Shown piece after piece: positions 1 through 37,284 of a DNA stretch of 37,284 bases. The notes below the pieces were generated by a model, which saw nothing but the letters and a program-made list of their open reading frames with translations, had not been told where the DNA came from and searched no databases. Within the stretch, counting starts at the first letter, position 1, and each line of letters begins with the position of its first letter. The DNA is taken from the NCBI GenBank assembly GCA_903844815.1, contig CAIMVD010000221.1:1-37284 (forward strand), given 5' to 3'. The DNA is from an uncultured Bacteroidota bacterium. Lineage in GTDB: Bacteria; Bacteroidota; Bacteroidia; Bacteroidales; VadinHA17. The translations under genes and the position numbers were made by a program.

Positions 1-122
1 ACTCTAGACACTCTAGACACTCTAGACACTCTAGACACTCTAGACACTCTAGACACTCTAGACACTCTAGACACTCTAGACACTCTAGACACTCTAGACA
101 CTCTAGACACTCTAGACACTCT
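1..122. repeat. 9-bp tandem repeat (unit ACTCTAGAC), about 13.5 copies
   Basis: The unit ACTCTAGAC repeats without a single mismatch from the first base to about position 122, then the sequence becomes ordinary AT-rich DNA. Each unit holds a TCTAGA (CTAG-containing) site. The array is cut by the window start, so its true length is unknown. In each strand one of the three frames is closed by TAG in every unit. It ends about 55 bp upstream of the aquaporin start codon, so copy number could affect that promoter, but this is inference. Confidence 0.95.
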
Positions 123-177
123 TAATCAACATAACAGATAAATTTACTTCGAGTATATAATTAAACTTTAAAGAACT

Positions 178-897
178 ATGAACGCATTTTTTGCTGAATT
201 TTTTGGAACTGCAATGATCATTGTGTTTGGGGGAGGAGTTGTAGCAAACGTCCTGCTCAGCCAGACAAAAGGGAATAACAGCGGATGGATCGTAATAACT
301 TTCGGCTGGGCTGTCGGGGTCTTTACGGGAGTATTGATCTCAGCGCCCATAAGCGGAGCCCATCTGAATCCTGCTGTCACCCTTGCCCTGGCTATGGTGA
401 ATAAGTTTTCATGGTCGCTGGTGCCTGTTTATGTATCTGCTCAAATGCTTGGAGCCATGTTTGGGGCCTGTCTTGTATATATCGCCTATAAGAAGCACTT
501 TGATGCCACACCTGATCCGGATCTCAAAATGGCAGTATTCTGTACCTCGCCCAATATTCGCAGTTACTGGTATAATGTGGCTACAGAGATTATCGGCACC
601 TTTGTTCTTGTACTTGCAGTACTGTATATGGCTGAGCCTGAAGTAGGACTTGGTTCCCTCAATGCACTTCCTGTAGCTTTGGTGGTTCTTGGACTTGGGC
701 TGTCGCTTGGTGGTCCTACCGGGTATGCTATTAATCCTGCCCGTGACCTGGGCCCGCGACTGATACATTTTTTTCTGCCCATGCCTTTAAAGCGCGACAG
801 CGACTGGAAATATTCCTGGGTTCCGGTTGTCGGTCCCCTTGCCGGTGCAGCTGTAGCAGCAGCGATCTTTCTTGTTTTTAAAGGAACTTTTTCCTAA
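178..897 (+). CDS. glpF: MIP-family aquaglyceroporin (glycerol uptake facilitator)
   Basis: A 239-residue inner-membrane channel for passive uptake of glycerol and/or water. Both hallmark NPA half-helices are present: GAHLNPAVT (NPA at residues 64-66) and GYAINPARDLGPR (NPA 186-188). The Asp directly after the second NPAR (D190) is typical of glycerol-conducting members rather than strict water channels. About six hydrophobic segments and the length fit the family. The ATG at 178 directly precedes the conserved first helix. No glycerol kinase or glycerol-3-phosphate dehydrogenase lies next to it, so the substrate is inferred from family features only. A near-consensus -7 box (TAAATTTA, about 139-146) lies between the upstream tandem repeat and the start. 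A glycerophosphodiesterase lies at the far end of the window, too distant to be co-transcribed. Confidence 0.9.
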   Translation: MNAFFAEFFGTAMIIVFGGGVVANVLLSQTKGNNSGWIVITFGWAVGVFTGVLISAPISGAHLNPAVTLALAMVNKFSWSLVPVYVSAQMLGAMFGACLVYIAYKKHFDATPDPDLKMAVFCTSPNIRSYWYNVATEIIGTFVLVLAVLYMAEPEVGLGSLNALPVALVVLGLGLSLGGPTGYAINPARDLGPRLIHFFLPMPLKRDSDWKYSWVPVVGPLAGAAVAAAIFLVFKGTFS

Positions 898-1093
898 ATA
901 AAAGAAAGTTTAGATTTTTTTGATTCTTATTTTATTACTTGTTAATAATTGTTAATTTCGCATTGCAGTTTATTCCTGAAAACCGGGGATGCGGTTATGT
1001 TGTAATGATTGTTCTTTTAAATTCAGCATGAATTATATGAATAATTTATTAGCTCTATGATTAATTTCAATCGGTTTTTATAATATTTTAATT

Positions 1094-1116
1094 TTCTGCA
1101 AACATTTTTTGCAGAA
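1094..1116. promoter_or_regulatory. Perfect 9-bp inverted repeat upstream of the beta-barrel gene
   Basis: TTCTGCAAA (1094-1102) and TTTGCAGAA (1108-1116) are perfect complements around a 5-nt spacer. The element lies 41 bp upstream of the ATG at 1158. It could be an operator or a leader hairpin of the outer-membrane protein gene. No T-tract follows directly, so it is not a convincing terminator for the upstream channel gene. Confidence 0.35.
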
Positions 1117-1157
1117 GAATTGTTATGCTATCTACTAACTTTAAAAACATTTAAATT

Positions 1158-1700
1158 ATGAAAAAACTTTTAGCTCTGTCATTAGTAATTGTCTTATTCG
1201 TTGGTCAGCTTGCCGGTCAGGATGACATTTTCAAAAAGGGAGATAAAGTCCTCAATCTGGGACTTGGTTTGGGAAGCACCTATTATGGAAGTTATTACAC
1301 TTCACGTATGCCTGCTCTTACTGCTTCGGTTGAAATTGGAGTTGCTGATAAACTTATTGATGGCAAGGGATCGATAGGAGTTGGAGGTATTGTGGGTTAT
1401 TCTTCAGCAAAATATTCAGACTATTATAAGACTTCGAACTTTATCTTTGGAGCCAGGGGAAGTTTTCATTATCCTCTTTTGGCCAAGCTCGACACCTATA
1501 CTGGGCTTATGATTGGATATAATGTTTATAGTTATAAATATTATGATAGTTCAACAGCTCCTTACTCAGGTTCAGCAAGTGGTCTTGCTTCTTCATGGTT
1601 TCTGGGAGCCAGATATTATTTCAGCGAAAAAATTTCCGGAATGGCTGAACTTGGCTACGGTACTGCAGTAATTACAATCGGGGTTGGAATTAAGTTTTAA
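1158..1700 (+). CDS. Small outer-membrane beta-barrel protein
   Basis: A 180-residue protein with a clear Sec signal peptide (two Lys, then a hydrophobic stretch, likely cleaved after the AGQ near residue 21). The mature part alternates short Gly/Ser/Tyr-rich amphipathic strands (for example around residues 35-50 and 105-125) and ends GVGIKF, with a terminal aromatic residue as expected for a BAM substrate. This fits an 8-stranded OmpA/OprF-type porin-like barrel of the kind common in Bacteroidota. The specific function is unknown. It stands alone, with an inverted repeat upstream and a strong terminator right after it, so it is probably monocistronic. Confidence 0.75.
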   Translation: MKKLLALSLVIVLFVGQLAGQDDIFKKGDKVLNLGLGLGSTYYGSYYTSRMPALTASVEIGVADKLIDGKGSIGVGGIVGYSSAKYSDYYKTSNFIFGARGSFHYPLLAKLDTYTGLMIGYNVYSYKYYDSSTAPYSGSASGLASSWFLGARYYFSEKISGMAELGYGTAVITIGVGIKF

Positions 1701-1717
1701 TTTAGCAATTACATAAT

Positions 1718-1754
1718 AAAAGCAGTCCTTTATCTGAAAGGGCTGCTTTTTTTT
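1718..1754 (+). terminator. Rho-independent terminator of the beta-barrel gene
   Basis: AAAAGCAGTCCTTT (1718-1731) pairs with AAAGGGCTGCTTTT (1737-1750), with one G-U wobble, around a 5-nt loop. The stem runs straight into a T-run ending at 1754. It lies 18 bp after the stop codon of the upstream gene. Confidence 0.85.
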
Positions 1755-1842
1755 ATAAACCTAAGTTGCTCCAAACGCCTCAACTTATTTCTCGCATCCT
1801 TCGATTATAAGCATGTTTCGATTAGTGTTTTAAATTTAGATA

Positions 1843-1875
1843 TTAGGGAATAATTCTTTAATTTACATATATTTG
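1843..1875 (+). promoter_or_regulatory. Bacteroidota-type promoter of the kinase/response-regulator operon
   Basis: TATATTTG at 1868-1875 matches the Bacteroidota -7 consensus TAnnTTTG exactly. A TTA (1843-1845) lies near the place where the -33 TTG would be expected, so the -33 element is only approximate. Transcription would start near 1881, giving a leader of about 25 nt to the ATG at 1908. Confidence 0.5.
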
Positions 1876-1907
1876 CGAAAGATAAACAGAACTGTCTGAT
1901 CCGCAAA

Positions 1908-4697
1908 ATGGTTAATTCACCAGGGAAATTGAAGAGACTTAATAATGATACTTCGGAATCGGGTGATTATATCAGGTTTCCAGGTAGTCGAAAAGACCTG
2001 TCAGCTTTTGAAGAGGAGAGAAAGAACCTTGAACTATATGCGGAAAGGCTTGAGCTGGCCCTGTTAGGCAGCGATGCCGGATTGTGGGACTGGTATATTC
2101 CCACCGGGGAGGTGTTTTTCAGCGAAAGATGGTGTGCCATATTAGGATATGATTTATCGGAAATTGAACCTGATTTCTATTCGTGGGAAAGACTTATTCA
2201 TCCCGATGATATGCCTCGGGTAGTTAAGGCCCTTAATTTGCATCTGGATGGTGAAACTGCCTTTATCAGAATTGAACATCGTGTTAAGACTAAACCAGGC
2301 ACCTGGATCTGGGTTTTGTCGACCGGAAAAGTAACCAGCCGTGATGCCTCAGGGAAGCCGATCAGGGCCGTGGGGACACATATTAACATTTCTGACAGGA
2401 AGGAAAACGAGAATCAGATCAGGCAGAACCGTAAGGATCTAAACACTCTCTTCAATACAATTGACGATTTCTTATTTATCCTTGATCTGGAAGGTAAAAT
2501 AATTCATTGCAATTCAACGGTTATTTCCAGGCTGGGATATTCTGAAGAGGAGTTATTATCTAAGCATATTGCCGTTGTACATCCCCCGGGAAGGCATTCA
2601 GAGGCCTGCCGTAATATTACGGAAATCCTGAACGGAACCGAAAATGTTTGCAGGGTGCCATTGATTTGCGTTGATGGCAGCGAGATTCCGGTAGAGACTA
2701 AATTGAAAAACGGGAAATGGGGTGGACGGGATGTTATCATCGGAATTAGTCGTGACGTTTCTGAAATTGAACGTTATGCTAAGCAGACCCGCGAGAATGC
2801 AGAAAGACTCGAAATGGCTCTCCTGGCTAGTGATGCCGGGTTGTGGGACTGGAACCTTCAAACAAAGACACTTGTGCTTAACCATAAATGGTATTCTCTG
2901 CGTGGCTATAATCCTGACGTTGACAATGTCAGCAATGATACGTGGGAAACACTTTTACATCCCGATGATTATGAGCGGGTTGTGAAGGCCCTCAATGATC
3001 ATATGCAAGGAAAGTCGGCTTTCTATCAGGCAGAGTACCGTTCAAGGACAAAATCGGGAGAATACAAGTGGATTCTTGATACGGGAAAGGTAATGGAATA
3101 TGATGCCGAAGGGAAACCTCTGAGGATCGTAGGAACCAACATAGATATTTCTTCTAAAAAGCAAACTGAGTTAATCATGCAGCAAAACCAGTTGCAACTT
3201 ATTGATGAACGCGACAGGGCAAACAGGGCAAACCAGGCCAAGAGTGAATTTCTGGCCAATATGAGTCACGAAATACGAACACCGATGAACGCAATCCTGG
3301 GTTTCAGCGAGGTTCTTTACTTAAAGCTTGATTCGGAGCAGCACAAAAAAATGGTTTCTTCCATTATTAGCAGCGGGAACCTTCTATTATCGTTGCTTAA
3401 TGATATCCTTGACCTTTCAAAAGTTGAATCAGGAAAGCTTGAGATCATTATTGAACCCAGCGATCTCGAAAACATCCTGAAGGAGATAAAACTTCTTTTT
3501 GAAGAGAAGGCAAGTAAGAGGGGAATTGAAATCGGTATCTTCATCGAAACGGGGTTTCCTCAAATTTTAATGATTGACGAGATCAGGATGAAACAGGTTA
3601 TCTTTAATCTTGTAGGAAATGCAATTAAATTCACTAATGCAGGATATGTCAACATTAAAGTTGGTTTCTCTCCGGTCAATACTAAATCGGGCGTCCTGTC
3701 AATAGAAGTTGAAGATAGTGGTATAGGCATACCGGAATCGCAGCTTGAAGTTATTTTTGAATCATTCAGGCAGCAGTCGGGACAGTCGAACCGTAAGTAT
3801 GGTGGTGTTGGATTAGGACTTGCAATTTCAAAAAGGCTTGTTGAAAGGATGAACGGAACCATTTCCGTATCAAGTTTGCCGGGTAAAGGTTCGGTTTTTT
3901 CTGTTATTGTTCCGGATGTTGAATATAATCTGACAGCGGGAGGTAAAAACAATTCGCAGGCAGAAAACAGAATTGTATTTGATGAAGCAACTGTTCTTGT
4001 CGTCGATGATGTCCCTTCAAATATTGATGTCGTTGATTCCGTACTTACCTCTGTAGGGCTGAAGGTGGTTTCTGCGATAAGCGGAGAAATGGCGCTTAAG
4101 ATTCTAAGCGAATTAAGACCCGCACTTATTCTATTGGATATGCGCATGAGGGGGATAGATGGTTATGAAGTTGCGGAAAAAATCAAGACGGATCCGGAAC
4201 TGGCTTATATCCCTTTAATTGCCTATACAGCATCGGTTTTCAGTACTGATAAAATTGATTCCTCAGGAAATTTTGCAGGAACTCTTTTTAAACCGGTCAA
4301 CAGGTCGGCATTAATTTCGACTTTGGCAAGATTTCTTCCTCATTCTGCTGAGGGCGCAAATTATAGTTCCAAAGCCGAAACCAGCCTTCATCCTGAAATA
4401 ATTCCCGAAAATGTCGCAAAATTATTGCCTGAAATCAGTGCCGCTTTAACCCTGAGTGTCTTACCTGTCTGGGAAATTATTAAAGATCAGCTTGTTCTGT
4501 TCAGAATAGAAGAGTTCGCCTTTGCGATCAAAAATGTAGGAGCCAGGTTTGATTTCAAATATCTTCTTGATTATTCCGATAAAATCTTAAGAGAACTTGA
4601 AAATCTTGAACTGGAAGAGCTCAAAGAAACTTTAAATGTTTTCCCATCTATAATAGATTTAATATCTTTAGTCACAAAAAATCAGATCAATGAATGA
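1908..4697 (+). CDS. Hybrid sensor histidine kinase (PAS x3, HisKA, HATPase, receiver)
   Basis: A 929-residue protein without a signal peptide or membrane segment, so probably a cytoplasmic sensor. Domains in order: PAS_3-type (about 45-165), PAS (175-290), PAS_3-type (295-415), a linker helix, HisKA with phospho-acceptor H454 in MSHEIRTPMN, HATPase with N-box N571, VEDSGIGIPE and a GVGLGLAIS lid, and a receiver (about 695-810) with D744 and conserved K795. The first and third PAS domains are near copies (ALLxSDAGLWDW in both). After the receiver comes a helical tail of about 105 residues at the place of an Hpt domain but without any HxxKG motif. The gene overlaps the next response regulator by 8 bp (ATGAATGA), so the two are co-translated. 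The signal is not identifiable from sequence. Confidence 0.92.
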   Translation: MVNSPGKLKRLNNDTSESGDYIRFPGSRKDLSAFEEERKNLELYAERLELALLGSDAGLWDWYIPTGEVFFSERWCAILGYDLSEIEPDFYSWERLIHPDDMPRVVKALNLHLDGETAFIRIEHRVKTKPGTWIWVLSTGKVTSRDASGKPIRAVGTHINISDRKENENQIRQNRKDLNTLFNTIDDFLFILDLEGKIIHCNSTVISRLGYSEEELLSKHIAVVHPPGRHSEACRNITEILNGTENVCRVPLICVDGSEIPVETKLKNGKWGGRDVIIGISRDVSEIERYAKQTRENAERLEMALLASDAGLWDWNLQTKTLVLNHKWYSLRGYNPDVDNVSNDTWETLLHPDDYERVVKALNDHMQGKSAFYQAEYRSRTKSGEYKWILDTGKVMEYDAEGKPLRIVGTNIDISSKKQTELIMQQNQLQLIDERDRANRANQAKSEFLANMSHEIRTPMNAILGFSEVLYLKLDSEQHKKMVSSIISSGNLLLSLLNDILDLSKVESGKLEIIIEPSDLENILKEIKLLFEEKASKRGIEIGIFIETGFPQILMIDEIRMKQVIFNLVGNAIKFTNAGYVNIKVGFSPVNTKSGVLSIEVEDSGIGIPESQLEVIFESFRQQSGQSNRKYGGVGLGLAISKRLVERMNGTISVSSLPGKGSVFSVIVPDVEYNLTAGGKNNSQAENRIVFDEATVLVVDDVPSNIDVVDSVLTSVGLKVVSAISGEMALKILSELRPALILLDMRMRGIDGYEVAEKIKTDPELAYIPLIAYTASVFSTDKIDSSGNFAGTLFKPVNRSALISTLARFLPHSAEGANYSSKAETSLHPEIIPENVAKLLPEISAALTLSVLPVWEIIKDQLVLFRIEEFAFAIKNVGARFDFKYLLDYSDKILRELENLELEELKETLNVFPSIIDLISLVTKNQINE

Positions 4698-5172
4698 GGA
4701 CATTAATATTCTGGTTGTCGACGACAATCAGGAAAATCTGAAAGTAATAAGTAGCTTTTTGAAGGAAAAGCAGTACAGGATAGCGCTGGCCACCGATGGG
4801 CTAAGTGCTCTTAAGATCTTGGAAAATAACAAGATAGATCTTATCCTGCTTGATATAATGATGCCGGGAATGGATGGATTTGAAGTATGTCGAATCCTGA
4901 AGGAAAAGCAGGAGACCAAAGATATCCCGGTTTTATTTCTGACTGCACGAACAGAAACTGACGATATCGTCAAGGGATTTCAGGTCGGTGGAGTCGATTA
5001 TATAACCAAACCCTTCAAGAAGGAAGAGTTATATGCACGGGTTAATAACCATGTGCAGCTCAAACTTGTAAGAGATTGCCTTATTAAATCGGAACTTGAC
5101 ACAAAAAAATCAAGAGATTATTTTATGCGCACTCTTTATGAGCTGGCTAAGATAATGGAACGGAACAAATGA
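4690..5172 (+). CDS. Single-domain response regulator
   Basis: A 160-residue CheY-like receiver with no DNA-binding or enzymatic output domain. Acidic pocket D11/D12, phosphorylated Asp D55 in LILLDIMMPG, Thr in the FLTA segment (T85) and Lys K107 in YITKPF are all present. The last 40 residues are a charged helix that may mediate dimerisation or partner binding. It lies between two kinases in one operon, overlapping the first by 8 bp and 8 nt from the second, so it likely relays phosphate from the hybrid kinase or acts by protein contact. A 38-nt stretch around its phosphorylation site is identical to the next gene. Confidence 0.9.
   Translation: MNEDINILVVDDNQENLKVISSFLKEKQYRIALATDGLSALKILENNKIDLILLDIMMPGMDGFEVCRILKEKQETKDIPVLFLTARTETDDIVKGFQVGGVDYITKPFKKEELYARVNNHVQLKLVRDCLIKSELDTKKSRDYFMRTLYELAKIMERNK
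4846..4883 (+). repeat. 38-bp direct repeat within paired receiver genes, copy 1
   Basis: Identical, base for base, to 5340-5377. It encodes the phosphorylation-site segment of the receiver (LLDIMMPGMDG). Silent positions are also identical here, while flanking codons for the same amino acids differ. Confidence 0.9.
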
Positions 5173-5180
5173 TCTGAAAA

Positions 5181-6278
5181 ATGAAGAATTCCGGTGATTT
5201 ACTGTTGATTGTGGATGATAATATGCTTAATCTGCAGTTGACGGCAGGCCTGTTGAAGGAGGAAGGCTATCTGATAAGCCTTGCTCAGGATGGTCAGGCT
5301 GCCCTTTCTCAGCTCGAGCACATGTTGCCCGACCTGATTCTGCTTGATATAATGATGCCGGGAATGGATGGATTTGAGGTTTGCAGGATTTTGAAAAAAG
5401 ATCCTAAGCTCTTCGAGATACCGGTTATTTTCCTGACGGCAAAGAAGGAGACTGAAGATCTTGCTGAAGGGTTCAATGTTGGCGGTGTCGATTATATTAC
5501 CAAACCTTTCATCAGGGAAGAATTAATTGTCAGGGTGAAGAATCACCTCGAACTTTCGAAATCAAAGAAGAAGGTCATCGAGATGAACAGGACCCGCGAT
5601 AAACTCTACTCGGTAATTGCCCACGATATAAGGTCGCCCTTCTCTAATATAGTTCTGACCCTGAACACTCTCGCCGGCGGTTTTCTCGATCCTGCCAGCG
5701 GGGAATTCATGGAAATAATCAAAACCCTTGAGAAATCTGCGAATGAAACAAGGATTCTTATTGATAATCTGCTTGATTGGACCAGGTTGCAGAACGATAA
5801 TTTGACAATAGAGGCAACACCTAATAAAATTTACCCGGTTATCACCCAGTGCCTTTATCTTCTGAAAGGAAGCTGTGATAGCAAAAATATTAAAGTAGAA
5901 GTGGATATACCTGAAGAGCTCAGTGCGGTATTTGATGAGCGGTCGATGAAATCGGTCTTTCGTAATATCCTCTTCAATGCGGTTAAATTTACACCAGTAA
6001 ATGGTGAAATAAGAGTCAGGGCAAGTATCGTCGACAAATATGTAATAATCAGCGTAATCGACACCGGCGTGGGTATGTCAGCCGAAGTTGTCAGAAGGAT
6101 TTTTGTGGACAATGAGCATTACTCCACAAGAGGAACCGAAAATGAACCTGGTAGCGGTTTTGGAACATTTATTATTAAGGATTTTGTTGTAAGGAACGGG
6201 GGGAAAATTGATGTAACCAGTATTCCCGGTTCCGGATCAGTAATTTCTGTTTACCTTAGATCGGATAGTATTGAATGA
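5181..6278 (+). CDS. Receiver-histidine kinase protein (REC-HisKA-HATPase)
   Basis: A 365-residue protein with an N-terminal receiver (D56, K108) followed by a HisKA helix pair (H148 in AHDIRSPFSN) and a HATPase domain (N266, DTGVG from 294, and a GSGFGT lid motif near 324-329 where GTGLGL is more usual). No membrane segment is seen. In such response-regulator/kinase fusions an upstream kinase phosphorylates the receiver and thereby controls the attached kinase, so it probably acts downstream of the PAS kinase encoded first in this operon. The receiver is a close paralogue of the preceding regulator. No DNA-binding output protein lies in the operon; the final target is unknown. Confidence 0.9.
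   Translation: MKNSGDLLLIVDDNMLNLQLTAGLLKEEGYLISLAQDGQAALSQLEHMLPDLILLDIMMPGMDGFEVCRILKKDPKLFEIPVIFLTAKKETEDLAEGFNVGGVDYITKPFIREELIVRVKNHLELSKSKKKVIEMNRTRDKLYSVIAHDIRSPFSNIVLTLNTLAGGFLDPASGEFMEIIKTLEKSANETRILIDNLLDWTRLQNDNLTIEATPNKIYPVITQCLYLLKGSCDSKNIKVEVDIPEELSAVFDERSMKSVFRNILFNAVKFTPVNGEIRVRASIVDKYVIISVIDTGVGMSAEVVRRIFVDNEHYSTRGTENEPGSGFGTFIIKDFVVRNGGKIDVTSIPGSGSVISVYLRSDSIE
5340..5377 (+). repeat. 38-bp direct repeat within paired receiver genes, copy 2
   Basis: Second copy of the 4846-4883 repeat, 494 bp downstream, in the receiver part of the REC-kinase gene. Confidence 0.9.
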
Positions 6279-6467
6279 TCATGGGTTGCTTTTTAAGATA
6301 TGGGGATGTTTTTGACAGATCAGCACAGGCATAAGGAAATCTTCATATTGTTTTTTTGATTTATTAGTTGTAATTTGGGGGTCTAAGGAGATTTTGCGGG
6401 AGGCCTGGAATTTTATTTCAGGAATTAGTAAATTATTTAAGTTGCCCTTTATTAAATTCATTTAGGG

Positions 6468-6863
6468 ATGAGAAATATTGCCGGAATCATAGTATTGGTA
6501 CTGCTGACAGCAGGGTGCAGAACAACAGGAAAGTTATCGAAGGATAATGAGGAAATGGTTGTGACCAGGAAGTATGTTGGTACTTTTATTGAATTCAGAC
6601 AGACACCACCGGCTCGATTCGGCGATCCTAATCTGATTTGGATAAAAACCACTATGGCAGGAACTTACGGCAGGATTTCGGCATATTCAAAGGAATGCTC
6701 CTTCGAAGCGGGAGGCAGACTCTACATACGAAAAATTTATATGATGCCTGGCGGAGTCTCAGGCTACTGGGAATACCAGATAGAATCGGATGATGAGACT
6801 GTAAGTTACAGGCTTACTGAATTCCAGAACGATAAAAAGGTATCAGTGACGGCCTGGTTCTGA
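6468..6863 (+). CDS. Small lipoprotein of unknown function
   Basis: A 131-residue protein with a lipoprotein signal peptide: MRN, a hydrophobic stretch, and a lipobox LTAGC with Cys at residue 17. The rest is a compact, beta-rich domain with repeated aromatic residues (for example WIKTTMAG, SGYWEYQIES, SVTAWF). No family is recognised. It stands alone between the signalling operon and the convergent sugar-oxidation operon, with no evident partner. The ATG at 6468 follows GGG and places the signal peptide directly at the N-terminus. Confidence 0.7.
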   Translation: MRNIAGIIVLVLLTAGCRTTGKLSKDNEEMVVTRKYVGTFIEFRQTPPARFGDPNLIWIKTTMAGTYGRISAYSKECSFEAGGRLYIRKIYMMPGGVSGYWEYQIESDDETVSYRLTEFQNDKKVSVTAWF

Positions 6864-6929
6864 TTAGTCGGAATACTCGTTTTCAGCTTTACGATATCTG
6901 TGTATCATAAATGGAAATGTAGCAAATAG

Positions 6930-7766
6930 CTATTTCAACCCATAAAAACTGACACAATTCAATCCCATTACTTTATGACGGATGTCGTCAGGCATTTCTG
7001 AAATGTATTCTTCCGTTATTCCAACTGCGTTTTTATATCCTCCGGCAAGAAGGCATACAGGCCAATCACTTCCAACCATCAGCCGGCTGGCACCGAAAGC
7101 TCCGAATACAATATCAAGATAGGGAAGGAAATCTTCCTGTCTCTGGTGTTGCCATTCTGCCTCGGTGACCATTCCCGAGAGTTTGCACCAGACGTTACTG
7201 TGCTCTGCAATCCGTACGAGATTTTCTTTCCAGGGACTTAAAACCCCGTCCTTTATCCGTGGTTTGGCGATGTGATCTATTATGAATTTTTGATCAGGGA
7301 ACATTGAAACTACCTTTTCTGCAACAGGAAGGTGTTTCGGAAATAGCAGCAGGTCGTAAGTGAGATTATAGTCTTTGAGAAGATTAATTCCATCCAGAAA
7401 AGTATCGACAAGCATGAACATATCATCAGGTTCATCATGAACAACATGCCTTACCCCGACGAACTTTTTCGACCGGCATAATTCATCAAGCTGGGATTTC
7501 AGATTATCTCCGGAGCGTAAATCGACCCAGCCAACAACTCCCTTAATGAAATCAACCCGGTCCGAGAGGTCGAGTAACCATCTGCTTTCCTCCATTGACT
7601 GGCGTGCCTGTATAACAACCGATCCTCCGAAATCTGCACTGACAAGTTCAGTTTGAAGATCGGAGGGAAGGTAATCACGCCTGAGAATCTCCATGCTGTC
7701 GTCAATCCATCCGTATTCTGTTGGATTGTATTTCCAGAAATGGTGATGGGAGTCTATTTTTATCAT
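6930..7766 (-). CDS. Amidohydrolase family, L-fuconolactonase-like lactonase
   Basis: A 278-residue metal-dependent TIM-barrel hydrolase of the COG3618 group. Signatures: DSHHHFW at the N-terminus (metal ligands H7 and H9), GVRHVVHDEPDD, IIDHIAKP, CKLSGMVTEA and VGSDWPVC, all characteristic of L-fuconolactonase and related sugar lactonases. The expected reaction is hydrolysis of a sugar-1,5-lactone (for example L-fuconolactone) to the aldonate. It is the last gene of a four-gene minus-strand operon and overlaps the upstream dehydrogenase by 4 bp. With the neighbouring aldose-dehydrogenase-like reductase it would form the first two steps of oxidative 6-deoxyhexose breakdown. The exact sugar is inferred. 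Confidence 0.85.
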   Translation of the reverse strand: MIKIDSHHHFWKYNPTEYGWIDDSMEILRRDYLPSDLQTELVSADFGGSVVIQARQSMEESRWLLDLSDRVDFIKGVVGWVDLRSGDNLKSQLDELCRSKKFVGVRHVVHDEPDDMFMLVDTFLDGINLLKDYNLTYDLLLFPKHLPVAEKVVSMFPDQKFIIDHIAKPRIKDGVLSPWKENLVRIAEHSNVWCKLSGMVTEAEWQHQRQEDFLPYLDIVFGAFGASRLMVGSDWPVCLLAGGYKNAVGITEEYISEMPDDIRHKVMGLNCVSFYGLK

Positions 7767-8818
7767 TCGAATTTAAGCATGATTTTGAGGTGTTTGTCAG
7801 GTTCAGCTTCAAGCATCTCAAATGCTTCCTGTGCTTTTGAAGGGTGCATTATGTCAGTCACAATGGCATCGGGTTTGAGTGTACCCCTGTTCAGGTTGTC
7901 GATTGTTTCAGCAAATTCCCCGTGTGATACCCTTGAGGTCATGATAATTCCTTCCTTCCAGATCAGCTCCTTCATTACAATGGGAGAGGGTTCAGACGAA
8001 AGTCCAAGCACACATACTGTTCCTCCGCCACGGATTGCCTGAATGCATCCTCTTACAGGATTAACAACTCCCGGAAGGTCTTTAGTATGGCCGACGGCTT
8101 CAAAAGCGATATCTACCCCTTCGCCTCCGGTAAGATCCTTTATGGTTTCTATGGCATCGACTTTAGTTGCATTAATAGTTTGCACATCGCTATATGCCCT
8201 TTTAGCCATCGCCAGGCGTTCGTCCAGTATGTCCACCAAAATGACCGTGTTTGTTGTTTTTGTTTTCACTGCCTGGAGTATGCTCTGACCCACCTTGCCT
8301 GCACCCCATATGACTATCCTGTCACCGGCACTAACTCCGGCACGTTTACAGGCATGAAATCCTATTGACAGGACCTCCACAAGAGCGGCATGCTTGTCGG
8401 AAATATTATCCGATATTTTGTACAACATGGTCTCAGGCACTTTCATATATTCGCTGAAACCGCCATCAAGGTCGATTCCAACCAGCTTAAGAGTTGAACA
8501 GGCGGGGTAATGATGTCTTTTGCAGGCAGGGCATTGACCGCACCAGATTATAGGATCGACAGCCACACGGTCGCCTGTTTTGAAGGACTTCACCTCAGGT
8601 CCGGACTCAACAATAGTTCCGGCAAATTCATGACCCTGAATAAATGGCACCGTGGTACGGGGATGAAACTCCCCAAGGAAAACATGCTGATCGCTGCCGC
8701 AGATACAGGCATAGCCTACCTTAATTAATACCTCGTTGCCTGTAATCTCAGGAATATCAACTGACTTCCATTCAATTTTTTTGTATTCGGTCAATACCGC
8801 AGCGTTCATCTTTCTCAT
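7763..8818 (-). CDS. Zinc-dependent medium-chain alcohol/polyol dehydrogenase
   Basis: A 351-residue MDR enzyme that oxidises a secondary alcohol or polyol with NAD(P). Catalytic zinc ligands C40 (in CICGSD), H63 and E64 (QGHEFAG) are present, the structural zinc cluster is complete (C93, C96, C99, C107), and the Rossmann dinucleotide motif is GAGKVG (172-177). It resembles L-threonine 3-dehydrogenase, sorbitol dehydrogenase and butanediol dehydrogenase, which sequence alone does not separate. Position between a lactonase and an aldose dehydrogenase-like gene suggests a sugar-acid or polyol substrate. The family-typical N-terminus begins at the fourth residue (MNAAV), so translation may start 9 bp further in. 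Confidence 0.88.
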   Translation of the reverse strand: MRKMNAAVLTEYKKIEWKSVDIPEITGNEVLIKVGYACICGSDQHVFLGEFHPRTTVPFIQGHEFAGTIVESGPEVKSFKTGDRVAVDPIIWCGQCPACKRHHYPACSTLKLVGIDLDGGFSEYMKVPETMLYKISDNISDKHAALVEVLSIGFHACKRAGVSAGDRIVIWGAGKVGQSILQAVKTKTTNTVILVDILDERLAMAKRAYSDVQTINATKVDAIETIKDLTGGEGVDIAFEAVGHTKDLPGVVNPVRGCIQAIRGGGTVCVLGLSSEPSPIVMKELIWKEGIIMTSRVSHGEFAETIDNLNRGTLKPDAIVTDIMHPSKAQEAFEMLEAEPDKHLKIMLKFE

Positions 8819-8849
8819 AACAGCATCAATTGTTTTTCAGAATACTTTT

Positions 8850-9893
8850 TTAAAACAGATAAGGATAATTTTTATCAATAAGTCCCTCTACGATCATCTC
8901 TCTCCAAAAACCTGAAGGAATACTGCAATGCGCTGATTCAACATTATTTTTGATCCTCAGCGGATTGGAAGTGTTAAGAGAGATGCTTGCCACAGCGGGG
9001 GATGACATTGCGAATTGAACACAGGCGTTGGCGGGGACAACATCATATTTTGAACAGATAGAGATAAACTCTTCTCTCCACCTGAATTTCTCAATATTTT
9101 CGGCAGTATCAGGCTTTATCGGAACATAGTCGAAGAAATCACCCCCGGTCAGGAATCCGGCATGGAAAACAGCAGAGTTGATAACAGCCACACCATTTGC
9201 ATGAAGCTTTTCCATGAAATCGAGCAAATCCTTTGGATGCCTGTATATTGTCATGCTGTTGGCAAACATAACCCAGTCGAGATCAATTTTCTCCGCAATC
9301 ATAGGGATAATTCTCCAGTTTTTGGATCCTACACCTATTGCTTTAACCTTACCCTGCGATTTTAATTCAGAGAGCGCTTTATAGGCTTCAATAATATGGC
9401 TGAAGAGTGTTTTAAATTCTTCATCATTCCGGGCTTTGAGAAGGTATTCATCGGGGTCGTGAACCGAAACCATCTGGGGAGTAAGATTTCCCCCAAGTAA
9501 TTGTTTGCCCTGTTCCCAGCATTCAAGGATTCCGTCATACGAGATATTCTGACGGGCATCATTTTTAATTCCGAACCACACTCCCTTTTCAAATGTTGGT
9601 TCGGTCGATATAAGTGGTGTGCGCAGCCAGCCAAGCTTATTGCTTATTATAACATCCTTCGGATCCGCCTTCAGATTCTGTAATATCTGACCGAGCTTTT
9701 CCAGTGCAAGTCCGGCTCCATATTTCCCGGCTGAATCAAAAACTACAGGTTTCGGAACATTCAGAAGACATTCCTTCACGATCGCGGTTTTTATATCATC
9801 GCTGATCTCAGAATAAAGATTTCCTAAGGCACTGGTGCCAAAGACCACCGCGGGCAAGCTTATTCCGGTTTCTTTCAGCGGCCTTCGTTCCAT
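8850..9893 (-). CDS. Aldo/keto reductase, probable L-fucose (D-threo-aldose) 1-dehydrogenase
   Basis: A TIM-barrel AKR of about 347 residues. The N-terminus (MERRPLKETG, then LPAVVFGTSALGNLY), FDSAGKYGAGLALEKLG and the IISNKLGW strand match the AKR group that includes bacterial D-threo-aldose/L-fucose dehydrogenase; the Asp-Tyr-Lys-His catalytic set has Tyr in KYGAG and Lys in SNKLGW. It would oxidise a free aldose to its lactone, the substrate of the lactonase two genes downstream. I chose ATG at 9893 because it aligns with the family start; an in-frame GTG at 9938 adds 15 residues and would leave 1 nt to the upstream gene. The gap to the next gene is 31 nt. Confidence 0.8.
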   Translation of the reverse strand: MERRPLKETGISLPAVVFGTSALGNLYSEISDDIKTAIVKECLLNVPKPVVFDSAGKYGAGLALEKLGQILQNLKADPKDVIISNKLGWLRTPLISTEPTFEKGVWFGIKNDARQNISYDGILECWEQGKQLLGGNLTPQMVSVHDPDEYLLKARNDEEFKTLFSHIIEAYKALSELKSQGKVKAIGVGSKNWRIIPMIAEKIDLDWVMFANSMTIYRHPKDLLDFMEKLHANGVAVINSAVFHAGFLTGGDFFDYVPIKPDTAENIEKFRWREEFISICSKYDVVPANACVQFAMSSPAVASISLNTSNPLRIKNNVESAHCSIPSGFWREMIVEGLIDKNYPYLF

Positions 9894-9939
9894 CAGAGAG
9901 TTAGATTTATTAACCGGATTAATAAGATTATTCCTCACC

Positions 9940-10617
9940 TTATTGTATTTTCAGAATAGCCTTCACGATATTTTCAGCTCCTTCGGCAATCTGGGCAATT
10001 GAGGCATCAAGCATGTAACATGGAGTGGTAAAAATTTTTCTCTGATAATCGATAATCACTTCACCGTGGTAGGCACTTACATGCTGTCCTCCCATATTAA
10101 TGATTTCCTCTGCCGTACCAGGATCATTACCGATTGTCACCTTTATGTTCCCCAGAATCTTTGTTATGAGTACGGGAGAAATACAAAGTGCACCTATGGG
10201 TTTTCCGGCGGAATGCATCGCCTTGATAGCCTTCTCAACATCAGCGTTTACGGTGCAATTGGCTCCATCAAAGGCAAAAGTGCAAAGATTTTTGGCTACA
10301 CCAAATCCACCGGGGAAGATAATGGCATCAAATTCGCGTTCATTAAAAAGAGCCAATGGCTTAATATTTCCTCTTGCAATCCGGGCTGATTCGGTCAGTA
10401 CATTTCTTGTTTCTTTCATCTCGTTGCCATTCAGATGATTAATCACATGAGCCTGATTAACATCCGGAGCGAAACACTGATACTCGGCATTATGCTTGTC
10501 AATTGCAAGCATTGTAAGGGTGGCTTCATGAATTTCGGCACCATCATAGACCCCACAACCTGCAAGTACTACTGCAAATCTTTTAATATGACTCATATTT
10601 TCGGTTTTATGGTTCAT
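9940..10617 (-). CDS. elbB: ElbB-type DJ-1/PfpI family glyoxalase
   Basis: A 225-residue class I glutamine-amidotransferase-like protein. It matches E. coli ElbB closely in layout: AGCGVYDGAEIHEA, FAPD, VINHLNG, ETRNVLTESARIARG, IIFPGGFGVAKNL, and the nucleophile elbow GALCISPV with its catalytic Cys. E. coli ElbB is known as a DJ-1-type glyoxalase; older databases call it an isoprenoid biosynthesis protein. It is the first gene of the minus-strand operon, and glyoxalase action would fit detoxifying reactive aldehydes from sugar breakdown, which is inference. A second Met (10596) lies closer to the family start, and a TAAATTTG box just upstream of 10617 would favour it. Confidence 0.9.
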   Translation of the reverse strand: MNHKTENMSHIKRFAVVLAGCGVYDGAEIHEATLTMLAIDKHNAEYQCFAPDVNQAHVINHLNGNEMKETRNVLTESARIARGNIKPLALFNEREFDAIIFPGGFGVAKNLCTFAFDGANCTVNADVEKAIKAMHSAGKPIGALCISPVLITKILGNIKVTIGNDPGTAEEIINMGGQHVSAYHGEVIIDYQRKIFTTPCYMLDASIAQIAEGAENIVKAILKIQ

Positions 10618-10622
10618 CCTTC

Positions 10623-10630
10623 CAAATTTA
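10623..10630 (-). promoter_or_regulatory. Candidate -7 box of the elbB operon
   Basis: Read on the minus strand, TAAATTTG matches TAnnTTTG exactly. No TTG is found at the expected -33 place. Transcription would start close to 10617, which would make the first ATG leaderless and the second ATG (10596) preceded by about 20 nt. Confidence 0.35.
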
Positions 10631-10820
10631 GGTGAAGTTTACCGTATTTGGAACTCGGTACATATAAAAATTAAACCTTTAAAGGTTTTCTTTCGAACAC
10701 GTATGGGAGAATAAAGAAAGTATTATCTTCGGAAAAATCTGCTTATCTATGAAATTCTACTGTTCACAGAGAAGATCTTGTTTTCTGCTGAAGAAGTTTT
10801 TATTTTTTTCTTTGAAAAAG

Positions 10821-10828
10821 TAGCTTTG
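10821..10828 (+). promoter_or_regulatory. Candidate -7 box of the type IX secretion block
   Basis: TAGCTTTG matches TAnnTTTG exactly, with a T-run where the -33 TTG would lie. Transcription would start near 10834, giving a leader of about 47 nt to the ATG at 10881. The six genes that follow are spaced so closely that they are likely one operon. Confidence 0.45.
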
Positions 10829-10880
10829 AATTTCAACCATGAAATGATTTAATAGCAGGAATAAGTTTGAATATGCAGGA

Positions 10881-12986
10881 ATGAAATCACTGAAGTCGAT
10901 ACTCCTTATTTTACTTTTCTTCAACTTAGAATGGAATCCGGTCTATTCTCAGAGTTCATATTGCAAAAATCTGGGGTTCGAGCTGGGAAATTTTACTAAC
11001 TGGACGCCGTATACCTGGAGATACAAGACTGATGCCCCACAGGTAAATACCACCCCGGTTATGGGAGTTGTTGCCCGCCGGCATGTAATTATCTCCGACA
11101 CGTCGGCTTATGATAAAAACACCGGATATGCCCTGCGGAAAGTACCCAAAGGATGCCTGTATTCTGCCAGGATTGGCGATGAGATCCTCTCTACAGACCG
11201 GGCTAACCCGCGAAACTGGAACCAAAGCCTCAGGTATACAATGAAAATTGATTCCAATAATGCGCTTCTTGTATTTAAATTTGCCCTTGTGCTTGAGTAC
11301 GCGAACGATCATACTGATATTAATGAGCCGAGGTTTCGCATGACGCTGTATGACGATAAGGGAAACATACTCCCAAATTGCTCCAACTACGATGTCTTTT
11401 CATCTAGCAAGTATATCAAAGGTTTCAATACTTATATTCCAACAGGAACAGGCGCGGATCCCGTTGTGTGGCGCGACTGGACTTCTGTGGGAGCCAACCT
11501 CCTGGAATATATGGGAAAGACCATCACGGTCGAATTCATGACTGCCGATTGCACAAGAGGTTACCACTATGGCTATGCCTATTTTGTAGCAGAGTGCCAT
11601 CCGCTCTACCTGGCTGTCGATTATTGCACGAATGATTCAACAGCGAGGCTAATTGCACCGGTGGGATTTGTGAACTACCAGTGGAAAAACAGCAGCGGCG
11701 ACCTGCTTGACACCCTGCAGATATTGAGGATCAGTGTTCCAAAGGATAAATCGATCTACTCCTGTACTATGACATCGGCAACAGGATGCGTTATTACGCT
11801 TAATTCAAAAGTTTTAAAGTACAATCCGAAAGCCGATTTCAGTTCTTCAATGTTCGACTGTTTCTCAAATACGGTTGGGTTTGAGAATCGTTCCACAAAA
11901 ACTAATGGGTCCTTAGCTTACGACTGGCGTTTTGAGGATGGTCAGACCTCAGAACTTGAGAGCCCTCTTCATACCTTCAAAACATCCGGAATACATAAGG
12001 TGTCGCTGATTTTGAAAAATTCTCCTTCCGCCTGCAGGGATACCCTAACCAAAGATGTTGAATCTTTTACTCCCCCGCTGGTAGGTATTTCAGGCGATTC
12101 AACCTATTGTCCGGGACTTACTACCTGGATAAAGGGATATGGAGCTGCTGAATATAAATGGAATAATGACTCGAAGGCGGATTCCCTTGAAATAAAGTCT
12201 CCCGGAGGAAAATTCTGGTTAATTGGCTACTCGACTACAGGATGCCACTCGGATACTAATCATATTTCAATAACAGAGGAGCCGGACTGGGATTTCATGG
12301 CTCACGGGGACTCCACTATTTGCGGGAACGGAAGTTTAACCATATCGGCCTCAGGCGCTTCGGCTTATATCTGGAACACGGGAGAGTCAACTGATACACT
12401 GATAGTAACCTCTCCGGGGAAATATATTGTTACTGGTAATAACTTACGAGGATGTAAAAAACTCCTCTCCTATAATGTGGAACGACGCTCTATTCCCCTG
12501 GTCGATTTCATTGCATCACCCGATGCCATCGACAGCCGGCATAACAAAATCAACTGTACTGTTCCGGCCGAGGAGGGAGTCAATTATTTGTGGATTATGG
12601 GAGACGGAAATTCTGAAAAGGGTTCCAATATCGTCCACCAATACAATATCTCCAACAGTACATTGGAATATCTGATCACCCTTGCTGCAACCTCCGTGTA
12701 TAATTGTACTGACAGTTCTTCAAAGTTTATTGACGTGATTCCTTTTGTTCCGAATGTTTTTACGCCTGACGGGGATGGAATAAATGATGTTTTTATGCCG
12801 GGCTTTGAACAACAGATTGTTGACAGGAACGGACTGAAGATTTACAATGGCAATGAGGGCTGGGACGGAAGATTTAACGGCGAGAATGTCGATCCCGATA
12901 CCTACTTCTATCTGGTTTTATACAAGGACAGCAGGGATGTTATCAATACCAGGAAGGGTTATATAACTCTGGTAAGAAAAAAGTAA
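10881..12986 (+). CDS. Secreted PKD-domain protein with type B T9SS sorting domain
   Basis: A 701-residue protein with a Sec signal peptide ending VYSQ (about residue 24). The N-terminal 250 residues form an uncharacterised carbohydrate-binding-like region (CKNLGFELGNFTNW at its start). Next come a PKD repeat (YDWRFEDGQTSE), two Ig-like repeats with paired Cys (GDSTYCPG and GDSTICGN) and another PKD-like repeat (LWIMGDGNSE). The last 80 residues are a gliding-motility-associated C-terminal domain: VFTPDGDGINDVF, then DRNGLKIYNGNEGWDG and a terminal beta-strand segment. Such domains direct export through T9SS to the cell surface. It overlaps the following PorP/SprF gene by one base (TAATG), so the two are translationally coupled, as expected for a substrate with its own outer-membrane partner. 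Confidence 0.85.
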   Translation: MKSLKSILLILLFFNLEWNPVYSQSSYCKNLGFELGNFTNWTPYTWRYKTDAPQVNTTPVMGVVARRHVIISDTSAYDKNTGYALRKVPKGCLYSARIGDEILSTDRANPRNWNQSLRYTMKIDSNNALLVFKFALVLEYANDHTDINEPRFRMTLYDDKGNILPNCSNYDVFSSSKYIKGFNTYIPTGTGADPVVWRDWTSVGANLLEYMGKTITVEFMTADCTRGYHYGYAYFVAECHPLYLAVDYCTNDSTARLIAPVGFVNYQWKNSSGDLLDTLQILRISVPKDKSIYSCTMTSATGCVITLNSKVLKYNPKADFSSSMFDCFSNTVGFENRSTKTNGSLAYDWRFEDGQTSELESPLHTFKTSGIHKVSLILKNSPSACRDTLTKDVESFTPPLVGISGDSTYCPGLTTWIKGYGAAEYKWNNDSKADSLEIKSPGGKFWLIGYSTTGCHSDTNHISITEEPDWDFMAHGDSTICGNGSLTISASGASAYIWNTGESTDTLIVTSPGKYIVTGNNLRGCKKLLSYNVERRSIPLVDFIASPDAIDSRHNKINCTVPAEEGVNYLWIMGDGNSEKGSNIVHQYNISNSTLEYLITLAATSVYNCTDSSSKFIDVIPFVPNVFTPDGDGINDVFMPGFEQQIVDRNGLKIYNGNEGWDGRFNGENVDPDTYFYLVLYKDSRDVINTRKGYITLVRKK

Positions 12987-13954
12987 TGAAGCTTAAACTT
13001 AAATATATACTTATAATCTTTACCCTCATATCCGGCATGAAGCTTATGGCCCAGGCAGATATCAGTATGGCGACCCACTGGAATAACCGGGCGGGTTATA
13101 ATCCGGCATTTATTGCCAGGCCTGATTACCTCTATCTTTTTGCCAGCACCCGTCAGCAGTGGGTAGGAATTAAGGGAGCTCCCTCCGTTTTTAACGTTCA
13201 GGTATCAGAATATATCAATAGTCTTCGTTCAGCAGTCGGCCTGTCATTGGTAACCGATAAGGTCGGTGCCACACGGTCGTTCAACCCGATGCTTACATAC
13301 GCCTTCCGTATTGCGAAGAAAAAGGATTGGGCCTTATCCATGGGACTTTCTGCAGGTATGTTTGTGCGAACGGTTAATGGCTCAGTGTTTGAAGCCGAAA
13401 ACTCCATCGATCCGTCGCTGAGTTATATTTATGAAAAGACGGCAAGGCCTGACCTGAATATCGGTTTCGAGTTCCAGAATACTCACTTTATTTATGGCCT
13501 CTCTTCAACCCATCTTTTTTCTGTCGTCAAATCTGATAATCTTTTTCTGAACGGGAATCACAGATATGGTTATGCAATTTACAGGAATGAAGAGCCTGCA
13601 GATTTCTCCTACAGCCTGGGAATGCAGGTTATTAACAGGTCCAACCTTACAGTAGCTGAGGGAAATGTCAGTTTCAGGCTGAAACGTATGAGTAATCTTA
13701 TTAAATCGCCTCTTGTAAGGGGTCCGCAGGAGATTCTTGACTTCGGATTTACCTACCGTTCATCAAAGCAGATGATATTTCTTTTGGGAATGAGAATTTC
13801 TCCCTATCTTAGAATTGGATATTCCTACGATCAAAGTTTCAATTCGGGGTACTACAGGAACGGATCCCACGAAATTATGCTTGAATATAGGATCCCTGCA
13901 AAGGCTGCTTCAACAACCTTCCGATGCGGGAGCAAGGAATTCTGGTACCATTAA
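12986..13954 (+). CDS. PorP/SprF-family type IX secretion outer-membrane protein (first copy)
   Basis: A 322-residue protein with a signal peptide ending LMAQ and the family start ADISMATHWNNRAGYNPAF, followed by RQQWVGIKGAP, the usual PorP/SprF N-terminal block. The rest alternates short beta-strands of an outer-membrane barrel. PorP/SprF proteins assist export or surface attachment of type B T9SS substrates in Flavobacterium and Porphyromonas. It sits directly behind a substrate gene (1-bp overlap) and 4 bp before the next giant substrate, which supports dedicated pairing. Which of the two adjacent PKD proteins it serves is not shown by sequence. Confidence 0.88.
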   Translation: MKLKLKYILIIFTLISGMKLMAQADISMATHWNNRAGYNPAFIARPDYLYLFASTRQQWVGIKGAPSVFNVQVSEYINSLRSAVGLSLVTDKVGATRSFNPMLTYAFRIAKKKDWALSMGLSAGMFVRTVNGSVFEAENSIDPSLSYIYEKTARPDLNIGFEFQNTHFIYGLSSTHLFSVVKSDNLFLNGNHRYGYAIYRNEEPADFSYSLGMQVINRSNLTVAEGNVSFRLKRMSNLIKSPLVRGPQEILDFGFTYRSSKQMIFLLGMRISPYLRIGYSYDQSFNSGYYRNGSHEIMLEYRIPAKAASTTFRCGSKEFWYH

Positions 13955-13958
13955 ATAA

Positions 13959-16900
13959 ATGAGAGAGCCCCGGATGAAAATTGTCAGGTCGAAATATTTC
14001 TTCATATTATTGCTTTCACAAGTGATTGTACTTCGCGCTTTTGGAATCACCGCGAATTTTACATTTACAAAAACAAGCAACTGTTCACCTTCGATTGTGA
14101 TGTTTACAAATAATTCCACGAAGGGAACGGGAATAATCTATACCTGGGATTTTGGCCAGGGCGCCATTGTTACCACGACTGAAAGTTCGGCCAGAGAGCA
14201 GGTATATACGAAGTCGGGCCAATATCTCGTAAAACTCCGGGTAACTGATGGAACAAGTACCGATAGCACAAGCTCAGTAATAAATATATTCAGGGGGCCT
14301 GCTGCCGGTTTTTCGGCTGACAGGGTTAACGGATGCCCTCCTCTGAATGTCACTCTTACAAGTACCTCAACTGCAGGAGAGTCGGATCTGGCAAATACAT
14401 CCTGGGATTTCAGAAACGGTGAAAATAAAGAGGGTAAGGTCGTTCAGTATTTGTACAATGCCACGGGTACCTTTGGCATAGTACTGAAAGTCACCGACAG
14501 GAACGGATGCTCGAGCATTCTCGAATCGGAAAGGGCTGTAATTGTAACCGAACGGCCAAAGGCTGATTTTGCCGCTTCGGACACATTTGCCTGCGCTCCA
14601 CCCCTGAATGTAACCTTTTCAAATCTTTCTAAGGGTTCCTCCATACTCTCATATAAATGGGATTTGGGCAATGGGGATACATCGTCCGATATAGGCAGTT
14701 CATCAGTCTATACAACACCGGGAAGTTACAGTGTAAAACTTAAAGCCGTCGATTCATATGGTTGTGCCGATTCGTTGCTTAAGAACCAGTATATTAAGAT
14801 TGGTTACCCGAAAGGAAGTCTGAAAGTTTTCGACGGGAATGACAGTCTCGTGAAAAGATCCTTCCTCTGCAGCGGGTTATACAGGTTTGTCTATTCCGAT
14901 GCCGGTCTTCCCGATTATTCATGGAAAATAACCGAGAACGGAATAACCACAACTTTATCAGGAAGAAATACTATCACCTACAGGGTAAGCGGCACAGGGA
15001 ATATTGAAGTAAAAGTCGTTTATGGCAAAAAAGCATTCTGTACCGACAGTATCTCTGTTTCTTTTGCCAAAAGTTATATTAAAGCCGCTTTTAATCTTAA
15101 TGACACCATATTTTGTTCGGTTCCTTCGCAGGTGACACTGGCAAATTTATCACAGAATGCAGATATGATTTCGTGGTATATTTCCGACAGGCTGATCTCA
15201 AATGAAAAAACGGCATCTTACACAATAACGGAAAATGACCTGCCGGAAGAGACCTACAGCCAGCGTTACAGTCATGAGGTAAATGCTTTTAAACTTCCCT
15301 TCAAATTAGTTGTTTCGAATGGCGGCGTTTGTTTCGACTCGGTTATAAATATAGTCTCAATTGCAAAACCTGTTGCGCGGTTTATGCCTGATAAGGTTTC
15401 GGGTTGTGTTCCGCTGCAGGTGAGCTTTTCCGACAGCAGCAAATCGGTATTCAAAATAGACTCCCGTGTATATAAAATAGGTAATGACTCGGTAGTTTCG
15501 ATTTTTAATTCTCCTTCACTTTATACAATTACAAAACCCGGGGAATATTATGTTACCGAGATAATAAGAAGTGGCGTTTGCGCCGACACATCTGAAGTTG
15601 TCAGGATTGTTGCCGGGGATAAGCTCGTACCTGATTTTACGGTTTTGCCGGGCGAAGTTTGTAACGGAGGGGAAATAAAGCTTTCCGGAAGTGTCGCGAA
15701 TAATTCCCTGCCCGGCTTATGGCGTTTCAGGTCTGACGGCATTTTCGACTTTAACCTTAAATCGAAGCCCGATACTATCATTTCAATCTATTCTGACACA
15801 AATGGTTTCAAAAATATTACTCTTCAGACTGATTATAACGGTTGTTTGTCGGAAACTACAAAAATTAACATCCTGAATATAAAAGGTCCAGCCGGTGATT
15901 TTTCCCAATCCTTCAGCTGCGACAGTTCACTTTCGTACAGGTTTAAATCGGTGATAAGCCCGGCCACATCAATGGTCTGGAACATTGATACGGCAACTGT
16001 AAATGATCTTGATTCAGTCGATTACCGGTTCCCGGCAGGTGGAAATTATACTGTGAAACTCGCCGCTTCCGACCTGTCATCAAACTGTACGCTTACAAGG
16101 ACAAAGATTATTAACGTTCGCCAGGTGCTGGCAGGTTTCACCATGAGCGATACCATTCTTTGCGCTGGTGATACCCTTCACCTCGACGGGACTTCTTCAC
16201 GCGACTATATCAGCCATTGTTTTAATGAAGGTTTCCTCTGGGATTTTGGCGATGATACGCCTCCCAGAAGAAGTTTCCTTAAAGGTTATGATCACATCTA
16301 TTCAACAAAGGGCATTGATACCGTCAGGCTTTTTGTTACCGGAGATAATGGTTGCACAGATAGTACTAAAAAGGTAGTAAAAGTATTTAGTCCCTCAGGA
16401 AGCTTCACTGTCGATAAGGATCTCGGGTGCGTTCCGGAGATGAGTGTAGATTTCAGGAACACCTCAACCGATTCTACAATAATACTGTGGGTCTGGGATT
16501 TTGGCGATAAGTCATCCGACAGTACAAATACTCCAAATCTATCGCACTCCTATTCAAGTGAAAGTCAGCAAACATTTTATCCCACTCTTACGGTTTATGA
16601 TGCCCATCAATGTTATTCAGGCAGCTCTGTAGCAGTTGAACTTCTGCAGGTTGACGGAAATTTTCAGGCTGACGACAAGGCCATTTGTGCAGGGCAGACG
16701 GTTACCTTTACCCCTGCTGAAAGCGGCCTGACAAGCATGCTCTGGGACTATGGTGACGGGGCTTCGGGAATTGAAAACACCCACAACTATGCAAAAGCGG
16801 GCGCCTTCAACGTGTCGCTTACAGCAACGAAGGCCGGGTGCAGCAAAACTGTTGCAAAATCGGAATATATAGTCGCCGAAAAGGCTAACGCATCCTTTTT

Positions 16901-18377
16901 GGCTAGCGACACTATTTTATTTTGTTATCCCGATACAATTTCATTTATTCATAACAATTCGCTCGACAGCCCTGCTGTCGATTACCTGTGGACGTTCGGA
17001 TCACAAAGCCTCACGGACCAGAGTTCGAATAGTGTAAAATATACTTTTACGAAGCCCGGAAAATATACGGCAAGTCTCAGTGTCAGAACCTTGAATGGTT
17101 GTCCGGCAAAGAGTTCCAAAAACATTTTAATTTCCGGTCCCAAAGCGGTGGTGAGTTTCAGTCCTGATAAAATTTGCTACAATGAGTCCGTCACTTTTAG
17201 TATTGATTCATTGAAGGATGTGAATTCATGGAAATTGCTGTTTGGCGATGGTAGCACTTCAACAGAAAACCCGGTATCGCACCGTTATACCTCAAGGGGA
17301 AAAATTGTTCCGGTTATCCAGTTGAATAATGCCGGATGCAATGCCATTCTTACCCTCGACACCTTATCGGTTTCAAAAGTCCAGGCCCTTTTCAATGCTC
17401 CCGACACCAGCCTTTATGTATGTTATGGGAATAAACTCAGTCTTCTCAACAATTCAATTGGTACAAATTCCTGGAGCTGGGCCATCGACAATGTTCAGAA
17501 ATCAACCTCTTTCAACCTGAATGACATCCTGTTAAGCAAAACGGGCGATTACAACATCAGACTCGTTGCCAGGGAAACAGGCGGATGCGTTGATACGCTG
17601 ATAAAGAAATACATGGTAGTTGAGAGACCGGCATTTTCTATTTCGGGCGATTCAATAGTATGTTCGGGAAAGAGTTCCGTTGCCCTTAGCGTAAATAAGA
17701 ATCCGGGCTGGACGATAAGATGGACTCCCCCAACGGGCATCAGTGATCCGGCATCCTTCTCTGTTACAGCATCCCCTTCTGATTCGACAACCTATACGGC
17801 CGTGGTGAAAGATTCATATGGCTGCACTTCAAGCCGGAACAAAAAGATAATGGTAAATCAGCCCTTTGATCTGAAAAGATCACCTCTGAGCGACACAACG
17901 ATCAATATCGGGGATAGAGTTCAGCTGGTTGTTTCAACTTCTTCTCCCGGAGTCAGCTATAGCTGGTTGTCCGGCAGCAATATTTCCTGTACCGATTGCA
18001 GTAATCCATGGGTTTCACCGGCAGCAACAACTACCTATACCGTTAAAACAAAGAACAGCTGTTTCGATTTCGTTGAAAGCTTTCTTGTTGAAGTGATACG
18101 CGATTTCTTCCTGGAAGCTCCTTCGGCATTTACTCCTAATGGAGACTCCAATAACGATCTTTTCCTGTTTGAAGAAAAGAATATTAAGAACTTTGAACTG
18201 AAGATCTACAACAGATGGGGGGAGAAGGTGTTTTCAACAAATGACCTTCACGAAGGATGGGACGGGAATGTAAATGGCCATCCGCAAAATATCGACACTT
18301 ACAAATATGCATTGAAGGCGGAAACCATTCACGGGTACAAATTCGAAAAGAAGGGTGAATTTTTATTAATCAAATGA
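13959..18377 (+). CDS. Giant PKD-repeat adhesin-like protein with type B T9SS sorting domain
   Basis: A 1472-residue exported protein built almost wholly of about 13 PKD-like repeats. Many begin with AxF-x-CxP and hold WDFG-type cores (YTWDFGQG, YKWDLGNGD, LWDFGDD, WVWDFGDKS, LWDYGDG). Nearly every repeat carries an N-terminal Cys. The C-terminal 90 residues form a classic gliding-motility-associated domain: AFTPNGDSNNDLF, IYNRWGEKVFS, then EGWDGNVNG. By family this is an SprB-like surface protein or adhesin. A second Met (13974) preceded by a purine-rich GAGAG gives a more typical signal peptide (MKIVRSKYFF, cleaved near AFG), so the start may be 15 bp downstream. It lies between two PorP/SprF genes. 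Confidence 0.88.
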   Translation: MREPRMKIVRSKYFFILLLSQVIVLRAFGITANFTFTKTSNCSPSIVMFTNNSTKGTGIIYTWDFGQGAIVTTTESSAREQVYTKSGQYLVKLRVTDGTSTDSTSSVINIFRGPAAGFSADRVNGCPPLNVTLTSTSTAGESDLANTSWDFRNGENKEGKVVQYLYNATGTFGIVLKVTDRNGCSSILESERAVIVTERPKADFAASDTFACAPPLNVTFSNLSKGSSILSYKWDLGNGDTSSDIGSSSVYTTPGSYSVKLKAVDSYGCADSLLKNQYIKIGYPKGSLKVFDGNDSLVKRSFLCSGLYRFVYSDAGLPDYSWKITENGITTTLSGRNTITYRVSGTGNIEVKVVYGKKAFCTDSISVSFAKSYIKAAFNLNDTIFCSVPSQVTLANLSQNADMISWYISDRLISNEKTASYTITENDLPEETYSQRYSHEVNAFKLPFKLVVSNGGVCFDSVINIVSIAKPVARFMPDKVSGCVPLQVSFSDSSKSVFKIDSRVYKIGNDSVVSIFNSPSLYTITKPGEYYVTEIIRSGVCADTSEVVRIVAGDKLVPDFTVLPGEVCNGGEIKLSGSVANNSLPGLWRFRSDGIFDFNLKSKPDTIISIYSDTNGFKNITLQTDYNGCLSETTKINILNIKGPAGDFSQSFSCDSSLSYRFKSVISPATSMVWNIDTATVNDLDSVDYRFPAGGNYTVKLAASDLSSNCTLTRTKIINVRQVLAGFTMSDTILCAGDTLHLDGTSSRDYISHCFNEGFLWDFGDDTPPRRSFLKGYDHIYSTKGIDTVRLFVTGDNGCTDSTKKVVKVFSPSGSFTVDKDLGCVPEMSVDFRNTSTDSTIILWVWDFGDKSSDSTNTPNLSHSYSSESQQTFYPTLTVYDAHQCYSGSSVAVELLQVDGNFQADDKAICAGQTVTFTPAESGLTSMLWDYGDGASGIENTHNYAKAGAFNVSLTATKAGCSKTVAKSEYIVAEKANASFLASDTILFCYPDTISFIHNNSLDSPAVDYLWTFGSQSLTDQSSNSVKYTFTKPGKYTASLSVRTLNGCPAKSSKNILISGPKAVVSFSPDKICYNESVTFSIDSLKDVNSWKLLFGDGSTSTENPVSHRYTSRGKIVPVIQLNNAGCNAILTLDTLSVSKVQALFNAPDTSLYVCYGNKLSLLNNSIGTNSWSWAIDNVQKSTSFNLNDILLSKTGDYNIRLVARETGGCVDTLIKKYMVVERPAFSISGDSIVCSGKSSVALSVNKNPGWTIRWTPPTGISDPASFSVTASPSDSTTYTAVVKDSYGCTSSRNKKIMVNQPFDLKRSPLSDTTINIGDRVQLVVSTSSPGVSYSWLSGSNISCTDCSNPWVSPAATTTYTVKTKNSCFDFVESFLVEVIRDFFLEAPSAFTPNGDSNNDLFLFEEKNIKNFELKIYNRWGEKVFSTNDLHEGWDGNVNGHPQNIDTYKYALKAETIHGYKFEKKGEFLLIK

Positions 18378-18416
18378 AATGGCAGCAATGTATATCAATA
18401 TTAATCAATTGAATTG

Positions 18417-19484
18417 ATGATGGCTTTTCGCAAAAATATTGTCATCAGAAAGAAAATAAGGAAGTCGCTGTTCTTACTTCAGCTCTTTGCCTTCCTTTTT
18501 TGCCATTCTTATATCCTGAATGCCCAGGATATCCATTTCACACAGTTCAATGCCACGCCCCTTCTGACGAACCCCGCAAATACAGGTATGTCGGGTGAAG
18601 ATTTCAGATTTGCGAGTATTTACAGGAATCAGTGGTCAAAGATCGGAGCTCCTTTCGAGACGTTCAGTTCTTCGCTCGACAAGAAAGTTGTCATTTCAAA
18701 TCAGTTTTTCGCCCTGGGAGGAGCAATAGTTCATGACCAGTCTTCGTCGTTCAATCTGACAGCCAATGAATTCCTGTTTTCGGTCAGTTATTCAAAAATG
18801 ATTAATAATCACCAGTTTACTTTTGGTCTGCAGCCTGGTTTTGTATCCAAATCCTATAATCTTAACGGAATAACCTTCGGTTCACAGTTTGACCAGTCGG
18901 GTTCATTGTTCAATTCGTCGCTTCCAAGCAATGAGAGCGGAATGAATGATCAGCTGAGCTACTTTGACCTGAATGCCGGGGTCTTCTGGCGCACCATGCT
19001 CGGAAAGATCATGCCTTCGGCAGGAATCTCAGTGAACCATATAAACATGCCGGTTGAAAAATTTTCAACGGCTTCGTCCGGTTCGAAACTGCCGGTGAGG
19101 CTGACAGTAAATGGAGAGGCCACTTTACCACTGACCAGCAGGTTCGATCTTAAACCTTGCTTCCTTTACAGCTTCATTCCCGGAGCGCATGAGTTTCTGC
19201 TTGGTTCTTTCGGCGATTATGCTATAAACAGCAGCGGAATCCCTGTCAAAAAACTATATGCCGTGGCCATGTTCAGGGTAAACCCTCCGCGAAATATGGA
19301 TGCCTTTATTCTTGGTGGTGGTGTGAAATTCCAGAAACTCAACCTCGGGTTCACCTATGATCTTAATATTTCATCGCTGAGCAGGGTTACAAATTTTAAT
19401 GGTGCATTTGAGATTTCGCTTGTATATACAGGAGGAAGGGATAACAGGAAGAATATAAGTCAGCCATGTTATATACTAAATTAG
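18417..19484 (+). CDS. PorP/SprF-family type IX secretion outer-membrane protein (second copy)
   Basis: About 355 residues, with a long basic N-region and a signal peptide ending LNAQ, then the hallmark block DIHFTQFNATPLLTNPANTG and YRNQWSKIGAPF. These match the PorP/SprF family even better than the first copy does. The C-terminal half is beta-rich with a KLNLGFTYDLN strand. The frame opens with TTG at 18414, but ATG codons at 18417 and 18420 follow at once, so I use the first ATG; the start lies inside a short palindrome (ATCAATT-G-AATTGAT, 18404-18418). It follows the giant PKD gene by 39 bp and precedes the PorE-like gene. Expected in the outer membrane as substrate-specific T9SS partner. 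Confidence 0.88.
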   Translation: MMAFRKNIVIRKKIRKSLFLLQLFAFLFCHSYILNAQDIHFTQFNATPLLTNPANTGMSGEDFRFASIYRNQWSKIGAPFETFSSSLDKKVVISNQFFALGGAIVHDQSSSFNLTANEFLFSVSYSKMINNHQFTFGLQPGFVSKSYNLNGITFGSQFDQSGSLFNSSLPSNESGMNDQLSYFDLNAGVFWRTMLGKIMPSAGISVNHINMPVEKFSTASSGSKLPVRLTVNGEATLPLTSRFDLKPCFLYSFIPGAHEFLLGSFGDYAINSSGIPVKKLYAVAMFRVNPPRNMDAFILGGGVKFQKLNLGFTYDLNISSLSRVTNFNGAFEISLVYTGGRDNRKNISQPCYILN

Positions 19485-19498
19485 AAAGGCCGGGTTTG

Positions 19499-21613
19499 AT
19501 GAATACCGAAAGGAGATATAGAGATTTATTTATGATTATCAGAAGCCTGATGTTTCTGATGACCTTCCTTTTTTCTGTTTTGTTTACTGGCGAAGTTTCT
19601 GCCCAGGATGCCGATTCCTTGAAAAAAATAGCAGATGATCTCAGGTCTCAGGCGATAAGGTACGACCGGAATCATGATGTTTTTAATGCAATTGTTTATT
19701 ATAGCCGGTATTTGTCTTATGAAAACAAAGACATTAAGCTGACTTCACGTCTGGCCGATCTTTATTTTGAAACAAGGGATTACGCGAAGGCTGACCAGTA
19801 TTATGACGCCGTAATCAGTCTCAGTCCGTCAAAGGATCCGGTGGCTTATTACAGGAAAGGGATGGTTTGCATGAGCCTCGGAAAATATGATGATGCGATA
19901 GCGTCGTTTGCGAAATTCAAAAAATACTACCATAAAAGGAAGGATAAGCTGAAATACAAGAGGTTATCGGCCATATATGCATTAAGTGCCGATTGGGCAA
20001 GAAAGAATTCGGGTTCTAACGGCAATATTATCATTACTCATCAGGGTGAAGTACTAAATCATCAGGATATTGATTTTTCTCCGTTCCCTGTAGATGCCAA
20101 TACGCTTATTTACGGGGCTGTATTTTCCGATGCGTCGAATCAGATCGGACCTGTGAGGCAGTTGTTCAAATCGGAAAAAACCAATGGAAAATGGAGCAGG
20201 GCTCAGCTTCTGGAAGGTGAAATTAACGACCCGGCCTTCAATACCGGCAATGCCGTCATTTCAGAAGACGGAAACCGGATGTACTTTACACGGTCACGCA
20301 AAAACTGGTTGGATAAGGATGTCAGCGAATTATTCCTGAGCCGTTATGATGGCGAAAAATGGATTAAAGCAGAGAAACTTCCGTTCCCTGTAAATAATGA
20401 AACTTATACAACCACTCAGCCTGCCCTCGGAAAAAACCTTAGAACCGGAAATGAGATATTGTATTTTGTATCGGACCGGCCCGGAGGAAAGGGAGGCATG
20501 GATATCTGGTATACCGAATATGACACTAAAACCAGTACCTACAAAAACCCTGCTGACCTGAACAATAAGGTTAATACCGTTGCAGATGAAATCTGCCCGT
20601 TCTATGATAACTCAACGCAAACATTATATTTCAGTTCTAAGGGCATGAAAACCCAGTTTGGCGGGTTTGACATCCTCAAGACAACAGGTTCACCCAGAAA
20701 GTGGACCGAAGCGGTCACTCTTCCCAGACCGGTAAACTCTTCGTATGATGATTATTACTATTCCATTCTGAAAAACAATAAGGAGGGATTCTTTACCTCC
20801 AACCGGCCCGGTTCCGCAACCCTGGATAACGGCACCTGCTGCGACGACATTTATTCTTTCAGGATCAATGAGTGCGTAAGGGTGCACTCTGTCGGTACAG
20901 TAAGATATGCAATGAACTCAGAGTTCTATAAAGCACTGAATGATAAGTATAAACTCGGTCTCACCTTCCCCGGGGACAATTCTCCGCTGGTTAATGTTCC
21001 GGTAGAACTTTACCTTTCCGATGAGACCGGAAAGGATGATATCCTTGTCTCCAAAACGTCCACCGATATCTCCGGGAACTATAGTTTTGAGCTGGACCGG
21101 GACAAAAATTACAAGGTGCTGGTCAGGAACTTCGGCTACCAGGAAAAGATGCTACCGGTTACAACAATCAATGCCGATTGCAACGATACATTACCGACAG
21201 GGATAACACTTATTAATTATCTGCCGGAAATCAACATCAAGATCAACATCTATTACGATCTTGACAAGTTTGATCTTACCGGCAAGGGGAGGCAGACAAT
21301 TAATTCGGAACTTTTACCTGTTTTTGAACTTATACCAAACGGAATAATTGAGATCGGATCACATACCGACAGCATTGGGACCGATGTTTATAATGAAAAC
21401 CTTTCTCAGAAACGGTCTGAAAGCGTTGTAAACTATCTTATTTCAAAAGGTATTTCACGCGAAAGGCTTGTAGCTAAGGGATATGGGAAGAAATTCCCGG
21501 TTGCTTCGAATACAAATTCCGACGGAACCGATAATCCGGATGGAAGGCAGCTGAACCGGAGGACCGAGATCAAAATTGTGGGAGAAATTGCAACGCCTGA
21601 TAAGCCTGAATGA
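19499..21613 (+). CDS. PorE-like TPR / WD40-like propeller / OmpA protein
   Basis: A protein of about 704 residues. In order: signal peptide (ending VSAQ), TPR repeats (about 35-150, for example GKYDDAIASFAKF), a WD40-like PD40 propeller (about 170-440, with SDRPGGKGGMDIWY, SSKGMKTQFGGFDIL and SNRPGS blades), a carboxypeptidase-regulatory-like beta domain (about 480-560) and an OmpA C-terminal peptidoglycan-binding domain (INIYYDLDKFDL, then HTDSIGTDVYNENLSQKRS). This is the architecture of PorE, a T9SS component that links the outer-membrane complex to peptidoglycan. Unlike Porphyromonas PorE no lipobox Cys is seen. I chose ATG 19499 because AAAGG precedes it by 9 nt; ATGs at 19466 (overlapping the previous gene by 19 bp) and 19532 (shortest signal peptide) are alternatives. 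Confidence 0.85.
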   Translation: MNTERRYRDLFMIIRSLMFLMTFLFSVLFTGEVSAQDADSLKKIADDLRSQAIRYDRNHDVFNAIVYYSRYLSYENKDIKLTSRLADLYFETRDYAKADQYYDAVISLSPSKDPVAYYRKGMVCMSLGKYDDAIASFAKFKKYYHKRKDKLKYKRLSAIYALSADWARKNSGSNGNIIITHQGEVLNHQDIDFSPFPVDANTLIYGAVFSDASNQIGPVRQLFKSEKTNGKWSRAQLLEGEINDPAFNTGNAVISEDGNRMYFTRSRKNWLDKDVSELFLSRYDGEKWIKAEKLPFPVNNETYTTTQPALGKNLRTGNEILYFVSDRPGGKGGMDIWYTEYDTKTSTYKNPADLNNKVNTVADEICPFYDNSTQTLYFSSKGMKTQFGGFDILKTTGSPRKWTEAVTLPRPVNSSYDDYYYSILKNNKEGFFTSNRPGSATLDNGTCCDDIYSFRINECVRVHSVGTVRYAMNSEFYKALNDKYKLGLTFPGDNSPLVNVPVELYLSDETGKDDILVSKTSTDISGNYSFELDRDKNYKVLVRNFGYQEKMLPVTTINADCNDTLPTGITLINYLPEINIKINIYYDLDKFDLTGKGRQTINSELLPVFELIPNGIIEIGSHTDSIGTDVYNENLSQKRSESVVNYLISKGISRERLVAKGYGKKFPVASNTNSDGTDNPDGRQLNRRTEIKIVGEIATPDKPE

Positions 21614-21639
21614 TATTTGAATTCTGAAAATATGAATGT

Positions 21640-22491
21640 ATGAATAGACGAAGAAGCGGTTTTCTGATTGTATTTCTTGTTTTCATCAGGTTCCTGACTT
21701 ATGGCCAGTTACCGGATGGCGTTGCTGCAACTCAGTCTTTCCTCGATACAATCAGAGTGAATTATAAAAGTGAAAATACCTTTCCTTTTGATCTGAATTC
21801 CGTAAGTATGACTGCAAATATTCCGGTAAGGGTTCATATTGTGAAGAATAAGAAAGGACTTCCCGGAGTGGTGACTACTAATTTATTGAGCAGTGTCAGC
21901 CTTGCTAACACTTATTTCAAGAATGCAGGGATCCGTTTTTTTATCGATTCGATTAATTATATCGACGATTACAATTACTCTTTTATTACTTTCAATGAAC
22001 TCACAAAAGAGCTTTTAACCAAATATAAACGCAGCAACAGGATAAACCTCTTCGTTGTTGATTCAATAAAACAGGACAATAAAAGAACTTACGGGTTTAC
22101 ATATTTCCCAAATGAGCCTGACAGCAATATTATTTATCTCGATAAGAACTATTCAACAGGTAGTTCCCTTACCGCCATGCTTGGTCATTTCATGGGATTG
22201 CTTTCCACACATGAATCTGGCGGAGGACAGAAACTTGCCGATGAGAGCAATTGTGCGGCGAGCGGTGATTTTATCTGCGATACCTGGGCTGATCCCGGCC
22301 TTCATAACCAGGTTATTGACAGCTGCCTCTATATCGGCACCATGAAAGACAACCACAGCAAATACTTCATGCCTTCGGTAGCCAATATAATGTCCGATTC
22401 TCCCGATAAATGTAAATGTATCCTGACCCCTCTCCAGTACAGAAGGATATATTATTATTATCATAAATACAGGCAATTTCTTAATTTCTAA
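21640..22491 (+). CDS. Secreted M43 (pappalysin-like) metzincin homologue with a degenerate zinc site
   Basis: A 283-residue protein with a signal peptide ending TYGQ. The fold markers of M43-type metzincins are present in order: a beta-strand with IPVRVHIV (61-68), VSLANTYFKNAGIRFFI (86-102), INLFVVDSI, an active-site-helix position (177-192), GDFICDTWADPGL (209-221; M43 proteins usually have CDTPA), a Met-turn NIMSDS (M251) and a C-terminal LTPLQYRRI helix. The zinc motif HExxHxxGxxH reads A179-M180-L-G-H183-F-M-G186-L-L-S189: the catalytic Glu and two of three His ligands are lost. It is therefore probably a non-catalytic binding protein. It is the last gene of the T9SS block, 26 bp after the PorE-like gene. 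Confidence 0.75.
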   Translation: MNRRRSGFLIVFLVFIRFLTYGQLPDGVAATQSFLDTIRVNYKSENTFPFDLNSVSMTANIPVRVHIVKNKKGLPGVVTTNLLSSVSLANTYFKNAGIRFFIDSINYIDDYNYSFITFNELTKELLTKYKRSNRINLFVVDSIKQDNKRTYGFTYFPNEPDSNIIYLDKNYSTGSSLTAMLGHFMGLLSTHESGGGQKLADESNCAASGDFICDTWADPGLHNQVIDSCLYIGTMKDNHSKYFMPSVANIMSDSPDKCKCILTPLQYRRIYYYYHKYRQFLNF

Positions 22492-22574
22492 TCCAATGGC
22501 GTTTAGTTAAGGAATATTATTACCAAACATGAAAAGAATATTTTACCACAGGGACCACTCTACTATTCTTGTGT

Positions 22575-22639
22575 TTTTACCCCCCAACCCCCCAAGGGGG
22601 GATTTAAGAACACCCCCCATGGGGGGCAGGGGGGTAAAA
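22575..22639. repeat. GC-rich cloverleaf-like inverted-repeat element
   Basis: Outer arms TTTTACCCCCC (22575-22585) and GGGGGGTAAAA (22629-22639) are perfect complements. Between them lie two further perfect palindromes, CCCCCCAAGGGGGG (22588-22601) and CCCCCCATGGGGGG (22613-22626), joined by ATTTAAGAACA. The single strand can thus fold into a closing stem with two hairpins. Both strands carry three G6 runs. It stands alone in a 215-bp intergenic region between the T9SS block and the next lipoprotein gene, and resembles the C6/G6 intergenic palindromes scattered in many Bacteroidota genomes. Confidence 0.85.
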
Positions 22640-22706
22640 TGTAGGAGTAAGAAACTGATTACCCGGGCTTAACTAAACGACATTGATTTCTAATCCCCAA
22701 ATTGCT

Positions 22707-24137
22707 ATGAAAAAAATCTTGCTCTCCTTACTGGTACTCTTATTTATTCTTACAGGCTGCAACACTTCTTCTCCAAAAAAGGCTGGTCTTTCGCATGAGG
22801 CCATGATGGCCACTTCAAGCAGGACAGAAAAGAACGGATGGATACTTATCCATATTGAAGGTACTCCTGATGTCATTGGTTATCAGCATGGTTATCTTCT
22901 TGCAGATGAGATTATAGATCTTCGTGGTGCAATTGGGGTGCTGAATGAGAGTTCTACCGGAAGAAACTGGGAATTTTACAGGAATGAATCATTCCGTCTC
23001 CTATGGGGAGGTGTCCCTGAAGAGTACAGGGAGGAATTAAATGGAATTGCTGCCGGTGTAAATGCGAAGCTTGGTGCGGGCAAAATCGACATAAAAGATA
23101 TGGTCGCAATAAACTCATTTCTTGAAATACCGGGCTATTATGTGCCCTGGCTTGAAGGACAGAAAAAAACGACTCCTCCCGAGCGATGCAGTGCCTTCGC
23201 CGCAACAGGTTCAATGACAACCGATAGGAAAATAGTTATGGCTCATAATAACTGGAGCGAGTATGTAGTTGGTGAAAGATGGAATATAATAATGGATATC
23301 GTGCCTGAAAAAGGAAACAGGATTTTCATGGATGCCCTTCCCGGATTTATCCACAGCGGCGATGATTTCAATATAAACAGTGCGGGATTGATTGTCACTG
23401 AAACCACAATATCAAACTTCAAAGGATTCGATACCCTCGGAGTGGCTGAATTTGTCAGGGCTCGCAAGGCCATTCAATATGCGTCTTCTATTGATGAGTA
23501 TGCCTCTATTATGGTAGAGAAAAATAATGGGGGATATGCTAACGACTGGCTTATCGGTGATAATAAAACCGGGGAGATTGCCCGTCTTGAGCTTGGGCTT
23601 AAGAACCATTTTCTTGAAAGGACCAGAGACGGCTATTTTGTAGGAGCCAACTTCCCTGTAAATGAAAAGCTCATGAAGGAAGAGACCTCGTTTGATCCTT
23701 CAAGCAAAGATGCCTCGGCAAATATGCGCCGTCTGAGATGGGAAGAGCTTATGAAGCAGTACAAGGGGAAAATAGATATTGAGTCGGCAAAGGCTTTTAT
23801 GGGCGATCACTATGATATGAGGCGAAACATGGAGAAAGCCGGACGCTTTTCACTTTGCGGCCACATGGATGAGGACGAGATCGGCAAAAATGAGATTAGC
23901 TGGGATGGAGCATATTTCCATGCCGGTGCAGTTCAGGCTAAAGCCACCGACAGCAACCTTGCCGCAAAAATGCAGTTCTGGGCAAGAATGGGTCATCCGT
24001 GCGGTCAGTCATTCAATGCAGGAAGTTACATTGAAAAACATCCTGAATATAATTTTCAGAAAGAATACCTCAGAGATATGCCAGGACAGGAATGGCTTCT
24101 TACCGGAATAACTACAAATCAGGCCATCGGGAAGTAA
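22707..24137 (+). CDS. Lipoprotein of the Ntn-hydrolase C45 / phospholipase B-like family
   Basis: A 476-residue lipoprotein: MKK, a hydrophobic stretch and lipobox ILTGC (C18). The enzyme part has GYQHGYLLADEI (58-69), a helical pro-region, then ERCSAFAATG with likely nucleophile C161, followed by IVMAHNNW, NSAGLIVTETT and GYANDWLIGDNKTGEIARLELG. This order is typical of C45/acyl-transferase and phospholipase B-like Ntn hydrolases, which cut themselves before a Cys to expose an N-terminal nucleophile and then hydrolyse amide or ester bonds. The substrate is unknown. The frame is open back to a TTG at 22683, but the ATG at 22707 gives the lipoprotein signal directly. If self-cleavage occurs, the lipid anchor stays on the pro-chain. 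Confidence 0.78.
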   Translation: MKKILLSLLVLLFILTGCNTSSPKKAGLSHEAMMATSSRTEKNGWILIHIEGTPDVIGYQHGYLLADEIIDLRGAIGVLNESSTGRNWEFYRNESFRLLWGGVPEEYREELNGIAAGVNAKLGAGKIDIKDMVAINSFLEIPGYYVPWLEGQKKTTPPERCSAFAATGSMTTDRKIVMAHNNWSEYVVGERWNIIMDIVPEKGNRIFMDALPGFIHSGDDFNINSAGLIVTETTISNFKGFDTLGVAEFVRARKAIQYASSIDEYASIMVEKNNGGYANDWLIGDNKTGEIARLELGLKNHFLERTRDGYFVGANFPVNEKLMKEETSFDPSSKDASANMRRLRWEELMKQYKGKIDIESAKAFMGDHYDMRRNMEKAGRFSLCGHMDEDEIGKNEISWDGAYFHAGAVQAKATDSNLAAKMQFWARMGHPCGQSFNAGSYIEKHPEYNFQKEYLRDMPGQEWLLTGITTNQAIGK

Positions 24138-24223
24138 CAAAGTATCATATAAGATGCCCTTAAAATCAGATAAGGGAAGTTTTGCAGGAGGAATTTAAAC
24201 TGAATTTGTAAAACCTCGAAGCA

Positions 24224-25753
24224 ATGGAGATTTTTTCCTGTTCGCGTTTTAAATTTAAATTTGCCTCCAAGGCTGTTCTTGCAATATTTTATTTTGTTGT
24301 AAGTCTGATTAGCTTTTTCCCTCTGACTGCCCAGAATAGTACACTGTATCTTATGCCGTCGATTCCCCAGGCTAATCAGTTGAATCCTGCATTAATGCAT
24401 CCGTGCAGGTTTTACCTGTCGCTTCCTGTTATCTCGTCGGTAAGAATGAATATCCGAAACACCGGTTTCGGTTACAAGGATGTTTTTTATACCGACAATA
24501 CTTCTGCATCAACTGATTACTACATTGATCCGGTTAAGCTTGATGAAAAGCTGCGCCGGATTAATTATTCTCTCGTAAATGCCGATGTTGATTTGCTTGG
24601 TTTGGGATTCGCTGTTAGTGACTGGTATTTCACACTTGGTGTTTCAAGTCATACATCTATCCAGGGTTCTTATCCTCATGATATTGTTTTATTGCAGGAT
24701 CAATACTGGAATATAAATTCTGCATCTCCTATGTCGGTGAGGTTGAATAATATTGTGTTAAATACCACATCCTGGAATTCGATCAGTGTCAGTGTATCAC
24801 GGGAAGTGAAAAAAGGCCTCAGGATTGGTGCAAGGGCGAAGTACCTGAACGGGATTGTAAATACTCATAACATCAATTCATCGATTGCACTGAATTCCAC
24901 TCAGTTCCCTTCCGAATTTCGGGCGCAGATAAATTACGGAATAAAGAGTTCACTGCCCATGGAACTCGGTCTGGATCCCTCCGGACATGTAAATAGTATA
25001 AGTTTTAAGCCGGCTGGGCAAAACCTGTTGAGCAATTACATATTTAACGGGAACCGTGGATTTGCCCTCGATGCAGGATTAGTATACGACATTGATGAAG
25101 CAACGCAATTATCCGCCAGCATTATCGATTTTGGCTTCATCCGATGGAAAAAGAATTTAAATGAATTCTCGGTAAATGAGACTTATGTTTTCACCGGTGC
25201 TGATCTGAATCAAATATATAATGATCCCGGTCAGACTGACCTTGCAAATATAATTGTCGATTCTCTTAGTAATTCAGTATACGCACTACCATCCGCAAAA
25301 AGATATTATACTTCATTACCCTTCAGTCTTTATGGTGGCATTACAAGAGAAATAGCTCCGAATATTAAGGCGGGAGCAATGACGTGGATAGAGATAAATA
25401 GCGGACATATCAGGCCATCTGCAACCTTTTCAATTAATTTTACACCTTTCAGGGCTTTTGCTGCATCGTTTAGTTATACGATGATGAATAATAAATTCAA
25501 CCAGATCGGAACAGGCCTTGCTTTCGGCAATCAGGGTGCTCAATTTTATATCATTACCGATAATATTGTAGTCAGGTACACGAAAGATCGTGCGACATCG
25601 TATTTATGGCCAACAAATGCAAGAATGCTAAGCCTTCGTTTTGGCATCAATCTGTTCTTCGGCTGCAATAAAAAAGAAAAGAGCAGCACTGCCGGAAGCG
25701 GCCACAGGTATCCTAAGTCAAAATCAAGGGATAAGTGTGCAGCTTACTGGTAA
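24224..25753 (+). CDS. Outer-membrane beta-barrel protein, DUF5723-like
   Basis: A 509-residue protein with a long N-region and signal peptide (cleavage near PLTAQ, about residue 37). The mature start has SIPQANQLNPALMHPCRFYLSLP, a Bacteroidota pattern seen in PorP-like and DUF5723 barrels, followed by many alternating strands (LGLGFAVSDWYFTLGVS, GLRIGARAKYLNG, PNIKAGAMTWIEI, LSLRFGINLFFG). The last 30 residues after the final strand are a Lys/Arg/Ser-rich tail ending CAAYW, odd for a barrel and perhaps periplasmic. I assign DUF5723 from memory of the family's layout, not from a search. It stands 86 bp after the Ntn-hydrolase lipoprotein gene; a shared function is not evident. Confidence 0.6.
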   Translation: MEIFSCSRFKFKFASKAVLAIFYFVVSLISFFPLTAQNSTLYLMPSIPQANQLNPALMHPCRFYLSLPVISSVRMNIRNTGFGYKDVFYTDNTSASTDYYIDPVKLDEKLRRINYSLVNADVDLLGLGFAVSDWYFTLGVSSHTSIQGSYPHDIVLLQDQYWNINSASPMSVRLNNIVLNTTSWNSISVSVSREVKKGLRIGARAKYLNGIVNTHNINSSIALNSTQFPSEFRAQINYGIKSSLPMELGLDPSGHVNSISFKPAGQNLLSNYIFNGNRGFALDAGLVYDIDEATQLSASIIDFGFIRWKKNLNEFSVNETYVFTGADLNQIYNDPGQTDLANIIVDSLSNSVYALPSAKRYYTSLPFSLYGGITREIAPNIKAGAMTWIEINSGHIRPSATFSINFTPFRAFAASFSYTMMNNKFNQIGTGLAFGNQGAQFYIITDNIVVRYTKDRATSYLWPTNARMLSLRFGINLFFGCNKKEKSSTAGSGHRYPKSKSRDKCAAYW

Positions 25754-25973
25754 GAGGCATGACTCAAGTGTTTCATGAAGGCTCAAAGGATCGCAGAGAC
25801 AATAACATTATTGAGTTCCCGGGTAAAATTGTAGTAATTAATGGCTTTTTCTATGCAGATGGTAATAATTGCTAAATAATGATTTATATCAATTCAGTAA
25901 AGTTCCATATTTTCAGGATTGACTACATTTATTAAAACATCTGTCCTGAGTTATCCAATCTGAAGACATTAAA

Positions 25974-27357
25974 ATGAATAAACAAAAAAATCTTGTTTCC
26001 GCATTAATTTTCAGTTTAGGTCTGGGAATTTCAGCCGTCTTGTTAATCGGGCTTACATCTTTCGGCAAAAGCCCCGAAAAGGGTCCTGTAAAACGCAGGG
26101 TATCTTTTGATAACGGGTGGCGTTTTTTGAAAGACAGTGTAATAAATGCTGAGAACCCTGATTTTAATGATACTAACTGGAGGATTCTCGATGTACCTCA
26201 TGACTGGAGTATTGAAGATCTTCCTGGTCAGAACGGGAAGGATATTATAGGACCATTTACTAAGTCAGCCGTTGATAAAATGAGTTCCGGCTATCTGACC
26301 GGAGGTGTGGGCTGGTACCGGAAAAGTTTTACTTTAAAGGAAGAAGATCACGGCAAGATCATTTACCTGGAGCTTGACGGGGTTTATATGAATTCTGATG
26401 TCTGGCTTAACGGGAAGCATCTTGGATTTCATCCCTACGGATACACTCCCTTTAATTACGACATTACCCCGTTCCTTAACCCTGCCGGGAAGCCTAATAT
26501 TGTTGCAGTACGCGTCAGAAATCAGGGACTGACTTCGCGATGGTATTCCGGTTCGGGCATTACACGTCATGTCTGGCTGACAATGGTGAATCCGGTTCAT
26601 ATTGATGTTTCAGGAGGTCTGTATGTTACAACTCCACTAGTCTCGGAAATTTCAGCAGAAGTGAAGATTGCAGCCATATTATCAGTATGTTGTATGGGGC
26701 AAAAGCAAGGTGGAACTGTTTGTTCATCGCCCCATTCCGGAAGGTAAGAAGGAGTTCATCAGCAACTGGGGTTTTCCCGATGAGCTGAAAAGCTGGAACT
26801 GGGCAGGTCATGAGGGTGAAAAATTCATGGTTCATGTTTACACACGCAGTCAGAGGGTTAGACTTGAGTTGAACGGCAGAATTGTTGGCGAACAAATTGT
26901 GGAACAGGGAAAATCAATAACTGCAACTTTTGAGGTGTCATACGAACCCGGAACCCTCGTTGCATATTGTTATGATGACGGGAAGGAAACTGCATCGCAG
27001 ACCCTTGCAACAACTGGCAGGCCTGCAGCAATCAGGCTTGTTGCCGACAGAATAAACATCAGGGCTGATCGGAATGATCTCTCCTATGTGAGAGCAGAGA
27101 TAACCGATTCAAACGGGAACGTAGTCCCTGATGCGGATAATATAGTTGTAAAATTTGAGGTAACGGGAAAAGGTAAAGTTGCGGGCGTGGGAAGCGGAGA
27201 TCCGGGTGATATGTCAAGTTTCCGGCAGCCATTGAAGAAAACCTACATGGGGATTTGTCTGGCAATAATACAGCCGGAAGCCAGCCCGGGAAAAATAGGT
27301 GTTAAGGCAACTGCTGAAGGCTTATCTCAGGCTTCATTGGTGATAACCACTGAATAA
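25974..27357 (+). pseudogene. GH2 beta-galactosidase pseudogene with the catalytic core deleted
   Basis: The first part (25974 to about 26669) encodes a signal sequence and an intact GH2 sugar-binding domain (SFDNGWRFLKDS, DVPHDWSIED, GGVGWYRKSFTL, YMNSDVWLNGKHLG, GYTPFNYDITPFL, TSRWYSGSGITRHVWL). It reaches the first residues of the Ig-like domain (SEISAEVKI). At about 26667-26672 the sequence jumps, one frame later, to the region after the catalytic barrel: YYQYVVWGKSKVELFVH, NWGFPDELKSW, VRLELNGRIVGE and the invasin/Ig-like C-terminal domains, complete to 27357. The rest of the GH2 Ig-like domain and the whole TIM barrel with both catalytic Glu residues, roughly 400 residues, are missing. 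The upstream frame runs 26 nonsense codons to a stop at 26747. Neither part can be an active glycosidase. Confidence 0.88.
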
Positions 27358-27368
27358 AGTTAACTGAG

Positions 27369-27409
27369 CTGCAGGGAAAAAGGTTATGACATTACCCGAT
27401 CCCCTGCAG
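27369..27409. terminator. Possible bidirectional terminator between convergent genes
   Basis: CTGCAGGG (27369-27376) and CCCTGCAG (27402-27409) are perfect complements across 25 nt, in the 56-bp gap between the GH2 pseudogene and the convergent giant kinase gene. The loop is long and no T-tract follows on either strand, so termination is plausible by position only. Confidence 0.3.
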
Positions 27410-27413
27410 TCTG

Positions 27414-30400
27414 TCAGATGCTTTTCAGGCTTTCGATATGCCGTGGATATTGTTTTAATAAATCCAGGAGGCTGGTGATATTGAAATTATCAGAAGCAGA
27501 CACAATTTTTTCTCCATACTCAATTATAAGGCTGCAGGAATGGTCATTGCCAAGTTTTATCAGGCTGTTTCCAAATTTCTTTATTTCTCCGAGAGGCTGT
27601 CTCAACTCAAAAGATTTTCTTTTCTCAAGAAAACTTCCTTCCAGTTTCTGAATAAGACCTGCAAGATCGGTTATCCCAGTGTTTGAATGTTGTTTTCTGA
27701 ATTGTGCTTCCTTAGTTTCAGTTTCCTGAATATTATATGGAAGACACTTGATCAGTTCGGCATAGAGTTCCTGGATACTAACCGGCTTGATCAGCAAACC
27801 TGTAAAGCCTGATTTATAGATTCTTTCTCTCTGCTCCTTCATTACCGATGCAGAGTAAGCGATGACAGGAATCTGTTTTAATTTTTCATTCTCCCGAATC
27901 TTTTCCAGCAATACAAATCCGTCCATTACAGGCATTCTGATATCGGTTATAACAAGATCAGGGATCATTTTATTCATTATTTCAAGAGCGGCGATGCCGT
28001 TTTCAGCTTCAATTACTGTTAGCCGGGTTTCCCTCAGGGCGTCTACTATTAATTTCCGGTTTTCTTCAACATCATCCACAGTCAGAATCAGACCTGTATC
28101 GAAAATAATGTTCCCGGGATTTATATAAGCCTTCTCCTTTTCATTAATATAGTTTCCACGGAAGGTAACTTCATTGAAAATCACCCTGAAAGTGCTTCCT
28201 TGTCCTGGTTCGGAATCCAATTCAACCTTTCCTTTCATAAGATCAAGCAGCCTTCTTGAGATAGCAAGGCCAAGACCTGTTCCTCCCTTACTCGACTTTG
28301 ACCTGACCTGCATAAACGATTTGAAAATATCCTCCTGGAACTCCTTAGGTATGCCTATTCCGGTATCAGTTACCTCGATTACAAGTTCGATCCGTTCTTC
28401 CTTTTTACCTTCAGGAGTTGTTACCAGGTTGTGGTTTCTTGAGAAAACTTTCAGAGTTATTGATCCGCTTTCAGTAAATTTTACAGCATTGCCAACCAGG
28501 TTGAGTATTACCTGCCGAAGTCTTATTGCATCAGCATAAATATACTCAGGCGTTCCGGACAATATTTCTGTATTGAAATCCAGCCCCTTTCCCATGGTCT
28601 TAAAAGCAAATATCCTTCCGAACTCTGAAAAGAATGTACTTGTTTCGATAAAGTCAAATTCAAGGTCCAGTTTGCCGGCTTCAATTTTAGAAATATCAAG
28701 AATATCATTGATAAGTGTCAGGAGAGTCCTTCCGCTTGATTTTATTGATTTCAGGTAGTCTTTCTGCAGATCCTCCTTTACCATTGATCCAAGCAGTTCC
28801 GAGTATCCCAGAATGGCATTCATCGGTGTCCGGATCTCATGGCTCATATTAGCCAGAAAGTCGCTTTTTATCCTGTTGGCGTTTTCGGCCTCCGTCCTTG
28901 CATTCCTGATTTCCTCTTCAGCTTTTTTCCGTTCGGTAATGTCCTGATGTGTTCCTGACATCAGTAGGGCGTTCCCGTCATTATCCCAACCATGAACTTT
29001 CCCTTTGTCCAAAACCCAAATCCAATCTCCATTCTTATGCTTCATCCTCGATTCAAAGGAATAATGCGGAAGTTCTCCATTAAAATGCCTTTCGAGCAAT
29101 TGCCCCGATAATATTAAATCTTCGGGATGTGCAAACTTCAACCAGGTTTCGATGCTAACAGGTGACAATTCGTCCAGTGTATAACCAATTAATTCAGCCC
29201 ACTCCTCATTGAATATTGCTACCCCAGTTTGAATATTCCACTCCCAGGTACCCATGTGGGTTCCCTTTATGATATCTGAAAGCCTTCTCTTTTCAGAAGC
29301 CAGCTCCTGGTAGAGTTGCCTGCGTTCGGTTATATCAATTTTTATTGCAATGAAACTGGAAATATTGCCCCGGGAATCCGTTACAGGGGTGATGGTTTCT
29401 TCTTCAACATAAAGGCTTCCGTCTTTTCTCCTGTTTATAAGCTCTCCGCTCCAAACTCTTTTACTTATCAGGGTTTCCCAGAAATCCTTATAGAATCCCT
29501 TATCCTGTTTGCCTGAGCTTAACAGGTCTCCCGGCCTTTTTCCAATGGCTTCGTCGACAGAATACCCTGTAAGTTTCGAAAAACTGCTGTTTGCCCACTG
29601 TATTTTACCGCTGACATCGGTTATGATAATGGCAAGAGAAAATGATTCGAAGGCTGCGCTTTGCATTGTAAGGGCTGTCTCCATTTCTCTGCGCTCGGTG
29701 ACGTCGTGAATAATCGAAAACAGAACTTTAGTACCCTTCATTTCTATTGGCGTTGAGTGAACCTCAACAGTTCTGACCTCACCTGAAGCAAGTTTGTGAG
29801 AGAAAACAAAATAGTTTTGGTGCTGCCGGAGTGCTTGCTCCATTTCCTGTTCTATCTGATCGGCTGATAAAGAATTGATATCAGAAATTAAGAGCCGGGG
29901 ACTTGTTTTAAAATTATAACCATAGAACTTTTCTGCAGCCTTATTGGCCTCTATTATTTCACCGGTATCAGGATTCACCAGTATCATTACCGCCGAATGG
30001 TTCAAAAACATGTTATAGAAACGCTCTTCGCTTTCACGCAGGGCTTCTGTGGCTTTCTTCTCAGCTGAAATATCGCTTGCTATGCCTATGTACCCGATTA
30101 GACTGCCGTTTTCATCTTTTACGGAGGACAGGCTGAGTTTTACGGGAATTTTCTCTCCAGCCTTGCTTATATATGTCCATTCCCCGGTTTTATTTGTTAA
30201 TCCTTTCACAATAGTCTTGAACAAATGAAAATCAGGAGTAACAATCTCTTTCGTTTCCAGCGTTAGTTCACTGGCGTGCATTTCAAGTTCCGCGGGGTCG
30301 TGAAAAAGGACCGGAGTTTTCCGGCCGACTACTTCTTCAGCTTTGTAGCCGAGCATTTCTTCGGCGGCGGTATTGAATACCTCTATCAATCCTTCGGGGG

Positions 30401-33122
30401 AGGTGGTTATTATTGCCATACCTGCATGGCGCAGAATGGCCAGCTGAAGATTTGAAATTTCAAGTATCTCCCTGGTGCGATCTTCTACTCTTTTTTCGAG
30501 ATGCAGGTTGGCCTGGTTTAATTGTTCAAGTGTTTCTTTCAGCTTATTTTCCGAATTTTTACGCTCGGTAATATCACGGAGGATTCCCGTTATCTTCGTA
30601 GGGTTACCGTTGACATCATACGAAAGTGACGAAGAAACCGCTACAGAAATAATTGAACCATCCCTGTTTCGAAGAACCAATTCATGATCGGATACTCTTT
30701 TTTGCTCATATAATTTTGAAAAGAAGCTTTCCTTTTCGCCAGAATTTGCATAAATCTCGTCAAAGGGATTTCCAATCATTTCAATCCGGTTGTATTGTCC
30801 TTTGGAAAGTATTTCGATAGAAGGACTGACTTCAAGGAGAATTCCTTCCAGGGAGGCCTCATAGTAAACATCCTGAATACTTTCGAAGATGTTGCGGTAT
30901 TTTTCTTCGCTTTTATGTATTGCTAACTCAGTCTGCTTGCGTTCTGAAATGTCGAAGCAATGCCCTATATAACCTGCAAATTCACCTGAGCTGTTGAAAT
31001 TTGGAGTGCCAAGATCCACTAGCCACCTATATTCACCGCTTGAATGAAGCAAACGGTACTCCATTTCGAAGGGCACCTGTTTATCGAATGCTGATATATA
31101 GGTTTGAAGACACATGTCAAAATCATCGGGATGAACTCCTTCTGCCCACCCGTTGCCCATCTCCTGTTCAAGGGTACGGCCTGTAAATTTCAACCAGGTT
31201 TCATTAAAATAATTACAAAGTTTATCAGTCCCCGATGTCCAGATTAGGGCCAGACCCGCGTTTGCTAAATTACGGTACTGAACTTCGCTCTCCTTAAGTT
31301 TATTCTCATCCAGTTTCCTATCTGTAATATCGGTATGGGTGCCCACCATTCGGGCAGGTTTGCCATCATCGGTCCATTCAAGTACCTTGCCCCGGTCAAG
31401 AATCCATTTCCAGGATCCGTCCTTACATAATAGGCGGTGCTCGGTTTTATAATCTGTACTTTTGTGTTCAAAATGATTCTGCAATTGTAGCATCACCATT
31501 TCCGCGTCATCCGGGTGCAAGCTGTTCTTCCAGAAGCTCAATTTTCCCTCTATCTCTTCAGAATGGAAGCCCAGCATCTCTTTCAACCTGTTTGAGAAGT
31601 ATACTTCATCAGTTATTAAATTCCAGTCCCAGATACCATCATTGCTTCCTTCAATTGCAAACTGCCACCGGTCTTCAATTCTCTTAAGTTCTTTCTCTAT
31701 TTTACGTTTTTCAAGTATTTTGTGTAATTCGTTTGCTACAGCTTGTATCTGAATTACATCAAGATCAGTGTAATCAGATAGTTTATTGCCAACACCAAAA
31801 ATCAGTTTTACTCTTTCATCATGAATAACAGGAATGCTCATGATTCTCTTAACAGCAGTATGTCCTTCCGGAAGACCTTTTTTATTTGGCGAGGTCAGAT
31901 AATCATTTAATACAACCGGATTTTTCTGTCTCACACAATCAGCCCAGTTTCCTGCATTTTCAAGAGGATAATGATTGTCAAAAACCGATGTGCAGTTTTT
32001 CTTAGCTTCAGTGTTCCATGTAGTAAGAATGATTTCCTTCTGGTCGTCACTAACCTGATGAAAGAATCCTATTTTACTCTCAGTAATATTAACTGCAATA
32101 TCAAGGGCTTTATCATAGAGCTGCTTATCGGTAAGAGAGGGTGCCGTTGCAAATAATTCCAGGAGCAGGGAATTTCGTTGAGCTTCCTTAAGAAAAGCTA
32201 TTTCCACATTCTTGCTTGTGGAAATATCCCTTGCCTGGCCTTCAATGGCGTAAGGTTCATTGTTGCCGTCAAAAAGGAGAGTATTTCTTTGCTCCGTCCA
32301 GATAATTGTTCCATCCTTTTTTATCCACCTGAGTATAAGCGGTTCTCCATTACTGTACCGGGTAGAATCTTCCAGCAGCTTCCTGTCATCGGGGTGGACT
32401 AATTTGAATCCAAGATCAGGATCATTATAATGGTCTTCGGGCGTATAACCTGTAATGGCAGTCGCAGCAGGGCTTACATAATCGAATCTGACCTTCGGCT
32501 TCAGAAGCAGCCGGTAGATGATTGAGGGCGAATTTTCGGCAAGTTGTCTGAATTTCTTTTCACTTTCAGTCAGTTGCTTTTCTGAATTAACAATTTCTGA
32601 TAAATCCACCATAATCAACCGGCACCGTTTTTCATCGTTTTCACATTTTCCTGTGAGACTGATGGGAGTAGGACTCTCTCCTGCCAGGGTTAACAGGCAG
32701 GTTTCTTTTGATTTATGCTTAAATATCCTTTGGAGAAATTGTTTATAGTGGGGTCTTGTTTCGAAAGTAATAAAACTTTCAAAATCAACATTAAGCAAAG
32801 CCGACCGCTCCCTGCCCAGCATCATTGCTCCGGCAAGGTTAAGTTCAATAATTCTGCCAGCGTGGGAGAGTGTCAGATAACCCGTTGGCGCAAAATCGAA
32901 CAAGTCATTATATTTTTGAAGCGAAGTTTCTGTTTCCTCTTTTGCCTCCAGCAGCTCCTGATTCTGTAACTCAAGTTCAATCTGACGAACCTCCAGCTCG
33001 TGCAGGAGCTTCAGGATATCATGTTCTTCATTGACACGTTGCTCCTTATTCTTAATGTTATCCAGAATTTCTTCGGCCTTTTTGCGAAGTTTATTTGCTT
33101 CTGATTCGTCATTTCTTTTCAT
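27414..33122 (-). CDS. Giant multi-PAS hybrid histidine kinase
   Basis: A 1902-residue cytoplasmic sensor kinase with no membrane segment or signal peptide. Order: coiled coil (10-68), PAS (about 72-180), PAS (187-302), GAF (318-470), then seven more PAS domains (about 485-605, 610-735, 740-860, 890-1020, 1030-1145, 1150-1270, 1280-1400), HisKA with H1428 in MSHEIRTPMN, HATPase (NLVGNAVKFT, VTDTGIGIPKE, GGTGLGLAIS), receiver with D1727 (LVITDIRMPVMDG) and a helical tail of about 90 residues. Several PAS domains end in the DITERK-type junction that links them in tandem. The tail aligns in pattern with that of the kinase at 1908-4697 and likewise lacks an Hpt HxxKG motif. No response regulator or target gene is adjacent, so it is an orphan kinase. 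Some PAS domains may bind haem or flavin; sequence does not decide. Confidence 0.92.
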   Translation of the reverse strand: MKRNDESEANKLRKKAEEILDNIKNKEQRVNEEHDILKLLHELEVRQIELELQNQELLEAKEETETSLQKYNDLFDFAPTGYLTLSHAGRIIELNLAGAMMLGRERSALLNVDFESFITFETRPHYKQFLQRIFKHKSKETCLLTLAGESPTPISLTGKCENDEKRCRLIMVDLSEIVNSEKQLTESEKKFRQLAENSPSIIYRLLLKPKVRFDYVSPAATAITGYTPEDHYNDPDLGFKLVHPDDRKLLEDSTRYSNGEPLILRWIKKDGTIIWTEQRNTLLFDGNNEPYAIEGQARDISTSKNVEIAFLKEAQRNSLLLELFATAPSLTDKQLYDKALDIAVNITESKIGFFHQVSDDQKEIILTTWNTEAKKNCTSVFDNHYPLENAGNWADCVRQKNPVVLNDYLTSPNKKGLPEGHTAVKRIMSIPVIHDERVKLIFGVGNKLSDYTDLDVIQIQAVANELHKILEKRKIEKELKRIEDRWQFAIEGSNDGIWDWNLITDEVYFSNRLKEMLGFHSEEIEGKLSFWKNSLHPDDAEMVMLQLQNHFEHKSTDYKTEHRLLCKDGSWKWILDRGKVLEWTDDGKPARMVGTHTDITDRKLDENKLKESEVQYRNLANAGLALIWTSGTDKLCNYFNETWLKFTGRTLEQEMGNGWAEGVHPDDFDMCLQTYISAFDKQVPFEMEYRLLHSSGEYRWLVDLGTPNFNSSGEFAGYIGHCFDISERKQTELAIHKSEEKYRNIFESIQDVYYEASLEGILLEVSPSIEILSKGQYNRIEMIGNPFDEIYANSGEKESFFSKLYEQKRVSDHELVLRNRDGSIISVAVSSSLSYDVNGNPTKITGILRDITERKNSENKLKETLEQLNQANLHLEKRVEDRTREILEISNLQLAILRHAGMAIITTSPEGLIEVFNTAAEEMLGYKAEEVVGRKTPVLFHDPAELEMHASELTLETKEIVTPDFHLFKTIVKGLTNKTGEWTYISKAGEKIPVKLSLSSVKDENGSLIGYIGIASDISAEKKATEALRESEERFYNMFLNHSAVMILVNPDTGEIIEANKAAEKFYGYNFKTSPRLLISDINSLSADQIEQEMEQALRQHQNYFVFSHKLASGEVRTVEVHSTPIEMKGTKVLFSIIHDVTERREMETALTMQSAAFESFSLAIIITDVSGKIQWANSSFSKLTGYSVDEAIGKRPGDLLSSGKQDKGFYKDFWETLISKRVWSGELINRRKDGSLYVEEETITPVTDSRGNISSFIAIKIDITERRQLYQELASEKRRLSDIIKGTHMGTWEWNIQTGVAIFNEEWAELIGYTLDELSPVSIETWLKFAHPEDLILSGQLLERHFNGELPHYSFESRMKHKNGDWIWVLDKGKVHGWDNDGNALLMSGTHQDITERKKAEEEIRNARTEAENANRIKSDFLANMSHEIRTPMNAILGYSELLGSMVKEDLQKDYLKSIKSSGRTLLTLINDILDISKIEAGKLDLEFDFIETSTFFSEFGRIFAFKTMGKGLDFNTEILSGTPEYIYADAIRLRQVILNLVGNAVKFTESGSITLKVFSRNHNLVTTPEGKKEERIELVIEVTDTGIGIPKEFQEDIFKSFMQVRSKSSKGGTGLGLAISRRLLDLMKGKVELDSEPGQGSTFRVIFNEVTFRGNYINEKEKAYINPGNIIFDTGLILTVDDVEENRKLIVDALRETRLTVIEAENGIAALEIMNKMIPDLVITDIRMPVMDGFVLLEKIRENEKLKQIPVIAYSASVMKEQRERIYKSGFTGLLIKPVSIQELYAELIKCLPYNIQETETKEAQFRKQHSNTGITDLAGLIQKLEGSFLEKRKSFELRQPLGEIKKFGNSLIKLGNDHSCSLIIEYGEKIVSASDNFNITSLLDLLKQYPRHIESLKSI

Positions 33123-33459
33123 GATACCTGTCTTTTATCCCCAATATCATCAGAGTCAGCAATTTTATGATATTTTGTCTTTTTTATTTATACATAGGGT
33201 AGCTTCAATCCTTTTTGCGCATTAAATGTAATAATAGGTTCAGATGCCCCATTTAATATTAATTTACTTAAAAACATGCAATATAAGTAATAAAAACCTG
33301 AAAAATATTGAAGAATAGTCTTAAGAATTTTTCAGGGGTGGTATTCAGGGATTAAATTGTTTTACAAGCAATAAGATTCGATATTCTGCATATTTTATTT
33401 TTCAGTCCCGGCGTTTTAAATCAGGATTAAAATTATAAGTAAAATCTCTTTTAAGAATC

Positions 33460-33528
33460 ATGAAAAGAATACTTATCACAGGATTAGATAAGGCAACCAC
33501 ATTATTAGGGAGAACTATAAGGCAATGA
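33460..33528 (+). other. Short open frame, possible gene remnant or peptide
   Basis: ATG to TGA encodes 22 residues beginning MKRILITG, the way many NAD(P)-binding Rossmann proteins begin, but the glycine motif does not follow (LDKATTLLGRTIRQ). The stop lies within the first bases of the hairpin element at 33525. It may be the stump of a gene cut by that element, a leader peptide, or chance. Confidence 0.2.
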
Positions 33529-33561
33529 CTCTCCCCTCCTTCAAAAGGAGGGGAGAGTTAT
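33525..33561. repeat. Strong perfect hairpin, 14-bp core stem with 3-nt loop
   Basis: ACTCTCCCCTCCTT (33528-33541) pairs perfectly with AAGGAGGGGAGAGT (33545-33558) around CAA, extended by three more pairs (one G-U). No T-run follows, and no gene ends nearby, so it is unlikely to be a terminator. It resembles the CCCCTCC/GGAGGGG intergenic palindromes seen repeatedly in Bacteroidota genomes. Confidence 0.8.
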
Positions 33562-33718
33562 GACTAGCCGTCACTGCTGGTGAGCTCTGCGCAGCCAAAA
33601 TCAATTTACTCCCCTGGGAGTTGCCGTAAATTTATTTATTTTCCAGCATAAAAAGATTTTTTGTGCATGATTCCCGATAGACATTTAAAATAATTTGCAT
33701 TTAAATAAATTTTATACT

Positions 33719-33743
33719 TACTTTGCATTTCAAAGTACTTTTA
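33719..33743 (+). promoter_or_regulatory. Operator-like inverted repeat, site 1 (before the membrane-protein/regulator operon)
   Basis: TACTTTG-N5-CAAAGTA is a perfect 7-bp inverted repeat (33719-33737) followed by CTTTTA; it also contains the 10-bp palindrome AAAGTACTTT. The ATG lies 5 bp beyond the site. The left arm TACTTTG resembles a -7 box with one spacer base less, and a TTG lies 20-21 bp upstream (33695-33697), so the site may overlap the promoter itself. The likely ligand is the winged-helix protein encoded in this operon. Confidence 0.6.
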
Positions 33744-33747
33744 TAAT

Positions 33748-34383
33748 ATGAAAAGCGAAAAAGAATCCATAGAAGATATAAAGGCAATCAGGAGAATAAT
33801 GGAAGATTCTTCCAGATTCCTTTCCCTGAGCGGTCTTTCAGGTGTTTTTGCCGGTATTTTAGCCATAACGGGTGCCCTGGTTGCCTGGTTTTTTATTCTC
33901 GGTACAGGCCCTTTTCGATTTGGTGATTATTTCGGTAGTATGACTTCGGGGGCTGCAATCACCCTTAAGTGGAAACTTCTTGCAGATGCGGGAGTGGTAC
34001 TTTTACTGTCCCTGTTTTTTGCCTTCTGTTTTTCAATAAAAAAGGCAGGGAAGGATGGAAAGAGCATCTGGAATTCTGTATCCAGAAGACTCCTTGCTAA
34101 CCTGTTCCTCCCCTTGTTTGCAGGAGGTGTTCTTATTATTGCATTGATGATTAACAACCAGATACATTTTATAATCCCCTGTTTCCTTATTTTTTATGGT
34201 CTCGCTCTTGTAAATGCAGGAAAGTTCACGATGGGGGAGGTGTATTATCTGGGAATTCTTGAAATGATAACAGGTCTCGTGGCCGCCTTTGTTCCGGGCT
34301 GGAGCCTGTTATTCTGGATTTTCGGCTTCGGTATACTGCACATTGGCTATGGTGTGGTAATGTACAGAAAACTCGGGGTATGA
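33748..34383 (+). CDS. Multi-pass membrane protein paired with a winged-helix regulator
   Basis: A 211-residue integral membrane protein. A charged N-terminal helix of about 25 residues (MKSEKESIEDIKAIRRIMED) precedes about six hydrophobic segments (roughly 27-52, 75-95, 115-135, 138-155, 165-183 and 185-205). No family name is recognised; similar proteins occur beside small winged-helix regulators in Bacteroidota. The gene overlaps the regulator gene by 4 bp (ATGA), so the two products are made together. It may sense a membrane state or hold the regulator at the membrane, which is inference. An inverted-repeat operator-like site lies directly before the start. Confidence 0.7.
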   Translation: MKSEKESIEDIKAIRRIMEDSSRFLSLSGLSGVFAGILAITGALVAWFFILGTGPFRFGDYFGSMTSGAAITLKWKLLADAGVVLLLSLFFAFCFSIKKAGKDGKSIWNSVSRRLLANLFLPLFAGGVLIIALMINNQIHFIIPCFLIFYGLALVNAGKFTMGEVYYLGILEMITGLVAAFVPGWSLLFWIFGFGILHIGYGVVMYRKLGV

Positions 34384-34676
34384 AAGATCTCATTTCCAAT
34401 ATAAACAAGGTTTTTGAAAGCCGTGTAAGATTGGGGATCATGTCAGTCCTGATGGTAAATGAATCTTACGACTTCAACAGCCTCAAGGAAACACTTGATG
34501 TGACCGACGGGAATCTGGCCAGCCATATTAAAGCCCTTGAGGAGAAGGGGATGATAAAGGTAAACAAACAATTTATCGGCCGTAAGCCCAATACAAGCTA
34601 CTCAGTAACTGAAACCGGTATGACCGAATTCCGACTGCATCTGAAGGCTCTTGAAAACCTTATAAGGGAGCAGTAA
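34380..34676 (+). CDS. Winged-helix transcriptional regulator (HTH_34 type)
   Basis: A 98-residue DNA-binding protein composed only of a winged helix. Segments: ESRVRLGIMSVLMVNE, FNSLKETLDVTDGNLASHIKALEEKGMIKVNKQFIGRKPNTSYSVT in two halves around the recognition helix (near residues 43-55), a wing (GRKPNTSYSVT) and a C-terminal dimerisation helix. It has no ligand domain, so activity would be set by protein contact or by level. It is co-translated with the membrane protein (4-bp overlap). Two near-identical inverted repeats, before this operon and before the next gene, are the obvious candidate binding sites, giving autoregulation plus control of the DUF4153 gene. Confidence 0.85.
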   Translation: MKDLISNINKVFESRVRLGIMSVLMVNESYDFNSLKETLDVTDGNLASHIKALEEKGMIKVNKQFIGRKPNTSYSVTETGMTEFRLHLKALENLIREQ

Positions 34677-34690
34677 TTTTTTTATATGCG

Positions 34691-34715
34691 TACTTTGTAA
34701 TGGAAAGTACTTTTA
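34691..34715 (+). promoter_or_regulatory. Operator-like inverted repeat, site 2 (before the DUF4153 gene)
   Basis: TACTTTG-N5-GAAAGTACTTTTA has the same length, spacing and right flank as the site at 33719-33743; it differs only in the 5-nt spacer and one base of the right arm. It lies 15 bp after the regulator's stop codon and 19 bp before the ATG at 34735, so the DUF4153 gene probably has its own regulated promoter. Confidence 0.6.
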
Positions 34716-34734
34716 AAAATAAACAACTAAGAAA

Positions 34735-35991
34735 ATGAAAGAAATAATTAAGGAAAACATTAATGATCCTGAGAGACTCGAACAGCTGTTTCATGATGAC
34801 AGAAAAGCCTTTGAATCAGGGTTTGAAGAGGTTTATTCAGAAATTGAAAAATCGGAATTGTCAAAATTCTGGAAAATCAGACTTGATTATAATAAACTGC
34901 AGGACAAGGTAAAAAAAATAAGTTTCCCGGATATTCTCATCTTGTTGTTTGCCTGTGTTGTAACCGGGATTCTGATTAAAATTCCATATATTTTAAATTT
35001 TCAGAATATGGAGGTGTTTTACGCGAAAAATGCAGGTATAATTGTTTTTTCCGGTTTGACACTTTTCACCCTTTTGTCAAATACAGTTACTGATCTGAAA
35101 AAACTTATCCCTGTCATTGCTGCTTTTCTGTTACTGACTTTGTATGTAAATCTGCTGCCGGCTGTAACAGACAGGGATTCGATAAATCTTGTCTATATTC
35201 ATCTTCCCCTGCTGATGTGGGTCATATTCGGCATGGTTTTTATAGGTTTCGATTTAGCGGATAAAACAAAACGTATCGGGTTTATCAGGTATAATGGCGA
35301 CCTGGCAATTCTGATGGCTGTATTGGTTATTTCGGGGGGTATTCTGACCGGAATTACCATTAACTTATTTGGTGCTATCGGACTTAACATTGAAGACTTT
35401 TACACTAAAAACATTGGAATCGTAGGTGCAGTTTCGGTGCCAATAGTTGCAACTTTCATTATCAGGAATTATCCTGCATTAACTAATAAAATCGCCCCTG
35501 TAATAGCAAGTCTTTTCAGTCCTCTGGTCCTGATTACTGCTGTAGCATTTCTTGTGGCCTTGACCATCTCGGGAAAAGACCCCTACAGCGACCGTGATTT
35601 CTTAATTTTATTTAATGCCATGCTGTTGGGTGTTATGGCCGTAATCGTCTTCTCGGTTTCAGAAACTTCAACAACAAGTAAAGAGAAATTCAAAGAGATG
35701 ATCCTGTTTGTTCTTTCGATTACAACGGTGATTATTGATTTAATTGCCTTATCTGCAATTTTTTATCGCCTGGGTACCTTTGGCATAACTCCAAACAGAT
35801 TAGCTGTTCTTGGTTCAAATATCCTTGTTTTAGGTAACCTTACTCTGATAATTATTGATTTGTACAAAGTTAATTTCAAAAAAGCACTCATCAGCGAAGT
35901 TGAACTGACAATTGCAAAATACCTTCCTGTTTACCTGGTCTGGACACTTCTTGTAATATTGGGGTTTCCTTTGATATTTGGCATGAAATAA
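34735..35991 (+). CDS. DUF4153-family multi-pass membrane protein
   Basis: A 418-residue protein with a charged soluble N-terminus (about 1-60, with RLEQLFHDDRKAFESGFEEVYSEIE) followed by about ten to twelve membrane segments. The pattern of YIHLPLLMWVIFGMVF, NGDLAILMAVLVISGGILTGI and a long conserved C-terminal half (RLGTFGITPNRLAVLGSN) is that of DUF4153 proteins, whose function is unknown. The cytoplasmic head and the many helices suggest a sensor or transport role, without direct evidence. It follows the winged-helix regulator by 58 bp with a shared operator-like site in between. The gene ends 9 bp before the convergent phosphodiesterase gene, leaving no room for a terminator. Confidence 0.82.
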   Translation: MKEIIKENINDPERLEQLFHDDRKAFESGFEEVYSEIEKSELSKFWKIRLDYNKLQDKVKKISFPDILILLFACVVTGILIKIPYILNFQNMEVFYAKNAGIIVFSGLTLFTLLSNTVTDLKKLIPVIAAFLLLTLYVNLLPAVTDRDSINLVYIHLPLLMWVIFGMVFIGFDLADKTKRIGFIRYNGDLAILMAVLVISGGILTGITINLFGAIGLNIEDFYTKNIGIVGAVSVPIVATFIIRNYPALTNKIAPVIASLFSPLVLITAVAFLVALTISGKDPYSDRDFLILFNAMLLGVMAVIVFSVSETSTTSKEKFKEMILFVLSITTVIIDLIALSAIFYRLGTFGITPNRLAVLGSNILVLGNLTLIIIDLYKVNFKKALISEVELTIAKYLPVYLVWTLLVILGFPLIFGMK

Positions 35992-36000
35992 AACCAGGAA

Positions 36001-37074
36001 TTAATATCTGGCTGGAATCGAATAATTTCGGGCAGCAAGCATTGAAATGAGCATTCCCGGATCATCAGTGATAATCCCGTCCACTCCCCAGTCGATAAGT
36101 TTCGATACCAGATCGGTATTAAATATAGTACCGCTGTGTTCGGGCCAGGTCCAGACTACAACTTTCAGTCCGAGACTGTGAGCCTCATCCAGCGTTGCTT
36201 TTGTAAGTTCAACATCTTCAGGTTCCCAGCAGGTTCCGCCCAGATCTTTGACCATCTGAGGAATCGAATTCCTATGATCCTTAACCAGGACGCCCCCTGT
36301 CCATAGTCCGGCTATGGCAGGATCCGGATCATAGAAACTGTATGGAGTATCAGGTTCGTTGTCCCATTCGGTCAGATAGGCAGTCTTGATAAGCGGATTT
36401 ATTTTCTGGAGTTCGTAAAGGCACCTCCAATCAAACGACTGGATCTCACAATTTCGCTCAATATTTTCCTCCTTCAGGATCTTTGAAAGCGCACTGGCAA
36501 ACTCTGCCGGTGTATAGGTCCAGTCGGGATGTTCCGGATCCGTTTTAAATTCGATCTGGAAACCCACTTTTTTATTGGTTTTGCCGACCACATAACGGAT
36601 CACTTCGCGCAGGGTGGGCATACTTACTCCATCCATACCGATCTGGGCAGGGAAAAATTTACTGTAGGCGCTGGATGTATTAATGCGTCCAACATCATAT
36701 TTTTTTATCTCTTCCAGTGTTAATGATTTCACAATCAATCTCTCTGTTATGAATTTCCCGTCAGCACCCCTGACTATATCGGGGTTTAGCATGATATCAT
36801 GTGATACAACTATCTCACCCTCTTTTGACATTACTATATCCATATCCACCCAATCCGCTCCAATAGCCAATCCGGTAGCATAACCAGGGATTGTATTTTC
36901 CGGTGCATAGCTTCTTGCTCCGCGATGCGCATACACTTCAACCTTTCCGACGGTATCAGGAAGGAGAGGGTCATCATTATTTTTTTTACAACCCATAATT
37001 AAAAAAGAAAACAGGCTGCCGGTAGCCAGTATAAATATTAATAGCGCTTCGGGCTTTTTCATTTGATTCAGCAT
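36001..37074 (-). CDS. Glycerophosphodiester phosphodiesterase, lipoprotein
   Basis: A 357-residue GDPD-family enzyme that splits glycerophosphodiesters to glycerol-3-phosphate and an alcohol. Signatures: YAHRGARSYAPENT (catalytic H50, E59), GADWVDMDIVMSKEGEIVVSHD (D77, D79, H92), QIEFK and a final GVDGIITDDPG. The family's usual Glu of the ExD metal pair is Asp here (DMD), a conservative change. A lipobox (LIMGC, C29) predicts membrane anchoring on the periplasmic or outer side. A second Met four codons in (37062) would give a shorter signal peptide. The insertion of about 40 residues after the second motif is larger than in UgpQ-type enzymes. No glycerol-phosphate transporter is adjacent; the aquaglyceroporin at the other end of the window is the only related gene. 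Confidence 0.88.
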   Translation of the reverse strand: MLNQMKKPEALLIFILATGSLFSFLIMGCKKNNDDPLLPDTVGKVEVYAHRGARSYAPENTIPGYATGLAIGADWVDMDIVMSKEGEIVVSHDIMLNPDIVRGADGKFITERLIVKSLTLEEIKKYDVGRINTSSAYSKFFPAQIGMDGVSMPTLREVIRYVVGKTNKKVGFQIEFKTDPEHPDWTYTPAEFASALSKILKEENIERNCEIQSFDWRCLYELQKINPLIKTAYLTEWDNEPDTPYSFYDPDPAIAGLWTGGVLVKDHRNSIPQMVKDLGGTCWEPEDVELTKATLDEAHSLGLKVVVWTWPEHSGTIFNTDLVSKLIDWGVDGIITDDPGMLISMLAARNYSIPARY

Positions 37075-37284
37075 TTATAAAACACTCACCGATAACATTC
37101 ATCAGAAAATATCTTTATTGTGTAAAGATATAATATTGAAGGAGGCAGAAGGGGCAAAGGTGTGTATAAATCAGGATTATTCAGTTTTTAGTATCATTCA
37201 ATATTGTCGGTTAATGTAAATAGAAGGTGAAGATGTATATTTGACACCGGATTTAATCCAAATGAAACAATAATGTTAATGATC

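Follow-up and report, generated by a model that had tools for sequence, protein, structure and literature searches.

A candidate self-regulating switch for envelope genes in Bacteroidota: an HTH_34 winged-helix protein, a membrane protein and a shared operator

Several described systems pair a winged-helix regulator (wHTH) with a membrane partner. In the HAAS-PadR-like dyads a stand-alone wHTH lies beside a membrane or helical partner, the multi-spanning partners being variable, and the part of the source cited here proposes membrane-stress signaling without a kinase (PMC11237479). The LltR (PadR)-DUF1700-DUF4097 operon of Listeria, as given in an excerpt of its description, combines an autorepressing wHTH with a membrane protein of several spans and one more envelope-type gene (PMC6624303). 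CreD, the membrane protein of the two-component system CreBC-CreD, serves envelope integrity according to an excerpt on Stenotrophomonas (PMC4689548). The locus described here resembles the first two in these traits and meets the third through CreD. Among the open-licence papers listed in literature searches, none described its cassette or its operator motif.

The locus lies in a contig of 37,284 nucleotides from an uncultured Bacteroidota bacterium (the window; CAIMVD010000221.1), with the following features:

33694..33697 (+), TTTG, likely -33 element of the MEM-wHTH operon; its TTG begins 25 bp upstream of the A in ACTTTG
33719..33743 (+), operator 1, palindrome TACTTTG-N5-CAAAGTA with gene-side flank CTTTTA; its left arm is also the likely -7 box
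33748..34383 (+), MEM, integral membrane protein of 211 aa, modeled as an N-terminal helix plus a bundle of membrane helices
34380..34676 (+), wHTH, HTH_34 (PF13601) winged-helix regulator of 98 aa
34675..34683 (+), A-tract AATTTTTTT, between the wHTH stop codon and operator 2; conserved before downstream operators
34691..34715 (+), operator 2, TACTTTG-N5-GAAAGTA followed by CTTTTA
34735..35991 (+), D41, polytopic membrane protein of 418 aa whose N-terminal part is helical; likely target gene here

We consider it probable (roughly 0.6) that these features form a self-regulating envelope-gene switch, in which wHTH binds both operators, represses its own operon and controls D41, with MEM as the signal input.

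Proteins and operator sites of the locus

MEM has six hydrophobic segments, as computed from its sequence. It matched no Pfam family, the sole hit being to a mechanosensitive-channel family at E 0.12. Its structure model was confident and helical (pLDDT 88.9), and gave no clear match against the PDB. The reading frames of MEM and wHTH overlap by ATGA (34380-34383), so that the first unit has the composition originally predicted: a six-segment membrane protein and a 98-aa winged helix, overlapping by 4 bp.

With 98.4 bits (E 2.7e-28), wHTH passed the HTH_34 gathering cut-off of 27 bits, its residues 16-95 aligning to positions 1-80 of the 80-position profile. The ArsR and HxlR families were near misses and were rejected (PF01022, 21.5 vs 22 bits; PF01638, 20 vs 20.8 bits). 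The Pfam matches at E 0.001 were HTH_34, HTH_5, HxlR and HTH_24, with no PadR among them. The likely recognition helix, TDGNLASH, was nearly invariant among relatives, as was the operator. A second, weaker HTH_34 match (28.9 bits) was found elsewhere in the genome. Among solved structures, the sole sequence match at E 0.001 was PH1061 of Pyrococcus horikoshii. Its PDB entry (1UB9), matched at E 7.9e-13, names it just “hypothetical protein”.

D41 has 11 hydrophobic segments and a structure model with a pLDDT of 85.4. The prediction had assigned it to DUF4153, which the Pfam search did not support: the match to PF13687 (11.6 bits, E 0.15) was below the curated cut-off of 27 bits. Two of 34 D41 relatives reached DUF4153 at E 0.001 (best 4.1e-4), which leaves a distant kinship possible. 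A profile-profile comparison of D41 with 12 presumed DUF4153 proteins gave a probability of 1.8; these proteins were picked by length and position, with L064 alone individually confirmed and L101 being part of the same protein as L064. For CreD (PF06123) there was no match at E up to 10. Convergent with D41 is a glycerophosphodiester phosphodiesterase gene (PF03009, 36001-37074, - strand).

On the other side of the cassette, and divergent from it, a gene at 27414-33122 (- strand) encodes a 1902-aa protein with a by-eye likeness to a multi-PAS hybrid histidine kinase. Roughly 600 bp separate the start of this gene from operator 1, and in the space between them, at 33525-33561, lies a near-perfect 17-pair hairpin (one G-U, fold of -30.5 kcal/mol); a genome search at ≤2 mismatches found its 25-bp core a single time.

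Both 25-bp sites, TACTTTGCATTTCAAAGTACTTTTA at 33719-33743 and TACTTTGTAATGGAAAGTACTTTTA at 34691-34715 (both +), were present at the predicted positions, each before a transcription unit, and the same holds for most orthologous loci examined. The gene-side flank ACTTT is kept at both, so that AAAGTACTTT makes a second, overlapping palindrome, and there may be a third half-site. At ≤2 mismatches, the core gave five strand-matches at three places in the window, against a shuffle mean of 0.46, and none of 100 window shuffles reached five.

In the 6.37-Mb genome the exact palindrome occurs only twice, as operators 1 and 2. With one mismatch allowed, the extended pattern ACTTTG-N5-CAAAGT-N-CTTTT likewise hit only these. 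The core at two mismatches was at background genome-wide (63 + 68 strand-matches vs 130 + 128 for the reversed control). At one mismatch it was found at nine further places, eight of which had no CTTT flank on either strand; the ninth, on contig C95, had one on the reverse strand. Eight of the nine fall inside open frames of ≥200 codons, which says little, as a stop-to-stop frame of 224 codons also spans operator 1. Random occurrence across the genome and missing conservation at orthologous loci, named earlier as the outcomes that would count against a shared operator, were both checked computationally. Neither was found, the site being conserved in the orthologous upstream regions and traveling with wHTH across the phylum.

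Conservation of the cassette and its operator

Among 98 related genomes, the window's own included, 31 encoded MEM and 30 had the exact extended operator. Both were present in 29, MEM alone in two, the operator alone in one and neither in 66. As to the two MEM-only genomes, a contig end truncates the cassette in G020, and in G030 the cassette has one-mismatch sites. The operator-only genome, of the same genus, has two sites, one of them before a beta-lactamase-family serine hydrolase (G056). Allowing one mismatch raised the operator count to 36/98, by G030 and five genomes without MEM, the latter a number close to that given by the reversed control. In G015 and G024 (loci L024 and L104) MEM is reduced to a short frame and wHTH and operator 1 are kept, suggesting that MEM may be dispensable for whatever selection retains the regulator.

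In a wider search, the wHTH profile matched 150/395 Bacteroidota genomes at E 1e-20. We call close those matches at E 1e-30 or better (119 genomes), a line chosen after the list had been inspected. The operator, at one mismatch, was found in 102/119 genomes with a close wHTH (absent from 17/119) vs 27/276 others, nine of these 27 carrying a weaker wHTH match. Among 80 neighborhoods, drawn from 80 of the 119 genomes, 78 had MEM upstream of wHTH at a distance of no more than 1.2 kb.

A second set (the named set) comprised the best 80 of at least 574 confirmed MEM relatives from a scan of GTDB contigs; some species may be shared with the 80 neighborhoods above. Here wHTH lay within 1.5 kb of MEM in 79/80 loci, and an operator at 0-1 mismatches was found upstream of the cassette in 65 of 77 measurable loci and downstream in 60/78. 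Nine of the 12 upstream misses and 10 of the 18 downstream misses belonged to Dyadobacter, Runella or a Spirosomataceae bin. The nine operator-less cassettes of this type (L253, L259, L260, L261, L265, L273, L283, L290, L296) had a little-altered recognition helix, and another Dyadobacter locus, L299, had both operators.

The genera with the cassette include, among the matches listed, Pedobacter, Chryseobacterium, Mucilaginibacter, Psychroflexus and Salinimicrobium; two species that carry it are Pedobacter alluvionis (L284) and Bacteroides finegoldii (L317). On a plasmid record of the latter species, the genes are annotated in order as hypothetical protein, transcriptional regulator and creD; an exact operator stands ahead of the first of them, and creD has none. 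Judged by these sequence searches, the MEM-wHTH cassette is widespread across Bacteroidota.

Promoter position and genes behind the operators

Promoter anatomy was compared in aligned loci (L075-L104 and L135-L214, window included), in which the operator had ≤2 of 12 mismatches at 102/107 upstream and 90/110 downstream positions. The published promoter consensus of Bacteroides and Flavobacterium is TTTG / TAnnTTTG in the excerpts cited (PMC7366714, PMC9723704); the first notes F. johnsoniae as a species without an identified -33 motif, and the second puts the -7 box at -12 to -5. At operator 1, TTTG (33694-33697) and TTACTTTG, which has one mismatch to the -7 consensus, are 20 bp apart. Across the 102 upstream operators, TTG was counted at -25/-24/-23 in 45/38/8 cases, with none in 8/102; in the named set it stood at this spacing in 55/65. 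The resulting layout, TTG-N19/20-T(A/T)ACTTTG, gives T(A/T)ACTTTG the spacing usual for a -7 box and is close to the published consensus (about -33, -7).

The left arm had also been noted to resemble a -7 element. This agrees with the first site, where a TTG about 20 bp upstream is also the rule in relatives, and fails at the second, where the -33 TTG is missing. Since most counterparts of the second operator lack it too, the argument for promoter occlusion is limited to the first operator. There, with the site lying over the likely -7 box, repression by occlusion appears likeliest.

D41 gave 37 matches in 36 relatives. Thirty loci were examined, nine adjoining a cassette and 21 away from one, some of the latter with a flank of <600 bp. 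Within the flank covered, an operator at 0-1 mismatches lay upstream of D41 in 8/9 cassette-adjoining loci (in the ninth, a contig end truncates the flank) vs 1/21 others. The cassette-free locus L042 had a two-mismatch site at -261. In L051 (1312-1500), the one cassette-free locus with a 0-1-mismatch site, an operator and a short MEM-like start directly precede D41, likely a scar after loss of the rest of the cassette. A second operator before D41 was found in the window, L044 and L088. In most cassette-adjacent loci of the window's genus D41 lacked a separate operator, which would leave its transcription to operator 1.

A crude choice of one open reading frame for each locus, some of them truncated where the locus ends, gave 105 first genes behind the cassette. 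CreD was the commonest named one (30/105), followed by DUF4153 (12/105) and Coq4-like proteins (5/105); D41 accounted for at least 10/105 (nine plus L148). At least three hydrophobic segments were found in 94/105 and none in 8/105.

Remote operators were examined in 20 regions picked by hand among the matches listed, which is no census. They preceded (i) CreD (L222), (ii) a DUF4153 gene (L225), (iii) a D41 homologue (L226), (iv) a C92 amidase plus a Coq4-like gene (L232), (v) unnamed proteins of 187-188 aa (L228, L234), and (vi) a serine hydrolase (L231). In G346 a D41 homologue (38% identity) has its own operator 1.2 Mb from the cassette. As in G056, a beta-lactamase-family serine hydrolase follows an operator, here a remote one, in G389, from another order of the class; this combination (L231, L318) was seen in two genomes of different orders.

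Proposed mechanism and comparison with known systems

We propose that wHTH, presumably as a dimer, would bind ACTTTG-N5-CAAAGT. At operator 1 it would cover the -7 box of its own promoter and so autorepress MEM and wHTH, and at operator 2 it would control the membrane effector D41. MEM, co-translated with wHTH, would most likely report the state of the inner membrane and release or capture wHTH, and under stress MEM, wHTH and D41 would rise together. The best-supported steps are those in which wHTH appears as the cognate binder and as the regulator of its own operon. To the extent that comparison of genomes can show it, operator and wHTH are paired, the site has a promoter-like position and the membrane effectors are interchangeable. 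The weakest step is MEM as the membrane-signal input, suggested by co-translation, phylum-wide linkage and the HAAS-PadR analogy and by these only.

An unlikely alternative has wHTH bound at both sites but acting as an activator of the downstream gene, with repression confined to its own operon; the downstream operators provide the main evidence for it. No TTG starts between -35 and -11 in 79/90 of them, operator 2 included, so that most have no -33 element, and an A-tract of ≥7 bp lies just upstream of 88/90, against 6/102 upstream operators, as if the promoter needed help. This tract (T7 or A6T3) ends about 9 bp before the operator and, its two forms being interchangeable, looks like a property of DNA rather than RNA. 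The same operator core at both sites, covering the likely -7 box at the first, would be unusual for an activator. The remote operators are divided: 10/22 flanks have an upstream-type TTG at -26 to -23, speaking against activation, and 12/22 have none (22 flanks from 27 rows, the five omitted being opposite-strand readings with two mismatches).

The site could also be bound by a different regulator, the local wHTH serving something else. The 27/276 operator genomes without a close wHTH and the operator-less Dyadobacter/Runella-type cassettes would fit this, but it is made improbable by the tight co-occurrence of operator and MEM in the 98 genomes and by the location of operators at the promoter from which wHTH itself would be read. 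We give even less credit to a mere promoter or RNA element, common in the phylum and unrelated to wHTH. The left arm does resemble a -7 box, and the asymmetric CTTT flank faces the gene in nearly all aligned loci. Yet conservation extends to both arms of the palindrome, the exact motif was found only twice in 6.37 Mb, few genomes without a close wHTH have the motif even at one mismatch (the same 27/276, a third of them with a weaker wHTH), and no hairpin was found before the T-tract (mean z -0.11, n 68).

For the envelope genes of a phylum abundant in guts, soil and sea, the self-regulating switch offers a concrete candidate set of regulator, operator and targets, including a likely regulator for CreD in Bacteroidota, and gives several unnamed membrane families a common regulatory context. 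As operator and recognition helix are near-invariant, a result from one species would inform many. More tentatively, and at somewhat less than even odds, the cassette may be a phylum-wide one-component envelope-stress system. MEM would then sense the inner membrane, and the HTH_34 protein would be the sole regulator, acting through one operator, near-unchanged across orders, before exchangeable, mostly unrelated membrane effectors (CreD, DUF4153, D41, serine hydrolases, C92 amidases and others) and taking the role of the Cre or Psp systems of other bacteria.

CreBC-CreD is a two-component system, whereas here a one-component wHTH with MEM adjoins creD. The Listeria LltR operon differs from MEM-wHTH in its protein families and its phylum. 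By Pfam tests, MEM and wHTH fall outside the HAAS and PadR families: MEM had no DUF1700 match (Pfam DUF1700 model only), and wHTH belongs to HTH_34, not PadR. Because function and layout resemble those of the wHTH/membrane-partner dyads, we would place the cassette among them as a variant. Unlike in the HAAS-PadR dyads, one operator sequence is kept here phylum-wide, and effectors often carry a copy themselves.
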